Assembly: GCA_015709205.1 (NCBI GenBank) | Contig: JACCQO010000015.1 | Location: forward strand, 1-64,000 | Source of the DNA: Desulfovibrionaceae bacterium | Lineage (GTDB): Bacteria; Desulfobacterota; Desulfovibrionia; Desulfovibrionales; Desulfovibrionaceae | Direction of reading: 5' to 3' | DNA length: 64,000 nucleotides | Notes under the pieces: model-generated | What the model saw: only the letters and a program-made list of their open reading frames with translations | The model's database searches: none | What the model was told of the DNA's origin: nothing | Shown: positions 1 to 64,000 of the stretch, piece after piece | How positions within the stretch are numbered: position 1 is the stretch's first letter | How the letters are laid out: each line of letters begins with the position of its first letter | Program-made: the position numbers and the translations under genes

Positions 1-363
1 CGCCTCCCCCCGGGCCCCCCTCCACCCCTCTCCTCCCCCAGAAACTTCCCCTTGGAGGAGAGCTGGGCGGACTGTTGAGCACGCGTGGATGCCGGACGGA
101 GAGTGCGGGCGCGGGACGTTCGGGAAAGGTAGGGAATGGTCCGGGCGCGCCGGGCTGCCGCCGCCTTAGGCGGCGGATGCGCCCTGAGGGAAAGCGGGAA
201 AGAGGGGGAGGAGACGCCGAAACGGAAGCGAGCTGGGACGAGGAAAAGAAAAAAACGCATCCAAAACGCGGCGACCGCATGCGGAGTAGGGCGGGGTTGC
301 TCCTCTGAGGAAAAGGAAAAACGGAGATCGCGTCAAAAAAAGAAAAGAACTATTTGCAATACG
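1..363. other. Left-edge stretch without a credible gene
   Basis: No reading frame here has a convincing start, ribosome site or recognisable product. A perfect 8-bp inverted repeat (158-165 with 169-176, loop TTA) is present but has no T-tract on either strand, so it is only a hairpin. From 180 to 350 the minus strand is pyrimidine rich. In Desulfovibrio relatives ftsH often follows tilS, so the minus-strand neighbour may begin just beyond the edge; that is inference. Confidence 0.5.
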
Positions 364-1512
364 TCACAGGCGGACGAAAACCACCCCGTCGGACTCCACG
401 CGGGCCTCCTTGGGGCCGGGGAACTGGAACACGCGACCCGCCGCACCCCGCGCCCAGGCAGCGTCCAGCCCGCGCAACCCCGCCAGCAGCGCCTGCCCCT
501 CCCCAAGACGCTCTAGACATTGTTTAAAGAGTCGGAGGCGCACGGCCGGGGGCTGGCCCGCCAAAATCGCCTGCGGCACGCGCAGGCTTTTTGTCGAGAC
601 GTTCTCGGAAGATTTTCTAGAGTCACCTTTATCCTGTTCATCTTCCTCGATAATTTCCACACCTGCCCAAAGTCCGGCCAGCACGGCGTCGAAATAGGCC
701 TCGTCCAGCCGCGCCAGGCGCCAGAGGTTGCCCACGGCCTCCAGGAACTGGGGATTCTCCCCCACCATGCGCGGTAAAATGTCCATGCGCACGCGGTTGC
801 GGAAGTAGGCGGGGTCGGAATTGGAAACGTCGCGGGTGTAGGGCAGACCGCAGTCGTCCACAAAGGCCTGGATGGCCGAGCGCGGCGTGGCCAGGAGCGG
901 GCGCACCAGGCCGCGGGAAAGGTCAAGCGCGGGCATGCCGCCCAGGGCGGGCCAGCCTGCCCCGCGCATCAGGCGCATGAGCACGTCCTCGGCCAGGTCG
1001 TCGCGGTTGTGCGCCAGGGCCGTGAGGCAGCCGGGCCCGGCCCACGGCGCGCCGTCGCCGCCGCCAGGGACGTAGCCGGAAACGCCACCTGAAGCGCTGC
1101 TTCGCGCCTCGTCCTGCGCTCGGCGCAGGTCCGCGAAAAAGGCGTAGCGTGCGGAGCGGCCCGTCTCCTCCAGGCCCGCGCCGCGCTCACGCGCCAGGGC
1201 GGCCACGTCCACGCGGGCCATATCCAGGGGAATGTGCAGGGTGCGGCAGACGCTGCGCGCCGAGGCCGCCTCGCTGGCGGATTCGGGCCGCAGGGAGTGG
1301 TCCAGGTGCGCGGCGCGCACGGTGATGCCCAGGCGCGGGGCCAAAAAGCGCAGGGTCAGGAGCAGGGCGGTGGAGTCCACGCCGCCGGAAAAGCCGACCA
1401 CCAGGGTGCGCCCGGCCGTGTCCAGCCCCAGTTCGTCGCGCACGAACTGCTCCACGCCCAAACAGAAACGGGCCGACTCCGGGGACAGGTCCTGCAGGGT
1501 TGCTGGAATCAT
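364..1512 (-). CDS. tilS: tRNA(Ile)-lysidine synthase TilS
   Basis: Ligates lysine to C34 of the CAU-anticodon tRNA-Ile using ATP, so that it reads AUA and is charged with isoleucine. The 382-residue product shows the PP-loop nucleotide motif SGGVDS at residues 42-47, and a downstream LAHNRDDLAEDVLMRL stretch typical of the family. A GTG lies one codon upstream (1515), but the ATG at 1512 is better spaced from GGAGGTG. It is the last gene of the hemA operon. The C-terminal part is less conserved, as usual for TilS. Identification is firm. Confidence 0.93.
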   Translation of the reverse strand: MIPATLQDLSPESARFCLGVEQFVRDELGLDTAGRTLVVGFSGGVDSTALLLTLRFLAPRLGITVRAAHLDHSLRPESASEAASARSVCRTLHIPLDMARVDVAALARERGAGLEETGRSARYAFFADLRRAQDEARSSASGGVSGYVPGGGDGAPWAGPGCLTALAHNRDDLAEDVLMRLMRGAGWPALGGMPALDLSRGLVRPLLATPRSAIQAFVDDCGLPYTRDVSNSDPAYFRNRVRMDILPRMVGENPQFLEAVGNLWRLARLDEAYFDAVLAGLWAGVEIIEEDEQDKGDSRKSSENVSTKSLRVPQAILAGQPPAVRLRLFKQCLERLGEGQALLAGLRGLDAAWARGAAGRVFQFPGPKEARVESDGVVFVRL

Positions 1513-1551
1513 CACGCCACCTCCCCGCGCCCCGGCACGGCGCGGACGGTT

Positions 1552-1887
1552 CTAGACGGGGATATCCAGTTGCTTCAAGGCGTTATCGAGAAAATCAATG
1601 GCGAAGGCGCGCTGTTCGGCCGAGGCGTAGCGGATGCAGGAGCAGCGCAGCTGGTTGCGCGCGCGCACGAGCAGCTCCATGCGCACCCAATCGCCGCCCA
1701 CTTCCACGGCCATGCCGTAGGGGCCGCACCGGGGCAGGTGTTCGAGCTGCTCCGCGTCGAGCAGTTCCTCGGGCACGTGGATCCAGAAGAGCCCCTCCAT
1801 GGACCCGAGCAGCCCCTTCTTTTCCAGGCTGACCGCCAAGCGCTTGACGTCGTCGGAGGCCAGTTCGTCGATCATGTAGGTTCGCAT
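1552..1887 (-). CDS. Small conserved hypothetical protein between hemA and tilS
   Basis: A 111-residue soluble protein beginning MRTYMIDELASDD. A longer in-frame extension exists upstream but overlaps hemA and reads as low-complexity shadow, so the ATG at 1887 is chosen; it lies 7 nt after the hemA stop. No signal peptide or membrane segment is seen. Two cysteines sit together (RCSC) in the second half. I do not recognise the family. Its tight position between hemA and tilS implies co-transcription, but this does not by itself give a function. Confidence 0.75.
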   Translation of the reverse strand: MRTYMIDELASDDVKRLAVSLEKKGLLGSMEGLFWIHVPEELLDAEQLEHLPRCGPYGMAVEVGGDWVRMELLVRARNQLRCSCIRYASAEQRAFAIDFLDNALKQLDIPV

Positions 1888-1894
1888 GCCGTGC

Positions 1895-3430
1895 TCACTT
1901 CGCGTCTTCGGCGCGCCCGCCCGTACAGAACGGGCCGCCGGAATTCTTCGGTTCCGCGCCCGGATCGAGATCGCCCCCCCCAGCCAGGTCTCCGTCCAGG
2001 CCCCCGTCCAGGTCCATATCCAGCTCCTCGCCCGGGCCACATGCACCATCGCTCCCCGCGCCCTCGGCGTCTTCCGCGCCGATGCCGCGCCGGGCGGCGT
2101 GGGCGTCGGGCGGCACCTCGTCGCCGTCCAGGTTGAACATCCGCCGGGTCACGTCGATGTAGCGCCGGGTGGAGGCTTCCTCGCGCGCACGGCGCTTCAG
2201 GAAGCAGATGGGCTCGTGAAAGATCTTCCGCGCCGCGGCGCGGACCATGGTCTGCAGGGCCTCGCGCGTCTCGTCGTCCACGTTCCCCAACCGTTTCAGC
2301 GTCTTGGCCAGCTCGCGGTCCGCGATCTCCTCGCCCGTGCGCAGCAGGTCCACGATGGTCGGCTGCAGGTCCAGGGACTTGAGCCAGTGCCCGAAGGCGC
2401 GCGTCTCCGAGTCCACGATGGCCTCGGCGCGCGCGGCCTCCTCGCGCCGCTGGGCCAGGTTCTCCTCCACGACCTCCTTCAGGTCGTCGATGTCGTAGAG
2501 GTAGACGTTGTCCAGGCCGTTGACGTCCGGGTCGATGTCGCGCGGCACGGCGATGTCGATGAAGAACATGGGCCGGTTCTTGCGCCGCTTGAGCACGTCC
2601 TTGACGTCCCGGGCGCGGATCACGGCGCTGGGCGAGCCCGTGGAGCTGATCACGATGTCCACGTCCACCAGCCGCCGCGGGAACTCCTCGAAGACGATGG
2701 GCTCGCCCCGGAACTGGCGGGCCAGTTCCTCGGCGCGCGCAAAGGTGCGGTTGGCCACGTAGACCTTGTCGATGCCCGCGTTGACCAAATGCAGGGCGGC
2801 CAGCTCGGCCATTTCGCCCGCGCCCACGAGCATGGCGCTGTAGCCGCCCATGTCGCCGAAGATGCGCTTGGCCAGCTCCACGGCCGCGTAGCTGATGGAC
2901 ACGGCGCTGGAGGCCACGGCGGTCTCGGTGCGCACGCGCTTGGCCACGGAAAAGGCCTTGTGCAGCAGCCGGTTGAGGATCACGCGCGTGGAGCCGTGCG
3001 CCGTGGCCTTGCGGTAGGCGGTCTTGAGCTGGCCCAGGATCTGGGGTTCGCCCAGGACCATGGAATCCAGGCTGGAGGCCACCTTGAAGAGGTGGTTCAC
3101 GGCGTCCAGGCCGCTGTAGGCGTAGACGTAGGGCCGAATGTCGGCCACGGACTCGCCGCGCGCCGCGGCCCAGAGCTCGAGCACGCGCCGCGCGGTGGGC
3201 GATTCGGCGGCGTCGGCATGCTCCGCGCCCCCGCCGGAATCGAGGTCCGGGCCCACGGCCACCAGCTCCACGCGGTTGCAGGTGGACAGGACCATGATCT
3301 CCGTGAGCGCGTCGTCCAGCGGAAACAGGCCCGCCTCCAGCGGATCGCAGTCCGTGAGCGCGAATTTCTCGCGGATTTCCACACCCGCGGTGCGGTGGTT
3401 GAGGCCGAGAAGGTGGACGGTCTGGTTCAT
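1895..3430 (-). CDS. hemA: Glutamyl-tRNA reductase
   Basis: Reduces glutamyl-tRNA(Glu) to glutamate-1-semialdehyde with NADPH, the first committed step of C5 tetrapyrrole synthesis. The N-terminal catalytic domain carries the nucleophile Cys51 in STCNRVEL; the NADP domain has VGAGEMAELAA and the sequence ends in a dimerisation region. At 511 residues it is longer than the usual ~420. The extra ~75 residues form an acidic Gly/Asp-rich tail (LDMDLDGGLDGDL) of low complexity. The start overlaps the stop of the CcsA-like gene by 4 nt (ATGA), implying coupled translation with the upstream haem gene. Confidence 0.95.
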   Translation of the reverse strand: MNQTVHLLGLNHRTAGVEIREKFALTDCDPLEAGLFPLDDALTEIMVLSTCNRVELVAVGPDLDSGGGAEHADAAESPTARRVLELWAAARGESVADIRPYVYAYSGLDAVNHLFKVASSLDSMVLGEPQILGQLKTAYRKATAHGSTRVILNRLLHKAFSVAKRVRTETAVASSAVSISYAAVELAKRIFGDMGGYSAMLVGAGEMAELAALHLVNAGIDKVYVANRTFARAEELARQFRGEPIVFEEFPRRLVDVDIVISSTGSPSAVIRARDVKDVLKRRKNRPMFFIDIAVPRDIDPDVNGLDNVYLYDIDDLKEVVEENLAQRREEAARAEAIVDSETRAFGHWLKSLDLQPTIVDLLRTGEEIADRELAKTLKRLGNVDDETREALQTMVRAAARKIFHEPICFLKRRAREEASTRRYIDVTRRMFNLDGDEVPPDAHAARRGIGAEDAEGAGSDGACGPGEELDMDLDGGLDGDLAGGGDLDPGAEPKNSGGPFCTGGRAEDAK

Positions 3431-4260
3431 GCGCTGTGCGTAAAGCTGTGGTGCGTGGGGACGAAGATGTTGATGACCACCAGGGACAGGAGGATGAAGA
3501 CGAAAATCCACACGGCGAGCCGCGCGGGCTTGCGTCCCTTCCAGCCCAGGGCCAGCCGCTGGTGGAACAGGAAGGCGAACACGAACCAGATGACGAGGGC
3601 CACGACCTCCTTGGGGTCCCAGGAAAGCACGCGGCCCCAGGTGAGCTTGGCCCAGACGAAGCCGGAGATCAGCCCCAGGGTGTAGAGCGGGAAGCCCGAG
3701 ACCACGGCCACGTGGTTGACGCGGTCGAAGGTCGAGAGCGCGGGCAGGTCCTTGCGGAATCCCGTGAGCTTTTCCTTGCCCTTGATCTTGCGGTTGAGGT
3801 GCAGGAAGAGCATGCCCGCGCCGGCGGCGATGGCCATGAGCCCGAAGCAGGCGAAGAGCGAGCCGATGTGCAGGCCGAGGAAGAGACCGACCAGGGCCTT
3901 GGGCATCTCGGCCTGGCGCGCCGCGGTCATGGACAGGGACCAGACGAACGCGGCCAGGGCCAGGGGCGGAGCCACGATGGAGATGAACGGCAGCCTGAAC
4001 CGCCAGAGAAGCATGAAATAGACGGCCAGGAGGCACCAGGAGAGCATCTGCAGGCTCAGGCCCGGGGCCAGCTCCGGCAGCGGACCGCCGCCCAGGGCGG
4101 CGACGAGCAGCAGCGTGTGCGCCGCGAACCCGGCCCCGTTGGCCCAGAGCCCGGTCTTGAGCAGCCCGTTGCGCCGCCCCAGGAACCCGGCCACGCCGGT
4201 GGCCGTGCCCAGGAGGTAGAGCGCGATCACGCAAAAGCGCAGGAGGTCAACAAATGCCAT
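3427..4260 (-). CDS. CcsA/HemX-like cytochrome c assembly membrane protein
   Basis: A 277-residue polytopic membrane protein with about eight hydrophobic helices, starting MAFVDLLRFCVIAL. The WGRVLSWDPKE segment is the tryptophan-rich haem-handling motif of the CcmC/CcsA family, which moves haem across the inner membrane for cytochrome c maturation. The start is set at 4260 because the longer frame upstream overlaps the preceding gene and reads as shadow. It overlaps that gene by 14 nt and hemA by 4 nt. The siroheme-CcsA-hemA order fits a tetrapyrrole operon. Whether it exports haem or, like HemX, tunes HemA levels cannot be told from sequence. Confidence 0.88.
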   Translation of the reverse strand: MAFVDLLRFCVIALYLLGTATGVAGFLGRRNGLLKTGLWANGAGFAAHTLLLVAALGGGPLPELAPGLSLQMLSWCLLAVYFMLLWRFRLPFISIVAPPLALAAFVWSLSMTAARQAEMPKALVGLFLGLHIGSLFACFGLMAIAAGAGMLFLHLNRKIKGKEKLTGFRKDLPALSTFDRVNHVAVVSGFPLYTLGLISGFVWAKLTWGRVLSWDPKEVVALVIWFVFAFLFHQRLALGWKGRKPARLAVWIFVFILLSLVVINIFVPTHHSFTHSA

Positions 4261-4978
4261 CGAGCAGGTCTCCGATGCGCGGGTGCAGTTCGCCGGGCAG
4301 CAGGCCCAGAACGATGCCCCGCGCGGCTGCGGCGTCGCCCCGCGCCAGGGCGTCCGCCAGCTCAGAATCCACGAGCGCCCGGAACAGGGCGGCATTCTCG
4401 GACGAGGGGCGGCCCAGGGCCAGCGCCAGCGGCCGCAACCGCCCCATGAAGGCGATCAGGCCCGTATAGCGTGAACCGAAATGGGCCTGCAAGTCCCGCC
4501 GGATGCGCCGCGCGAGCGCCGGGGACGCGCCGTGGGTGGACACGCACACGGTCAACCCGTCGGCATTGAGGTGCGCGGGCACGATGAAGTCGCCCGCGTC
4601 GGGATCGTCCACCACGTTGCAGAGCACCCCGCGCGCCGCGCACAGGGCCGCGATGCGCGCGTTTTCCTCCTCGTCGGCCGTGGCCGCCACGGCCAGGAAG
4701 CGGCCGTCCAGGTCGCCGGGAACAAAGCCGCGCGCGACGCAGCGCAGGCCGGGGTGGCGCGCGGCCAGTTCGGCCAGTTCCGGCGGCAGGGCCGGGGCGC
4801 CGACGGCGGCCGGTGCGCCGTCCGGAGCGGGGACCGGGTCCAGGCCCGGATCCAGGCCCAGCACCTCGGCCGGGCCGCATTCCAGGAGCGTGGCCAGCTT
4901 GCGCAACCCCACGGAACCGAGGCCGCAGACCAGGCACCGCTTGCCCGTGAGGTCCAGAAACGCGGGGTAGTAGCGCAT
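4247..4978 (-). CDS. Precorrin-2 dehydrogenase / sirohydrochlorin ferrochelatase family
   Basis: Matches the Met8p/CysG N-terminal type: a Rossmann start (GLGSVGLRKLATLL) and the motif VVDDPDAGDFIVPAH followed by STHGASPALARRIR. It would oxidise precorrin-2 to sirohydrochlorin with NAD and may insert iron, giving siroheme for sulfite reductase, or the precursor for the alternative haem pathway of sulfate reducers. It has 243 residues and no methyltransferase domain. It is first in the minus-strand operon. An insertion rich in Pro, Gly and Ala follows the Rossmann motif. Confidence 0.87.
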   Translation of the reverse strand: MRYYPAFLDLTGKRCLVCGLGSVGLRKLATLLECGPAEVLGLDPGLDPVPAPDGAPAAVGAPALPPELAELAARHPGLRCVARGFVPGDLDGRFLAVAATADEEENARIAALCAARGVLCNVVDDPDAGDFIVPAHLNADGLTVCVSTHGASPALARRIRRDLQAHFGSRYTGLIAFMGRLRPLALALGRPSSENAALFRALVDSELADALARGDAAAARGIVLGLLPGELHPRIGDLLDGIC

Positions 4979-5227
4979 CGGCGCACACTACACCGGGCCG
5001 GGGCGCGTGTAAAACCATGATCCGCCGCCCCGGCCCGCACCCGCGTCGGGGCGGGCCGGGGCCCGGAAGGGAAAAGGGAAGGGGGCGGGGAACGGACCGG
5101 GAGGGAACACGCGTCCGGACGCGCCGACACGACCCGGTGGCATGACCGGCCGTCCCGGACATGGTCCATCCCGCGCGCCGTCTTGCCGCCTTTCGGCGAA
5201 TGGGCTACCTTCGGCGCGATGCAAAAG

Positions 5228-5258
5228 ACCCCGGAACGGTAAAACACCCCGGAACGGT
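5228..5258 (+). repeat. Short direct repeat before the GT9 gene
   Basis: The 12-mer CCCCGGAACGGT occurs twice, 18 bp apart, just upstream of the ATG at 5275. It contains no obvious ribosome site. It may be a protein-binding pair or chance. Confidence 0.3.
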
Positions 5259-5274
5259 TCACGGAATCCCGCGC

Positions 5275-6657
5275 ATGCGCCGCCACCTCGTCATCCAGCT
5301 CGCCCGCTTCGGCGACCTCCTGCAGACCAAGCGCCTGATCCGCTCCCTGCAGCGCGACGGCGAGGTGCACCTGTGCCTGGACGTCTCCCTGGCCCCGCTG
5401 GCGGCCCTCGTCTATCCGGACGTCATCCTGCACCCGGTGCGCGCCCACGGCGCGCCGTCCGCCGAAATCCCCGCCCTGGCCGCGCGGAACCGCGCAGCCT
5501 GCGAGGAACTGGCCGCCCTGGACGCGGACGCGGTCTACAATCTCAATCATTCGGGCCTGAACCTGGCCCTGTCCACGCTCTTCGACCCGGATTGCATGCG
5601 CGGGCACTGGCTGGACGGGGGCCAGACGCACCGCGACCAATGGACCGACCTGGCCTTCCGCTGGGTGCGCGTCCGGCGCGAGAGCCCCATGAACCTCATG
5701 GATTTCTGGGGACTGCTCGCGGACGAACCCGTGGGCGGCGGCGAGGTCAACCCCATCGCGCGGCCCAAGGGCGGCGGGATCGGCGTGGTCCTGGCCGGGC
5801 GCAACGCGCGCCGCTCCCTGCCGCCGGACGCGCTCGCGGCCTGCATCCACGCGGCCGCGACCGGCATGCGGCGCGGCGCGGGCTTCGGCGAGAAGATCCT
5901 CCTGCTGGGCACCACGGCCGAACACCCCCAGGCGCGCGCGCTGCTCGGGGCCCTGCCGCCCGCCCTGGCGGCCATGACCACGGACCTCACGGGCCGCACG
6001 GGCTGGGCCGACCTCCTGGAAACGCTCGCCCCCCTGGACACGGTGCTGACCCCGGACACGGGCACCATGCACCTGGCCGCGCACCTGGGCGCGCCGGTGC
6101 AGGGGCTGTTCCTGTCCTCGGCCTGGGCCTGGGAGACCGGCCCCTACGGCCTCGGCCACCGCGTCTGGCAGGCCGAGCGCGACTGCGCGCCGTGCCTGGA
6201 ATCCGCGCCGTGCCCCTTTGACGTGGCCTGCCTGGAGGCGTTCAGGACCAAGGAATTCCTGAAATTTCTCTCGGCCCGCTTCGACCCGCAGTTCCCGCCC
6301 GGCATGATGGGCCTGGCCACGAACCTCGACCGGCTGGGCGTGGTCTACGTGCCCGTGTTCGGCCACGATCCTTTTGCCGCGCGGCGCAACGGGCTGCGCG
6401 CGCTGGCCGCCGAATACCTGGGCCTGGGCGACGCCGGGGCGCGCGCCACCGAGATCGCGGCCGCGCTCTATCAGGAACGCGACTGGATGATCGAGGAGCG
6501 GCGGCCCGCGCGGCTCCTGCCCGCCCTGGGCAGGGGAGCGCGCCGCGCCGCGCCCGCGTCCGATGCGGCCCCGAAATCAGGCCCAGATTCGGGCCCGACC
6601 GGGCCCGACTCGCCCCCCGCGCCCCCCGACACCGACCAGCCAAAGGACTCCGCATGA
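5275..6657 (+). CDS. Glycosyltransferase family 9 (heptosyltransferase-like)
   Basis: A 460-residue protein opening RRHLVIQLARFGDLLQTKR, the typical start of ADP-heptose:LPS heptosyltransferase relatives, and containing the donor-site region LTPDTGTMHLAAHLGAPV. Such enzymes add sugars to LPS core or other glycans at the cytoplasmic face. The ATG at 5275 was chosen because homology begins there; upstream in-frame ATGs encode unrelated sequence. The last ~40 residues are Pro/Gly/Asp rich and probably disordered. It overlaps the next glycosyltransferase by 4 nt (ATGA), so the two act in one pathway. The acceptor is unknown. Confidence 0.85.
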   Translation: MRRHLVIQLARFGDLLQTKRLIRSLQRDGEVHLCLDVSLAPLAALVYPDVILHPVRAHGAPSAEIPALAARNRAACEELAALDADAVYNLNHSGLNLALSTLFDPDCMRGHWLDGGQTHRDQWTDLAFRWVRVRRESPMNLMDFWGLLADEPVGGGEVNPIARPKGGGIGVVLAGRNARRSLPPDALAACIHAAATGMRRGAGFGEKILLLGTTAEHPQARALLGALPPALAAMTTDLTGRTGWADLLETLAPLDTVLTPDTGTMHLAAHLGAPVQGLFLSSAWAWETGPYGLGHRVWQAERDCAPCLESAPCPFDVACLEAFRTKEFLKFLSARFDPQFPPGMMGLATNLDRLGVVYVPVFGHDPFAARRNGLRALAAEYLGLGDAGARATEIAAALYQERDWMIEERRPARLLPALGRGARRAAPASDAAPKSGPDSGPTGPDSPPAPPDTDQPKDSA

Positions 6658-7922
6658 CTCCCGTCCGCGTGCTCGTGGTCCTGCCGCTCTATGGCGGCTC
6701 CCTGCCCATCGGCCGCTACTGCTCCACGGCCCTGGCCGACCTGGGCCACACCGTGGAGGTCTTCGAGGGCCCCGCGTTCCACGGCGCGTTCACGGCGCTC
6801 AAGGACCTGCGCGCCCCGCGCGACCGGGTGGACTACCTGGAGAACGGCTTTCTGCAGGTCGTGTCCCAGGCCGTGCTGGCCAAGGTGGAGTCCTTCCGGC
6901 CGGACCTGGTGCTGGCCCTGGCCCAGGCCCCGCTCACGCGCCAGGCCCTCAAGCGCCTGCGCCGCGACGGCGTGGCCACGGCCATGTGGTTCGTGGAGGA
7001 CCGGCAGCTCTTCACCTACTGGCGCGCCTTTGCCCCGCACTACGACTTCTTCGCCGTGATCCAGCGCGACCCCTTCCTGGGCGAACTGGCGGCCGCGGGC
7101 GTGGAGCACGCGCTCTACCTGCCGCTCGCGGCCCTGCCGTCCTTCCACAGGCCCCTGGAGCTGACCCCGGTGGAGCGGCGCAGGTTCGGCTCGGACGTGT
7201 CCTTCCTGGGCGCGGGCTACGCCAACCGCCGCGCGGCCTTCAAGCGGCTCTTGAAGTACGACTTCAGGATCTGGGGCAGCGACTGGGACGGGGACCACGC
7301 CCTGGAAGGGCGCGTGCAGTTGGGCGGGGCGCGCGTGAGCCCGGAGGACGCGGTGAAGATCTACAACGCCACCACCGTGAACCTCAACCTGCACTCCAGC
7401 GTGCAGTCGCGCGACCTGGTGCCGGGCGGCGACTTCGTCAACCCGCGCACCTTCGAGCTCGCGGCCTGCGGCGCGTTCCAGCTCGTGGACCGGCGCGCGC
7501 TGCTGCCCATGCATTTCGACGCCCACGAGCTGGCCACCTTCGGATCCATGGACGAGCTGGAGACGGCCCTGGACTACTATCTGGACGAGCCCGAGGCGCG
7601 GCGCGAGATGGCCGAGGCCGCGCGCGCGCGCGTGCTGCGCGAGCACACCTACCAGGCGCGCATGGAGACGCTGCTGGCCTTCGTGGCCGAGCGCAGGCCG
7701 GGCTGGCCCGCGCCGCGCGAGGCCGGGCCGCCGCTGCCCGAGGATTTTCCCGAAGACCTCAAGCAGGGATTGAAGCGGCTCATGGAGGAGCTCAAGCTCC
7801 CGCCGGACGCGCCCTTCGAGGACGTGATCTGGACCCTGCGCCAACGCGAGCAGCCCCTTTCCGGGCTTGAGGCCTCGCTCCTGTTCCTGGACGAATGGCG
7901 CAAGCAGTACGCGCGCAAGTAG
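6654..7922 (+). CDS. CgeB-type glycosyltransferase
   Basis: A 422-residue protein with an N-terminal Rossmann-like start (VRVLVVLPLYGG) and a second half holding SFLGAGYANRRAAF, an NLNLHSS segment and RTFELAACGAFQLVD, the pattern of CgeB/group-1-like transferases common beside flagellin and surface-glycan genes in Desulfovibrio. It presumably transfers a nucleotide-activated sugar; substrate unknown. No signal peptide or membrane helix is visible. Its start overlaps the GT9 stop, so the two are translationally coupled. Confidence 0.8.
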   Translation: MTPVRVLVVLPLYGGSLPIGRYCSTALADLGHTVEVFEGPAFHGAFTALKDLRAPRDRVDYLENGFLQVVSQAVLAKVESFRPDLVLALAQAPLTRQALKRLRRDGVATAMWFVEDRQLFTYWRAFAPHYDFFAVIQRDPFLGELAAAGVEHALYLPLAALPSFHRPLELTPVERRRFGSDVSFLGAGYANRRAAFKRLLKYDFRIWGSDWDGDHALEGRVQLGGARVSPEDAVKIYNATTVNLNLHSSVQSRDLVPGGDFVNPRTFELAACGAFQLVDRRALLPMHFDAHELATFGSMDELETALDYYLDEPEARREMAEAARARVLREHTYQARMETLLAFVAERRPGWPAPREAGPPLPEDFPEDLKQGLKRLMEELKLPPDAPFEDVIWTLRQREQPLSGLEASLLFLDEWRKQYARK

Positions 7923-8017
7923 CCCGGCCGCTGGCGCAACGGCGCGCAACGCGCTATGAGGGTTGAAGCATTCCTTTCAACCTCTATTTCCCGCGGCGGG
8001 ATCGAGGACGTCGCCCC

Positions 8018-8428
8018 ATGGATCTCTTCAAGGAACCCAAGCCCATAGAGGCGCCCACCAGCTGCGCCGAAACCGCGGGCACCGCGGCTGCCGGCAACGT
8101 GATCGCGGCCAGCGAGTCCACGCTGATCAGCGAGGCCCAGCTCGTGCTCGCGGAAAAACGCACGACCCTGGCCTCCATGCGCACGGGCATCGCCATCGTG
8201 GCCCTGCCCATGTCCATCATCGGCCTGCTCGTGGCCACGTCCAAGTACTACGACGCTGCAAGCACCGGGCACATGCTCATCCCGCTCCTGCTGGTCTGCG
8301 CGGGGCTGATCGCCATCGGCGGCTACCTCATCGTGCAGTCCCTGCTGAGCACGCGGCGGCTGGACAGGCGGCTGCTGGAGCTCAAGAAGATGCACCCGAG
8401 GCTGGGCCAGCTCATCGACCGGACCTGA
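8018..8428 (+). CDS. DUF202-type small membrane protein
   Basis: A 136-residue protein with a soluble ~45-residue lead, then LAEKRTTLASMRTGIAIVAL, the signature region of DUF202 (YidH-like) proteins, and two membrane helices (about residues 55-75 and 88-110) with a basic C-terminus. Function in the family is not established. It stands 95 bp after the glycosyltransferase pair and ends before a strong terminator. Confidence 0.75.
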   Translation: MDLFKEPKPIEAPTSCAETAGTAAAGNVIAASESTLISEAQLVLAEKRTTLASMRTGIAIVALPMSIIGLLVATSKYYDAASTGHMLIPLLLVCAGLIAIGGYLIVQSLLSTRRLDRRLLELKKMHPRLGQLIDRT

Positions 8429-8505
8429 GCCGGGTAGGGCCGAGCCCGATCGAAGCCTGCGCCCAATCGCGCGAACCCACCAGAATCCCTCCAGAATTCC
8501 AAAGA

Positions 8506-8534
8506 AAAAGCCCCCTCCGAAGAGGGGGCTTTCG
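8506..8534. terminator. Bidirectional rho-independent terminator
   Basis: Stem AGCCCCCTC/GAGGGGGCT around CGAA, with A-tract on one side and TTT on the other. It lies between the convergent DUF202 gene and the HesB-like gene. Confidence 0.85.
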
Positions 8535-8560
8535 ACGTCGGTCCGGACGAGGCGGAATGC

Positions 8561-8887
8561 CTAGCCGCAGCTGCAGCTGCCGCCGGTGCTGCAGCTGCCG
8601 CCGCTGCAGCCGCCGTCGCCGAGATTGAGGTTGGAAGTCACGCTGAAGCCCATGTAGGAAACGTCGATCTTCACGGGCTTGGCGCTTTCATACAGATCCT
8701 TGTCCATGACGAAGCTGAACCCCTCGATGGCGAAGGTGTCGTCGGTGTCGTGCGGCTCATCCAGAGCCAGCGATAGACGCGGACCGGATCACCCGCCCGG
8801 GGCGAGGTACACGCGGATGGGCACGATCTCCTTGTCCGCGAAGTAGGCCTGCAGCTCCTTGACGGCGCTGTCGGTCAATTCGAACAT
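8561..8887 (-). CDS. HesB/IscA-like selenoprotein with in-frame TGA at codon 33
   Basis: Reading 109 codons from ATG 8887 to TAG 8561 gives a HesB/IscA-type protein of 108 residues, interrupted only by TGA at 8789-8791. The surrounding sequence LAPGG-(TGA)-SGPRLSLALDEP lines up with LAPGGCSGPRL-type relatives, so the TGA sits exactly at the first conserved metal-binding cysteine. The other two ligands are present as C105 and C107 in the terminal CSCG; C94 and C99 add a Gly/Ser/Cys-rich tail. The frame stays open and family-like after the TGA, and a hairpin follows at SECIS distance. A good ribosome site (AGGAGG, 8893-8898) precedes the ATG. I read it as selenocysteine; HesB-like selenoproteins are a known prokaryotic family. 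Its exact role (Fe-S or other metal/selenol chemistry) is unknown. Confidence 0.87.
8754..8768 (-). promoter_or_regulatory. Putative bacterial SECIS element
   Basis: On the mRNA, 5-bp stem GGCUC/GAGCC closes a UGGAU loop (8759-8763), extendable by a U-G pair. The loop starts 26 nt after the UGA, within the usual bSECIS window, and has G at its second position. It lies wholly inside the coding sequence, as expected for SelB-dependent recoding. A weaker alternative hairpin with a UCUAU loop sits closer to the UGA. Confidence 0.65.
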
Positions 8888-8915
8888 AGATGCCTCCTAT
8901 GGTTGGGAACACTTC

Positions 8916-8944
8916 GAATTAGTCATCGGCAACATGGCTGTCAA
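8916..8944 (-). promoter_or_regulatory. Sigma-70 promoter of the HesB-like selenoprotein gene
   Basis: On the minus strand a perfect -35 TTGACA (8939-8944) and -10 TAATTC (8916-8921) are separated by 17 bp. The start site would fall about 20 nt before the AGGAGG of the selenoprotein gene. Confidence 0.7.
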
Positions 8945-9089
8945 ATAGGAAACATTGCTGGGTTGGTTCGATAACCATCTATGGATCGAGGGAAAACGGT
9001 GCCCAGCGCCGCACGCTGAGCGGGTGCAAAGGGCGGGTGGCGGTGGCTAAGAAGAGCAGGAAGGACGGGAGAGGGGGGAACAGGAGCGG

Positions 9090-10055
9090 CTACTCGTCGG
9101 ACTGCGGAAAACGCCGCGTGACCGCGCCGTCGTCGTAGCGCACGGTCAGGGCCTCGGGTGCGGCCGAGGTGGCGAAGGACACGCGCCCGCGCACCGAGCG
9201 GCCGGGCGACAGGGTCACGTCGAAATCCGGGGCCTGGGCCGGGCGCAGGGTGGCGTTGGTCACGGTGGCCAGCTCGATGCGCTCCGGCCCCAGGCGCAGC
9301 CCGTCGCGGCCCACGTTGAAGGCCCAGAGGTAGAAGGTGCGCACGCCGTCGCGCACGCCCTCGTCCTCCACGGCCGTCTCCAGGCGCCCGTCGCCCTCGG
9401 GAAAGAGCAGGGCGTCGCGCCGCAGCCGGTCCAGGAGCGCACGGTAGCGCGGCTCGGCCGGGGCGATCTCCAGGGCCTCGCGCAGCAGGGCCAGGGCCGC
9501 GCCGTGATCCGCGCGGGTGCGCGAGCGGTTGCGGAAGTAGCCTTCCACGGCCGCGGCGTTCTCCTCGGCCAGCCGCTGGTTGTAGAGCCGCAGGCGGCGG
9601 GCGTATTCGTCGTTGTCCGGCCGCAGGGAGGCCAGCTTGGCGTAGACCGCGCGGTTGCGGCGCACGTCCGTGCCGGGCAGGTTCTCGGCCTCCACGAGCA
9701 GGATCTCCTCCTGGGCCTTGCGCTTGCGTGCCAAAAAGTCGGCGCGCGCCGCGGCCAGGCGCGGATCGTCAACGAATTCGGAAAAATGCTCGATGGTCCG
9801 CTCGGCGTAGACCCAGTCGCGGCCGTCCACGGCCTCGCGGATGGCCACGAGCAGGGTGGCGTTGTGCACGGCCCATTCGGCGCGCACGGCCAGCTCGCGC
9901 TCGTCGCGCAGGGCCACGGCCTTGTCCGCGGGCGTGACGCGGCCCGCGGGCGGGGCCAGCAGCCAGAGCGCCGCGGCCAGCGCGCAGGCCGCCACGGCCA
10001 CGACCAGCAGCCGCAGGGGCCAGGATATGCTCTTGCTCTTTTCCTCGGTGCTCAT
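9090..10055 (-). CDS. Membrane-anchored protein of unknown function
   Basis: A 321-residue protein with a short basic/serine-rich cytoplasmic start, one hydrophobic helix (about residues 13-33) and a large presumably periplasmic part. Residues ~50-200 are helical and charged, with TPR-like spacing (ALALLREALEIAPAEPRYRALL). The last ~110 residues look beta-rich, ending in a domain of alternating hydrophobic strands. The ATG at 10055 (MSTEEKSKS) is preferred over upstream in-frame starts that read as low-complexity. I do not recognise a family. It is transcribed alone, divergent from pyrR. Confidence 0.7.
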   Translation of the reverse strand: MSTEEKSKSISWPLRLLVVAVAACALAAALWLLAPPAGRVTPADKAVALRDERELAVRAEWAVHNATLLVAIREAVDGRDWVYAERTIEHFSEFVDDPRLAAARADFLARKRKAQEEILLVEAENLPGTDVRRNRAVYAKLASLRPDNDEYARRLRLYNQRLAEENAAAVEGYFRNRSRTRADHGAALALLREALEIAPAEPRYRALLDRLRRDALLFPEGDGRLETAVEDEGVRDGVRTFYLWAFNVGRDGLRLGPERIELATVTNATLRPAQAPDFDVTLSPGRSVRGRVSFATSAAPEALTVRYDDGAVTRRFPQSDE

Positions 10056-10445
10056 GTGCCGTCCATGGTGTTCATGCGCCGCCCCTGCCGCCCGCCCGGG
10101 CGGCGGCCTCTCGTCCGGGCGCACGGCGTGCCGCCGGGGTGCGCGGCTCGCCGCCGGGGCGTGAGACGTTCCGCGCGGACGCACGGCGCGCGCCCCCATT
10201 GCCTACCGTTTTGCCCGCCGGGCCGCAAGGGCGCGTGCGCCGGGCCGAGGCGGGCGGCCCGCGGGTGCGAGCCCGGCCCGCAACGACTTGCCTCCGTTGA
10301 CAAAGCGCGGGCGTCATATCAGAAAGGGAAGGACAAGGGGCGTCCGTGGCGCGCCGCGTTCGGCGAGCGCGGCGATACGCCCCGGTTTCCGGACGCGCCG
10401 GAAGCGAACCGAGCGACTCCCAGCCCGCGAGACACAGGAGGACCG
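10056..10445. other. Divergent intergenic region before pyrR
   Basis: 390 bp, extremely GC rich with several imperfect inverted repeats. A TTGACA (10297-10302) on the plus strand with TATCAG 14 bp downstream is a weak candidate promoter for pyrR. No gene is credible. I see no clear attenuator of the anti-terminator/terminator type. Confidence 0.4.
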
Positions 10446-10982
10446 ATGGGCTCGAACACGAAGACCGTGCTGACGGAAAAGGAGATGGGCCGCACCCTGG
10501 AGCGGCTGGCCTACGAGGTGCTGGAGCGCCACGGCGACTGCGAGCACCTGGCGATCATCGGCATCCAGCGCCGCGGCGTGGACCTGGCCGCGCGGCTCAA
10601 GGCCATCCTGGAGGAGCGCGCCGACTGCCGCCTGCCCATGGGCAAGCTGGACATCAACCTCTACCGCGACGACTGGACCACCCTGGACGTGCAGCCGAAC
10701 ATCAACCACACGGAGATCGGCTTCGAGATCGACGGCCGCCCGCTCCTGATCATCGACGACGTGCTCTTCACGGGCCGCACGATCCGCGCGGCCCTGGAGG
10801 CCATCCTGGACTACGGCCGCCCCTCGCGCGTGGAACTGCTCGTGCTCGTGGACCGCGGCCACCGCGAACTGCCCATCCATGCCGACTACGTGGGCAAGAC
10901 CGTGTCCACCGAACGCGGCCAGCACGTGGACGTCTTCGTGCAGGAGACCGACGGCAAGGACGAGGCTGTTCTGGAGGAATAG
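10446..10982 (+). CDS. pyrR: Bifunctional pyr regulator / uracil phosphoribosyltransferase
   Basis: A 178-residue phosphoribosyltransferase-fold protein. The PRPP-binding loop LLIIDDVLFTGRTIRAAL and the IIGIQRRGVDLA segment are diagnostic of PyrR, which binds pyr mRNA leaders in response to UMP/UTP and can convert uracil plus PRPP to UMP. The ATG at 10446 follows ACAGGAGG at good spacing. It is a single-gene unit closed by a terminator. Its regulatory role in this lineage is inferred from the family only. Confidence 0.92.
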   Translation: MGSNTKTVLTEKEMGRTLERLAYEVLERHGDCEHLAIIGIQRRGVDLAARLKAILEERADCRLPMGKLDINLYRDDWTTLDVQPNINHTEIGFEIDGRPLLIIDDVLFTGRTIRAALEAILDYGRPSRVELLVLVDRGHRELPIHADYVGKTVSTERGQHVDVFVQETDGKDEAVLEE

Positions 10983-11027
10983 AGCGGGGCGATGGCCTTC
11001 GCCGTCCTCCACCAGGCCAAGTGCGAT

Positions 11028-11075
11028 GAAAAACCGCCCCGGCGAGCTTTCGCCGAGGCGGTTTCCTTTTGATTT
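11028..11075. terminator. Terminator between convergent pyrR and argB
   Basis: Stem-loop with outer arms AACCGCC/GGCGGTT and inner GGCGA/TCGCC, followed by TTTCCTTTTGATTTT on the plus strand. An A-tract precedes it, so it may also serve argB. Confidence 0.8.
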
Positions 11076-11088
11076 TCCGGGCGCCCGG

Positions 11089-11991
11089 TCAGGAGCGCGG
11101 AGGGTCGGGCACGAGCTCCGTGCCCACGCCCGTGGGCGTGAAAAGCTCAAGGAGCACTACGTGCGGCACGCGGCCGTCGAGGATGAAGGCCTTTTCCACA
11201 CCATCCTCCAGGGCCTCCAGGCAGCATTTCAGCTTGGGAATCATGCCGCCCTTGGCCGTGCCGTCCGTGAGGCACTGCACGGCCTGCCAGCGCGTCAGCG
11301 AGGAAATCAGCTCGCCGTCGGCGCCGAGCACGCCGGGCACGTCCGTGAGCAGCATCAGCCGCGAGGCCTTGAGCGCCGAGGCCACGGCCCCGGCCACGGA
11401 GTCGGCGTTGATGTTGTAGGTGTTGCCGTCCTCGTCCACGCCCACGGGCGCGATGACCGGGATGAAGCCGTCCTCCTCCAGGCCGCGGATCAGCGACGTG
11501 TCCACGCGCATCACCTCGCCGACCTGGCCCAGGTCCACGTTGCGCGGGCCGGGCGCGTCCTCGTCGTCGCCGTTGACGTACATCTCCAGCTTGCGCGCCA
11601 GGATGGTGCGGCCGTCCTTGCCGGAGATGCCCACGGCGCGGCCGCCGTGCTGGTTCAGGAGGTTGACGATCTCCTTGTTGACCCGGCCGACCAGGACCAT
11701 CTCCACCACGTCCATGACCGGCCCGTCCGTGACGCGCAAGCCCTCGCGGAAGGTGCAGTCGATGGCCAGCCTCTTGAGCATCTCGCCGATCTGCGGGCCG
11801 CCGCCGTGCACGATCACCGGGTTGAGCCCGATGTACTTGAGCAGGACCACGTTCTTGGCGAAGGCCGCCTTGAGCGTTTCGTCCTTCATGGCGTGGCCGC
11901 CGTACTTGATGACCACGGTGCGGCCGTGGAATTCGCGGATGTAGGGCAGGGCGTCCAACAGGATGTTGGCGACGCGCGAACCTTTGGGCAC
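11089..11991 (-). CDS. argB: Acetylglutamate kinase
   Basis: Phosphorylates N-acetylglutamate with ATP in arginine synthesis. Family motifs are clear: [10 protein letters not shown] near the start, [14 protein letters not shown], and [15 protein letters not shown] in the nucleotide region. A GTG at 11991 preceded by GGGGGAT is taken as the start, giving 300 residues, the usual length. The ATG at 12042 would overlap hslU by 37 nt and add unrelated residues. It lies 14 nt downstream of hslU, an association also found in other Desulfovibrio. Confidence 0.9.
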
Positions 11992-12005
11992 AGGCGTATC
12001 CCCCG

Positions 12006-13511
<1,506 letters not shown>

Positions 13512-13597
13512 GGTTCCTCTCCGTACTGCTCAAGCCGGGCAGGGGCCCGGCGGGGGTGAGGGATAGTAGAGCACCAGCCGCCGGTTACGCAAGGGCC

Positions 13598-13636
13598 CGA
13601 AATGCAAAACGGGGGGAGGCCCACGCCTCCCCCCGC
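13598..13636 (-). terminator. degP terminator
   Basis: Near-perfect stem GGGGGGAGGC/GCCTCCCCCC read on the minus strand, followed by GTTTTGCATTT. It separates degP from hslU. Confidence 0.8.
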
Positions 13637-13664
13637 GCAATCTCGGGTCGCCCGGGCGGCGGCG

Positions 13665-15173
13665 CTACTTGCCGTCGTCCAGCGGAATGGTGCGGAAGAC
13701 GTTCTGGCCCTGCCGCTTGATCAGCAGCATGACTACGCCCTTGTCCTTGCCGTCGTGCTCCACCACGGAGCGCATGGCCTCCACGGTGCTCACGGCCTGC
13801 TGGTTGACCTCCAGGATCACGTCGCCCGGGCGCACGTCGGCCTGGGCCGCGGCGGAATCGCCGTCCACCTGGGTCACCAGCAGCCCCTGCGCGGCCTCAA
13901 GGCCAAGGGCCTGGGCCTCCTTGTCGGTCACAGGCCGCGCGCTCAGCCCCAGGACCTGGGCCACCTGGCCCTGGTCGCCCTGGTCGCCCTGGCCCTGCTG
14001 GGCCAGCAGCTTGGTATCGCGTTCGCCCAGGACCACGGTCAGCCGCTTGGTCGTGCCCTTGCGCCAGACCTTGAGGTGGGCCTTGTCGCCCGGGGCCAGG
14101 GAAGCGATGCGTCGCAGCAGGTCGCTGGAGGAATCCACGGCTTCGCCGTTGACCTCCACGATCACGTCGCCGGTCTTGACGCCGCCCTTGGCCGCGGGCT
14201 GGCCCTCCATGACCGAGGAGACCAGCGCGCCCTTGGGCTCGTCCAGGCCCAGGGCCTTGGCCGCGTTCTCGTCCACGTCCTGGATGGTCACGCCGATCCA
14301 GCCGCGCTTGATCTTCTTGTGCTCCTTGAGCTGGCCGATGATGCGCTCTGCCATGGTGCTGGGAATGGCGAAGCCGATGCCCTGGCCGCTGGCGATAATC
14401 GCGGAGTTGATGCCCACGACCTCTCCGTCGAGGTTGATGAGCGGGCCGCCGCTGTTGCCGGGGTTGATGGAGGCGTCGGTCTGGATGAAGTCGTCGAAGG
14501 GCCCGGAGCCGATAATGCGCCCCTTGGCGCTGACGATGCCCGCGGTCACGGTGTGGTCCAGGCCGAAGGGGTTGCCGATGGCCATGACCCACTGTCCGAC
14601 CTTGAGCTTGTCGGAATCCCCGAAGGAGAGCACGGGCAGGTCGCCCTTGGCGTCGATCTTGAGCAGGGCCAGGTCGGTCTCGGGGTCGCGACCCACGATC
14701 TCGGCCTTGTAGGACTGGGCCTTGTCGTCGTTGCCGCGCAGGCTGACCATGATCTCGTCGGCGTCGGCGATGACGTGGTTGTTGGTCACCACGTAGCCGT
14801 CGGGCGAGATGATGAACCCGGACCCCAGGGAGCGCTGCTTCTGGGAACGGGGCTTGCCCTGCTGGCCGAAGAACTTGTCGAACTGGTCGAAGAAGTCGCC
14901 GAAGGGGCTGTCCTTGGGATGAAAACGGAAGAATTGCTGCAGGTTGGGTCCTTTGACGGTCACGGTCTTGGTGGTGTTGATGTTCACCACCGCCGCGCTG
15001 GCCTTGGCGGCCAGCTGGGTGAAGTCGGGCAGATCCGCCGCAAGGGCCTGCATGGCCATGGCCACGGTCAGGGCCAGGGCGGCGAGCAGGGCCGTGGCCG
15101 TGGCCAGCACGGGGTTCACGGCCAATGCCCGGGACTGGACCCGGGCCTGGGCGGAGATTCGTTGTACGTTCAT
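13665..15173 (-). CDS. degP: DegP/HtrA (Do-type) periplasmic serine protease
   Basis: Periplasmic protease-chaperone for misfolded envelope proteins. The 502 residues start with a long signal sequence (cleavage likely after ALA, near residue 46). The trypsin-like domain has the triad H133 (NNHVIA), D167 (ETDLAL) and S241 (GNSGGPL). Two PDZ domains follow, the second close to the end. A short repeat-like GQGDQGDQGQ linker joins them. The ATG at 15173 is preceded by AGGAGG; a longer frame upstream has no ribosome site. It is monocistronic between its own promoter and terminator. Confidence 0.95.
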   Translation of the reverse strand: MNVQRISAQARVQSRALAVNPVLATATALLAALALTVAMAMQALAADLPDFTQLAAKASAAVVNINTTKTVTVKGPNLQQFFRFHPKDSPFGDFFDQFDKFFGQQGKPRSQKQRSLGSGFIISPDGYVVTNNHVIADADEIMVSLRGNDDKAQSYKAEIVGRDPETDLALLKIDAKGDLPVLSFGDSDKLKVGQWVMAIGNPFGLDHTVTAGIVSAKGRIIGSGPFDDFIQTDASINPGNSGGPLINLDGEVVGINSAIIASGQGIGFAIPSTMAERIIGQLKEHKKIKRGWIGVTIQDVDENAAKALGLDEPKGALVSSVMEGQPAAKGGVKTGDVIVEVNGEAVDSSSDLLRRIASLAPGDKAHLKVWRKGTTKRLTVVLGERDTKLLAQQGQGDQGDQGQVAQVLGLSARPVTDKEAQALGLEAAQGLLVTQVDGDSAAAQADVRPGDVILEVNQQAVSTVEAMRSVVEHDGKDKGVVMLLIKRQGQNVFRTIPLDDGK

Positions 15174-15241
15174 GATGCGCCTCCTGGTAATGTCGTGCGC
15201 CGCAGGGGAGCCTTTCCGGGCTCGGCGGCACGTCACGCTTG

Positions 15242-15269
15242 AGTATAGTGCACTTTTCTGCATTGTAAA
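15242..15269 (-). promoter_or_regulatory. Sigma-70 promoter of degP
   Basis: Minus strand -35 TTTACA (15264-15269), 16-bp spacer, -10 TATACT (15242-15247), about 70 bp before the degP start. Confidence 0.65.
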
Positions 15270-15392
15270 CACCACTGAAAACCTTTCACGACTCCGGCCC
15301 GCCCCGCCGGGCCTGCCGGGCGAAGGGCCGCCACCCGGGGAAGCGGCGGGGCAGGGTGGTGCGCGCCCTGGCGCGGCGACCCGCCTTGGTCC

Positions 15393-15422
15393 TTGACAAA
15401 CCCCGGGGCGTGCCCCTAATAA
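15393..15422 (+). promoter_or_regulatory. Promoter of tRNA-Arg
   Basis: -35 TTGACA (15393-15398), 18-bp GC-rich spacer, -10 TAATAA (15417-15422), about 50 bp before the tRNA. Confidence 0.7.
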
Positions 15423-15477
15423 CGGTCTTCCCGTTGCCCGCCCGGGCAGCGCGAAAGAGGCTTCCGAAGCCGTGTCC

Positions 15478-15554
15478 GCCCCCGTAGCTCAGTCGGATAG
15501 AGCACAGGATTCCTAATCCTGGTGCCGCAGGTTCGATTCCTGCCGGGGGCACCA
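15478..15554 (+). tRNA. tRNA-Arg (anticodon CCT)
   Basis: Acceptor arms GCCCCCG/CGGGGGC pair perfectly. The anticodon stem CAGGA/TCCTG encloses TTCCTAA, giving CCT, which decodes AGG. The T-loop GGTTCGATTCC and an encoded CCA end are present. Confidence 0.95.
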
Positions 15555-15567
15555 TCGGATCCCACCG

Positions 15568-15597
15568 GGGCCGGTCGCAGGACCGGCCCTTTTTCGT
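15568..15597 (+). terminator. tRNA-Arg terminator
   Basis: Stem GGGCCGGTC/GACCGGCCC with loop GCAG, then TTTTT. Confidence 0.88.
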
Positions 15598-16182
15598 GTT
15601 GCGGACGCCAGGCCGACCTTTTTCCTTAAAAGCAGTCCTGCGATACCGGCCCGCACAGCCGCCATCCGACAACCATGCTCAAAAGCAGGGAGTGTGCCAG
15701 ATCTGCTGCGCAGTGCATGAGCCGCAATTCCAGGATGTTGGAAAAGGGCTCCGGATCCGTTGTGCCAATTGCCGCACAATTCCTTCCGCCGGATGTGCAA
15801 AATACGTACGTCCCTTGCACATGGCGCTCCGTTCCCGGACGCTGGATACCCTTCACGCCGGTGGTCACGGGAACGGACGGGGATATCGGGCGCGGTGCCC
15901 GGCCGGGAAAGGAAAATTTCGAGTAGGGGGAAAGTGACGAATCTTGCGCCCGGACTCGGACTCGCCAATCCGATGCCGGTGCCGAAAATTCAACCGGAAA
16001 CAGCCAACGCCCAGCGCTCGGCCTGCCGGCAGTGGACCGCCGGAACGCCGGGGCGGGCGCCCCAGCGCCGCGGCACGGCGCGTGGACGCCTTGCTCCGAG
16101 GTTTGACCAAAACCCGGCCCTCGGCTAATGGTGTTGCCCGCCCCGTCGCACCACTCAAACCGCCCCAGCAGGAGCGCACGCC
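15598..16182. other. Gene-poor stretch after tRNA-Arg
   Basis: 585 bp, visibly lower in GC than its surroundings up to about 15950. Several small frames of 80-150 codons exist on both strands but none has a ribosome site or known product; one plus frame has paired cysteines (CQICC, CANC) that may be chance. An 8-bp perfect inverted repeat ATGTGCAA/TTGCACAT (15792-15799, 15814-15821) looks like an operator or hairpin. The 3' side of a tRNA is a favoured integration site, so this may be a decayed insert; no tRNA-end duplication was found. Confidence 0.4.
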
Positions 16183-16596
16183 ATGCGAGCCCTACGATTC
16201 ACGGCCCTGACCCTGTTCTGCCTGACGGCCCTGGCCGTCGGGTGCTCCAAGACGCCTCCCGAGGCACTCCTCGGGCACTGGGCCGCCGCCACGAACGCCA
16301 CCGCGAGCCTGTACCTGGACAAGGACAAGGCCACTTACGCCTCGGAAACGGCCTCGTCGACGGTGCCCTTCACCGTGCTGACCATCGATCCCGCGACCAA
16401 ATCCATGCTCGTGCAGTTCGACAGCGAGAAGGAGACGCAGGTGCGCCGCCGCTTCAGCGTGGATCCCAAGACCGGCCAGCTCTACATGTACTTCGACCTG
16501 GCCATGCTCGACGAGATCAAGAGCGTCGTTCCCTCGGCCGCCGGCCTCCTTCCGCCCATGATCTACAACCGCGTGGACGACAAGCGCCATCCCTGA
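16183..16596 (+). CDS. Small predicted lipoprotein
   Basis: A 137-residue protein with a basic start, hydrophobic core and lipobox LAVGC, so Cys21 would be lipidated. The mature part begins SKTPPEALLGHW and alternates predicted strands, resembling small periplasmic lipocalin-like or WG-type folds; no family is recognised. An AGGAG site precedes the ATG. It is followed after 28 nt by a nucleoside transporter in the same direction, perhaps in one transcript. Confidence 0.75.
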   Translation: MRALRFTALTLFCLTALAVGCSKTPPEALLGHWAAATNATASLYLDKDKATYASETASSTVPFTVLTIDPATKSMLVQFDSEKETQVRRRFSVDPKTGQLYMYFDLAMLDEIKSVVPSAAGLLPPMIYNRVDDKRHP

Positions 16597-16624
16597 TGGG
16601 GCCGCGTCTTCCCTGGGGCCCGCC

Positions 16625-17863
16625 ATGCAAGGCATTCTCGGCATCGTCGTCTTCATCCTGGCGGCCTGGGCCCTGAGCGAGGACCGGCGGCGGCCGCCGG
16701 TGCGCGTGGTGGCCGCGGGCGTGGCCCTGCAGTTTCTCCTGGCCCTGGCCATGCTGCGCCTGCCCGTGGCCAAGACCGCATTCATGGCCCTGAACCGGTT
16801 CGTGCTGGCCCTGGAGCACGCCACGCGCGCGGGCACCTCCTTCGTCTTCGGCTACCTGGGCGGCGGCGAACTGCCCTTTGCCCCCACCAACCCGGGCGCG
16901 ACCTTCGTCCTGGCCCTGCAGTCGCTGCCCCTGGTGCTGGTGGTCAGCGCGGTGGCCTCGCTGCTGTTCTACTGGCGCGTGATCCCGGTGGTGGTGCGCG
17001 GCTTCGCCCTGGTGCTGCAGAAGACCATGGGCGTGAGCGGCGCGCTGGGCGTGGCCGTGGCCGCGAACATCTTCGTGGGCATGATCGAGGCCCCGGTCTT
17101 TGTGCGGCCCTATCTGGCGCGCATGAGCCGCAGCGAGCTCTTCACGCTGATGACCAGCGGCATGGCGACCATCGCGGGCACGGTCATGGCGCTCTACGCC
17201 ACCTTCCTGCGGACCGTGCTGCCCGACGCCGTGGGCCACATCCTCGTGGCCTCGGTGATCAGCGCGCCCGCCGCCGTGCTCGTGGCCCGGCTCATGGTCC
17301 CGTCCGCGCCGGGCGAGGCCGCCGAGGCCGCCTTCACCCCGCCGCAGGACGCGGTCAGCTCCATGGACGCGGTGACCAAGGGCACCGCCGTGGGCGTGCA
17401 GCTGTTCATCAACATCGCGGCCATGCTCATCGTGCTCGTGGCCCTGGTGGCCCTGGTCAACCAGGGGCTCGCCTTCCTGCCCGACGCCTCCGGCGCGCCC
17501 CTGACCCTGGAGCGCATCTTCGGCGTGCTGCTCAGGCCCGTGGCCTGGCTCATGGGCGTGCCCTGGCCCGAGGCCGGGACCGCGGGCATGCTCCTGGGCG
17601 TGAAGACCGTGCTCAACGAGCTGCTGGCCTACCTGCAGATGGCCGGGCTGCCCGACGGCGAACTCTCCCTGCGCAGCCGGATCATCATGACCTACGCCCT
17701 GTGCGGCTTCGCCAACTTCGGGAGCCTGGGGATCATGATCGGCGGCCTGGCGACCATGATGCCCGAACGGCGCACCGAGATCGCCGGGCTGGGCATGAAT
17801 TCCATCCTCGCGGGGTTGCTGGCCACGTGCATGACCGGCGCGGTGGTCGGCCTGCTGTACTAG
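16625..17863 (+). CDS. Concentrative nucleoside transporter (NupC/CNT family)
   Basis: A 412-residue polytopic inner-membrane protein. CNT-type features include FVFGYLGGGELPF, the GxxEAP-like motif IFVGMIEAPVFVRPYL, the GTVMALYATFL helix, and the C-terminal GFANFGSLGIMIGGL with LATCMTGAVVGLL. It would import nucleosides with Na+ or H+. Length is normal for the family. The start follows the lipoprotein by 28 nt without a strong ribosome site. Substrate specificity cannot be read from sequence. Confidence 0.9.
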   Translation: MQGILGIVVFILAAWALSEDRRRPPVRVVAAGVALQFLLALAMLRLPVAKTAFMALNRFVLALEHATRAGTSFVFGYLGGGELPFAPTNPGATFVLALQSLPLVLVVSAVASLLFYWRVIPVVVRGFALVLQKTMGVSGALGVAVAANIFVGMIEAPVFVRPYLARMSRSELFTLMTSGMATIAGTVMALYATFLRTVLPDAVGHILVASVISAPAAVLVARLMVPSAPGEAAEAAFTPPQDAVSSMDAVTKGTAVGVQLFINIAAMLIVLVALVALVNQGLAFLPDASGAPLTLERIFGVLLRPVAWLMGVPWPEAGTAGMLLGVKTVLNELLAYLQMAGLPDGELSLRSRIIMTYALCGFANFGSLGIMIGGLATMMPERRTEIAGLGMNSILAGLLATCMTGAVVGLLY

Positions 17864-17888
17864 GCGGGCGGAGACGGCGAGACGACGG

Positions 17889-17914
17889 AGCCCGGGAGAC
17901 CGGGCTTTTTTTTT
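17889..17914 (+). terminator. Terminator after nucleoside transporter
   Basis: Stem AGCCCGG/CCGGGCT with loop GAGA, then eight or more T residues. Confidence 0.9.
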
Positions 17915-18029
17915 GGGGAAACGGAACGCGGGCAGGGCGGGACGCGCGAAAACGGCGCGGGCCGCCGAAGACGACCCGCGCCGGGAAAGGCGGTGCACCG
18001 CCGCGGCCACGCCGACGGCCGCAGCCCCC

Positions 18030-18296
18030 CTAGTGGATGGATTCGTTCTTGGGCTTGCCCGCGAGGATGATGCGCTCGGGCTCGCCGTTCTCGGAAATCT
18101 GCACCTGCACGTCGCCCACGTCGCGCTCCATGACGTAATCCAGGCTGCCGAGCTTGCCGTAGGCCATCTCCACCACGCTCTTGAGCACGTCGGCGAGCTG
18201 GGCCTGGCCGAAGGACGCGAGCATGTCCTCCAGGCTGTAGAGTTCCTGGAAGGCGAAGTCGAAATATTCGGGAAGGGTCATGCGATCCCTGGACAT
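18030..18296 (-). CDS. Small conserved hypothetical protein
   Basis: An 88-residue acidic soluble protein (MSRDRMTLPEYFDFAF...). The ATG at 18296 follows AAGGAGG at 6 nt; the frame upstream is low complexity. It appears to have a helical first half (ELYSLEDMLASFGQAQL) and a short beta second half. No cysteines or membrane segment. I do not know the family. It is a single gene with its own ribosome site, divergent from the PilZ gene. Confidence 0.7.
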   Translation of the reverse strand: MSRDRMTLPEYFDFAFQELYSLEDMLASFGQAQLADVLKSVVEMAYGKLGSLDYVMERDVGDVQVQISENGEPERIILAGKPKNESIH

Positions 18297-18448
18297 CCTT
18301 GATCCTCCTTGGTTGATGCGCGGCGGCCGCGGTGCGACGACAACGGGCCTGCCGTTCCGAACGCGGCCCCGGCCCCCGACCCCCGACACGGACGCACCCT
18401 AGCACAGCCCCGACGGGAGGAAAATAGCGCCTTCCGGCCGAAATCCCC

Positions 18449-18476
18449 TTGACCCGGCGAGTTGCCGTCGTACTAT
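18449..18476 (+). promoter_or_regulatory. Promoter of the PilZ gene
   Basis: -35 TTGACC (18449-18454), 16-bp spacer, -10 TACTAT (18471-18476), about 62 bp before the start. Confidence 0.55.
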
Positions 18477-18537
18477 GAAATCCGGGAAGGGCCGAAAAAA
18501 TCATGCCCTTCGCCCAAACCCGGAGTAGCATGTCCCG

Positions 18538-18900
18538 ATGAATCAGGATCGCCGTCAGCAAATCCGTATCGACACCGAGCCGTTGGACGTGATCACCCTG
18601 ATCACCGACGCGGGCGCGGAATTCCTCTGTTCCGTCAGCAACCTCTCGCCCCGGGGCTTCAAGGCCGAGATCGTGGGCCGCTCCACGGGCATTGCGCCCC
18701 GGGCGGGCACGGCCGTGAACGTGACCGAATGCCCCAGGAACCTCGCCGACCTGCTCTGCGCGGCCAAGGGCAGGGTGGTCTGGGCCGCACCGGACAGCTT
18801 GGGCATCGTCCTGGCCCGCCCCGCTGCCGAAAGCGAGGACACCCTGCGCGCCCTGCTCGACGAGCGGCACATGATCGCCTGGTCGGACTGGGAAATCTAG
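18538..18900 (+). CDS. PilZ-domain protein (c-di-GMP effector type)
   Basis: A 120-residue single-domain protein. The two c-di-GMP contact motifs of PilZ are visible: an arginine pair at the start (DRRQQIR) and NLSPRG in place of (D/N)xSxxG. Such proteins usually change partner activity (motility, polysaccharide, transcription) on c-di-GMP binding. No output domain is attached, and no cyclase or phosphodiesterase gene is adjacent. The target is unknown. Confidence 0.85.
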   Translation: MNQDRRQQIRIDTEPLDVITLITDAGAEFLCSVSNLSPRGFKAEIVGRSTGIAPRAGTAVNVTECPRNLADLLCAAKGRVVWAAPDSLGIVLARPAAESEDTLRALLDERHMIAWSDWEI

Positions 18901-18911
18901 CCGCCGCGCAA

Positions 18912-19010
18912 CCGGGCCCGAACTCCCCGGACCCGATCGCCCCGAACCCGAACTCCCCGGCCCCGATCCCCCCGGGCCCGAACTCCCCGGCCCCGATCCC
19001 CCCGGACCCG
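18912..19010. repeat. 30-bp tandem repeat, three copies
   Basis: AACTCCCCGG recurs at 18921, 18951 and 18981, with the sequence between copies nearly the same (period exactly 30 bp). It fills the gap between the convergent PilZ and rarA stops and is not part of either gene. No terminator is visible there. Confidence 0.75.
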
Positions 19011-19033
19011 CCGCGCCCTCCGTCCCCACGCCC

Positions 19034-20239
19034 TCAGCGGCGGCGCAAACGCCGCCACCAGGCCACCAGCCGGGGCTCGACGCCCTGGCTCCTGGGCTTG
19101 TAGTAGGCGCGCGGGGTCATCTCCGTGGGAAAGTAGTTCTGCTCCACCCAGCCTTCGGGATAGTTGTGCGGATAGAGGTAGCCCTGGCCGTAGCCCCATT
19201 CCTTCTGCAGCCGCGTGGAGGCGTTGCGCAGGTGCAGGGGCACGGGCTTGACCCCGTCGCGGCGCAGCTCCTGCTGCACGGCGCGGTAGGCCATGTAGGT
19301 GGAATTGCTCTTGGGCGCGGTGGCCAGGTAGACCACGGTCTCGGCCAGGGGGATGAACCCCTCGGGCATGCCCACGAACTCCACGGCCTGCTGGCAGGCC
19401 ACGGCCAGGGGCAGGGCCTGCGGGTCGCCCAACCCCACGTCCTCCGAGGCCGAGAGAATCAACCTCCGGCAGATGAAGCGCGGGTCCTCGCCGCCCTCCA
19501 GCAGACATCCCAGGTAGTAGAGCGCCGCATCCGGATCCGAGCCGCGGATGGACTTGATCAGCGCCGAGGCGATCTCGTAGTGGCTGTCGCCCTCGCGGTC
19601 GTGGCGCACCACGGACTCGGGCAGGCTGGCCTTGAGGTCCTCGGGCGTGCGCCGGCCTTCCTCCAGCCCGGCCACGTACTCCACGAGGTTGAGCAGGGCG
19701 CGCGCGTCGCCCTGGGCCATGGCCACGAGAAAGCGCAGGCTGTCCTCGGGGATCGCCACGCCGAGCTCGGCGGCCCCGCGTTCGGCCACCTTGAACTGCT
19801 CGGCCGGGCTGAGCGGCCCCAGGCGCAGCACGTGCAGCCGCGAAAGGAGCTGTCGCGTGACGCTGAAGGAAGGGTTCTCCGTGGTCGTGGCCAGGAGCAC
19901 CACCTCGCCGCTTTCGAGAATCGGCAGGAAGAAGTCCTGCTGGGCCTTGGAGAAACGGTGCAGTTCGTCGAGCACGAGCACGCGCACGCCTTCGAGCTGC
20001 TTGCGCAGCTTGGTCAGCCCGGCCTCGGGCGCGGACACGCGCACGTAGGGCAGGCCGCGCGACTCGGCCATGAGCATGGCCAGGGTGGACTTGCCGCAGC
20101 CGGGCGGGCCGAAGAAGAGCAGGCTCGGCATGCGCTCGGCCTCGAACAGGGCCGCCAGGCGCGGGCGCAGGTGCTCCTGGCCCACGAAGTCGTCCAGGGT
20201 GGTGGGCCGGATGCGCTGGGCCAGGGGGGCGGAACTCAT
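19034..20239 (-). CDS. rarA: Replication-associated recombination ATPase RarA (MgsA)
   Basis: AAA+ clamp-loader-like protein acting at stalled replication forks. It has Walker A FFGPPGCGKST, Walker B VLVLDELHRF, sensor region TTTENPSFSV and the C-terminal tetramer domain with SEDVGLGDPQAL. The 401 residues are within the family range. The final Arg-rich tail (WWRRLRRR) is unusual but short. The start overlaps the rsmE stop by 4 nt, so the two are coupled. The longer upstream frame is the shadow of rsmE. Confidence 0.93.
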   Translation of the reverse strand: MSSAPLAQRIRPTTLDDFVGQEHLRPRLAALFEAERMPSLLFFGPPGCGKSTLAMLMAESRGLPYVRVSAPEAGLTKLRKQLEGVRVLVLDELHRFSKAQQDFFLPILESGEVVLLATTTENPSFSVTRQLLSRLHVLRLGPLSPAEQFKVAERGAAELGVAIPEDSLRFLVAMAQGDARALLNLVEYVAGLEEGRRTPEDLKASLPESVVRHDREGDSHYEIASALIKSIRGSDPDAALYYLGCLLEGGEDPRFICRRLILSASEDVGLGDPQALPLAVACQQAVEFVGMPEGFIPLAETVVYLATAPKSNSTYMAYRAVQQELRRDGVKPVPLHLRNASTRLQKEWGYGQGYLYPHNYPEGWVEQNYFPTEMTPRAYYKPRSQGVEPRLVAWWRRLRRR

Positions 20240-21027
20240 GCGCCGCCCTCCAAGGGCTGCGCGCCCGCCGCGCCCGAGCCGTCCGTCATGCCGGGGCTTT
20301 CCAGGACCACCGGCGCGTGGTGCGAGCCCCACCAGCCCAGCCCCAGGCAGAGCAGGGCGGCGGTCTCCCAGCGCAGGATGCGCCGCCCCAGGCTCACCGG
20401 GCGCACCCCGGCCGCGCGCAACGCGCGCACCTCGGCCTCGGTGATGCCGCCCTCGGGCCCGAGGATGAACAGGCACGGCCCCCGGACCGTGGCCTCGGCC
20501 GGGGAGAACACGCTCTCGGGCGACTCGCCCTCCCAGAGCAGGTAGACGCGCGGAAAGCCGCGCGCCGCCTCGGCCAGCTCGGTCACGCCGCCCAGGACGC
20601 GGACCTCGGGCAGGTACGGGTTGCCGCACTGCTTGGCCCCGGCGATCATCTGCGCGCGCCAGCTCTCCTTGGCCTCGGGGGGCACGCTGCCCTGGCTGCG
20701 CTCGGCCTGCCAGAACCAGACCCCCGCGGCCTCCAGCTCCACGGCCTTTTCCATGAGCCAGGTGCGCCGCGCGGCCTTGTTCCAGCCCAGGGCCAGCACG
20801 CAGCGCGACGCGGGCTCGGGCAGGGTCTCCTCGGACTCCGGCCGCAGCAGGGCGCGCTTCTTCTCCAGGGCCGCGATGGCGAACACGCCGCTGCGGCCCG
20901 CGCCGTCGATGCAGCGGATACGCTCGCCCACGCGGGCGCGCACCACCTTGATCAGGTGCGCGGCCTCGCCGCCGTCGAGCGCGTAGGGCTCGCGCCAGGC
21001 CTTGGGTTCCAGAAAAAAGGTCCGCAA
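20236..21027 (-). CDS. rsmE: 16S rRNA m3U1498 methyltransferase RsmE
   Basis: SPOUT-class methyltransferase that methylates U1498 of 16S rRNA. Typical features are the N-terminal LRTFFLEP start with a PUA-like region, the segment ALGWNKAARRTWLMEKAVELEAAGVWFW, and the SAM knot LFILGPEGGITEAEV plus SLGRRILRWETAALL. No ATG precedes the homology; a TTG at 21027, four nucleotides after GGAGAG, fits and gives 263 residues, a little over the usual length. It is coupled to rarA downstream. Confidence 0.9.
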   Translation of the reverse strand: MRTFFLEPKAWREPYALDGGEAAHLIKVVRARVGERIRCIDGAGRSGVFAIAALEKKRALLRPESEETLPEPASRCVLALGWNKAARRTWLMEKAVELEAAGVWFWQAERSQGSVPPEAKESWRAQMIAGAKQCGNPYLPEVRVLGGVTELAEAARGFPRVYLLWEGESPESVFSPAEATVRGPCLFILGPEGGITEAEVRALRAAGVRPVSLGRRILRWETAALLCLGLGWWGSHHAPVVLESPGMTDGSGAAGAQPLEGGA

Positions 21028-21057
21028 TTCGCTCTCCGTCCGCGCCGCACCGCGGCG

Positions 21058-21118
21058 CAAAAAAAGGGGGCGGGCCCGCAACCGGGGCCTCGCCCCGGCC
21101 ATACCCGGCCCGCCCCCA
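21058..21118 (-). terminator. gcvT terminator
   Basis: Read on the minus strand, an 11-nt arm GGGGGCGGGCC pairs with GGCCCGCCCCC around an internal GGCCGGGGC/GCCCCGG hairpin, followed by seven T. It separates gcvT from rsmE. Confidence 0.8.
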
Positions 21119-21127
21119 AAGCTCAAG

Positions 21128-22228
21128 CTACAGTTTGATGCGCGCCGTGCCTTCCTTGTAGAAGGGCAGGTCCGCCCGCACGGCCCCGAGTTCCGCACGC
21201 GCGCCCTTGACCAGGAAGGACGCGGCCTCGGACGCATCCGCGCGCACGTAGGCCAGGGCCACGGCATGGCCCAGGGACGGGGCGAAGGACCCGCTGGTGA
21301 CCACGCCCACGCTCTCGCCCGAGCCGCCGGCCGCGAGCACGGCGTCGCCGTGGCGCGGACTGCGGCGGCCCTCCACGGTCAGGGCCACCAGCCGCTCGCG
21401 CACGGCGCGGTCCGCGCCCTTGCCCACGTAGTCCGCGGGCGAGGAGAGGAGCGGTTCGTACCCGGCCTCGGCCGGGGTGTGCGCGGTGTCCAGGTCCTGG
21501 CCGTAGAGCGGCAGCCCCATCTCCAGGCGCAGGGTGTCGCGCGCGCCCAGCCCGGCGGGCTCCACGCGCGCGTCGGCCACCACCAGCTCCCACAGTTCCA
21601 CGGCCTTGGCCGCGGCCACGTAGAGCTCGTAGCCCAACTCGCCGGTGTAGCCCGTGCGGCTGACGATCAGCGGCGCGCCCTCGAAGGAGAGACGCAGAAA
21701 GTTGAAGTACTTGAGGTCGCGGAACGAACGGCCCAGGACCTTGCCCAGGGTGGCGTCCAGGGCGTCCAGGGACTTGGGGCCCTGCAGGTCGATCTTGGCC
21801 GTGACGTCGGAGACGTTCTCCATGGCCGCCTCGCCCTGCAGGTGGTCGGCGATCCAGGCGAAGTCCGACGCGGTGCACGCGCCGTTGACCACGAGCATGT
21901 ACTCTTCCTCGGCCAGGCGGTAGACGATCAGGTCGTCGAGCACACCGCCCTCGGGATTGAGCAGGAACCCGTAGCGGCACTTCAGCGGGGCCAGGGTGTC
22001 GAGGTTGTGGGTGACGATGCGCGACAGGGCCGCGCGGGCGTCCTTGCCGCGCACCAGGAATTCGCCCATGTGGCAGATGTCGAAGAGCGAGGCGGCTTCG
22101 CGGGTGTGCTTGTGCTCGGCGAGGATGCCGGCGTACTGGATGGGCATGTCCCAGCCCGCGAAGGGCGCGGTCTTGGCCCCCTGGGCCAGGTGCCAGGAAT
22201 GGAGCGGGGTCTTGAACAGATCGGACAC
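21128..22228 (-). CDS. gcvT: Glycine cleavage system T protein (aminomethyltransferase)
   Basis: Transfers the methylene group of the aminomethyl-lipoyl H protein to tetrahydrofolate, releasing ammonia. Family features are AGWDMPIQYAGI, the folate-site region RTGYTGELGYELY, and GLGARDTLRLEMGLPLYGQDLD. The 366 residues match the family length. The start is GTG at 22228 behind GGAGGT. The other gcv genes (H, P) are not in the window, and no glycine riboswitch fold is evident in the ~120-nt upstream gap. Confidence 0.94.
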   Translation of the reverse strand: MSDLFKTPLHSWHLAQGAKTAPFAGWDMPIQYAGILAEHKHTREAASLFDICHMGEFLVRGKDARAALSRIVTHNLDTLAPLKCRYGFLLNPEGGVLDDLIVYRLAEEEYMLVVNGACTASDFAWIADHLQGEAAMENVSDVTAKIDLQGPKSLDALDATLGKVLGRSFRDLKYFNFLRLSFEGAPLIVSRTGYTGELGYELYVAAAKAVELWELVVADARVEPAGLGARDTLRLEMGLPLYGQDLDTAHTPAEAGYEPLLSSPADYVGKGADRAVRERLVALTVEGRRSPRHGDAVLAAGGSGESVGVVTSGSFAPSLGHAVALAYVRADASEAASFLVKGARAELGAVRADLPFYKEGTARIKL

Positions 22229-22350
22229 GGATACCTCCGTTGTTGACCGGGCCGAGCCCGGCGCGGTGCTGCGGTGCGTCCCCGGGCCCCTGCACCCGGG
22301 AGGAACGAGGCGGCGCGACCGGCGCGCCGATGCGGCGGCGCGGCCGGACG

Positions 22351-24114
22351 TCAGGCCGACTTGGACAGGCGCGCGCCGGGATCGCCCGTGGGGGCGGCCT
22401 CCTGGCGCGACCTGCGGATGGCGCGCAGCTCGTCCAGCAGGGAGACGAGCTTGCCGTAGTGCTTCTTGATCTCCAGCCCGTAGGCCGTCAGGTCGTCGTC
22501 CTTGCGCTCCATGTAGGTGCGCACGAGATAGGCGTTTTCGAGCATGGCCTCGCCCGTGCCGATGACCTGGGCCACCAGCTCGTCGAAGTAGTCCACGATC
22601 TCGAAGCGCAGGTCGTTGAGCAGGGCCGCGGCCTGCTTGAGGGCCTCCAGGTGGCCGATGCGCTTGCCGCGCACCACGCGTTCCTCCAGATCCTCAAGAT
22701 ATTTCGCTTTCCTTGCCTGGCGGATGTAGCTGTACTTTTCCCAGACCTCCTGGAACAGCTCGCCCTGGGCCATCAGCGCCTCGGCCTTGTCCGGGTTGAG
22801 CAGGTAGTTGTCCAGCACCTTGACCACGTTGGCATAGAACTCGTCGGAATAGCCGATGATCCGCCGCTGGTGCTTGGAGAGCCAGGAATACAGGAACTTC
22901 AGCCGCTTCTCGTCGGTCTCGGTGTTCTCCACCACCTCGTGGCGCTTGTAGACGATGCGCCCCGTGAACTCCCCGCGCACGATGTCGTTGAGGCGCAGGA
23001 ACATGTTCGTGGCGTCCTTGATGATGTTCAGGTCCGCGGCCGCGCGCCCCGTGAAGGGATGCACGACCTCCTGCCAGGCCACGGAAAGGGCGCGGTCCTG
23101 ACGTACGTTGTTGGGGTTGAACCTGTGCTGGCGGTAGCGCACGCGCACGATGACCACGCGCTTGCGCGCGTCCACGAAGTAGCCGCCCTCCTTGAGGAAG
23201 CGCAGCACGTCCTTCTGGTCCTCGTCCACGCTGACCAGGGCGATCTTCTCCACCAGCGGATAGGACGCGGCCCGGTTCGGGTCGGAGAAGATGGTCGTGA
23301 GCGTGCGGTCCGACTGGCCGAGCACGCGGATGAGGAAGGCTTCGCCCAGCTTGTGCAGCCGCCGCGCGAACAGCGCCGCGGAGGTGCGCCGCTCGGAGAC
23401 GATGGGGAAGCCGTAGAGCTCCATGAGGTACTGGTAGACGAAATCGCGGTTGCGTTCGTAGCGCCCGTCGTCGCCCACGGCGAACTTACCGATGCGCACG
23501 CCGAAGCGCTTGATCTCCGTGTCCAGGTCCGAGGGAAAGGAGGCGTAGGTGCCGGAGAGGAAGAAGTTCCCGTAGCTGTCCAGGCTGATGACCTGGCCGC
23601 GGTCCATGGTCAGGAGGAAGGGCAGCAGGTCCGGGTACTGCTCCAGGTCCGTGAAGTCCACGGCGCCGAAGCGCGCGGCGAACTCGTCGTGCAGGGCGCG
23701 CGGCAGCCGGTCGCGCACGCGCGCGAGATTCTGCTCGATGACCGTCTGCTCCAGGGGGCAGGCCTCGCTGGCGGGCACGGCGCCCTGGCTGATCAGGCCG
23801 TGCAGGATGTCGTACTGGAAGATTTCCTGAAAGGCCCGCAGAGGGCGCTCCAGGGCCACGAGGCTGAACCCGGGCAGGCCGGTGTGCTCATAGACGTCGG
23901 CGTCAAAGGAGGGCAGCAGTTCGCGCGCCTCCACCAGGGGATACTTTTCCTGCTCGGCGTAAGGCTTGAGCAGACAGTGGCGGATGTGCACGCAATCCAG
24001 GTAGCCCTTGAGCTCGGCCAGGGTGGCGAGGGTCAGGGGCTCCGCATGGGCGTGCGGACCCTTGCCCGAAAATCGTTTGCAACGGCAAAACGCCTTTTTC
24101 CAGTCGATGGTCAT
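22351..24114 (-). CDS. Large conserved hypothetical protein (unknown family)
   Basis: A soluble protein of 587 residues from ATG 24114 (a GTG at 24126 with GGGGGG upstream would add four). It starts TIDWKKAFCRCKRFSGKG with a CxC. It is rich in charged, aromatic and helical segments and contains no signal peptide, membrane helix or nucleotide-binding loop that I can see. The C-terminal ~200 residues look like continuous helices, possibly coiled coil. I cannot assign a function. It lies 122 bp upstream of gcvT in the same direction and is divergent from the GAF-mreB operon. Codon use is like its neighbours. Confidence 0.75.
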   Translation of the reverse strand: MTIDWKKAFCRCKRFSGKGPHAHAEPLTLATLAELKGYLDCVHIRHCLLKPYAEQEKYPLVEARELLPSFDADVYEHTGLPGFSLVALERPLRAFQEIFQYDILHGLISQGAVPASEACPLEQTVIEQNLARVRDRLPRALHDEFAARFGAVDFTDLEQYPDLLPFLLTMDRGQVISLDSYGNFFLSGTYASFPSDLDTEIKRFGVRIGKFAVGDDGRYERNRDFVYQYLMELYGFPIVSERRTSAALFARRLHKLGEAFLIRVLGQSDRTLTTIFSDPNRAASYPLVEKIALVSVDEDQKDVLRFLKEGGYFVDARKRVVIVRVRYRQHRFNPNNVRQDRALSVAWQEVVHPFTGRAAADLNIIKDATNMFLRLNDIVRGEFTGRIVYKRHEVVENTETDEKRLKFLYSWLSKHQRRIIGYSDEFYANVVKVLDNYLLNPDKAEALMAQGELFQEVWEKYSYIRQARKAKYLEDLEERVVRGKRIGHLEALKQAAALLNDLRFEIVDYFDELVAQVIGTGEAMLENAYLVRTYMERKDDDLTAYGLEIKKHYGKLVSLLDELRAIRRSRQEAAPTGDPGARLSKSA

Positions 24115-24126
24115 CGCGCCCTTCAC

Positions 24127-24581
24127 AGCCCCCCTCTATCGCTCCCCGACCGCACCAGCCGCCGTGTATTCTCGCATTCCGCCGATCCTGGCCGCCCGCC
24201 CCACGCCAGCGCGGGGCTCCCGCCAGACCGGTCCGGAACCCGGAAGAGTCCCGGGACGGGGCCCAAATCCCGGGCCCGACCTCCAGAACATCCGCCATGG
24301 TTTCGTATTACATGAAATTCCACCTTGTTACAAGCGAATCCCCCCCTCCGTCCTCCCGGGATGGTCCGTAAAAAAAAGACCAATAATTGTGGGACATTGT
24401 GACGGCGGGCCAGGTCCGGCCCGGGACATTTTCCGCCAATCGTATGGACTCCGGAGGCCGGGCCTGATACCTCTTGCGTGGAACCGCGCCCCCCGGGACA
24501 GGCTCGGGCCGGGCCTTCCGGCCGATCCCTTCCCGCAGGGACGCGACGCCGGAGCACCCGGCGCCGGAGCGCCACCGCACC
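24127..24581. other. Divergent intergenic region before the GAF protein gene
   Basis: 455 bp with a lower-GC core at 24295-24400. It must hold promoters for both flanking genes, but I see no strong -35/-10 pair. An imperfect inverted repeat TTTC(9 nt)GAAA lies at about 24301-24317. No gene is credible. Confidence 0.4.
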
Positions 24582-25631
24582 ATGAACGACAGCACCTATC
24601 TCCAGCGCATCCTGGGCATCGTCTGCAGCGTCTTCGACGCCTACTCCGCCGTGCTCTTCCTGCCCGCCGCCGGGCGCGACGCGCGCGCCGCCGGAAGCGG
24701 AGCGACGGACGTGCGCCTGGCCTCGGTCTTCAGCCTGGGCGACAAAATCTCGCCGGAGACCACCCTGGCCCCCGGCAAGGGGCTCGTCGGCTGGATCGTC
24801 AAGAACAACAAGCCGCTGCTCGTCAACAACTTCGACCAGAGCAAGAGCCTGCTGGGCTACTACACCAGCAACGAAGAGGCCACGATCAAGGCCTTTCTCG
24901 GCTGCCCGCTGCGCGGCGGCGGGGCCCTGTGCCTGGACTCCAAGCGCACCTATTCCTTCAGCGACAAGGACCAGAAGATCCTGCACCTCTTCGCCGACCT
25001 GGTGCAGGACATGAGCGACCAGTGCTGCCGCGTGCACGAGAGCATGGACCAGTGCCGCTACTACGGCGCGCTGCGCGCCGTGCAGGGCCTGCGGTCCAAG
25101 ATCGGCCGCTGGAACCGCTTCCTGGACGCCTATCTGGCCCTGCTTGCGGAATCCGCCCGTTTCGGCCATGCCTTCTTCGCCGTGCGCGAGGAGTGGGACG
25201 AGAAGTACTACCTCGAGGGCTGGAACGAGAAGCTCTTCGACAACGAACACCACGACCGCCGCTTCGACCTGGGCAGCGGCCTGGTGGGCTGGGTCTTCCG
25301 CAACGGCCAGCCCGTGTTCGCCGGGGAGAAGGAACCCGCCGGGGCGGGTTCGCCGCTCTTTGCCCGCGACGTGAAGACCCGCGCCTACAACCGCGTCATC
25401 TGCCTGCCCGTGGCCGTGCGCGGCGAGACGCGCGGCGTGCTCGGCCTGGCCTGCCAGGAGCCCGGCGGCTACGACGAGGAGCTCAAGTCGTTTGTGGCCG
25501 CGGCGGCGGACTACCTTTCACTTTTCCTCGAAAACCTGTATCTACGAAGCAAACTTGGCGAAGCCCTGGCCAAGCCCCCAAAAGAGCCGTCCAAGAAACC
25601 GCAAGAGAAGGACCCGGATGAGCCTGTTTAG
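24582..25631 (+). CDS. Tandem GAF-domain protein preceding mreB
   Basis: A 349-residue soluble protein with two GAF modules, about residues 8-150 and 185-325, each showing the GLVGWI/GLVGWV motif plus a later CLPVAVRGETRGVLGLA-type strand. The C-terminal ~25 residues are Lys/Pro/Glu rich. GAF domains bind small ligands or mediate dimerisation; no output domain is attached. Its stop overlaps the mreB start by 14 nt, so the two are strongly coupled, suggesting a role with the MreB cytoskeleton (inference). The ATG at 24582 begins the homology. Confidence 0.8.
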   Translation: MNDSTYLQRILGIVCSVFDAYSAVLFLPAAGRDARAAGSGATDVRLASVFSLGDKISPETTLAPGKGLVGWIVKNNKPLLVNNFDQSKSLLGYYTSNEEATIKAFLGCPLRGGGALCLDSKRTYSFSDKDQKILHLFADLVQDMSDQCCRVHESMDQCRYYGALRAVQGLRSKIGRWNRFLDAYLALLAESARFGHAFFAVREEWDEKYYLEGWNEKLFDNEHHDRRFDLGSGLVGWVFRNGQPVFAGEKEPAGAGSPLFARDVKTRAYNRVICLPVAVRGETRGVLGLACQEPGGYDEELKSFVAAAADYLSLFLENLYLRSKLGEALAKPPKEPSKKPQEKDPDEPV

Positions 25632-26646
25632 CCGACTTTTCTCCTTCCTGGGCAAAGACCTGGCCATGGACCTGGGCACGGCCAATTCGCTGCTCTACAC
25701 CCAGAACGAGGGCATCGTGCTCAACGAGCCCTCGGTGGTGGCCATGGACAACGTCACCGGCGCGGTGCTCGCGGTGGGCAAAGAGGCCAAGGAATACCTC
25801 GGCCGCACCCCGCAGCGCATCACCGCCATCCGGCCCATGAAGGACGGCGTCATCGCCGACTTCGAGGTCACCAAGAAGATGATCTCCTACTTCATCGAGA
25901 AGACCATCAAGGGCATGCGCTTCGTCAAGCCCTCCATCGTCATCTGCGTGCCCACGGGCATCACCCAGGTGGAAAAGCGCGCGGTCATCGAGGCGGCCAT
26001 CACCGCGGGCACCCGCGAGGTCCGCCTCGTGGAGGAGCCCATGGCCGCGGCCATCGGCGCGGACCTGCCCATCCACGAACCCAAGGGCAACATGGTCCTG
26101 GACATCGGCGGCGGCACCTCCGAGGTCGCGGTCATCACCATGAGCTCCATCGCCTACGCCGAGTCCGTGCGTGTGGCCGGGGACGAGATGAACGAGGCCG
26201 TGCAGCGCTTCTTCCAGGACGAGTTCAAGCTGCTCATCGGCGAGAACACGGCCGAGCGCGTCAAGATGCGCATCGGCACCGCCTATCCGCCCGCCCAGCC
26301 CATGACCATGGAGGTTTCGGGCCGCGACATCGTCAGCGGCACGCCCAAGTCCATCGAGGTGGGCGACGCCCAGGTGCGCGCGGCGCTCAACGACCCGGTG
26401 CAGGCCATCGTCCTGGCCGTGAAGAAGGCCCTGGAGCGCACCCCGCCCGAGCTGGCGGCGGACATCGGCGAGACCGGCCTGCTGCTCGCGGGCGGCGGCT
26501 CGCTCCTCAAGGGGTTGGACCGGCTCATCGCCGAGGCCACCAACCTCAAGGTACGCATCGACGAGGACCCGCTGACCACCGTGGTGCGCGGCACGGGCCG
26601 CACCCTGTCGGACAGGGCCTTTTTCGAACGGGTCTACATCAACTGA
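25618..26646 (+). CDS. mreB: Rod-shape actin homologue MreB
   Basis: Actin-like ATPase that forms membrane-bound filaments guiding sidewall peptidoglycan synthesis. Phosphate 1 motif DLGTANSL, phosphate 2 DIGGGTSEVAVI, adenosine motif LAGGGSLLKGL and the connecting TGITQVEKRAV segment are intact in 342 residues. An amphipathic start (SLFSRLFSFLGK) would anchor it to the membrane. mreC/mreD do not follow; a terminator does, so this mreB is paired only with the upstream GAF gene. A rod or curved cell shape is implied. Confidence 0.96.
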   Translation: MSLFSRLFSFLGKDLAMDLGTANSLLYTQNEGIVLNEPSVVAMDNVTGAVLAVGKEAKEYLGRTPQRITAIRPMKDGVIADFEVTKKMISYFIEKTIKGMRFVKPSIVICVPTGITQVEKRAVIEAAITAGTREVRLVEEPMAAAIGADLPIHEPKGNMVLDIGGGTSEVAVITMSSIAYAESVRVAGDEMNEAVQRFFQDEFKLLIGENTAERVKMRIGTAYPPAQPMTMEVSGRDIVSGTPKSIEVGDAQVRAALNDPVQAIVLAVKKALERTPPELAADIGETGLLLAGGGSLLKGLDRLIAEATNLKVRIDEDPLTTVVRGTGRTLSDRAFFERVYIN

Positions 26647-26672
26647 CCGGCAGCGGTGGCATCATCAATCGG

Positions 26673-26697
26673 AAAGCGGCCTGCGGGCCGCTTTTTC
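26673..26697 (+). terminator. mreB terminator
   Basis: Stem AGCGGCC/GGCCGCT with loop TGCG and TTTTT. Confidence 0.88.
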
Positions 26698-26766
26698 GTG
26701 CGCCGGAGCCGGCCGGGGCCGCGCAGTAGCGCGCTTTTTTCTGGAATGCAGCTAAGGAGCAAAAGC

Positions 26767-27576
26767 ATGACCACCCCGGATCCCTCCCGGCTGCTGCCGG
26801 AGGTCCTGGCCGCCGTGGCGGCCACGGACGCCATAGTCCGCGACCACTGGGACAAGCCGCGCCACGTGCGCCTCAAGGGCCGCATCGACCTGGTCACCGA
26901 AACCGACGTGACCGTGGAGCGCGAGCTGACCGCGCGCCTGACGCGCCTGTTGCCGGGCTCCACCATGCTGGCCGAAGAGTCAGCACCCGGCGCGGAGCTG
27001 GGCGCGGCCACCTGGATCGTGGACCCGCTGGACGGGACCACCAACTTCGCGCACAAGCTGCCCGTGGTGGCCACCAGCGTGGGCCTCTGGGACGGGGAGG
27101 GCATTTGCCTCGGAGTCGTCAGCCTGCCGATCCTGCACGAAACCTTCTGGGCCGTGCGCGGCAAGGGGGCCTGGACCGCCCCGGCCCCGCGCCTGGCCGG
27201 GGCCGAGCGCATCCACGTCACCGAGACCGGGGACCTGGAGCAGGCCCTGGTGGCCACGGGCTTTCCCTACGGCATCCGGGAGGAGTGCGCGGACATCGTG
27301 GCACGGTTGGCCCGGGTGCTGCCCGTGGCGCGCGGGGTGCGGCGCATGGGCTCGGCGGCCACGGACCTGGCCTACACGGCCTGCGGCCGCATGGACGCCT
27401 TCTACGAAACCAGCCTCAAGCCCTGGGACACGGCCGCGGGCTGGCTGCTGGTGGAGGAGGCGGGCGGCCGCGTGACGCGCTTCGCCCCGGCCGAGCCGTA
27501 CTACCCCGGCGCGCCCACGCTCCTGGCCAGCAACGGCCGCGTGCACGACGCCCTTGAAGCGCTGCTTGAGCTTTAA
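26767..27576 (+). CDS. Inositol monophosphatase family protein
   Basis: A 269-residue Mg2+-dependent phosphatase. The metal motif WIVDPLDGTTNFAH and the second signature SLKPWDTAAGWLLVEEAGG are intact, with EES as the third metal ligand region. Members hydrolyse inositol phosphates, fructose-1,6-bisphosphate or PAP, or act as SuhB. The ATG at 26767 follows TAAGGAG. It is a single gene flanked by terminators. Confidence 0.9.
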   Translation: MTTPDPSRLLPEVLAAVAATDAIVRDHWDKPRHVRLKGRIDLVTETDVTVERELTARLTRLLPGSTMLAEESAPGAELGAATWIVDPLDGTTNFAHKLPVVATSVGLWDGEGICLGVVSLPILHETFWAVRGKGAWTAPAPRLAGAERIHVTETGDLEQALVATGFPYGIREECADIVARLARVLPVARGVRRMGSAATDLAYTACGRMDAFYETSLKPWDTAAGWLLVEEAGGRVTRFAPAEPYYPGAPTLLASNGRVHDALEALLEL

Positions 27577-27610
27577 CCTTCCCTTTCCCGCAACCAACCG
27601 AGCCTAAAGA

Positions 27611-27643
27611 AAAAAGCCCGGGGCGTCGTGCTCCGGGTCTTTG
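27611..27643 (+). terminator. Terminator after the inositol-phosphatase gene
   Basis: Stem GCCCGGGGC/GCTCCGGGT (two wobble pairs) with loop GTCGT, then CTTTG. An A-tract on the left could help the convergent Nudix transcript. Confidence 0.65.
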
Positions 27644-27689
27644 CCGTTCCATCTTACCAACACTGCCGGGCAGGGTGCGTCGCAATGGC

Positions 27690-28319
27690 CTACGGCAGGC
27701 TTGAAGGCGGGAAGACCAGGCCGGTCTCCCAGCAGTGCACCAGGGCCGGAGTGAGCAGGTCGCGGCACTGTTCCGCCAGATAGGCCAGTTCGTCGCGGTC
27801 CACGAACATGCCGTCCTCGCTTGCGGCGGACGCGGGCACCTCGCGCACGCGCACGGCGGCGTACAGCGTCACGAACTCGTTGCCCGTGGCCGTGGAGGCG
27901 GGCACGGCCATGCGCAGGGTCAGGCGCGACGCGCGCACGCCCAGGTCGCGCTCCAGGTGTCGATGCGCGGCCTCCTCGCGCGACTCTCCGACGCGCACGT
28001 GGCCCGCGGCCGAAACGTCCCAGCGGCCGGGGAACAGCCGCCGCCCGGGCCCGCGCTTGCGCAGATAAAGCCGCCCGCGCGCGTCGTAGAGCAGCACGAT
28101 GACCGCGCGGTGACCCAAGCCCTGGCGGTGGACCTCCTCCAGGGGCAGCATGGCCACGGGCCGGTCCCGGGCATCGACCACCTCGACCCGCTCCGCGCCG
28201 CCGGACCCGGCCGCGCCGGAAACGCCGCCCGCCAGGATCGAGGAAACGCGGGCCAGGGCCGCGTCCGCCGCCTGTCTCGGGAAGAGGGGCACAGAGATGT
28301 TTGGATTTTTTTGCGACAT
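27690..28319 (-). CDS. Nudix hydrolase (Idi/YfcD-like)
   Basis: A 209-residue protein with a low-complexity first 40 residues and then VEVVDARDRPVAMLPLEEVH and LYLRKRGPGRRLFPGRWDVSAAGHV, typical of YfcD/isopentenyl-isomerase-like Nudix proteins. The Nudix box reads GHVRVGE..RHLERDLGV: the central Glu pair of REuxEE is replaced by R and D. Idi-like members also deviate here, so activity may be retained. Substrate unknown. The start is only 17 nt from the divergent rimI start. Confidence 0.82.
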   Translation of the reverse strand: MSQKNPNISVPLFPRQAADAALARVSSILAGGVSGAAGSGGAERVEVVDARDRPVAMLPLEEVHRQGLGHRAVIVLLYDARGRLYLRKRGPGRRLFPGRWDVSAAGHVRVGESREEAAHRHLERDLGVRASRLTLRMAVPASTATGNEFVTLYAAVRVREVPASAASEDGMFVDRDELAYLAEQCRDLLTPALVHCWETGLVFPPSSLP

Positions 28320-28336
28320 GGCGCTACACTCCGGGG

Positions 28337-28989
28337 ATGGACGCAGAAAAGCACGAGCCGGGCCGCGCGAAACGGGACGGGGCGGGGCTGGACGGCCTCA
28401 CGGCCGAGGCCGTGGCCCGGGCCGAGTTCGCGCGCCTGACCCAAAGCGACCTCGGCCAGGTGCTGGAACTGGAACGCGCCTGCTTTTCCACGCCCTGGAA
28501 CGAAAAGCAGTTCAACCTTGCCCTGCAACAGAAGATCTTTCATCTCTTCGGGCTCAAGGCGAACGGCGACCTGCTGGCGTACATGGCCTTCTACCATGCG
28601 GCCGACGAGATGGAAATCCTGAACATCGGCGTGGCCCCGGCGCACCGCCGCAGGGGCGCGGGCCGACGCCTCCTGGGCCTGGTCCTGGGCATCGCCCGGC
28701 GCATGGGCGTACGCCGGGCCTTCCTGGAGGTGCGGCGCTCCAATGCGCCCGCCCGGACCCTTTACGCCGGGTTCGGGTTCGAGCACGCCGGCGTGCGCGC
28801 TGGCTACTACACGGACACGGGCGAGGACGCCCTGGTCCTGTGCCGCGACCTGGACGGCGAGGTGGCCTTCGACGCGCGGCGCGCCGCCGGAGCGCAGCCC
28901 AGCGCAGCAACGAGCGAAAACGAGACCGCGGGGGCCGGACGCCCGCCCGCGGGCCAACGGCACAACCCTCCAGCCAAGGAGCCGATTCC

Positions 28990-28993
<4 letters not shown>
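28337..28993 (+). CDS. rimI: Ribosomal-protein-alanine N-acetyltransferase RimI-like
   Basis: GNAT acetyltransferase of 218 residues. Acetyl-CoA loop GVAPAHRRRGAGRRLL and the later VRRSNAPARTLYAGFGF are typical of RimI, which acetylates the N-terminus of ribosomal protein S18. About 30 N-terminal and 45 C-terminal residues (Ala/Gly/Pro rich) exceed the usual ~150. The ribosome site is weak. Its stop overlaps the tpiA start by 4 nt. Confidence 0.85.
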
Positions 28994-29742
<749 letters not shown>

Positions 29743-29778
29743 TCCCCACCTGCGTGAAAACGCCCAAGGAGCTCTGAA

Positions 29779-30192
29779 TTGCAAGCCTTTGTCCTGACCC
29801 TGCACGTCATCGCCTGCATCGTCCTCATCTGCCTGGTCCTGCTGCAGTCCGGCAAGGAAGGCATGGGGGTCATCTTCGGCGGCGGCAGCAGTTCGGTCTT
29901 CGGCAGTTCCGGCGCGGGCGGCCTGCTGGTCAAGCTGACCGCCATCGTGGCCACGGTTTTCCTGATCACGTCGCTGACCTACAACATGATGACCAGCGCG
30001 CCCCGCACCTCGCACTCCGGCAGCATCATGGAGACCACGGAACCCGTGGAGAAGAAGGCCCCGGCCGTGCAGATCGAGGAGACCGCGCCCGCCGAGCAGA
30101 AGGCCGACGCAGCAGCTCCGGCCGAACAGCAGGCTCCCGCCGCGGCGCAGGAGGCTCCGGCTCCGGCCCAGGAGCAGGGGGAAAAGAAGTAG
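29779..30192 (+). CDS. secG: Protein-export membrane protein SecG
   Basis: Small subunit of the SecYEG translocon. Two membrane helices (about residues 3-22 and 52-72) flank the conserved GKEGMGVIFGGGSSSVFG loop. It begins with TTG at 29779 after AAGGAG. The 137 residues exceed the usual 75-110 because of a C-terminal Ala/Glu/Pro/Gln-rich tail (EKKAPAVQIEE..., PAEQQAPAAAQEAP) that should be disordered. tRNA-Leu starts 11 nt after the stop, so the mRNA and tRNA are likely co-transcribed and processed. Confidence 0.93.
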   Translation: MQAFVLTLHVIACIVLICLVLLQSGKEGMGVIFGGGSSSVFGSSGAGGLLVKLTAIVATVFLITSLTYNMMTSAPRTSHSGSIMETTEPVEKKAPAVQIEETAPAEQKADAAAPAEQQAPAAAQEAPAPAQEQGEKK

Positions 30193-30203
30193 AAGAAATT
30201 TGG

Positions 30204-30290
30204 GCCGAAGTGGTGGAACTGGTAGACACGCTATCTTGAGGGGGTAGTGGACCAACGTCCGTGGGGGTTCGAGTCCCCCCTTCGGCACCA
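30204..30290 (+). tRNA. tRNA-Leu (anticodon GAG)
   Basis: Class II tRNA with a long variable arm. Acceptor GCCGAAG/CTTCGGC, anticodon stem CTATC/GGTAG around TTGAGGG giving GAG (reads CTC/CTT), T-loop GGGTTCGAGTCCC and encoded CCA. Confidence 0.95.
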
Positions 30291-30298
30291 TCGTTCAT

Positions 30299-30332
30299 AG
30301 AAGTCCCGGCCGTTCGGCCGGGACTTTTTTTT
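30299..30332 (+). terminator. secG-tRNA-Leu terminator
   Basis: Stem AAGTCCCGGCC/GGCCGGGACTT with loop GTTC, then eight T. Confidence 0.93.
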
Positions 30333-30379
30333 CGCCCGCGCCCGGATGGCGTACCGGGCACCCCGACGCGCCCGCCGCG

Positions 30380-30408
30380 TTGACCCGCCTCCGTCGCCAC
30401 GCTACAGT
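30380..30408 (+). promoter_or_regulatory. Promoter of the first hybrid kinase gene
   Basis: -35 TTGACC (30380-30385), 17-bp spacer, -10 TACAGT (30403-30408), 60 bp before the ATG at 30469. Confidence 0.6.
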
Positions 30409-30468
30409 CGCCGAACGTCCGTGCCCCGACCCGGGTCCGCACGGACAGTTCTCGTTTCCGGGGCAGCA

Positions 30469-33513
<3,045 letters not shown>

Positions 33514-33725
33514 CCCCGTCCGTCGGCGTCGGGCCGCGCTGGGCCGCGCCATGAGGACCGTTTCGTTACCATTGACTTGCCCCTGGATCGCCGCTACGTC
33601 TTGAAGAATCCGGGGGGAGGGAACAGCCCGACCCCTGCGACGCCCAAAGGACGTGCGCCTGCGCGGAAACCCGCTGAGCCCGAGCCCGGGAAGCCCGACC
33701 GAGCACAAAAAGGAAACGACGCGAC

Positions 33726-34097
33726 ATGGGCCTGATCCTCGTCATCGACGATGCGCCGATCATCCGCGAGCTGCTCAAGAGCGTGCTCGAAGCCGACGGC
33801 CACGAAGTGCTTACCGCAGAAGACGGCGACACGGCCCTGGGCCTGTTCGCGACCCGGGACGTGGACCTGAGCATCGTGGACATCTTCCTGCCCGGCCGCG
33901 GCGGGCTGGAGGTCATCGGCGAACTGGTGACCAAGCCCGGCCACCGCGTCATCGCCATTTCCGGCGGCGAGGCCTTCAACCCCGGCTCCGTGCTGGAACT
34001 GGCGGACATCTACGGCGTGGCGCGGACCTTTTCCAAACCCATCGACACCCGGGAACTGGCCCGGGTCGTCAAGGAACTGCTGGCCGCGGCCGACTGA
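33726..34097 (+). CDS. Stand-alone response regulator receiver (CheY-like)
   Basis: A 123-residue REC domain: acidic pair DDAP near the start, phospho-acceptor in SIVDIFLPGRGG, Ser/Thr switch in IAISGG and the Lys in FSKPID. No output domain. It lies 212 bp after the hybrid kinase and before rubredoxin, in the same direction. Probable role: terminal or shuttle receiver for the HPt domains of the neighbouring hybrid kinases (inference). Confidence 0.88.
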   Translation: MGLILVIDDAPIIRELLKSVLEADGHEVLTAEDGDTALGLFATRDVDLSIVDIFLPGRGGLEVIGELVTKPGHRVIAISGGEAFNPGSVLELADIYGVARTFSKPIDTRELARVVKELLAAAD

Positions 34098-34145
34098 GCC
34101 GACTCCGGCAGAACCCCATCAACACCCGTTTCGGAGGCCACTGTC

Positions 34146-34301
34146 ATGGACAAATGGGAATGCCCCTGCGGCTACGTGTACGATCCCGCCGAAGGCGACG
34201 CCGAGAACAACATCCCGGCCGGAACCCCCTTCGAGGACCTGCCCGACGACTGGACCTGCCCCAAGTGTGGGGCGGAGAAGGAATACTTCGAGAAAGTCTA
34301 G
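34146..34301 (+). CDS. Rubredoxin with CxC N-terminal knuckle
   Basis: A 51-residue protein, short but unmistakable: [15 protein letters not shown] at the start and [12 protein letters not shown] near the end. Four cysteines (C6, C8, C38, C41) would bind one iron and carry one electron. Standard rubredoxins have CxxCG in the first knuckle; here one residue lies between the cysteines (C6-P-C8-G). The C-terminal knuckle CPKCG is normal. GGAGG precedes the ATG. It sits 48 nt after the receiver gene and before a strong terminator, so it is probably co-transcribed with the receiver. Confidence 0.93.
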
Positions 34302-34316
34302 GCGCGCGCGCCCTGC

Positions 34317-34344
34317 AGCGGCCCTCCGGGGCCGCTTTTTTTTT
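34317..34344 (+). terminator. Terminator after rubredoxin
   Basis: Stem AGCGGCCC/GGGCCGCT with loop TCCG, then nine T. Confidence 0.92.
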
Positions 34345-34462
34345 GCCCGCCGGGCCGGGGGCTCAAGGGCCGTTATTTTTTGCTCCCGCCCTGTGGACAG
34401 CGGGGGGACGAAGCCGCATACTGAAGGCCTAATTGGCAGTGCCCACAGGCAAGGATGCAACA

Positions 34463-36967
<2,505 letters not shown>

Positions 36968-36986
36968 CGGCCTTTCATTCCGTCCA

Positions 36987-37024
36987 TAAAAAAAGCCGCC
37001 CCGAACGGGGCGGCTTCCTTTTTC
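36987..37024. terminator. Terminator between the hybrid kinase and lysA
   Basis: Stem AAGCCGCCCC/GGGGCGGCTT with loop GAAC; A-tract on the left and CCTTTTT on the right, so it can serve both convergent genes. Confidence 0.92.
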
Positions 37025-37039
37025 CATGAAACCGGCCAG

Positions 37040-38275
37040 CTACAGTTCCAGGGCCACCAGGTCCTCATAGCTTTCGCGGCGCCGGGCCAGGATTGCGGCA
37101 TCGCCGCTCACCAGCACCTCGGCCGCGCGCGGGCGTGAGTTGTACTGCGAGCTCATCACGAAGCCGTAGGCCCCGGCCGAAAAGGCGGCCAAGTACTCCC
37201 CGGCCTCCACGGTCGGCAGCTCGCGATCGCGGGCCAGAAAATCGCCGGACTCGCAGATCGGGCCGACCACGTCCACGTTCAGCACCGGCCGCTGCTTGGG
37301 CTCCACCTCGGCGATGCGATGGAAGGAGCCGTAGAGCGAGGGACGGATGAGGTCGTTCATGGCCGCGTCCACGATGACGAAATGCTTGCTGGGCGTGTCC
37401 TTGACGTAGGTCACGCGCGTCACCAGGATGCCCGCGTTGCCCACGATGACGCGCCCGGGCTCCAGGATCAGGGTCAGGTCCGTGCCCGCGAGCACCTTGG
37501 ACACGGCCGCGCCGAACTCGCGCGGATGCGGCGGGGTCTCCTCGTCGTAGGTGATGCCCAGGCCGCCGCCCAGGTCCAGGTAGCGGATGGCCACGCCCAG
37601 GTCGGCCAGGCGCGCCCGGAAGTGCATGATCTTGTCCAAGGCCTCCATGAAGGGATCGATGGTCGTCAGCTGCGAGCCGATGTGGCAGTCGATGCCCACG
37701 GGCTCCACGCCCTCCATGTCCCGCGCGGCCTGGTAGGCGGCCAGGGAGGTCTCCATGTCCAGGCCGAACTTGCTCTTCTTCAGCCCCGTGGCCACGTAGG
37801 GGTGGGTCTTGGGGTCCACGTCCGGGTTGATGCGCAGGCTGATGCGCGCCGTGGTGCCCATGTCGCGGGCAATGGCGCCGATGCGCGCCAGCTCGGCCTC
37901 GGACTCCACGTTGAACATCAGGATGCCCGCGGTCAGGGCCTCGCGGATCTCCTCGTCGCGCTTGCCCACGCCGGAATAGACGATCTTGTCCGTGGCCACC
38001 CCGGCCTTGCGGGCGCGGTAGAGTTCGCCGCCGGAGACGATGTCCATGCCCGCGCCCATGGAGCCGAGCAGGGAGAGCACGCGCAGGTTGGAATTGGCCT
38101 TGACCGAGTAGCAGGTCATGTGCGGGCAGGAGAAGGCCGAATCGAAGGCCTCGAAGTGCCGCCTGAGCGTGGCTTCGGAGTAGACGTAGAGCGGGGTCCC
38201 GTAGGTGCGCGCCAGCTCGGGCACGGGGACGTTCTCGGCGTGGAGCACGCCGTCCTTGTATTCGAAATGGTGCAT
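37040..38275 (-). CDS. lysA: Diaminopimelate decarboxylase
   Basis: PLP enzyme converting meso-diaminopimelate to lysine. PLP-lysine motif YSVKANSN near residue 59, HIGSQL, the glycine-rich loop LGGGLGITY and the substrate-site CESGDFLA are intact in 411 residues. AAGGAG precedes the ATG. With dapL at 48.8 kb it supplies both ends of the DapL-type lysine route. It stands alone on the minus strand after its own promoter. Confidence 0.96.
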   Translation of the reverse strand: MHHFEYKDGVLHAENVPVPELARTYGTPLYVYSEATLRRHFEAFDSAFSCPHMTCYSVKANSNLRVLSLLGSMGAGMDIVSGGELYRARKAGVATDKIVYSGVGKRDEEIREALTAGILMFNVESEAELARIGAIARDMGTTARISLRINPDVDPKTHPYVATGLKKSKFGLDMETSLAAYQAARDMEGVEPVGIDCHIGSQLTTIDPFMEALDKIMHFRARLADLGVAIRYLDLGGGLGITYDEETPPHPREFGAAVSKVLAGTDLTLILEPGRVIVGNAGILVTRVTYVKDTPSKHFVIVDAAMNDLIRPSLYGSFHRIAEVEPKQRPVLNVDVVGPICESGDFLARDRELPTVEAGEYLAAFSAGAYGFVMSSQYNSRPRAAEVLVSGDAAILARRRESYEDLVALEL

Positions 38276-38413
38276 GCAAAGATTCTCCTTGGGATGGACG
38301 AATGCGCTTGAGGGAATCGGGATCGAAGCGGTGCGGCAAACGCCTTCCTAAAGTCTTGGGCCCGCTTTGTCCAGAGGCGCGCAACGGCCGCGGGCGAGGC
38401 CCGAAAAGGCCTC

Positions 38414-39001
38414 CTAGGGCGCGGCGGGCGCGGCTTCAAGCCGTGCGTCCGGCGGCATGTCCTGGGGCAGCATGTCCTGCTGCTGGGCCTGGGCTTCGCC
38501 GTCCTTGTTCACGGCACTTTTCTCCGTGGCATTTTTTTCCGTGGCATTTTTCTCCGTGGGCCTCGGCGCACGGGTCACGATGACCTTGGAGGGCACGTCG
38601 CCCAGGGAGGAGAGCAGATTGCGGCCCACGACGCGCCAGCGGAACACGTCGCGCGGCGCGTCCGGGCAGTAGCGCAGCCTAAACTGCGGTCCCTGCGCGG
38701 TGAACGCCTTGGAATCGCGCCGAATCTCCAGCCGCTTGTCCGGGTTGAAGGGACACCCCAGGCAGTCCGTCTCGCCGGAAAGCTCCAAGGCGACCAGGGA
38801 CAAGTTGCGCCAGGCTCCGCCCACGCCGGCCGCGACCACCAGGCAGCCGTCGTCCACGTAGCCGGACACGGAATTCCACTTGAATTCCTCGCTCTCGGAC
38901 TGCGGATGCGGCCAATCCTTCTTGCCGCATCCCGCGGCCAGCAGCGCCGCGCCGAACAGAACCAGCGCCGCCACGGCGAACCGAACGAAACGTCGCATCA
39001 T
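38414..39001 (-). CDS. Predicted lipoprotein after mutS
   Basis: A 195-residue protein with a signal peptide and lipobox LLAAGC, giving a lipid anchor. The mature domain has a Cys pair (DCLGC) and ends in a Glu/Gln/Pro/Ala-rich tail after a threefold TEKNA/TEKSA repeat. The ATG lies 1 nt after the mutS stop. I do not recognise the family. A 6-bp hairpin follows the stop but lacks a T-tract. Confidence 0.75.
   Translation of the reverse strand: MMRRFVRFAVAALVLFGAALLAAGCGKKDWPHPQSESEEFKWNSVSGYVDDGCLVVAAGVGGAWRNLSLVALELSGETDCLGCPFNPDKRLEIRRDSKAFTAQGPQFRLRYCPDAPRDVFRWRVVGRNLLSSLGDVPSKVIVTRAPRPTEKNATEKNATEKSAVNKDGEAQAQQQDMLPQDMPPDARLEAAPAAP
38513..38557. repeat. 15-bp tandem repeat in the lipoprotein gene
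   Basis: Three copies of GGCATTTTTCTCCGT (two with one change) in frame, encoding TEKNA-TEKNA-TEKSA on the minus strand. Copy number could vary without breaking the frame. Confidence 0.8.
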
Positions 39002-39002
39002 C

Positions 39003-41723
39003 TCACTCCCCGACCTCGCGCTTGAAACGGGCCAGGAGGGCCAGGGCCTCCATGGGCGTCAGGTTGTCCGGCTCCAGCCGCCGCAGTTCCTCGACCACCG
39101 GGTGCTCGCGAACCTCTCCGGCCCGGTCCCCAGTGGGCCCGGCGGGCTCGAAGCCCGGCAGGAGCCCCTGCGCGGCCTTGACCTCGGCCACGATCTCCTC
39201 GGCCTCGCGCGCCTTCTTTTCCAGCTCGCCCAGGATTTCGCGCGCGCGGGCAACCACGGGGCGCGGCACCCCGGCCAGCCGGGCCACCTCGATGCCGTAG
39301 CTGCGGTCCGAGGGGCCGGGCACCAGGCGGCGCAGGAAAACGATGTCCCCACCGTATTCCTTGATGGCGATGTTCATGTTGCGCACCCCGTCCACCTTGC
39401 CCTCCAGGGCCGTGAGCTCGTGGTAGTGGGTGGCGAAGAGGGTGCGGATCTCGCCGCGCGCGCGGCGCGAGAGCTCCTCGACCACGGACCAGGCCAGGGC
39501 CAGGCCGTCGAAGGTCGAGGTGCCCCGGCCGATCTCGTCGAGAATGACCAGGCTGCGCCGCGTGGCCTGGCGCAGGATGCGCGCGGTCTCGGTCATCTCG
39601 ACCATGAAGGTGGACTGGCCCTGGGCCAGGTTGTCCGAGGCCCCCACACGGGAGAAGATGCGGTCCGCCAGCCCGATGCGCGCCTCGGCCGCGGGCACGA
39701 AGGAGCCGATCTGCGCCAAAATGCAGAGCAGCGCGGCCTGGCGCAGCACCGTGGACTTTCCGGCCATGTTCGGGCCGGTGATGAGCAGGATGCGCCGTTG
39801 CGCGTCCATGCGCAGGTCGTTGGGGATGAACTCCGCGCCCTGCACGGCCTCGACCACCGGATGCCGCCCGGCGCGCACCTCGATCTCGATGCCCTCGTGG
39901 ACCTCGGGCCGCGTCCAGTTCCAGCGCCGCGCCGCGTCGGCCAGGCACTGCCAGTAGTCCAGCCCGGCGAGCACGCCGGACATGTGCGCAAAGCGGTCGC
40001 GCGCCCCTGCCACGGTGCTGCGCAATTCCTGGAACAGATTGTATTCCAGTGACTTGCGTCTGTCCTCGGCCGAGACGAATTTCTCTTCCAGGGCCTTGAG
40101 CGCCTCGGTGGTGTAGCGCTCCCCGGCGGCCAGGGTCTGGCGGCGGATGAAGTGGTCCGGAGCCAGGGCGACCTGGCCCTTGGGCAGCTCGAAGAAGTAG
40201 CCGAAGACGCGGTTGAAGCCGAGCTTGAGCTTGGGCAGGTCGTGCGCGGCGCGCTCGGATTCCAGGAGCTCCTGAAGCTTGGCCTCGCCGTGCTCGGAGA
40301 GGTCCAGCAGTTCGTCCAGCTCGGCGCTGTACCCGGCGCGGAACAGCCCGCCCTCGGTGATCACCGGCGGCGGGGAATCCACCAGGGCACGGCCGAGCAG
40401 GTCCGCGAAATCGTCGAGGTCGTCCCAGGCGGCCAGGAGCCCGGACAGGGAGGCGGGGACGGTCGCCGGGCCAGCGCCCTCGCTGCCGTCCTCGCTGGCG
40501 CCCAGGGCCTCCTCCAGTATCCCGCGCAGCTGCGGCAGGGCCGCGAGGCTGGCGCGCAGGGACACGAAGTCGCGCGGGGCCGAGCGGTTCAGGCAGATGC
40601 GCGTGGAGAGCCGCTCCAGGTCGTAGACCGTGCCCAGGGCCTCGCGCACGCGCTCGCGCAGGCCGTCGGAGCCGAAGAACCAGGCCACGGCCTCCTGGCA
40701 GGCGAGCACCGGGCGCACCTCGCGCCAGGGGTGACGCAGCCGCTCGGCCAGGAGCCGCCCGCCCATGGGCGTGAGCGTGCGGTCGAGCACGTGCCACAAC
40801 GTGCCGGGCCCGCGCCGCCCGTCCAACCGGCGGAAGATCTCCAGGTTGCGCTCCGTGACCTCGTCCAGGAGCAGGTGGCGGGAGAGGTCCAGGGGTCGGA
40901 ACTGCCAGAGGCGGATGTTCTCGCGCTTCTGGGTCTGGGTCAGGTAGGAAAGCAGCGCGCCCAGGCAGCGCACGAGCTCGGGCTTGTCGCCAAGGTCCAG
41001 CACGGCCATGTCGGCCACGTCCTGGGCCGCGAGGATCTTCTTCTCGGCCCCGGCGCGGTCGAAATAGGCGCGCGCGGGCACGCGCGTGAGGCGCACGCCC
41101 ACGTCGGCGAGCACCTGGCGCAGCGAGGCGGGCAGGGCGTGGTCCAGGGCGTGGGGCAGCTCCGCGCCTTCGGCCAGGAGCAGTTCGCTGGGGGCCATCT
41201 TCAGGGTCCACTGCAACAGATCCGCGTCGCGCGTGGATTGCAGGCCCGACCATTCGCCCGTGGACACGTCCACCCAGCCCAGGCCCCCGGCGGAGCGGTC
41301 CGCGTCCCAGAACAGGGCGGCCAGGAAGTTGTTGCGCTTGGCCGCCAGGGTGTCGTCCTCCACCTCGGTGCCGGGCGTGCGCACGCGGGTCACGGCGCGC
41401 TTGACCAGCCCCTTGGCCTGGCGCGGGTCCTCGATCTGGTCGCACACGGCCACCTTGTAGCCGCGCTCCAGGAGCTTCTTGATATAGCCCTCGGCCGAAT
41501 GGTGCGGCACGCCGCACATGGGCACGCGGAACTCGGCGTTGGGATTGCGGCAGGTCAGGGTGATGGACAGCTCGCGCGCGGCGGTCTCGGCGTCCTCGTA
41601 GAACATCTCGTAGAAGTCGCCCATACGGTAGAAGAGCAGGGCATCGGGGTACTCGCGCTTGACGCTCAAGTACTGCTCGAACATGGGGGTGAGCTTGCGG
41701 GGCGCTTCGTGCTGCTGGACCAT
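39003..41723 (-). CDS. mutS: DNA mismatch repair protein MutS
   Basis: Recognises mismatches and recruits MutL. N-terminal mismatch motif GDFYEMF (residues 35-41, with Phe37 and Glu39), clamp and lever domains, then the ABC-type ATPase with Walker A TGPNMAGKST near residue 650, LDEIGRGTSTFDG and the FATHYHEL switch. The 906 residues are slightly above average. The ATG at 41723 has no clear ribosome site. It is followed after 1 nt by a lipoprotein gene. mutL is not in the window. Confidence 0.96.
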   Translation of the reverse strand: MVQQHEAPRKLTPMFEQYLSVKREYPDALLFYRMGDFYEMFYEDAETAARELSITLTCRNPNAEFRVPMCGVPHHSAEGYIKKLLERGYKVAVCDQIEDPRQAKGLVKRAVTRVRTPGTEVEDDTLAAKRNNFLAALFWDADRSAGGLGWVDVSTGEWSGLQSTRDADLLQWTLKMAPSELLLAEGAELPHALDHALPASLRQVLADVGVRLTRVPARAYFDRAGAEKKILAAQDVADMAVLDLGDKPELVRCLGALLSYLTQTQKRENIRLWQFRPLDLSRHLLLDEVTERNLEIFRRLDGRRGPGTLWHVLDRTLTPMGGRLLAERLRHPWREVRPVLACQEAVAWFFGSDGLRERVREALGTVYDLERLSTRICLNRSAPRDFVSLRASLAALPQLRGILEEALGASEDGSEGAGPATVPASLSGLLAAWDDLDDFADLLGRALVDSPPPVITEGGLFRAGYSAELDELLDLSEHGEAKLQELLESERAAHDLPKLKLGFNRVFGYFFELPKGQVALAPDHFIRRQTLAAGERYTTEALKALEEKFVSAEDRRKSLEYNLFQELRSTVAGARDRFAHMSGVLAGLDYWQCLADAARRWNWTRPEVHEGIEIEVRAGRHPVVEAVQGAEFIPNDLRMDAQRRILLITGPNMAGKSTVLRQAALLCILAQIGSFVPAAEARIGLADRIFSRVGASDNLAQGQSTFMVEMTETARILRQATRRSLVILDEIGRGTSTFDGLALAWSVVEELSRRARGEIRTLFATHYHELTALEGKVDGVRNMNIAIKEYGGDIVFLRRLVPGPSDRSYGIEVARLAGVPRPVVARAREILGELEKKAREAEEIVAEVKAAQGLLPGFEPAGPTGDRAGEVREHPVVEELRRLEPDNLTPMEALALLARFKREVGE

Positions 41724-41740
41724 GAGGAATGGGGGCTTGC

Positions 41741-41758
41741 GGCCGCCGCGCGGCGGCC
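41741..41758. repeat. 18-bp perfect palindrome between lapB and mutS
   Basis: GGCCGCCGC followed by its exact complement. It could form a cruciform or mRNA hairpin just upstream of mutS. It has no T-tract. Confidence 0.6.
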
Positions 41759-41795
41759 CGTTGTCGCGGAAGCCGCGGCGTGCCGCGGCCCGGCG

Positions 41796-42977
41796 CTAGT
41801 CGCTGAGTTCCAGGCGGAAGCCGATGGAATGCCAGCTGCGGCAGCGCGGGCAAGAGAAGAAGACCTGCTCGCGGCGCAACCCGCAGGTACGGCACACGAA
41901 CCGCTTCACGTGCCGCGCCTGGCCGATGAAGAAGCCGAGCTGGACCTCGAAGACCGAGGACAGCGGCTGCTCGCGCGCGGCCAGGGCCAGCAGTTCCAGG
42001 CGCGCGGGCCAGAAATCGGGATTGACCACCAGGGTGCGCTCGAACCAGCCCTTGGCCTTTTCCACGTCGCCGCAGAGCAAATAAATCCAGGCCCCGTAAT
42101 ATTCAAGGAGCAGGTCCGGTGGCTGCTCCTCGAGCACCGGGATCACGGCGCGGCACATATCCGCCTCGCCGCCCGCCGCGAGCTTGGCCTCGGGCAGGGA
42201 CAGCACGTCGCCCGCCTCCCAGCCCGCACCGGAGGCGCGCGGCTGGCCGTCCAGGGGCGAGGTCTCGCGCGTCTGGCGGATGAGTTCCTCCAGAAGCACG
42301 AACCTGAGGTCCGGCGGCACGTTGGCCAGGGCCAGGCGCAGTTCCGCGCCCACCTTGTTCCAGTCTCCGGCGCAGCGCGCCAGTTCCAGCCGCGTCAGCC
42401 AACCTTCCACGGAGCCGGGATAGACCTTCAGACCGCGCGAAAGCCAGCGCCGCGCCGCGGATTCCTCGCCCTCGGCGTAGGCCTGTTGCGCGCGGCGGAC
42501 CATGAAATGCGCCTGGGCCACGCGATGGCCGAGGCGCTCGTAGTGGCGCGCGGCGGTCTCGAAATCCCCGGCCACGGCGGCCAGGGCGGCCAGTTCCACG
42601 AGGATGGGTTCCTCGTCGCCGAGCAGCCCCCGGGCCTCCTCGAAGGCGTGGTGCGCGCGGTCCAGAAAGCCGCCGCGCTTGTAGTCGCGGCCCAGCTCGT
42701 ACCACGCGCGGCCCTTGAAGCGGTTGTCCAGGCCGGGGCGCACGATGAGGTTGTTGCGGATCTGCACGGCGCGTTCGATCTCGCCGTGAGAGCGGTAGAG
42801 GTTGCCCAGGGCGAGATAGATCTCCACGGCGTCCGGGTTGTTCTTGACCACCCGGGACAGCTCGTTGATGGCCGCCATGGTGTCCTGGGACACCGGGGCG
42901 TAGCCGTCCAGCGGCAGCAGCGGCTCCGGGCCGCCGCGCCTGGGACGATCACCGAAGAGAAAGGACATCAGGCCCAT
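41796..42977 (-). CDS. lapB: LapB/YciM-like TPR protein with C-terminal metal knuckles
   Basis: A 393-residue protein of tandem TPR motifs (about residues 25-330) ending in FVCRTCGLRREQVFFSCPRC, the rubredoxin-like domain that marks LapB. LapB guides FtsH to degrade LpxC and thus controls LPS synthesis. Unlike enteric LapB no clear N-terminal membrane helix is seen, so anchoring would rely on the neighbouring LapA. The ATG at 42977 follows GGAG; ATGs at 42989 and 42968 are alternatives. Confidence 0.85.
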   Translation of the reverse strand: MGLMSFLFGDRPRRGGPEPLLPLDGYAPVSQDTMAAINELSRVVKNNPDAVEIYLALGNLYRSHGEIERAVQIRNNLIVRPGLDNRFKGRAWYELGRDYKRGGFLDRAHHAFEEARGLLGDEEPILVELAALAAVAGDFETAARHYERLGHRVAQAHFMVRRAQQAYAEGEESAARRWLSRGLKVYPGSVEGWLTRLELARCAGDWNKVGAELRLALANVPPDLRFVLLEELIRQTRETSPLDGQPRASGAGWEAGDVLSLPEAKLAAGGEADMCRAVIPVLEEQPPDLLLEYYGAWIYLLCGDVEKAKGWFERTLVVNPDFWPARLELLALAAREQPLSSVFEVQLGFFIGQARHVKRFVCRTCGLRREQVFFSCPRCRSWHSIGFRLELSD

Positions 42978-42990
42978 GGCTGGCTCCATG

Positions 42991-43024
42991 CGGGGCCCGC
43001 CCGCCGCGCGGTGCGGGCCCCGCC
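42991..43024. repeat. Inverted repeat in the lapA-lapB gap
   Basis: GCGGGGCCCGC and its exact complement (11 bp) separated by 12 nt, just upstream of the lapB start. Very stable hairpin in the mRNA, no T-tract; could stabilise the lapA transcript or limit lapB expression. Confidence 0.65.
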
Positions 43025-43064
43025 ATCGGGCGCAGGGAACAGGGCGTGCGCAGGGCGCACGCGG

Positions 43065-43415
43065 CTAGGCCCCCTGCGACGTCTCGTCGATTCCGGGATA
43101 TCCGTTCTCCGCCAGCGGCAGGTTGCGCAGGGAGTTGACCTCCTGCTCCAGGCTGGCCAGCCGGGAACGGCACTGCTTGAGCTCCCTGGTCAGGCGCATC
43201 TTTTCGATCAGGAAGTAGGCCAGACAGAAGATCGCGCCGGCCACGAAGGAGGCCAGCACCAGAAAGTAGAACGGCAGCGGGATGGACCGCCACGTCTTCA
43301 CGAACAGATTCAGTTCCAGCGACATGGTCTGGGAGAGCACCTGGTTGTTCTGCACAAAGAAGATCATGGACAGGAAGAAGACCAGGACGATCAGGAAGAC
43401 CTTGAAAAAGCGCAT
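43065..43415 (-). CDS. lapA: LapA-domain (DUF1049) membrane protein
   Basis: A 116-residue protein with two membrane helices (about 3-22 and 43-66), then a coiled coil (LTRELKQCRSRLASLEQEVNS). The pattern FFVQNNQ between helices is typical of LapA. In enterobacteria LapA helps LapB in LPS homeostasis, and the adjacency here supports the same role. GGAGG precedes the ATG at 43415. Confidence 0.87.
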   Translation of the reverse strand: MRFFKVFLIVLVFFLSMIFFVQNNQVLSQTMSLELNLFVKTWRSIPLPFYFLVLASFVAGAIFCLAYFLIEKMRLTRELKQCRSRLASLEQEVNSLRNLPLAENGYPGIDETSQGA

Positions 43416-43441
43416 GTATGTTCCTCCGGTTGGGGTCGCTG

Positions 43442-43936
43442 TCAGGCCCCGGTTCCCAGCTTCCGGAACAGGGGGAGCAGGGCGTCGTAGGTGGCGAGAA
43501 GGTGTTCCGGAATGACGCGCGTCTCCGAGAACACGGCCATGAACGAGGAATCCCCGTTCCAGCGGGGCACGAGATGGAAATGCAAGTGCTCCCGGATGCC
43601 CGCGCCCGCCGCCTCGCCGATGTTCAGCCCCACGTTCACGCCCTGGGGCGAGAAACGCGACCGAAGAATGCCCACCGAGGCGCGGATCAGGTCCATGGCC
43701 TCGTGGCTCTCCTCGTCCGTGAGCTGCGTGGGGCAGGAGAGGTGGCGATAGGGCGTGACCATGAGGTGCCCGTTGTTGTAGGGGAACTTGTTCATGATCA
43801 CGAAGCAGTGCTCGCCGCGATGCAGCACCAGCCGCTCGCGGTCCTCGCGGGTGTGTTCCGGCAGGCAGAACACGCATTCGTCAGGCTTGGGGCCGAGGAT
43901 GTAGTCCAGCCGCCAGGGTGCCCATAGAACGTCCAT
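43442..43936 (-). CDS. HIT-family hydrolase/nucleotidyltransferase
   Basis: A 164-residue protein with the histidine triad HLHFHLVPRW and an N-terminal CVFC zinc pair. It resembles bacterial Ap4A-type HIT proteins, which hydrolyse or phosphorolyse dinucleoside polyphosphates; the physiological substrate is not known. The opening WAPWRLDYI is typical of this branch. 26 nt separate it from lapA, so it likely heads the lapA-lapB transcript. Confidence 0.88.
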   Translation of the reverse strand: MDVLWAPWRLDYILGPKPDECVFCLPEHTREDRERLVLHRGEHCFVIMNKFPYNNGHLMVTPYRHLSCPTQLTDEESHEAMDLIRASVGILRSRFSPQGVNVGLNIGEAAGAGIREHLHFHLVPRWNGDSSFMAVFSETRVIPEHLLATYDALLPLFRKLGTGA

Positions 43937-43949
43937 CGTATCAGAATCC

Positions 43950-44504
43950 TTACTTTTTCAATTCAAGTTCACGACGAATTCCGGCCGCGGCGGCCCGTCC
44001 TGGCGGCGGCAGAAGCTCAAGCACCGCTTCAAGGGCCGCGCGGGGCGAATCCACGGCGCGCACTCCGTCCAGTGCGGACCATTTGCCCAGGGCCAGCACC
44101 GGCAGCCCGGCCTTGAGCGCCAGGCCGATCTCCGACAGGGTTCCGGCCCGGCCCTCCACGGCCACGACCACGTCGCCGTTGGCGACCACCAGGCCGTTGC
44201 GCAGGTTGCCGAGCCCGGTGACCACGGGCACGCGCACGTATTCGTTGGCCGCGGCGCGGTCCAGACCGGGCAGGATGCCGATGGTCAGCCCGCCCGCCTT
44301 GTACGCGCCCCGACAGGCCGCGCGCATGACGCCGCCCAGGCCGCCGCAGACCACGGCGTAACCCGCGGTCGCCAACAGTCGCCCGAGTTCCTCGGCCACG
44401 GCCTCGGTCCGCGCGTCGCACGCGCCCGCGCCGATCACGGCCACGCGGGGCGCCTCGGATTCCGACGTGCGGTTTTCCATGTCTCCGGATGCACCTGCAT
44501 CCAT
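43950..44504 (-). CDS. SLOG/TIGR00725-type nucleotide-binding protein
   Basis: A 184-residue Rossmann-like protein with VAVIGAGACDA at the start, YAVVCGGLGGVMRAACRGA (the LOG-family PGGxG-type region, here GGLGGVM) and AVEGRAGTLSEIGLALKAG. Relatives were once called lysine-decarboxylase-like; actual activity is unproven. The ATG at 44504 has AAGG upstream; 44480 is an alternative. It lies 13 nt before the HIT gene. Confidence 0.8.
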   Translation of the reverse strand: MDAGASGDMENRTSESEAPRVAVIGAGACDARTEAVAEELGRLLATAGYAVVCGGLGGVMRAACRGAYKAGGLTIGILPGLDRAAANEYVRVPVVTGLGNLRNGLVVANGDVVVAVEGRAGTLSEIGLALKAGLPVLALGKWSALDGVRAVDSPRAALEAVLELLPPPGRAAAAGIRRELELKK

Positions 44505-44620
44505 AGCGCCTTCTCACTTCCGCGCCGCGCGATTCCGCAGAAGGCAACCGCGCGCCGCGCCATTCAAGTTGAGTACACGCCAAGCCCCGCAAGGGCAAGA
44601 GCGGCGTAGGCTCCGGCCCC

Positions 44621-44660
44621 GCCGACGTCCGCCGACGTCCGCTGACGTCCGCCGATGAGC
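44621..44660. repeat. 10-bp tandem repeat
   Basis: GCCGACGTCC twice, then GCTGACGTCC and a diverged fourth unit, between the tRNA nucleotidyltransferase stop and the SLOG gene. Confidence 0.7.
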
Positions 44661-44665
44661 GCCGG

Positions 44666-47386
44666 TCAGTGCCGGGCCACGCGCTTGGCCAGCCGCGCGG
44701 CGTACACCAGCTGGGACTTGCGGTCGGGTGCCTCGCCGTTGAGCCGCGCGGTCAGCGTGCGGCGCAGGATCTCGCCCACGGCCGGGCCCGGCTCCATGCC
44801 CACGCGTTCCACCAGATCGCGGCCGCTGATCTCCAGGGCCACGTCCTTGAGCTGGGTCAGGTAGTGGGAAATGTCCTTGCGGATCTTCTCGTTGTGGCTG
44901 CGGGCCATGAGGTAGAGCACGCCCTCCACGGGTACGGGGTGCAAAATCTCGTAGAGCCGGTTCATGGGCGCGCCCTTGCGCCCGCTCCAGTTGACCAGCT
45001 TCTGGGCCGCGGAAAAGATGTCGCGCCGGAGCGCGATGAAGTCGTTCTCCAAACGCTTGGGAAAGTTGAAGCGCACGGCCAGCTGCTGGGTCTCCTCGCC
45101 CTTGGCCCGGGCGCACAGGGCCAGGAAGTGCACCATCCACGGCCGTCCGAGGGGCTCCTTGTAGAGCAACCGGTACCAGTCCAGGACGCGTTCGACCTCC
45201 TCGATGACCAGTTCCTTGGTCTTGGTCAGCCCGAGCACGGGGTGGATGGCCGTGAGCAGCCCGAACCGCTCCATGCGCCGGAAGCAGGCCAGGGGGCTTT
45301 CCTCCTCCATGATGAGGCGCATCTCGTTGAACAGCCGCGAGCCCGAGAGCTTTTCGATGAGCCCCAGACCCATGGCGTTCTTGACGAGCCGCTCGGTCTG
45401 CGGGCCGATGCGGAAGCCGAAGCGCTGCTCGAAGCGCACGGCGCGCAGGATGCGCGTGGGGTCTTCCACGAAGCTCAGGGAGTGCAGCACGCGGATGAGG
45501 TTTTCCTTGATGTCGCGCTGGGCGCCGAAGAAGTCCACCAACCGGCCCATGTGCCCGGGGTTGAGCTGCACGGCCAGGGCGTTGATGGTGAAGTCGCGGC
45601 GGAAGAGGTCCATCTTGATGGAGGAGAGCTCCACCGTGGGCAGGGCGGCCGGGTATTCGTAGTATTCCAGGCGCGCGGTGGCCACGTCCACGCGCTCCTC
45701 GCGCGCCGGGCCCGCCGAACCGGCGGAGCCGCCGGAACCGGCGCGCCGGGCCCGGAGTTCCTCGAAGAGGACCACCGCGGTCTTGAACTTGGTGTGCGCG
45801 CGCACGCGCCCGCCCAGCCGCTCCGCCAGGGCGCGGGCAAAGGCGATGCCGTCGCCCTCGACCACGAGGTCCAGATCATGGTTGGGACGGCGCAGCAGGA
45901 TGTCGCGCACGAACCCGCCCACGGCGTAGACCGGAAAGTTCATCTCCCCGCCGAGTTGCCCGGCCATCTCCAGCAGGTCGTAGACCCGGCGCGGCAGCCG
46001 CTCGCGCAGGAGGCTCCCGATGTTCTTGTCGCGCATTTTTTCCGGGGCCATGGACTCGGGAATGCGCGCAGGCTCCTCGATGAGCGTGTTGATCAGGTCC
46101 GTGCGCGTGATCACGCCCACGACGCGCCTGTCCTCCACCACGGGCACCATGTGCTGCCGGCGGCCCATGATGATCTCCATGACCGGGTAGAGGTCCGAGC
46201 CCGGGGCGACCATGGCGCATTCGCGGTTCATGTATTCGCGCACGGCCACGTGGCCCAGGCCGTGGGCCACGGCCTTCTTGGCCGTCTCGAATCCGATGGT
46301 GCCCCGGCATTCGCCGGTGTCCGGGTCCGTGACCGGCAGCCCCTTGAGGTTGTAGTTGGACATGAAGTCGTGGGCGCGCAGGATGGTGCGGTCGTCGCCG
46401 ATGGTCACCACGGGCGAGGACATCAGGTCGCGCACCAGGATCTGGGGGTTCACGTGCGAATAGAGCAGCGCGAAAAGCTCATCCTTCACTTGAGAGAGCG
46501 TGCGGTCCTTGACCGAGGCCGAGGCCGCGTAGCTGTGCCCGCCGCCGCCCAGCGACGTGCAGATCTGGCCCACGTCCACGTCCTTGGTGCGGCAGCGCGC
46601 CACCACCTGGATGCGGTCCTGCATGCGGCCCAGGGCGAAGAGCACGCGCACGTTCTCCATGTCCATGAACTTGTGCGCCAGCAGGGCGAAATCGCCCACG
46701 TACTCGTCCATGGTCACCTCGGCGACGACCACCTTCACGCCCTTGATGTCGTGCGTGTGCGCGGACTCGATGAGGTCGTTGAGGATGGCCACCTGCTCGG
46801 CCGTCAGGTCCCGGGTGATCATCTCCGAGACCATGTTCAGGTCCATGCCCGATTCCAGCAGCCAGGCCGCGGCCGTGAAGTCCTGCGGAGTGGTCGAGGT
46901 GAAGGTGAAGGAGCCCGTGTCCTCGTAGATGCCCAGGGCCAGAATGGTGGCCTCGTCCGGGGTCAGCTCGACGCCCGCCTGGCGCAGCCGGTGGGCCAGG
47001 ATGGTGGTGGTGGAGCCCCACATGAGCACTTCGCCCTTGCTGTGCGCCACGTCGCCCGGCGTGTCCGGGTGGTGGTCGTAGACGTGCACCTCGATGCCGG
47101 GCCGCTCGAGGATGTGCTGGACGTGGGGCACGCGGTCGAGCTGGCGCGTATCCACGAGGACCACGGTGCGCACGGCCTCGGGGTCGATGTCCTTGGCGGC
47201 CACGAAATTGAACATGTAGGTGGCCGACTGGATGAGGAAGTTCTTGAGGTTGCGCTCCTGGCTGCCGGGAAAGACCAGCGCCGCGCCGGGATAGAGCTTG
47301 GAGGCCGCGATGATCGCGGCCAGGGCGTCGAAATCCGCGTTGTTGTGCGCGGTGATGATGGTGGCGGCCTGGATCTTCTGGTGCAT
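44666..47386 (-). CDS. tRNA nucleotidyltransferase fused to DHH phosphoesterase and CBS pair
   Basis: A 906-residue multidomain protein. Residues ~1-310 are a DHH/DHHA1 module (NADFDA, DHH at 104-106, GGGGHS at 280-284). Two CBS domains follow (~315-375, ~385-440). The poly(A)-polymerase head begins near 485 with GGFVRDILLRR and DLD at 504-506 (catalytic Asp pair), then an RRDFTINALA motif and a helical body. The last part is an A- or CCA-adding enzyme of tRNA 3' ends; the CBS pair may sense nucleotides and the DHH may degrade oligonucleotides. The fusion is seen in other delta- and related bacteria. The ATG at 47386 starts the homology. Confidence 0.92.
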   Translation of the reverse strand: MHQKIQAATIITAHNNADFDALAAIIAASKLYPGAALVFPGSQERNLKNFLIQSATYMFNFVAAKDIDPEAVRTVVLVDTRQLDRVPHVQHILERPGIEVHVYDHHPDTPGDVAHSKGEVLMWGSTTTILAHRLRQAGVELTPDEATILALGIYEDTGSFTFTSTTPQDFTAAAWLLESGMDLNMVSEMITRDLTAEQVAILNDLIESAHTHDIKGVKVVVAEVTMDEYVGDFALLAHKFMDMENVRVLFALGRMQDRIQVVARCRTKDVDVGQICTSLGGGGHSYAASASVKDRTLSQVKDELFALLYSHVNPQILVRDLMSSPVVTIGDDRTILRAHDFMSNYNLKGLPVTDPDTGECRGTIGFETAKKAVAHGLGHVAVREYMNRECAMVAPGSDLYPVMEIIMGRRQHMVPVVEDRRVVGVITRTDLINTLIEEPARIPESMAPEKMRDKNIGSLLRERLPRRVYDLLEMAGQLGGEMNFPVYAVGGFVRDILLRRPNHDLDLVVEGDGIAFARALAERLGGRVRAHTKFKTAVVLFEELRARRAGSGGSAGSAGPAREERVDVATARLEYYEYPAALPTVELSSIKMDLFRRDFTINALAVQLNPGHMGRLVDFFGAQRDIKENLIRVLHSLSFVEDPTRILRAVRFEQRFGFRIGPQTERLVKNAMGLGLIEKLSGSRLFNEMRLIMEEESPLACFRRMERFGLLTAIHPVLGLTKTKELVIEEVERVLDWYRLLYKEPLGRPWMVHFLALCARAKGEETQQLAVRFNFPKRLENDFIALRRDIFSAAQKLVNWSGRKGAPMNRLYEILHPVPVEGVLYLMARSHNEKIRKDISHYLTQLKDVALEISGRDLVERVGMEPGPAVGEILRRTLTARLNGEAPDRKSQLVYAARLAKRVARH

Positions 47387-47429
47387 GCGGTCTCTCGCGC
47401 GCCGGACGGGCGGACGCCCGCCACAGCGC

Positions 47430-47502
47430 AAGGATCACTTTAAGTTTCGATGTAGATTTTATCCAATAAAATCAAATAAATATAGCACGTTTTGTTCGGT
47501 TT
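47430..47502 (-). promoter_or_regulatory. AT-rich promoter region of the tRNA nucleotidyltransferase
   Basis: A markedly AT-rich strip between the xerD stop and the gene. On the minus strand TAAAAT with TATATT 17 bp upstream is a candidate -10/-35 pair; the -35 is poor. Confidence 0.4.
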
Positions 47503-48531
47503 TCAGAACATCTGCGAACGCGGGTGAAAACGCTCGTGGATGGCCCGGATGCGGCCGGATTGCACGTGGGTGTAGATTTCCGTGGCGCTGATGTCCGCAT
47601 GGCCCAGGAGCAGCTGCACGGAGCGCAGGTCCGCGCCGCCTTCGAGCAGGTGCGTGGCAAAGGAGTGGCGGAAGGAGTGCGGGGATATCTCCTTGCGCAC
47701 GTCCGCCTCCAGCGCGTAGCGCTTGACCGCCTTCCACACGGACTGGCGCGTCAGGCGGCGGCCAGAGGGATTGAGGAACAGCGCGTCCTCCTTGGGTTTG
47801 AACAGCGGCCGCCAGTCCTTCAAGTACTCCTCGAGGATTTTCTGGGCCGCGAAATGCACGGGCACCACGCGCTCCTTGGCCCCCTTGCCGAACACGCGCA
47901 CCAGCCCGGTGTGCGGGTCGAAGTCCAGGGGCGCGAGGTTCACGCATTCGGAGACGCGCAGTCCGGCGGCGTAGAGCAGTTCGAGGATGGCGCGGTCGCG
48001 AAAGCCGTTGCGGGTGTTCGTGTCCGGCGCGGCGAGCAGGGCGGCCATGTCCTGGCGGGTGAGCACGTCGGGCAGAGTCCGAGGCAGCTTGGGGTTTTCC
48101 AGGTAGCGCGCCGGATTGGCCGCGAGCCGGCCCTGTTCCGCGCAGTGCGCGAAGAACCCGCGCAAGGCCGAGAGGTGGCGCGCCAGGGAGCGGCTGGTCA
48201 GCTCGCGCTCGCGCCTGAGATACAGCAGATAGACGAACAGCCCGTCTTCGTTGACGTCCTCGATGGCCGTGGAGCGGGAATCCAGGAACTCGCAGAGCGA
48301 GCGCAGGTCGCGTTCGTAGGCCGCGATGCTGTTTTCCGAAAGCCCGCGCACCACGAGCAGGTGCTCCAGATAGGCGTCCACCAGCGGCGGAAGCGGGGGC
48401 GGGGGGGGCGCCTCGGTTTTCGGAGCGGCAGGCCGGGCGGCAGTGGCGGCCCGGTCTCCGGGACGGTTCCCGGCGGCGGCGGACGCGCCGTTCCCCGTGG
48501 TTTTCCGGGGTGTTCTGGCGGTTCGGGACAT
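47503..48531 (-). CDS. xerD: XerC/XerD-type tyrosine recombinase
   Basis: Site-specific recombinase that resolves chromosome dimers at dif with FtsK. The catalytic set is complete: R192 (GLRVSE), K in the FGKGAKERVVPV hairpin, H285 and R288 (HSFRH), H311 and the nucleophile Y320. The SAM-like N-terminal DNA-binding domain is at ~50-145. The first ~45 residues are an Ala/Pro/Thr-rich extension. It is a single gene, not next to an integrase-type attachment site, so it is more likely the housekeeping enzyme than a mobile integrase. Confidence 0.92.
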   Translation of the reverse strand: MSRTARTPRKTTGNGASAAAGNRPGDRAATAARPAAPKTEAPPPPPLPPLVDAYLEHLLVVRGLSENSIAAYERDLRSLCEFLDSRSTAIEDVNEDGLFVYLLYLRRERELTSRSLARHLSALRGFFAHCAEQGRLAANPARYLENPKLPRTLPDVLTRQDMAALLAAPDTNTRNGFRDRAILELLYAAGLRVSECVNLAPLDFDPHTGLVRVFGKGAKERVVPVHFAAQKILEEYLKDWRPLFKPKEDALFLNPSGRRLTRQSVWKAVKRYALEADVRKEISPHSFRHSFATHLLEGGADLRSVQLLLGHADISATEIYTHVQSGRIRAIHERFHPRSQMF

Positions 48532-48693
48532 GGGCCGGATGCTACACGCGGCGCGTGCCAGCGGCAAGGGGAAAGCGCGAGCGGCGCGACGGGATAGACG
48601 GGACACGGCGGCCAGCACGCCCGGATCGAACGGGCCCGGACCGGACGCGCGCGAACCGGGCGGGCGCGCCCGGTGCGCAAGGCTCCGCGCCAT

Positions 48694-48722
48694 TTGACAC
48701 CCCCGGACCAATCGCGTTACAC
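48694..48722 (+). promoter_or_regulatory. Promoter of dapL
   Basis: -35 TTGACA (48694-48699), 17-bp spacer, -10-like TTACAC (48717-48722), 76 bp before the start. Confidence 0.5.
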
Positions 48723-48798
48723 GGAGGAACGCCGCATTGCGCGGCTATTCTTTTATCCCCCTGGCATCATTAAAAGACTCCAGATCGAGGAGAGACAC

Positions 48799-49968
48799 AT
48801 GTCGCAGTTCCCCCTTGCCGACCGGCTGGCCTCCCTGCCCCCGTACCTGTTCGCCGAAATCGACCGCATCAAGGCCCAGGTGGCGGCGCGTGGCGTGGAC
48901 ATCATCAGCCTGGGCATCGGCGATCCCGACCTGCCGACCCCCGAGTTCATCATCGAGGCCATGGCCCAGGCCATCCGCAAGCCCGCCAACCACCGCTATC
49001 CGTCCTACGAGGGCATGCCCGCGTACCGCGAGGCCGTGGCCGACTGGTACAAGGCGCGCTTCGGCGCGTCCCTGGATCCCAAGACCGAGGTGGTCAGCCT
49101 GATCGGCTCCAAGGAGGGCATCGCGCACTTCCCCCTGGCCTTCGTCAACCCGGGCGACCTGGTGCTGGTCTGCACGCCCAACTACCCGGTCTACAACGTG
49201 GCCACGGGCTTTGCCGGCGGCGAGGTGCGGTACCTGCCCCTGACGGACGAGAACGACTTCCTGCCCGACCTGGACGCCGTGGACGAGGCCACCTGGAAGC
49301 GGGCCAAGATGATCTTCCTCAACTATCCCAACAACCCGACCGCGGCCACGGCGAACAAGGAATTCTTCGCCAGGCTCATCGCCATCGCCAAGGCCCACGA
49401 CGTCATCGTGGTGCACGACACGGCCTACACCGAGATCTATTACGACGAGGCCAAGAAGCCCATCAGCATCCTGGAGGTGGAGGGCGCCAAGGACGTGGCC
49501 ATCGAGTTCCACTCCCTGTCCAAGACCTTCAACATGACCGGCTGGCGCGTGGGCATGGCCGTGGGCAACGCCTCGCTGGTGGCCGGGCTCGGCAAGATCA
49601 AGGAGAACGTGGACTCCGGCCTGTTCCAGGCCGTGCAGGAGGCGGGCATCGCGGCCATGCGCCACGGCGACGCGGCCACGGCCGAGCTGCGCACCATCTA
49701 CAAGCAGCGCCGCGACACGGTCATCGACGCCCTGCACAAGATCGGCATCAACTGCCGCGTGCCCGACGCCACGTTCTACATCTGGTCGCCCGTGCCCGCG
49801 GGCTACGGCACCTCGGCCGAATTCGTCAGCCGCCTGCTGCAGGAGACCGGCGTGGTCGTGACCCCGGGCAACGGCTTCGGCAAGCCCGGCGAAGGCTACT
49901 TCCGCATCTCCCTGACCGTGGGCACCGAGCGCCTTGAGGAGGCCGTCTCACGCATCTCCAAGCTCTAG
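48799..49968 (+). CDS. dapL: LL-diaminopimelate aminotransferase
   Basis: PLP aminotransferase converting tetrahydrodipicolinate directly to LL-diaminopimelate, bypassing acyl intermediates. The opening LPPYLFAEIDRIKAQ, GIGDPDLPTP, YPNNPTAA and the PLP-lysine motif SLSKTFNMTGWR are intact in 389 residues and characteristic of the DapL type found in Desulfovibrio. GAGGAG precedes the ATG at 48799. folK follows immediately and overlaps the 3' end. Confidence 0.93.
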   Translation: MSQFPLADRLASLPPYLFAEIDRIKAQVAARGVDIISLGIGDPDLPTPEFIIEAMAQAIRKPANHRYPSYEGMPAYREAVADWYKARFGASLDPKTEVVSLIGSKEGIAHFPLAFVNPGDLVLVCTPNYPVYNVATGFAGGEVRYLPLTDENDFLPDLDAVDEATWKRAKMIFLNYPNNPTAATANKEFFARLIAIAKAHDVIVVHDTAYTEIYYDEAKKPISILEVEGAKDVAIEFHSLSKTFNMTGWRVGMAVGNASLVAGLGKIKENVDSGLFQAVQEAGIAAMRHGDAATAELRTIYKQRRDTVIDALHKIGINCRVPDATFYIWSPVPAGYGTSAEFVSRLLQETGVVVTPGNGFGKPGEGYFRISLTVGTERLEEAVSRISKL

Positions 49969-50675
49969 AGGCCTTCGTCGGCCTCGGCTCCAACCTGGGC
50001 GGCCCGGACGGGCCGCCGGAACGCAACCTCGAGCGCGCCCTGGAACACCTGGGCGCGCTCGAGGGCGTGCGCGTGCTGGACGTGTCCCCGGTGTACCTCA
50101 CCGAGCCCCAGGGCGTGCGCGAGCAGCCCTGGTTCGCCAACCAGGTGGCCCGGCTGGCCCTGAGCGCGCCGCCGAAGGTTCCGGACGCAGGCGCACCAGG
50201 CATCACGGAAGAGGGCGGAACAGGGCAGGGGGTCGCGGGACCGGACGGAACGGGGCAGGGCGGCCGTGGGGAGCAGGGCGGGCCCGCTCGGGCGGCCTCC
50301 GCGCCGGGAGCGGCCCCAGGCACGCCGCCGGACGCGACGCAAAACGCGGCCCTGGGGCTGCTGCGCGCGATCCTGGCCATCGAAACGCGCATGGGCCGCG
50401 TGCGCGGCGCGGTCCCGGCCGGTGCCCCGGAGGCGGCGCGGGCGGCCGCGCGGTTCGGCCCGCGCATCATCGACCTTGATCTCTTGATCGTCGAAAGTGT
50501 ACAGTGCGCCACGCCGGAACTGATTCTGCCGCATCCGCGCCTGCGCGAGCGGGCCTTCGTGCTCGTACCGTTGCGCGACGTGCGCCCGGATCTCGTGTTC
50601 GCCGACGGCACGTCCATCGACGCCGCCCTGGCGCGCGTCGTCCACACGGTGCGCGGCAACCGCATCCGCCAATAA
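49950..50675 (+). CDS. folK: 2-amino-4-hydroxy-6-hydroxymethyldihydropteridine pyrophosphokinase, unusual start
   Basis: HPPK of folate synthesis: pterin/ATP motifs AFVGLGSNLG, the NQVARL strand and RFGPRIIDLDLL, then LPHPRLRERAFVLVPL. The homology starts at about 49971, but in this frame there is no ATG, GTG or TTG between the preceding stop (49935-49937) and the motif; the first GTG (50067) would cut off the conserved nucleotide end. An ACG at 49950 lies 7 nt after GAGGAGG (49936-49942) and is the best-placed candidate, giving ~241 residues. A ~50-residue Gly/Pro/Ala-rich insertion (around PDGTGQGGRGEQ) splits the fold. Enzyme identity is firm, the start is not. Confidence 0.82.
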   Translation, partial: THLQALEAFVGLGSNLGGPDGPPERNLERALEHLGALEGVRVLDVSPVYLTEPQGVREQPWFANQVARLALSAPPKVPDAGAPGITEEGGTGQGVAGPDGTGQGGRGEQGGPARAASAPGAAPGTPPDATQNAALGLLRAILAIETRMGRVRGAVPAGAPEAARAAARFGPRIIDLDLLIVESVQCATPELILPHPRLRERAFVLVPLRDVRPDLVFADGTSIDAALARVVHTVRGNRIRQ

Positions 50676-50694
50676 CCGCAAGAAGGAAGGCCCC

Positions 50695-51054
50695 ATGATC
50701 AAATGGCTCGTCATCATCGTCGCCGGCTGGTTCCTCATCAAGATGCTCAGCGGCGACAGGAAGCGCAAGTCCGCGGACAAGAAGAAGGAATTCGAGCAGA
50801 TGAAGAAGACCGGCGAGATGGTCAAGGACCCCATCTGCGGCGCCTACGTCTCGCGCAACAGCGACATCCGCGTCAAGAACGGGGATCAGGTCCACTGTTT
50901 CTGCAGCTACGAATGCCGCGAGAAGTACCTCAAGCAGATCGGCCACGAGCCCACGCCCATCGAGCGCGCGGACGACGCCTGGGACCAGGACGAGACGGAC
51001 GAGACGACCGTGAGGGGCGATACGGCTGTGAAGGACGAGCAGGACAAGGCGTAG
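50695..51054 (+). CDS. YHS/TRASH-type metal-binding small membrane protein
   Basis: A 119-residue protein with one N-terminal membrane helix (IKWLVIIVAGWFLIKML), a basic linker, then a YHS-like fold: MVKDPICGAYVSR and QVHCFCSYECREKYL, with C48, C68, C70 and C74 as likely metal ligands. The C-terminus is acidic. Such domains are found in metal-handling proteins. It follows folK by 19 nt with AAGGAAGG and ends before a perfect terminator. Role unknown. Confidence 0.78.
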   Translation: MIKWLVIIVAGWFLIKMLSGDRKRKSADKKKEFEQMKKTGEMVKDPICGAYVSRNSDIRVKNGDQVHCFCSYECREKYLKQIGHEPTPIERADDAWDQDETDETTVRGDTAVKDEQDKA

Positions 51055-51106
51055 GCGGCCGACCGCCAGCGCCGCGCGCGCCGTTGCCCGACGTGGACGG
51101 CGGCGC

Positions 51107-51149
51107 GCAAAAGGGCCCGGATTCGATAACGAATCCGGGCCCTTTTGCG
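51107..51149. terminator. Symmetric terminator between YHS and mop genes
   Basis: 19-bp almost perfect stem AAAAGGGCCCGGATTCG with its complement around ATAA, T-tract on both strands; serves both convergent genes. Confidence 0.93.
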
Positions 51150-51231
51150 TGTTGCGAAAGCGAGCCGCCCAAGCGCCGCCGTCCGGGCGGGAATGCGGCG
51201 CATACGGCGATTCGCGCCGCTCGGCGGCAGA

Positions 51232-51441
51232 CTAGTCCTTGGCGACCATGACGCTGGTGGCCTTGACCATGGCCTTGACCTCTTCGCCAACCTTGATGCC
51301 CATCCGCTCGACCGAATTCTTGGTGATCACGGAAACGATCTCCACGCCGGGAGCGATCTCGATGACGACTTCGGCGTTGACCATGCCGATGGTGACTTCC
51401 TTGACCTTGCCGGGGATCAGATTGCGTGCGCTCAGCTGCAT
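51232..51441 (-). CDS. mop: Molybdenum-pterin-binding protein (TOBE, molbindin)
   Basis: A 69-residue single TOBE domain: SARNLIPGKVKEVTIGMVNAE and the later EIVSVITKNSVERMGIKVGEEV are nearly canonical for Mop/molbindin, which bind molybdate or tungstate as oligomers. GGAGG precedes the ATG. The gene stands alone with a long AT-rich 5' region. Sulfate reducers need Mo/W for formate dehydrogenases, some of which are also selenoproteins (general knowledge). Confidence 0.93.
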   Translation of the reverse strand: MQLSARNLIPGKVKEVTIGMVNAEVVIEIAPGVEIVSVITKNSVERMGIKVGEEVKAMVKATSVMVAKD

Positions 51442-51579
51442 TTCAGCACCTCCAGAGGAATTAGAGTTGTCCGCAAAATACTCGCCGAAAACTTCCGGGC
51501 AATGATTTCCTCGCCCAGCGGCGAGGCAGTGGAGCCCAACAGAGACACGATCATGATATTTGCAGTGCCACTAGGAAGA

Positions 51580-51607
51580 GATATAGCCGGCGATGAAAAA
51601 AAGTAAA
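51580..51607 (-). promoter_or_regulatory. Putative promoter of mop
   Basis: Minus strand -35 TTTACT (51602-51607), 16-bp spacer, -10 TATATC (51580-51585), about 140 bp before the start. Confidence 0.5.
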
Positions 51608-51627
51608 GCGCGGAAAGGGATAAAAAG

Positions 51628-51640
51628 CGATACAATATCG
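51628..51640. promoter_or_regulatory. Operator-like palindrome upstream of mop
   Basis: CGATA and TATCG around CAA, just upstream of the putative -35. It resembles half-sites of ModE-type molybdate regulators, but is short; assignment is inference. Confidence 0.35.
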
Positions 51641-51749
51641 TAGTTTTCTTCGATTTTTTTTCGAAAAAACGCCTCTTTCCTCTGTTTTCAACGCCGCGCC
51701 CGTTCTGAAAATCTCCATATTTTTGACTTGTTCGATGATGGTGCCGCAC

Positions 51750-51978
51750 TTGTCCCGAGAAAGGACAAAAGGACCGCGCACAACGCCATAGAATTCCTTC
51801 AAAACTAGCGGGTTCTCGACCATCCCGCAGAAAGGAGAAGACGATTGGTGCGCGGACCCGGCCCAGGTACCGGTGGGACGGTGTGACGTTGGGACTTGAG
51901 GGTAATCCCAGAGGCGTTCGCCTGGGTTTCGAAGGCAGGCGTACCGAAGAGATGCGGCTCGGCTACCGTCCTTTTTTT
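51750..51978 (+). ncRNA. Candidate structured non-coding RNA with terminator
   Basis: About 229 nt between two gene-free stretches. Visible helices: TTGTCC/GGACAA hairpin (51750-51755, 51763-51768); CCGCGCAC/GTGCGCGG (51774-51781, 51848-51855) enclosing GCGGG/CCCGC (51808-51812, 51824-51828); and a second domain closed by GGACGGT/ACCGTCC (51876-51882, 51965-51971) with internal TGGGA/TCCCA and AGGC/GCCT hairpins. The last stem runs straight into seven T, a terminator. A -35-like TTGACT at 51723-51728 precedes it. No known RNA signature (SRP, tmRNA, RNase P, tRNA) fits. Class unknown. Confidence 0.45.
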
Positions 51979-51994
51979 GCACCTACACTTGTCT

Positions 51995-52010
51995 CATAAT
52001 GTAAATTATG
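51995..52010. promoter_or_regulatory. CATAAT-GTAA-ATTATG palindrome
   Basis: Perfect 6-bp inverted repeat with 4-nt spacer in an AT-rich strip; resembles binding sites of Fur/PerR-type regulators. It does not lie near a recognised gene start. Confidence 0.35.
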
Positions 52011-52286
52011 TTAACTTTTTTAGATGGCAACCCTTTGAATTTAAAGAAAAGCGCCACTAAGAACTTGGCCGTGAAACGCCATCGCGTGCCCTGCCCCGGA
52101 TTGGTGGAGACTCGCTTGGCCAGCCCCTGACGAAACACTCACAGGACTTGCTCGCCGTCGCCCTGGGGTACGAAATCGAGCGACTGGCAGTCCGGTTTGC
52201 GAGGGCCGCTGCCGATGCCCCGACGGAGATTCCCCGAGCCGATCTCTCTCCGCCGATCCGGTCGGCCACCCGGTCGGACTTCGAAG

Positions 52287-52312
52287 ACGAAGCCCCCTTG
52301 CGGATCGGTCCG
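52287..52312 (+). repeat. 26-bp direct repeat, copy 1
   Basis: Identical to 52639-52664. It begins ACGAAGCCCCCTTGCG and ends in CGGATCGGTCCG, which can form a CGGA/TCCG hairpin. Confidence 0.85.
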
Positions 52313-52638
52313 CAGGAGGCTTCAAAACCGATAATCCGGAGCTCGGGTCGCGTTGGATGCCTTTTCGCGGCTGCAGGCCCGTTTTAGGCCTTTTTGGCGA
52401 AATCGACCGCTTCGGCCTCTAAATCGCCCATCCACGACGTGACCGACACACCAATGACGCCTGCGATGACTCCGGCCGAAGACCTTAGTTCCCCAACTGC
52501 CCGCCCGATCGCCCGCCCGATCGCCTGATCCGATCGCCGACCCGATCGCCGACCCGACTGGCGGAAAACCTGGCCCAACCGGTCCGCAATCGGGCATGCC
52601 GATCAACCGCGCCGCGCTCCGGCCAGTCGTGATCCCCT

Positions 52639-52664
52639 ACGAAGCCCCCTTGCGGATCGGTCCG
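52639..52664 (+). repeat. 26-bp direct repeat, copy 2
   Basis: Exact copy of 52287-52312, 352 bp away, with unrelated flanks. Confidence 0.85.
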
Positions 52665-53080
52665 GACGTGACCAGCACACCTCGGCCTGCGTCGGCGATC
52701 CGCCCCGGGCTGCCGTTCCAGCGCGGACCGCGACCGGTTCCGCACGACGCGCCGTCGCGCCGCAAGGCCTGGCGACCCACCCCGGCCGTCCAAAACCGGC
52801 ATGAACCGCTGCAGTTCATATCCAATCGAACCACCTTATTATTCAGGAATAGTTATTGATTCCGTACCAGTCGCCCAAAACGGAACCGCGACGCGTTGAC
52901 GCGCCGCGCCCCCGTCCGTACCGTGGCGACCATGCACCCGACTCCGCACGATTCCACCCGTTGCCTCCCGCCGCACCGCCGCCCTGCTCCCGGGACCATC
53001 CCCATCGCCTCGGTTTCACCGACAATGCTCTCCGTTCAGAGCCATGGGGCCGCTGCCCCATGGGCTCCGCGGGAAACGCT

Positions 53081-53893
53081 GTGAGCACGGCGAAGAAACG
53101 CACGGGCGCGGGGCGCATGGCGGATATTCCGACCGACGTGCTCGCGGCCCTGGAGCGCGGCGAGCTGGAGGCCGCGACCCTGGCCGAGGGGCTGGCCATC
53201 GATCAGGCCAGGCTGCTGCGCGCGACGTTTCCGGACCTGGGGGCCGAAGCGCACGCCGAGGCCGAGGCCGCGTGCGCGCTGGGCATCCTCAAGCGCGTGG
53301 AGCGCATCGGCACGCTGATCCACGAGCGGCTCGGCGCGGAGGGATTCCGGCGTTGCCGGGAGCACGTTTCGGACACGGTGCGCGGCTGGGCGTGCTACAT
53401 GGTCCGCGCGGAAGGTGAGCTCGATCTGGCGGAGCGGCTGGAGCGCATCCGTCCGCTGGCCGACGACGCGCACTACGGGGTGCGCGAATGGGCCTGGATG
53501 GCGGTGCGCCCGCAGTTGGTGGCGGAACTGGACCGCTCCATCGCCCTGCTCGCGCCCTGGACCGGCGCGGACTCGGAGCGGCTGCGCCGTTTCGCCAGCG
53601 AGGCGCTGCGGCCACGCGGGGTGTGGTGCGCGCACATCCCGGCGCTCAGGGCCGACCCGGCCCCGGGGCTACCACTGCTCGCCCCGCTGCGCGCCGATCC
53701 GGCGCGCTACGTCCAGGACTCGGTGGGCAACTGGCTCAACGACGCGGCCAAGGACCACCCCGACTGGGTGCGCGCCTTGTGCGCCGACTGGCTGCGCGAC
53801 TCCCCCACCCCGGCCACCCGGCGCATCTGCGCACGCGGCCTGCGCTCCCTCGCGCCCAAACGCAGCGGGCGGCGCACCCGCTCGTCCGACTAA
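53081..53893 (+). CDS. DNA alkylation repair (AlkD-like HEAT) protein
   Basis: A ~270-residue protein of helical pairs. The segment YGVREWAWMAVRPQL, then RRFASEALRPRGVW and YVQDSVGNWLNDAAKDHPDWV match HEAT-repeat DNA alkylation repair proteins (AlkC/AlkD fold), which flip or excise alkylated bases. Start codon choice is uncertain: GTG at 53081 or ATG at 53117; upstream frame is low complexity. It is monocistronic. Confidence 0.78.
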   Translation: MSTAKKRTGAGRMADIPTDVLAALERGELEAATLAEGLAIDQARLLRATFPDLGAEAHAEAEAACALGILKRVERIGTLIHERLGAEGFRRCREHVSDTVRGWACYMVRAEGELDLAERLERIRPLADDAHYGVREWAWMAVRPQLVAELDRSIALLAPWTGADSERLRRFASEALRPRGVWCAHIPALRADPAPGLPLLAPLRADPARYVQDSVGNWLNDAAKDHPDWVRALCADWLRDSPTPATRRICARGLRSLAPKRSGRRTRSSD

Positions 53894-54278
53894 GCCGGCT
53901 CCTCATCATCAGCATCACCGAAAGCGGACCGCCCCGACGCCGCGCCGGTCCCCCCTGCCCCCTGCCCCTTTGGCCGCGCCCGCCCACGACGCGGGACGTG
54001 CGCGCAGACCGGAACGCGGCCGGACGGCGGACGCGAACAATCAGAAGACAATCGGGACGCGGCTGGAACCGGGACGGAAGGACGGCCACGCCAGGCGATG
54101 CCCACCCGGGGAGGCGCGAAGCCGAAACAGGAACAGGCCGAAACGTGGTGCGCGCCGCATGGAGCCGGGCCGGGGAGGAAGGCGAAGCGGCGGATGCGCG
54201 CGGACGCCCTGCCCTGTGCGGGCATTGCCGCACGGCGCATGAAGAGGCCGCTACGGGAGCGGGCCGAGGTGAAAAAAA
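53894..54278. other. Region between the convergent AlkD-like and LysE genes
   Basis: 385 bp of GC-rich DNA. Frames on both strands are proline/arginine/glycine-rich shadows with no ribosome site; no terminator hairpin with a T-tract is evident. Confidence 0.4.
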
Positions 54279-54926
54279 TCAGGAACGGCGCAGGGTCGCG
54301 GTCATCACGCCCGCGCCGATGAGCAGGCCGCCGCCGATGCGGTTGGCCGTGCGCAGCACCGAGGGCGAGGACAGCGCAGAGCGCACGCCGCCCGCGAGCA
54401 GGCCGTAGGCCACGGCGTTGACCAGAGCCAGGATCAGGAAGGTGGAGCCGAGCACGGCCATCTGCGGCAGCACGGGCGCGGCGTGGTCCATGAACTGCGG
54501 CAGGAAGGCGGTGAAGAAGATGATGCCCTTGGGGTTGGTGGCCGTGACCAGGTAGGCGTGGCCGAACATGCGCCAGCGCGGGCGGCGGCAGGGAGCCGCT
54601 CCCCGCGCCTCGGCCGAGGCCGGGCCCAGGGCCTTGCAGTCCGGACGGCTGCGCCACATGCGCACGCCGAGGTACACCAGGTAGCACGCCCCCAGCCACT
54701 TGAGCGCCAGGAAAACGGCGGACGAAGCGGCCAGCAGCGCGCCGAGGCCCAGGAAGGAGCAGGTCATGCAGGTGAAGTCGCCCAGGACCACGCCGGGCGC
54801 GGTGGCCCATACCGAGGCGCGCCCGCGCTCCAGGCCGTAGCTGATGACCAGCAGGATGGTGGGGCCGGGCACGACCAGGACGATGGCCGTGGCCAGCAGG
54901 TAGGCGAGATACAATTCCGTGCTCAT
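54279..54926 (-). CDS. LysE/RhtB family exporter
   Basis: A 215-residue inner-membrane protein with about six helices. The VPGPTILLVISYGLERG motif near the start and TATNPKGIIFFTAFLPQF in the middle are characteristic of the LysE/RhtB amino acid and metabolite exporters. GGAG precedes the ATG. Substrate unknown. It stands alone. Confidence 0.9.
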   Translation of the reverse strand: MSTELYLAYLLATAIVLVVPGPTILLVISYGLERGRASVWATAPGVVLGDFTCMTCSFLGLGALLAASSAVFLALKWLGACYLVYLGVRMWRSRPDCKALGPASAEARGAAPCRRPRWRMFGHAYLVTATNPKGIIFFTAFLPQFMDHAAPVLPQMAVLGSTFLILALVNAVAYGLLAGGVRSALSSPSVLRTANRIGGGLLIGAGVMTATLRRS

Positions 54927-55271
54927 GGCGCGCTCCGGGGCTGAGGATGAGGCCCCGACACAACCACGCGCGCGGGTCCGCTGTCAATCCATTCCCCGCC
55001 CCGGCGCGACCGAAAAACGCCCCAGGCGCGGCGGTTCCCGTCCATCTTTCCCCGTCCGTCTTTCCCCGTCCGGCCTCCCATCATCTCCGCATGCGCGGGC
55101 GGGGGAAGGCCCCCCGCGCTCTCGCAAAACTCGACGCCCACGAAATGACGACGGGGCCAGCACGCCGGGTCCTCGTCTCTCCCCGTATCCGCAGGCGCGG
55201 GCGGGGGGAAGCCCACGCACCCACGCAGAACCCGACGATCGCGAACCGGCAGCGGGCACTGCCCGCCCGCC
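54927..55271. other. Intergenic region with imperfect direct repeats
   Basis: 345 bp upstream of the LysE gene and downstream of the cyclase. It contains a TTTCCCCGTCCG doublet (about 55044-55071) and the ~53-bp imperfect repeat listed separately. No gene or terminator is clear. Confidence 0.45.
55084..55238. repeat. ~53-bp imperfect direct repeat, about 102 bp apart
   Basis: 55084-55136 and 55186-55238 share TCCGCA-GCGCGGGCGGGGG and CGCAxAAC(T/C)CGACG with several changes. It resembles an intergenic REP-like element. Confidence 0.55.
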
Positions 55272-57641
55272 CTACTTCTTGGTCAGGCGGTAGACGCCGT
55301 CCCAGGGCTGGCCCGGGGGCACGGGCGGGTTGGCCTTGAACTGCTCGCAGCGCTGCAGAAAGACCTCGCTGGGCGTGGTCTTGCCGTCGGGCACGCGCTC
55401 CAGGGGCAGGGCCTCGCGGAAGGCCTCCATGGCCTGGTCCCACTCCGTGGCCAGGTAATGGCCCATGCCCTTGTCGAACAGCGCGAAGAGGCGCTGCTCC
55501 TGCTCGGTCAGCTCGCCCTTGAGGGCCACGAGTTCGTAGACCTTGACCGGCTCCTGCTTGCCCACGACCTGGATGTTGTCCAGCAGGCGGCATTCCACCC
55601 CGTCGCGCACGCGGCGCGTGTCGCCCCGCTCGTCCGCGTATTCCTGGTCCAGCGTGTATTCGCTGACCATGGTGTAGACGCCGTACTGCTTGGCCGCGGC
55701 CTCCAGGCGTGCGGACAGGTTCACGGAATCGCCCATCATCGTATAGTTCATGCGCATGGCGCTGCCCATGTTGCCGACCACGATCTCGCCGCTGTTGACG
55801 CCGATACGCATTTTCATGTCGTGCACGTGGCGCGGCCATTTCCAGTCCGAACGCCAGACCTCCGGGGGCAGGTGCTTGGTGTTGCGGTCCGGCTCCTCGG
55901 GCGCGGGCGACTCGGCCTTCCACTTCTCGCGCAGCTCCAGGAGCTTGCGCTGCATGCTCACGGCCACGCGGCAGGCGCGGAAGGCGTGGTCCGGCAGGTC
56001 GATGGGCGCGCCGAAAAAGGCGATGATCGCGTCGCCCTCGTACTTGTCCAGGGTGCCGCTGTCCTCGATGAGGATGTCGGTCATGGCCGAGAGGTACTCG
56101 TTGAGCAGTTCGACGAGCTGGGTGGCGGTGAGCACCTCGGAAAAGCTGGAAAAGGACTGGATGTCCGTGAAGTAGGCGGTGCACACGCGCGCCTCGCCGC
56201 CCAGTTCGGGCATTTCCTTGCTCTCGACCATGCGGTCGATGAGCTCGGGCGAGAGATAGGAGGCGAAGGTGGCGTGCAGGAACTTCTTGTGCCCCTCCTC
56301 GCGCAAGAACTTGAGCAGCGTGAGGATGGTGAAGATCGCGACCACGGTGACGATGGGCAGCATGGGCGAGACGTAGATGCCCTTGGCCTCCATGCACCAG
56401 ACCGCGCCGAACCACATGCCCACGGCGCCGCCGCCCAGGGGCACCAGGGACCACTTGGCCGAGGCCCAGGTCAGCAGCGCGGTGGCCAGCAGGCCGATGC
56501 CGATGACCACGAAGAATTCCAGGATCTCGATCCAGTTGGGCCGGGTAATGAACTCCTTGGTCAGGATGTTGTCGATGACCGTGGCGTGCACCTCCACGCC
56601 GGGAAAGACCGGGTCCAGCGGCGTGGAGCGGATATCCTTGAGGCCCGCGGCCGAGGTGCCGACCAGGGCGATGCGGCCCTTGAGCGCTCCGGCGGGCAGC
56701 CGCCCCGCGAGCACGTCGGCGGCCGAGACGTAGGGAAAGGTGTGCTGCGGGCCGCGGTAGTTGATGACCATGCGGCCCCGGGCGTCCAGGGGGATGACCG
56801 TGGGCCCCAGGCGGATGGAGTCGATGCCGTTGGGCTCCATCTTGACCACGAGCTGCTTCTGGCCCATGGCCTGCATCAGCGCGGCCAGGGACAGGCTGGG
56901 ATAGACCTTGTCCCTGTAGCGGATGATCAGCGGCGTGCGGCGCATGATGCCGTCGGCGTCCGGGTCGGCGTTGTAGAACCCGGAGTTGGGCGCGGCCTCG
57001 CCGAGCACGGGCAGGTTGCAGATCGGCTCGGTGGCGTCGAAGAGGAAGGTGTCCACGTCGGGCGTGCCGGGCGTGCGGATGAGCGCCAGGCGCGCGGGGT
57101 GCAGCACGCAGTCGTGCTTGGCGTTCTCGGCCGTGCCGAAGTTGAAGAAGTAGCCGAGCACGTAGGGGCCGGTGGACAGGATGTTGGCCAGGAGCTTGTC
57201 GTTGTCCAGCAGATCCGGCGGCAACCCGGTGAACCCGATGTCCACCTGCAGGTCGCGGCGCATCTCCTCCTTGAGCCGCACGGGCGAGGTGCGGTCCGGC
57301 TCGGCGAAGAGAATATCCAGGCCCACGCTCACGGCGCCGTATTCGCGCAGCTTGGCGAGCAGGAAGGCCACGCGCCAGCGCGGCCAGGGCCACTGCCCGA
57401 ACTCGGCCAGGGCCTTTTCGTCCAGATCGACGATCACGGGCACGCCGGTAATCTTGGAGGAATGGGTCTGGCGCAGGATCGTGTCGTAGACCTTGGAGTC
57501 CAGGGCCTGCAGGAACGGCGGATTGTGCGCGTGCAGCACGCCCATGACCACGGAGAGCAGCACGCCCACGCCCAGGATGAGCAAATGCTCCCCGTACCGC
57601 CTGAAAAAGCCCTTGAACCGCCCTTCTTCCCTGGTCGCCAT
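55272..57641 (-). CDS. Adenylate cyclase with CHASE2 sensor domain
   Basis: A 789-residue membrane protein. A membrane helix at ~20-40 precedes a periplasmic CHASE2 domain (to ~370), then two or three helices (~380-460) and a class III cyclase domain. Metal Asp residues are in YFTDIQSFSSF and in LDKYEGDAIIAFFG; the transition region MMGDSVNLSARLE is intact. Lys before EGD and Thr before MMGD point to ATP rather than GTP. A C-terminal helical tail resembles a TPR. It would make cAMP in response to an extracytoplasmic signal. GGAGGA precedes the ATG. A CRP-type receptor is not in the window. Confidence 0.9.
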   Translation of the reverse strand: MATREEGRFKGFFRRYGEHLLILGVGVLLSVVMGVLHAHNPPFLQALDSKVYDTILRQTHSSKITGVPVIVDLDEKALAEFGQWPWPRWRVAFLLAKLREYGAVSVGLDILFAEPDRTSPVRLKEEMRRDLQVDIGFTGLPPDLLDNDKLLANILSTGPYVLGYFFNFGTAENAKHDCVLHPARLALIRTPGTPDVDTFLFDATEPICNLPVLGEAAPNSGFYNADPDADGIMRRTPLIIRYRDKVYPSLSLAALMQAMGQKQLVVKMEPNGIDSIRLGPTVIPLDARGRMVINYRGPQHTFPYVSAADVLAGRLPAGALKGRIALVGTSAAGLKDIRSTPLDPVFPGVEVHATVIDNILTKEFITRPNWIEILEFFVVIGIGLLATALLTWASAKWSLVPLGGGAVGMWFGAVWCMEAKGIYVSPMLPIVTVVAIFTILTLLKFLREEGHKKFLHATFASYLSPELIDRMVESKEMPELGGEARVCTAYFTDIQSFSSFSEVLTATQLVELLNEYLSAMTDILIEDSGTLDKYEGDAIIAFFGAPIDLPDHAFRACRVAVSMQRKLLELREKWKAESPAPEEPDRNTKHLPPEVWRSDWKWPRHVHDMKMRIGVNSGEIVVGNMGSAMRMNYTMMGDSVNLSARLEAAAKQYGVYTMVSEYTLDQEYADERGDTRRVRDGVECRLLDNIQVVGKQEPVKVYELVALKGELTEQEQRLFALFDKGMGHYLATEWDQAMEAFREALPLERVPDGKTTPSEVFLQRCEQFKANPPVPPGQPWDGVYRLTKK

Positions 57642-57996
57642 CGCTCCTCCCCCTGCGCGAGGTTCGGCCGCCGTCCGCCTCCCGGCCGTGGCGGCCGGGA
57701 ACCGGGCAACGGGCCCGTGTCCCGCGATCTATAGCAAGGGGCCGAAAAAAAGACAAAGTTCTTCTTCAAGGAAGCGGCCGCCCGCGCCCGGCCGGACCGG
57801 ACGGCGGCGGCCGAAAGGCCGCGCAATGAACGCACGCGGAAGCGGCTCGAAAACGACGAAACCGGCGCACGACACGGCCGCGAGCGGCTCCGCACAATGC
57901 TGAGGCGGCCCTTGAAGGATCGCTTCAAGGACCGCACTTGGCGTTCATCAACCTATTTGAATTATGGAGAAATAAAACAAACCGGCCGGGGTCGTC
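57642..57996. other. Gap between the acyltransferase and cyclase genes
   Basis: 355 bp; both flanking genes are on the minus strand. A perfect hairpin CTTGAAG/CTTCAAG lies at 57911-57929, without T-tract, and an AT-rich strip at 57944-57980. No gene or convincing promoter is seen. Confidence 0.4.
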
Positions 57997-58887
57997 CTAA
58001 GGGATGACCTGATCCGGCGCTGGGCGGGTCTTCCAGCGCTTGTGCATCCAGAACCACTGCTCCGGATAGCGGCGCACGAAGCGCTCCACCGCCTCGGTGT
58101 AGAAACGGGCGGTCTGGATCATCTTCTCGTGGCGGTCGCCCTTGAGGTCCGCGGTGGCCAGGGGCTCCTCGACGTGAAAGGCGTAGCGCGCGCCGTCGAG
58201 GCGGATGAGGAAGACGGGCCAGACCTCGGCCTCGGCGCGCACGGCCAGGAGCGCCGGTCCGGCGTTGACCGCGGCCACGTCGCGCAGGAACGGCAGGAAC
58301 ACGGCCTCGGAGCGCGTGCAGTTGTGGTCCACCAGGAAGGCGCTCATGCCGCCCTTCTTCAGGGTCCGCAGCACCGGGAACACGGCCTTGCGGTGCTCGA
58401 TGACCGCGGTGCCCGGCCGGGTGCGCTGGCGGAGCATGATCCGGTTGAGGGCCGCGTCCGAGACCCGGCGCACGACCACGTTGCGTTCCGGACGCTCGAT
58501 GAACAGGTGCATCATGCCCACGAGCAGTTCCCAGGCCCCCAGGTGCGCGGTGATCCCCACGGCGGGCGTCCGGCGCCCGGAGAGTTCCCTCATGTTCTCG
58601 GGGTTGACGATCTCCAGCCGGTCGCGGGCAAAGTGCCAGTCCAGCCTGCGCGTGAGCATGATCTCCATGAAGGAGCGGCAGTTGTGGCGAAAGCTCTCGT
58701 GCGCCAGGGCGCGGGCCGCGGGCTCGGCCATCTCCAGGTGGAAGCCGATGTTGCGCACGGCCAGTTCGCGCCGGGACGGCAGGGTGCGCCAGAGCAGGTC
58801 GCCCAGCCCCTCGCCGCCGCGGGCCATGGCGTCGAACCCGAAGGATTCGCCCGCATGGACCAGGAAATTGTAGAGCAGGTCACGCAT
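57997..58887 (-). CDS. LpxL/HtrB-type lipid A acyltransferase-like protein
   Basis: A 296-residue protein of the lysophospholipid acyltransferase superfamily. The catalytic HxxxxE is in TAHLGAWELLVG, followed by later blocks LVDHNCTRSEAVFLPF and the Arg/Trp-rich EQWFWMHKRWKTRP tail typical of LpxL/HtrB. It would add a secondary acyl chain to lipid A. It overlaps the preceding DUF374 gene by 8 nt and is third in the msbA operon, supporting a lipid A role. Confidence 0.88.
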   Translation of the reverse strand: MRDLLYNFLVHAGESFGFDAMARGGEGLGDLLWRTLPSRRELAVRNIGFHLEMAEPAARALAHESFRHNCRSFMEIMLTRRLDWHFARDRLEIVNPENMRELSGRRTPAVGITAHLGAWELLVGMMHLFIERPERNVVVRRVSDAALNRIMLRQRTRPGTAVIEHRKAVFPVLRTLKKGGMSAFLVDHNCTRSEAVFLPFLRDVAAVNAGPALLAVRAEAEVWPVFLIRLDGARYAFHVEEPLATADLKGDRHEKMIQTARFYTEAVERFVRRYPEQWFWMHKRWKTRPAPDQVIP

Positions 58888-59521
58888 GGGCTTCGAGCAG
58901 GTTGTCCAGCCGTTCCTGCAGCACGGCCTTTTCGCGCCGGAGCATTTCCGCGTCCATCTTGCCCTGCTCCAGTTCGAAGGGTTCGCCGAAGACCACGGTG
59001 CAGCGGGAAAAGGGCAAGGGCAACTGGAACTTGTCCCAGGCGCGCTCGAAGACCTTGACGCGCTCGCCGCGCGCGCGCAGGGGCACCACCAGGGCATTGG
59101 TCTTGTGCGCCAGGTAGAGCACGCCCTCCTTGACCTCGTGGCGCGGGCCGCGCGGGCCGTCGATGGTCGTGACCATGTCGCGGCCCTCCTCCTCCATCAG
59201 CTTGAGCGCGCCGTGCAGGGCGCGCAGGCCGCCGCGCGAGCTGGACCCGCGCGCCGCGCGGATGCCCAGCCCCTCCAGCACCCCGGCCAGGATGTCGCCG
59301 TCGGACGAGGCGCTGACCACGGCAACCAGGTGCAGGGCCTCCCGGGCGTTGATGATCATGAACTGCTCGTCGTGCCACAGGGCGAAGACCAGGCGGCGGC
59401 CCGTGGCGCGCACCTCGCGGATGCGCTCGTAGCCGCGCACGTCCATGCGCAGCGTGGCGCACCAGGCGCGGTAGGTCCAGACGATCAGCGGCGCGAGACG
59501 AGCGATGTTCAAGCGGGCCAT
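58880..59521 (-). CDS. DUF374 lysophospholipid acyltransferase-like protein
   Basis: A 213-residue acyltransferase-fold protein. It has FALWHDEQFMII (catalytic HxxxxD-like HDEQF), SSDGDILAGVLEGLGI and TTIDGPRGPRHEVKEGVLYLAHK, all typical of DUF374, often found beside lipid A or KDO genes. The ATG at 59521 begins the homology; the ribosome site is weak. It lies 10 nt downstream of msbA and overlaps the LpxL-like gene. Exact lipid substrate unknown. Confidence 0.85.
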   Translation of the reverse strand: MARLNIARLAPLIVWTYRAWCATLRMDVRGYERIREVRATGRRLVFALWHDEQFMIINAREALHLVAVVSASSDGDILAGVLEGLGIRAARGSSSRGGLRALHGALKLMEEEGRDMVTTIDGPRGPRHEVKEGVLYLAHKTNALVVPLRARGERVKVFERAWDKFQLPLPFSRCTVVFGEPFELEQGKMDAEMLRREKAVLQERLDNLLEAHA

Positions 59522-59531
59522 GAAGGATTCC

Positions 59532-61394
59532 CTAACACACCTTGGAGCCGCCGTCCCCGGCGCCTCCAACGGTCTCGGAATCCAGGGATTCTTCGGATTC
59601 GGCGGATTCGGCGGCCTCGGCCATGCCGTTCTCGTGGAACTGCATCTCGTAGAGCCGCCGGTACAGGTCGCAACGCTCCAGGAGCACGCGATGCGGGCCC
59701 TCGTCCACGATGCGGCCGCGCTCCATGACCAGGATGCGGTCCGCGGTGAGCACCGTGGCCAGCCGGTGGGCGATGACGATGGAGGTGCGGTGGAGCATGA
59801 GGTTGTCCAGGGCCTTCTGGACGATGGATTCGGACTCGGAATCCAGGGCGCTGGTGGCCTCGTCGAGGATCAGCAGGGGCGGATTCTTGAGCAAAGCGCG
59901 GGCGATGGTCAGCCGCTGCTTCTGGCCGCCGGAGATCTTCACCCCGCGCTCGCCGAGCACGGTGTCGTAGCCCTCGGGCAGGTTGCGGATGAAGTCGTCG
60001 GCATAGGCCGTGCGCGCGGCGGCCACGATGGCCTCCTGGTCCAGGCTGCCCTGGCCGTAGGCGATGTTCTCGGTGACGCTGACGTTGAAGAGGAAGGTGT
60101 CCTGGGAGACCACGCCCATGGACCGCCGCAGGCTGGACAGGGTGTAGTCGCCCAGGGGACGGTCGTTGAGCAGGATCGCGCCGGATTCGGGCTCGTAGAA
60201 GCGCGGGATGAGGTTGACCAGGGTGGTCTTGCCCCCGCCGCTGGGCCCGACGATGGCCAGCCGCTCGCCCGCGTGCAGGGTGAAGGAAACCTTGTCCAGC
60301 GCGGGTTTCGGGCAGCCCTTGTAGGTAAAGGTCACGTCCTGGAAGCTCAGGATCTTGAAGTCTTCCTTGAACTCCACGTCCCCGCCCTGCTCCACGTTCA
60401 GGTCCGGGGAGTCCAGGATCTCGAAGACGCGCTCGGCCCCGGCCAGCGCGCCCTGGATGTCGGCGTTGGCGGTGTTGATCTTCTTGATGGGTTCGTAGAG
60501 CAGGAGCAGACCGGCGAGGAAGGAGAAGAACGTGCCCGGCGTGGACTGGCCGTTGATGACCTGGAACCCGCCGTACCAGATGACGAAGCCCATGCCCAGC
60601 GCGCCGATGAGTTCCATGACGCGCGAGGAGCATTCGTCGAGGAGCATCTTCTTGACCATGATCTTGATCAGCCGGAGGTTCTCCAGGCCGAAGTGGCCGC
60701 GCTCCGCCCCCTCGGTGGCGAAGGCCTTGACCACGCGGATGCCGCTGAAGACCTCCTGCAGCACGGTGGAGATGTCGGCCATCTTGACCTGGTTGCGGCG
60801 GCTGTACTTGCGGAACTTGCGCGTGAAGTAGAAGAACGGCCAGATGGCCAGGGGCAGCACGAGCACGGCCCAGATGGCCAGGAACCAGTCCTGCCAGAAG
60901 ACCACGAAGATCAGGCCGATCATGGTCAGCACCTGGCGGATGAACATGATCACCGCGGGCATGCTGATGCGGATCATGGACACGTCGGTGATGATCCGCG
61001 ACATGAGCACGCCGATCTGGTTCTCCTCGAAGAACGGCATGGGCAGGCGGATGATCTTGCCGTACAGCTCGTTGCGCAGGTCCTCGAGCACCTTGAACCC
61101 GCTCCATTTCATCATGTACTGCTGGAGGAACTGGAAGGCGCCCTTGACCACGATCAGGACCACGTAGAGGAAGGGAATCCAGAACAGGGCATCGACGTTC
61201 TTCCGGAAGAAGATGTCGTCCAGCGCGGGCTTGACCAGGTAGGCCGCCCCGGCGGTGCACGCGGCGACCACGGCCATGCCGATGAAGCCGATGACCACCT
61301 GCACGGAGTAGGGCTTGAAGTAGCTCAGGCAGCGCAGCAGCAGGCGCATGCTGCGGCCCTTGTCGGTGTCCTTGGTCGGTTGCGTATCACTCAT
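59532..61394 (-). CDS. msbA: Lipid A export ABC transporter MsbA
   Basis: A 620-residue ABC half-transporter: six membrane helices (to ~residue 325), then the ATPase with Walker A GPSGGGKTT, signature SGGQKQRLTIARAL, Walker B LLILDEATSALD and the switch His in AHRL. MsbA homodimers flip LPS core-lipid A across the inner membrane. The C-terminal Glu/Ser/Gly tail is short and acidic. The start at 61394 lies within a 22-bp tandem duplication. It heads the msbA-DUF374-LpxL-like operon. Confidence 0.9.
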   Translation of the reverse strand: MSDTQPTKDTDKGRSMRLLLRCLSYFKPYSVQVVIGFIGMAVVAACTAGAAYLVKPALDDIFFRKNVDALFWIPFLYVVLIVVKGAFQFLQQYMMKWSGFKVLEDLRNELYGKIIRLPMPFFEENQIGVLMSRIITDVSMIRISMPAVIMFIRQVLTMIGLIFVVFWQDWFLAIWAVLVLPLAIWPFFYFTRKFRKYSRRNQVKMADISTVLQEVFSGIRVVKAFATEGAERGHFGLENLRLIKIMVKKMLLDECSSRVMELIGALGMGFVIWYGGFQVINGQSTPGTFFSFLAGLLLLYEPIKKINTANADIQGALAGAERVFEILDSPDLNVEQGGDVEFKEDFKILSFQDVTFTYKGCPKPALDKVSFTLHAGERLAIVGPSGGGKTTLVNLIPRFYEPESGAILLNDRPLGDYTLSSLRRSMGVVSQDTFLFNVSVTENIAYGQGSLDQEAIVAAARTAYADDFIRNLPEGYDTVLGERGVKISGGQKQRLTIARALLKNPPLLILDEATSALDSESESIVQKALDNLMLHRTSIVIAHRLATVLTADRILVMERGRIVDEGPHRVLLERCDLYRRLYEMQFHENGMAEAAESAESEESLDSETVGGAGDGGSKVC

Positions 61395-61435
61395 GAAAAG
61401 GCGGTTCCTTGGGCATGAAAAGGCGGTTCTTTGGG
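61392..61435. repeat. 22-bp tandem duplication covering the msbA start
   Basis: CATGAAAAGGCGGTTC(C/T)TTGGG occurs twice in a row with one difference; each copy includes an ATG on the minus strand. The second copy also forms an AAAAGGCGG/CCGCCTTTT hairpin (61418-61444). Confidence 0.8.
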
Positions 61436-61722
61436 CCGCCTTTTGGCGGCACGCGGAAGATGTACAGGTTTCCGCCCGCAAAATCCAGCGCCGCGCTGGC
61501 CCCGCGCGGGGCGCGCTCCCGACGGCCGGGGCGGGGCCTGTTTGGTGGCCCGGCCGGCGCCCCACCTGGCGCAAAGACGAAACGGGCCGGGCGGGCCGCT
61601 CCGGTGCCGCAACGTCGAGCCCGGCCCGACGCTTCACGGCCGGGCCGAAACAGGGTATGCGCAGGGTTCGCGGCGGGTACGGCCCGCCGCCTTCCGGATC
61701 ACCCCTGCGCAAGGAGCACGAC
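61395..61722. other. Divergent region between msbA and yedF
   Basis: 328 bp holding the duplication and hairpin above, then GC-rich DNA with no credible gene. No strong promoter hexamers are evident for either gene. Confidence 0.4.
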
Positions 61723-62340
61723 ATGTCCGACACGACCCTTGACTGCCGCGGGCTGAACTGCCCGCAACCGGTGCTGGAAACCAAGAAGCGCATCGAGACC
61801 GACCGCCCTGCCGCCCTGACCGTGATCGTGGACAACGATGCGGCCAAGGAGAACGTGACGCGATTTCTGACGACCAACGGCTACGCCGTGGACGCGCAGC
61901 GCGACGGCGCGCTGTGGAAACTGGCGGCCGCCGACCTGGGTGCGGACGCGGGAGCGGGCCCCGCCGGGGCCGCGCGACCGAATCCCGCGCCCGACGACGG
62001 CCCGCAGCGCATCGCCGTGTTCCTGACCTCGGACACCGTGGGCCGGGGGGACGACGTGCTCGGCGCCAAGCTCATGGGCAACTTCATCCCCACGCTCAAG
62101 GAGCTGGGCGACGATCTCTGGCGCATCGTCATGGTCAACGGCGCGGTACGGCTGGCGGCCACGCCCGGCCCGATCCTGGACGCGCTCAAGGAGCTGGAGG
62201 CAGCGGGCGTCTCCATCCTGGTCTGCGGCACGTGTCTGGACCACTTCGGGCTCGTGAACCAGCGCGCCGTGGGCCAGACCACGAACATGCTCGACGTGGT
62301 CACCAGCCTGCAGTTGGCCTCCAAGGTGATCACGCCGTAG
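61723..62340 (+). CDS. yedF: YedF, sulfurtransferase-like selenium metabolism protein
   Basis: A 205-residue fusion. The N-terminal TusA-like domain carries DCRGLNCPQPVLETKK with the active CPxP cysteine (C14). A Gly/Ala/Pro linker precedes a DsrE-like domain with RIAVFLTSD, GRGDDVLGAKLMGNF and ILVCGTCLDHFGL. This architecture is the YedF family, which co-occurs with selenium-using genomes in comparative studies; the biochemistry is not settled. AAGGAG precedes the ATG. Its presence fits the HesB selenoprotein at 8.6 kb. Confidence 0.87.
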   Translation: MSDTTLDCRGLNCPQPVLETKKRIETDRPAALTVIVDNDAAKENVTRFLTTNGYAVDAQRDGALWKLAAADLGADAGAGPAGAARPNPAPDDGPQRIAVFLTSDTVGRGDDVLGAKLMGNFIPTLKELGDDLWRIVMVNGAVRLAATPGPILDALKELEAAGVSILVCGTCLDHFGLVNQRAVGQTTNMLDVVTSLQLASKVITP

Positions 62341-62417
62341 CGGCGCGCCCGAACGGGCGGACGACGCGCCATCCGAGGTGCGTGGGCAGCCGCTGAAAAA
62401 CTTCAAGGATAGTTGAA

Positions 62418-63470
62418 ATGCAAGGGAAAAATCCGCGTTCCAAATCCACGGCCGCGCCGAAAAACCGACGGGGGGATGCTCCCGGGACGAAGCGGACCGG
62501 CCGCCGTGGCGGAGACGGGAACGCGGGCTTGGGCGCGGAACGCGGCCATGCCGGTGGGCCGCGGGGCGGAACGGGAAAGACGGCCAAGGGGTTCGACCGC
62601 AACGGCGGGACACGAGCGCCCTCTTCCGCTTCGGCGGCCCCTGCCGCGCCCGCCCAGGACGCCGCGCCCCTGCGCCTGAACAAGGCCCTGGCCGCAGCCG
62701 GAGTCTGCTCGCGGCGCAAGGCCGACGAGCTCATCGCGGCCGGACGGGTGCTGGTCAACGACGCGCCCGCCGGGCTGGGCGCGCTGGTGGACCCGGCGCG
62801 CGACGCCGTGAGCGTGGACGGCCGCGCCGTGGACCTGCGCCGGGCCACGGCCCCGGATCGCGAGCACCTCTATCTGCTGCTGCACAAGCCCGTGCAGACC
62901 GTGACCACGGCCCACGACCCCCAGGGGCGGCGCACGGTGCTGGACCTGCTGCCCGAAGCCCTGGCGGCGGAGCGCCCGGTGCCCGCCGGGCGGCTGGACT
63001 TCTTCTCCGAGGGCGCGTTGCTCCTGACCACGGACGGCGAGGTGGTCAACCGGCTGACCCATCCGCGCCACCACCTGCCCAAGACCTACCAGGTGCTGGT
63101 GCGCTTTTCCGCCGCGTCCGCTTCCCGCGCCGCGCAAGCCGCGCTGGAGGCGGCCCTGGCCGCCATGCGCGCGGGCATGCGCCTGGCCGAGGGCGAACGG
63201 CTCGCCCCGGTGGAGGCGCGCGTCAGCGCCGCGCCGCGCCCGGCGGGCGACGCGCTCGGCCAGTGGGAGGCGCGCATCGAACTGGTGCTGCGCCAGGGCG
63301 TGAACCGCCAGGTGCGGCGCATGTGCCGCGACACCGGGCTCACGGTCCTGACGCTGGTGCGCACGGCCCAGGGCCCCCTGGTCCTCGGCGACCTGGCCCC
63401 GGGCCGCTGGCGGCGGCTGACCCCGGACGAGGTCCGAAACCTTAAGGAAGCCTTGCGTATCAAGCCATGA
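62418..63470 (+). CDS. RsuA/RluB-family pseudouridine synthase
   Basis: A 350-residue enzyme that isomerises specific uridines in rRNA. An S4 RNA-binding domain begins at LRLNKALAAAGVCSRRKADELI, and the catalytic Asp is in PAGRLDFFSEGALLLT. The later blocks LPKTYQVLV and RQVRRMCRDTGL are family-typical. The first ~85 residues are a basic Lys/Arg/Gly-rich extension, common in rRNA-binding synthases. Whether the target is 16S or 23S cannot be told. The DUF3108 gene starts inside its stop (ATGA overlap). Confidence 0.9.
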   Translation: MQGKNPRSKSTAAPKNRRGDAPGTKRTGRRGGDGNAGLGAERGHAGGPRGGTGKTAKGFDRNGGTRAPSSASAAPAAPAQDAAPLRLNKALAAAGVCSRRKADELIAAGRVLVNDAPAGLGALVDPARDAVSVDGRAVDLRRATAPDREHLYLLLHKPVQTVTTAHDPQGRRTVLDLLPEALAAERPVPAGRLDFFSEGALLLTTDGEVVNRLTHPRHHLPKTYQVLVRFSAASASRAAQAALEAALAAMRAGMRLAEGERLAPVEARVSAAPRPAGDALGQWEARIELVLRQGVNRQVRRMCRDTGLTVLTLVRTAQGPLVLGDLAPGRWRRLTPDEVRNLKEALRIKP

Positions 63471-64000
63471 CAGCCCTTCGCACCACTCTCGTTCTGCTGT
63501 TGGCCGCGTTCTGCGTCCCGGCCCCGTTCCTGCCGCGCCAGGCCGCGCTGGCAGCGGACTCTCAAGGTTTTTCCCTGGCCCCGCCCACGACCGGCGAACC
63601 GGTTCCGGCGCGCAGCGCAGCGGACCTGCCCGGCAGCGAACGGCTGGAATACGCCTTGCGCGTGGGCCCGATCCCCGTGGGCCGGGCGGTGCTGGAATCC
63701 GCCTTCCTGGCCGAGGCCCCGGCGGACGCGGAATTCTTCGAGCCGCTGCCGGCCGCTTCCGCCGCTGCGGACCAGCCCGCCGGCCCCGGTCGGACCCTCG
63801 CGACCAGGGCCCTTGGCGGCTCCGTGGTCCTGGCCGCGGGCGCGCCCGCGCCCTCCCCGGACGCCCCCGGCCGGGCCGGAAAGACCGCGCCCCGCGCGGC
63901 GCGCGGAGCCGCGCGGCGGCTGGTCATGACCGCGCAGTCCACGGGCCTGGCCGCCTTTTTCCTCACCGTGCAGAACCGCATCCAGTCCCTGGCCGCGCCG
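63467..64000 (+). CDS. DUF3108-type periplasmic protein (truncated by window edge)
   Basis: Open from ATG 63467, overlapping the previous stop by 4 nt, to the right edge (178 codons, no stop). A signal peptide (MTALRTTLVLLLAAFC, cleavage likely near ALA, residue 29) precedes an Ala/Pro-rich stretch, then RLEYALRVGPIPVGRAVLES, typical of the start of DUF3108 domains. A ~60-residue Ala/Pro/Gly insertion follows before MTAQSTGLAAFFLTVQNRI resumes the fold. Function of the family is unproven; some members are linked to envelope polysaccharide. Only the N-terminal part is visible. Confidence 0.72.
   Translation, partial: MTALRTTLVLLLAAFCVPAPFLPRQAALAADSQGFSLAPPTTGEPVPARSAADLPGSERLEYALRVGPIPVGRAVLESAFLAEAPADAEFFEPLPAASAAADQPAGPGRTLATRALGGSVVLAAGAPAPSPDAPGRAGKTAPRAARGAARRLVMTAQSTGLAAFFLTVQNRIQSLAAP

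Follow-up and report, generated by a model that had tools for sequence, protein, structure and literature searches.

A probable HesB/IscA-like selenoprotein gene with a conserved SECIS-like hairpin in a Desulfovibrionaceae bacterium

The 64,000-nucleotide stretch of DNA that we analysed (the window) very probably contains a real selenoprotein gene of the HesB/IscA-like type, one that is ordinary for its bacterial order, and comparison with related genes strongly supports reading its in-frame TGA at codon 33 as selenocysteine (Sec). The gene occupies 8561..8887 on the minus strand. Translated in frame from 8887 to 8561, it runs from an ATG to a TAG through one single TGA (8789..8791, minus strand), giving 108 residues with Sec at position 33 (MFELTDS...YLAPGGUSGPRLSLALDEP...GDGGCSGGSCSTGGSCSCG); the coordinates, strand, lone TGA at codon 33 and length of the original prediction were all verified on the sequence. 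The product ends in a Cys-rich tail (residues 93–108, encoded at 8564..8611 on the minus strand) that includes C94, C99, C105 and C107. The match of the read-through product to the NCBIfam model NF038090 (IscA_HesB_Se) covers residues 1–96, that is, either side of the TGA. Our whole explanation, in which we place high confidence, is that the gene encodes an NF038090 selenoprotein decoded through SelB and a hairpin, that the protein would be a carrier of metal or Fe-S using a selenolate as ligand, and that it probably has a Cys counterpart.

With Cys put for Sec, the window protein scores 125 bits against NF038090 (cut-off 85, E 1.3e-36). Because the NCBI annotation library includes a model for exactly this family, the gene need not escape an automatic caller, and the earlier expectation that such a caller would miss it or split it was overstated. 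Other models gave scores below their cut-offs, namely TIGR00049 (33.3 of 58.8 bits), TIGR02011 (21.7 of 150.6), TIGR01997 (17.9 of 136.2) and NF010147 (24.4 of 117). TIGR01911 (HesB_rel_seleno) gave 31.6 bits against a cut-off of 66.35, and assignment to that family was ruled out on this score.

An AlphaFold2 model built on an alignment of 38 members (pLDDT 83.1, pTM 0.70, with residues 93–108 of the tail under 50) finds its nearest solved structures in Foldseek among IscA (1x0g, E 7.5e-7; 1r94; 1s98) and SufA, the best matches being IscA, SufA, Aq_1857, HI1723 and DsrR. The predicted fold resembles that of the A-type carriers IscA, SufA and ErpA (1x0g, 1s98 and 2d2a; Foldseek E 7.5e-7 to 4.2e-5), with which the window protein also shares the conserved Cys/Sec of the GGxSG(x) loop and a match to Pfam PF01521 that is barely above the cut-off (26.9 vs 26.3 bits, C for U). 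It is unlike these carriers in that Sec replaces the first ligand, in that its tail is CSGGSCSTGGSCSCG and not CGCG, and in that it stays below the equivalog cut-offs for IscA, SufA and ErpA.

HesB-like selenoproteins are already in print for Desulfovibrio, and the window gene is a further member of the family. D. vulgaris DVU_1382 is tabulated as a TGA protein of the HesB family in the available part of one paper (PMC1914089). The excerpted text of another reports 11 HesB-like selenoproteins in total, in D. vulgaris, D. desulfuricans and others, together with Sec-to-Cys changes and, in a HesB-like gene of Cys form, remnants of SECIS-like structures (PMC1794560). A review, in the sections available, gives UxGP as the motif of HesB-like selenoproteins and groups the protein among those known from bioinformatics only (PMC13188914); TIGR01911 is named there, and in the available text of PMC9312934, as the model for them. 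The original prediction had described such proteins as known but lacking a known role, which agrees with those parts of PMC1794560 and PMC13188914. A literature search on IscA with selenocysteine in Desulfovibrio found nothing relevant.

By description, the window protein is like DVU_1382 in being of HesB type, with an in-frame TGA and a Sec aligned with Cys. The UxGP motif is present in its sequence, a feature shared with the Desulfovibrio HesB-like selenoproteins, as is membership of the same bacterial order (a kinship of the genomes searched). It is nevertheless a separate sequence from the known Desulfovibrio proteins, the highest identity in our tree set being 68% over 87 columns, though no functional difference sets it apart from them so far. 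It likewise resembles TIGR01911 proteins in carrying Sec at UxGP within a HesB/IscA-type protein, but differs from them in scoring under that model's cut-off.

The source genome (an assembly of 4.25 Mb in 120 contigs, 98% complete) carries the genes for selenocysteine insertion. Missing selB or selC had been named as grounds against the prediction; the search of the source genome found both, as well as selA and selD. A tRNA-Sec scoring 80.7 bits (gathering score 47) adjoins selB (346.1 bits, cut-off 242.25) on contig 20, and the other ten tRNA-Sec matches in the genome all fall below the gathering score. selA (568.3 bits, cut-off 267.9) lies on contig 73 and selD (333.2 bits, cut-off 125) on contig 18. 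The latter gene (G000:C18:26262-27182, L013) contains one in-frame TGA and is probably a selenoprotein gene too. A family search of the source genome recovers the window gene as a match with one TGA and reveals a second copy in Cys form (G000:C91:9510-9800, L055), which we infer is probably a selenium-independent counterpart.

We collected 150 distinct family members from 126 sequences, merging duplicate genes on their first 240 bases. The codon in question is TGA in 82 of them (the window gene included) and TGC or TGT in 57; the remaining 11, which encode some other residue there, were excluded from the U versus C counts. The claim that the TGA aligns with a conserved Cys was thus borne out, with homologues having either TGA or Cys there. 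Tryptophan, or near-cognate suppression of the UGA, would be an alternative way of reading through the codon, and an extremely improbable one, for which we found no support: relatives align a Cys with it, never a Trp being the counterpart (Cys in 57 of 139 members with U or C), UGA also serves as the terminal stop of family genes in relatives, and a hairpin described below accompanies TGA and not TGY. We rejected this reading on the Cys of the relatives.

Downstream of the TGA, comparison with relatives and folding of a 21-nucleotide piece define a SECIS-like hairpin of five base pairs with the loop UGGAU (8754..8768, minus strand). It sits inside the LALDE codons and, in the form GGCUC-UGGAY-GAGCC and variants of it with loop UGGAU or UGGAC, lies 23 to 37 bases past the T of the TGA. 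In the window two more pairs below a bulged U extend it to 8752-8771; this shape with its bulged U is like that of the E. coli fdhF element. The 21-nucleotide piece folds at −9.9 kcal/mol (z −3.29). Bacterial SECIS elements are described as hairpins after the UGA with a small apical loop containing G (PMC1088965), and the window hairpin has such a loop.

All five pairs are present in 82/82 TGA genes and in 2/57 Cys genes. The Ala codon at +8 is GCT in every one of the 82 TGA genes versus 6 of the 57 Cys genes, and a similar split appears when the count is confined to members encoding LALDE (81/81 Sec genes vs 5/46 Cys genes); by comparison, nine window reading frames with 423 Ala codons use GCT for 6 of them. 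In 59 TGA genes the outermost pair of the stem is G-C, and in 23 it is T-A. The latter are probably a single lineage, so the switch of pair counts as support and not as many independent events. In a second set (loci L126-L164), which shares 2 of its 16 TGA genes with the first and draws ten of the 16 from other families of the phylum, five of five pairs occur in 16/16 TGA genes vs 2/29 Cys genes.

Four Cys copies (L016, L052, L142 and L146) keep all five hairpin pairs intact after their TGC or TGT, like SECIS remnants. Two of them, L142 and L146, come from genomes in which no selB match exceeds the cut-off.

The TGA might instead be a true stop, in a decayed pseudogene or through a sequencing error for TGC or TGT. 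The frame is, after all, interrupted, and the window's 45 to 42 bases past the TGA fold no better than shuffles: folded as a whole, the 42 bases that begin at the TGA prefer a structure other than the hairpin (−13.4 vs −9.9 kcal/mol, z −0.67), and shuffling synonymous codons of the window gene alone gives z −0.6. Applied to all members, the synonymous-shuffle test gives a mean z of −1.60 for the 82 TGA genes vs −0.62 for the 57 Cys genes. The frame downstream of the TGA is intact, the gene has a ribosome site, the Sec machinery is complete, and the TGA recurs at the same codon in 82 distinct genes with the hairpin conserved throughout. The machinery and the 82 of 82 hairpins led us to reject a true stop, which we regard as highly improbable. 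The sel genes, the TGA/Cys homologues and the conserved hairpin together support the claim of a HesB/IscA-like selenoprotein. In the decoding that we propose, the hairpin, which starts 21 bases after the UGA, would direct SelB with Sec-tRNA to insert selenocysteine at codon 33.

The ribosome binding site that had been predicted is there, an AGGAGG at 8893..8898 on the minus strand, 5 bases before the ATG. The accompanying claim of a perfect sigma-70 promoter did not hold. A perfect TTGACA, a possible −35 element, is found at 8939..8944 (minus strand) without a good −10 beside it: the best −10 tried matches 4/6 positions at a spacing of 15 bases, and a promoter scan of 8400-9080 returned 0 sigma-70-type sites. 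With no −10 to match the TTGACA and an empty scan, the claim is therefore wrong, and we discarded that promoter. After the gene, a terminator scan marks an intrinsic-terminator-like stem-loop (8511..8526, minus strand), one site found where 0.6 were expected in shuffles.

We compared the neighbourhoods of 39 relatives by matching the stretches fetched around their genes to the window's own proteins; a clustering of open frames was discarded for shadow-frame artefacts. pyrR, which the window has at roughly 10.4-11.0 kb, is present in 34 of the 39 stretches, argB in 12 and hslU in 8. We know of no functional link between pyrR and the HesB-like selenoprotein. No Fe-S operon was seen beside the gene among the 39 stretches so compared.

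Across the order, the TGA form tracks the presence of selB. We surveyed 298 genomes of the order, of which 252 have selB over the cut-off and 46 do not. The other families of the order contribute 56 genomes, 50 of them with selB, and a TGA copy is present in 48 of these 50. Of the 46 genomes lacking selB, a family match is found in 39, of which 30 carry Cys copies alone and nine retain a TGA copy. Fisher's test on these counts gives p 1.7e-13, with the qualification that kinship among the genomes breaks their independence and that sampling was not the same for the two groups. Most of the nine are incomplete drafts, five of them less than 85% complete. One genome, G087, is 99% complete, has no selB over the cut-off and holds a TGA copy with an intact hairpin (L139) adjoining a Cys copy.

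NF038090 finds a match in 285 of the 298 genomes of the order, and is over its cut-off in 0 of 14 named control genomes; at E 1e-12 the family is found in 206 of 395 genomes of the phylum. The TGA copy is the only family match in 28 of the 56 genomes from the order's other families. Local amplification of the family is seen in two genomes, G188 and G213, with nine and seven family matches, respectively.

In the 39 stretches around TGA genes, a Cys copy is also present in 26 and absent from 13. On a tree of 139 rows and 88 columns, the Sec and Cys labels require 19 changes, at least 13 of them forced by well-supported branches. A single Cys clade is rejected with a p-AU of 4.94e-42, a value obtained on 88 columns with some long (Cys) branches and for a Cys group defined by its trait after the data were seen. 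On this test we ruled out one ancient Cys paralogue clade. The exact figures from the tree are less secure for the small number of columns and the length of the Cys branches. Either repeated Sec-to-Cys duplication or gene conversion between neighbours would give the pattern in the tree.

Some copies carry neither residue. In genus g7, a third tandem paralogue (L033, L035, L036, L037, L040, L042, L044 and L086) has its Sec/Cys position taken by Glu, Asp or Ala; it keeps SGPRL, is without the chalcogen ligand and has a short tail that finishes with HH or H. At L116 three family copies stand in a row, one of which has Lys in place of Sec and a tail lengthened by CSS repeats.

What the protein does is suggested by its fold and by the place of the Sec. 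In canonical A-type carriers a C-terminal CGC supplies a pair of ligands. The alignment places residue 33 at the position of the first IscA ligand, as the original prediction had it; its assignment of the remaining two ligands to C105 and C107 was not established. The CGC motif of IscA is absent from the window protein. Across the 38 aligned members C105 is invariant, C94 and C99 are nearly so and C107 is not listed, in a tail whose alignment is unreliable. A CxC occurs in the tail of 19 of the 82 Sec members, and pLDDT in the tail is under 50. The conservation would point to C94, C99 and C105 as a trio and not to a CxC pair. With no CGC motif and a tail modelled at low confidence, metal binding rests on analogy. 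As fold and ligand position suggest, the most likely role of the protein is that of a carrier for metal or Fe-S. In an A-type carrier fold, the selenolate at residue 33 would occupy the first cluster ligand position of IscA proteins; with cysteines of the mobile C-terminal tail it would probably bind iron, an Fe-S cluster or another soft metal, and a metal-loaded dimer or oligomer may then hand on its cargo.

A less likely function is redox chemistry or the detoxification of metals or metalloids, with the selenolate as nucleophile or soft-metal trap, and not Fe-S delivery. The tail, rich in Gly, Ser and Cys and with 3–5 Cys after the core in 82/82 Sec members, would suit such a role, as would the missing CGC motif of Fe-S carriers and the scores far from the IscA, SufA and ErpA equivalogs. 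DsrR, which is IscA-like and is not known to bind a cluster, is among the structural matches, and the review cited above, in the sections available, calls most uncharacterised selenoproteins probable redox proteins (PMC13188914). Against this stand the IscA fold and the Sec at a ligand position, and the order's apparent lack of other A-type carriers, which leaves the HesB family as the candidate. TIGR00049, used at E 1e-14 or better to find ordinary IscA, SufA or ErpA, matched 0 of the order's 298 genomes and 8 of 14 control genomes; the lack of an ordinary carrier refers here to matches above or close to the TIGR00049 cut-off and does not extend to every possible carrier. A Pfam search of the source genome at E 0.01 gave no matches and likewise missed the window gene; such searches therefore overlook members this divergent, and divergent carriers may be present. 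With 0 of 298 genomes matching TIGR00049, the order seems to lack ordinary A-type carriers, and the HesB family is what remains of the fold.

Taken further, a carrier role for the selenoprotein admits a broader reading, which we offer tentatively and consider doubtful. In this order the Sec/Cys HesB pair may have taken over the entire A-type carrier role, the selenoprotein being the main Fe-S carrier, and Cys copies may repeatedly have budded off or been re-made next to Sec copies as selenium-independent counterparts, through recurrent duplication with a Sec-to-Cys change or through gene conversion, while the hairpin-bearing Sec copy was kept. Behind this reading stand TIGR00049 matches in 0/298 genomes, NF038090 matches in 285/298, a TGA copy alone in 28/56, the 19 label changes (13 forced), the rejection of one Cys clade and the intact hairpins downstream of the Cys codon in a few Cys copies.

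The window gene adds one member to a predicted selenoprotein family. Nearly every genome of the order has this HesB-like family, which is the obvious candidate for the A-type carrier job, and its Sec and Cys copies often lie side by side. This raises the question of what selenium contributes to the fold, and why Cys copies recur without displacing the Sec copy.
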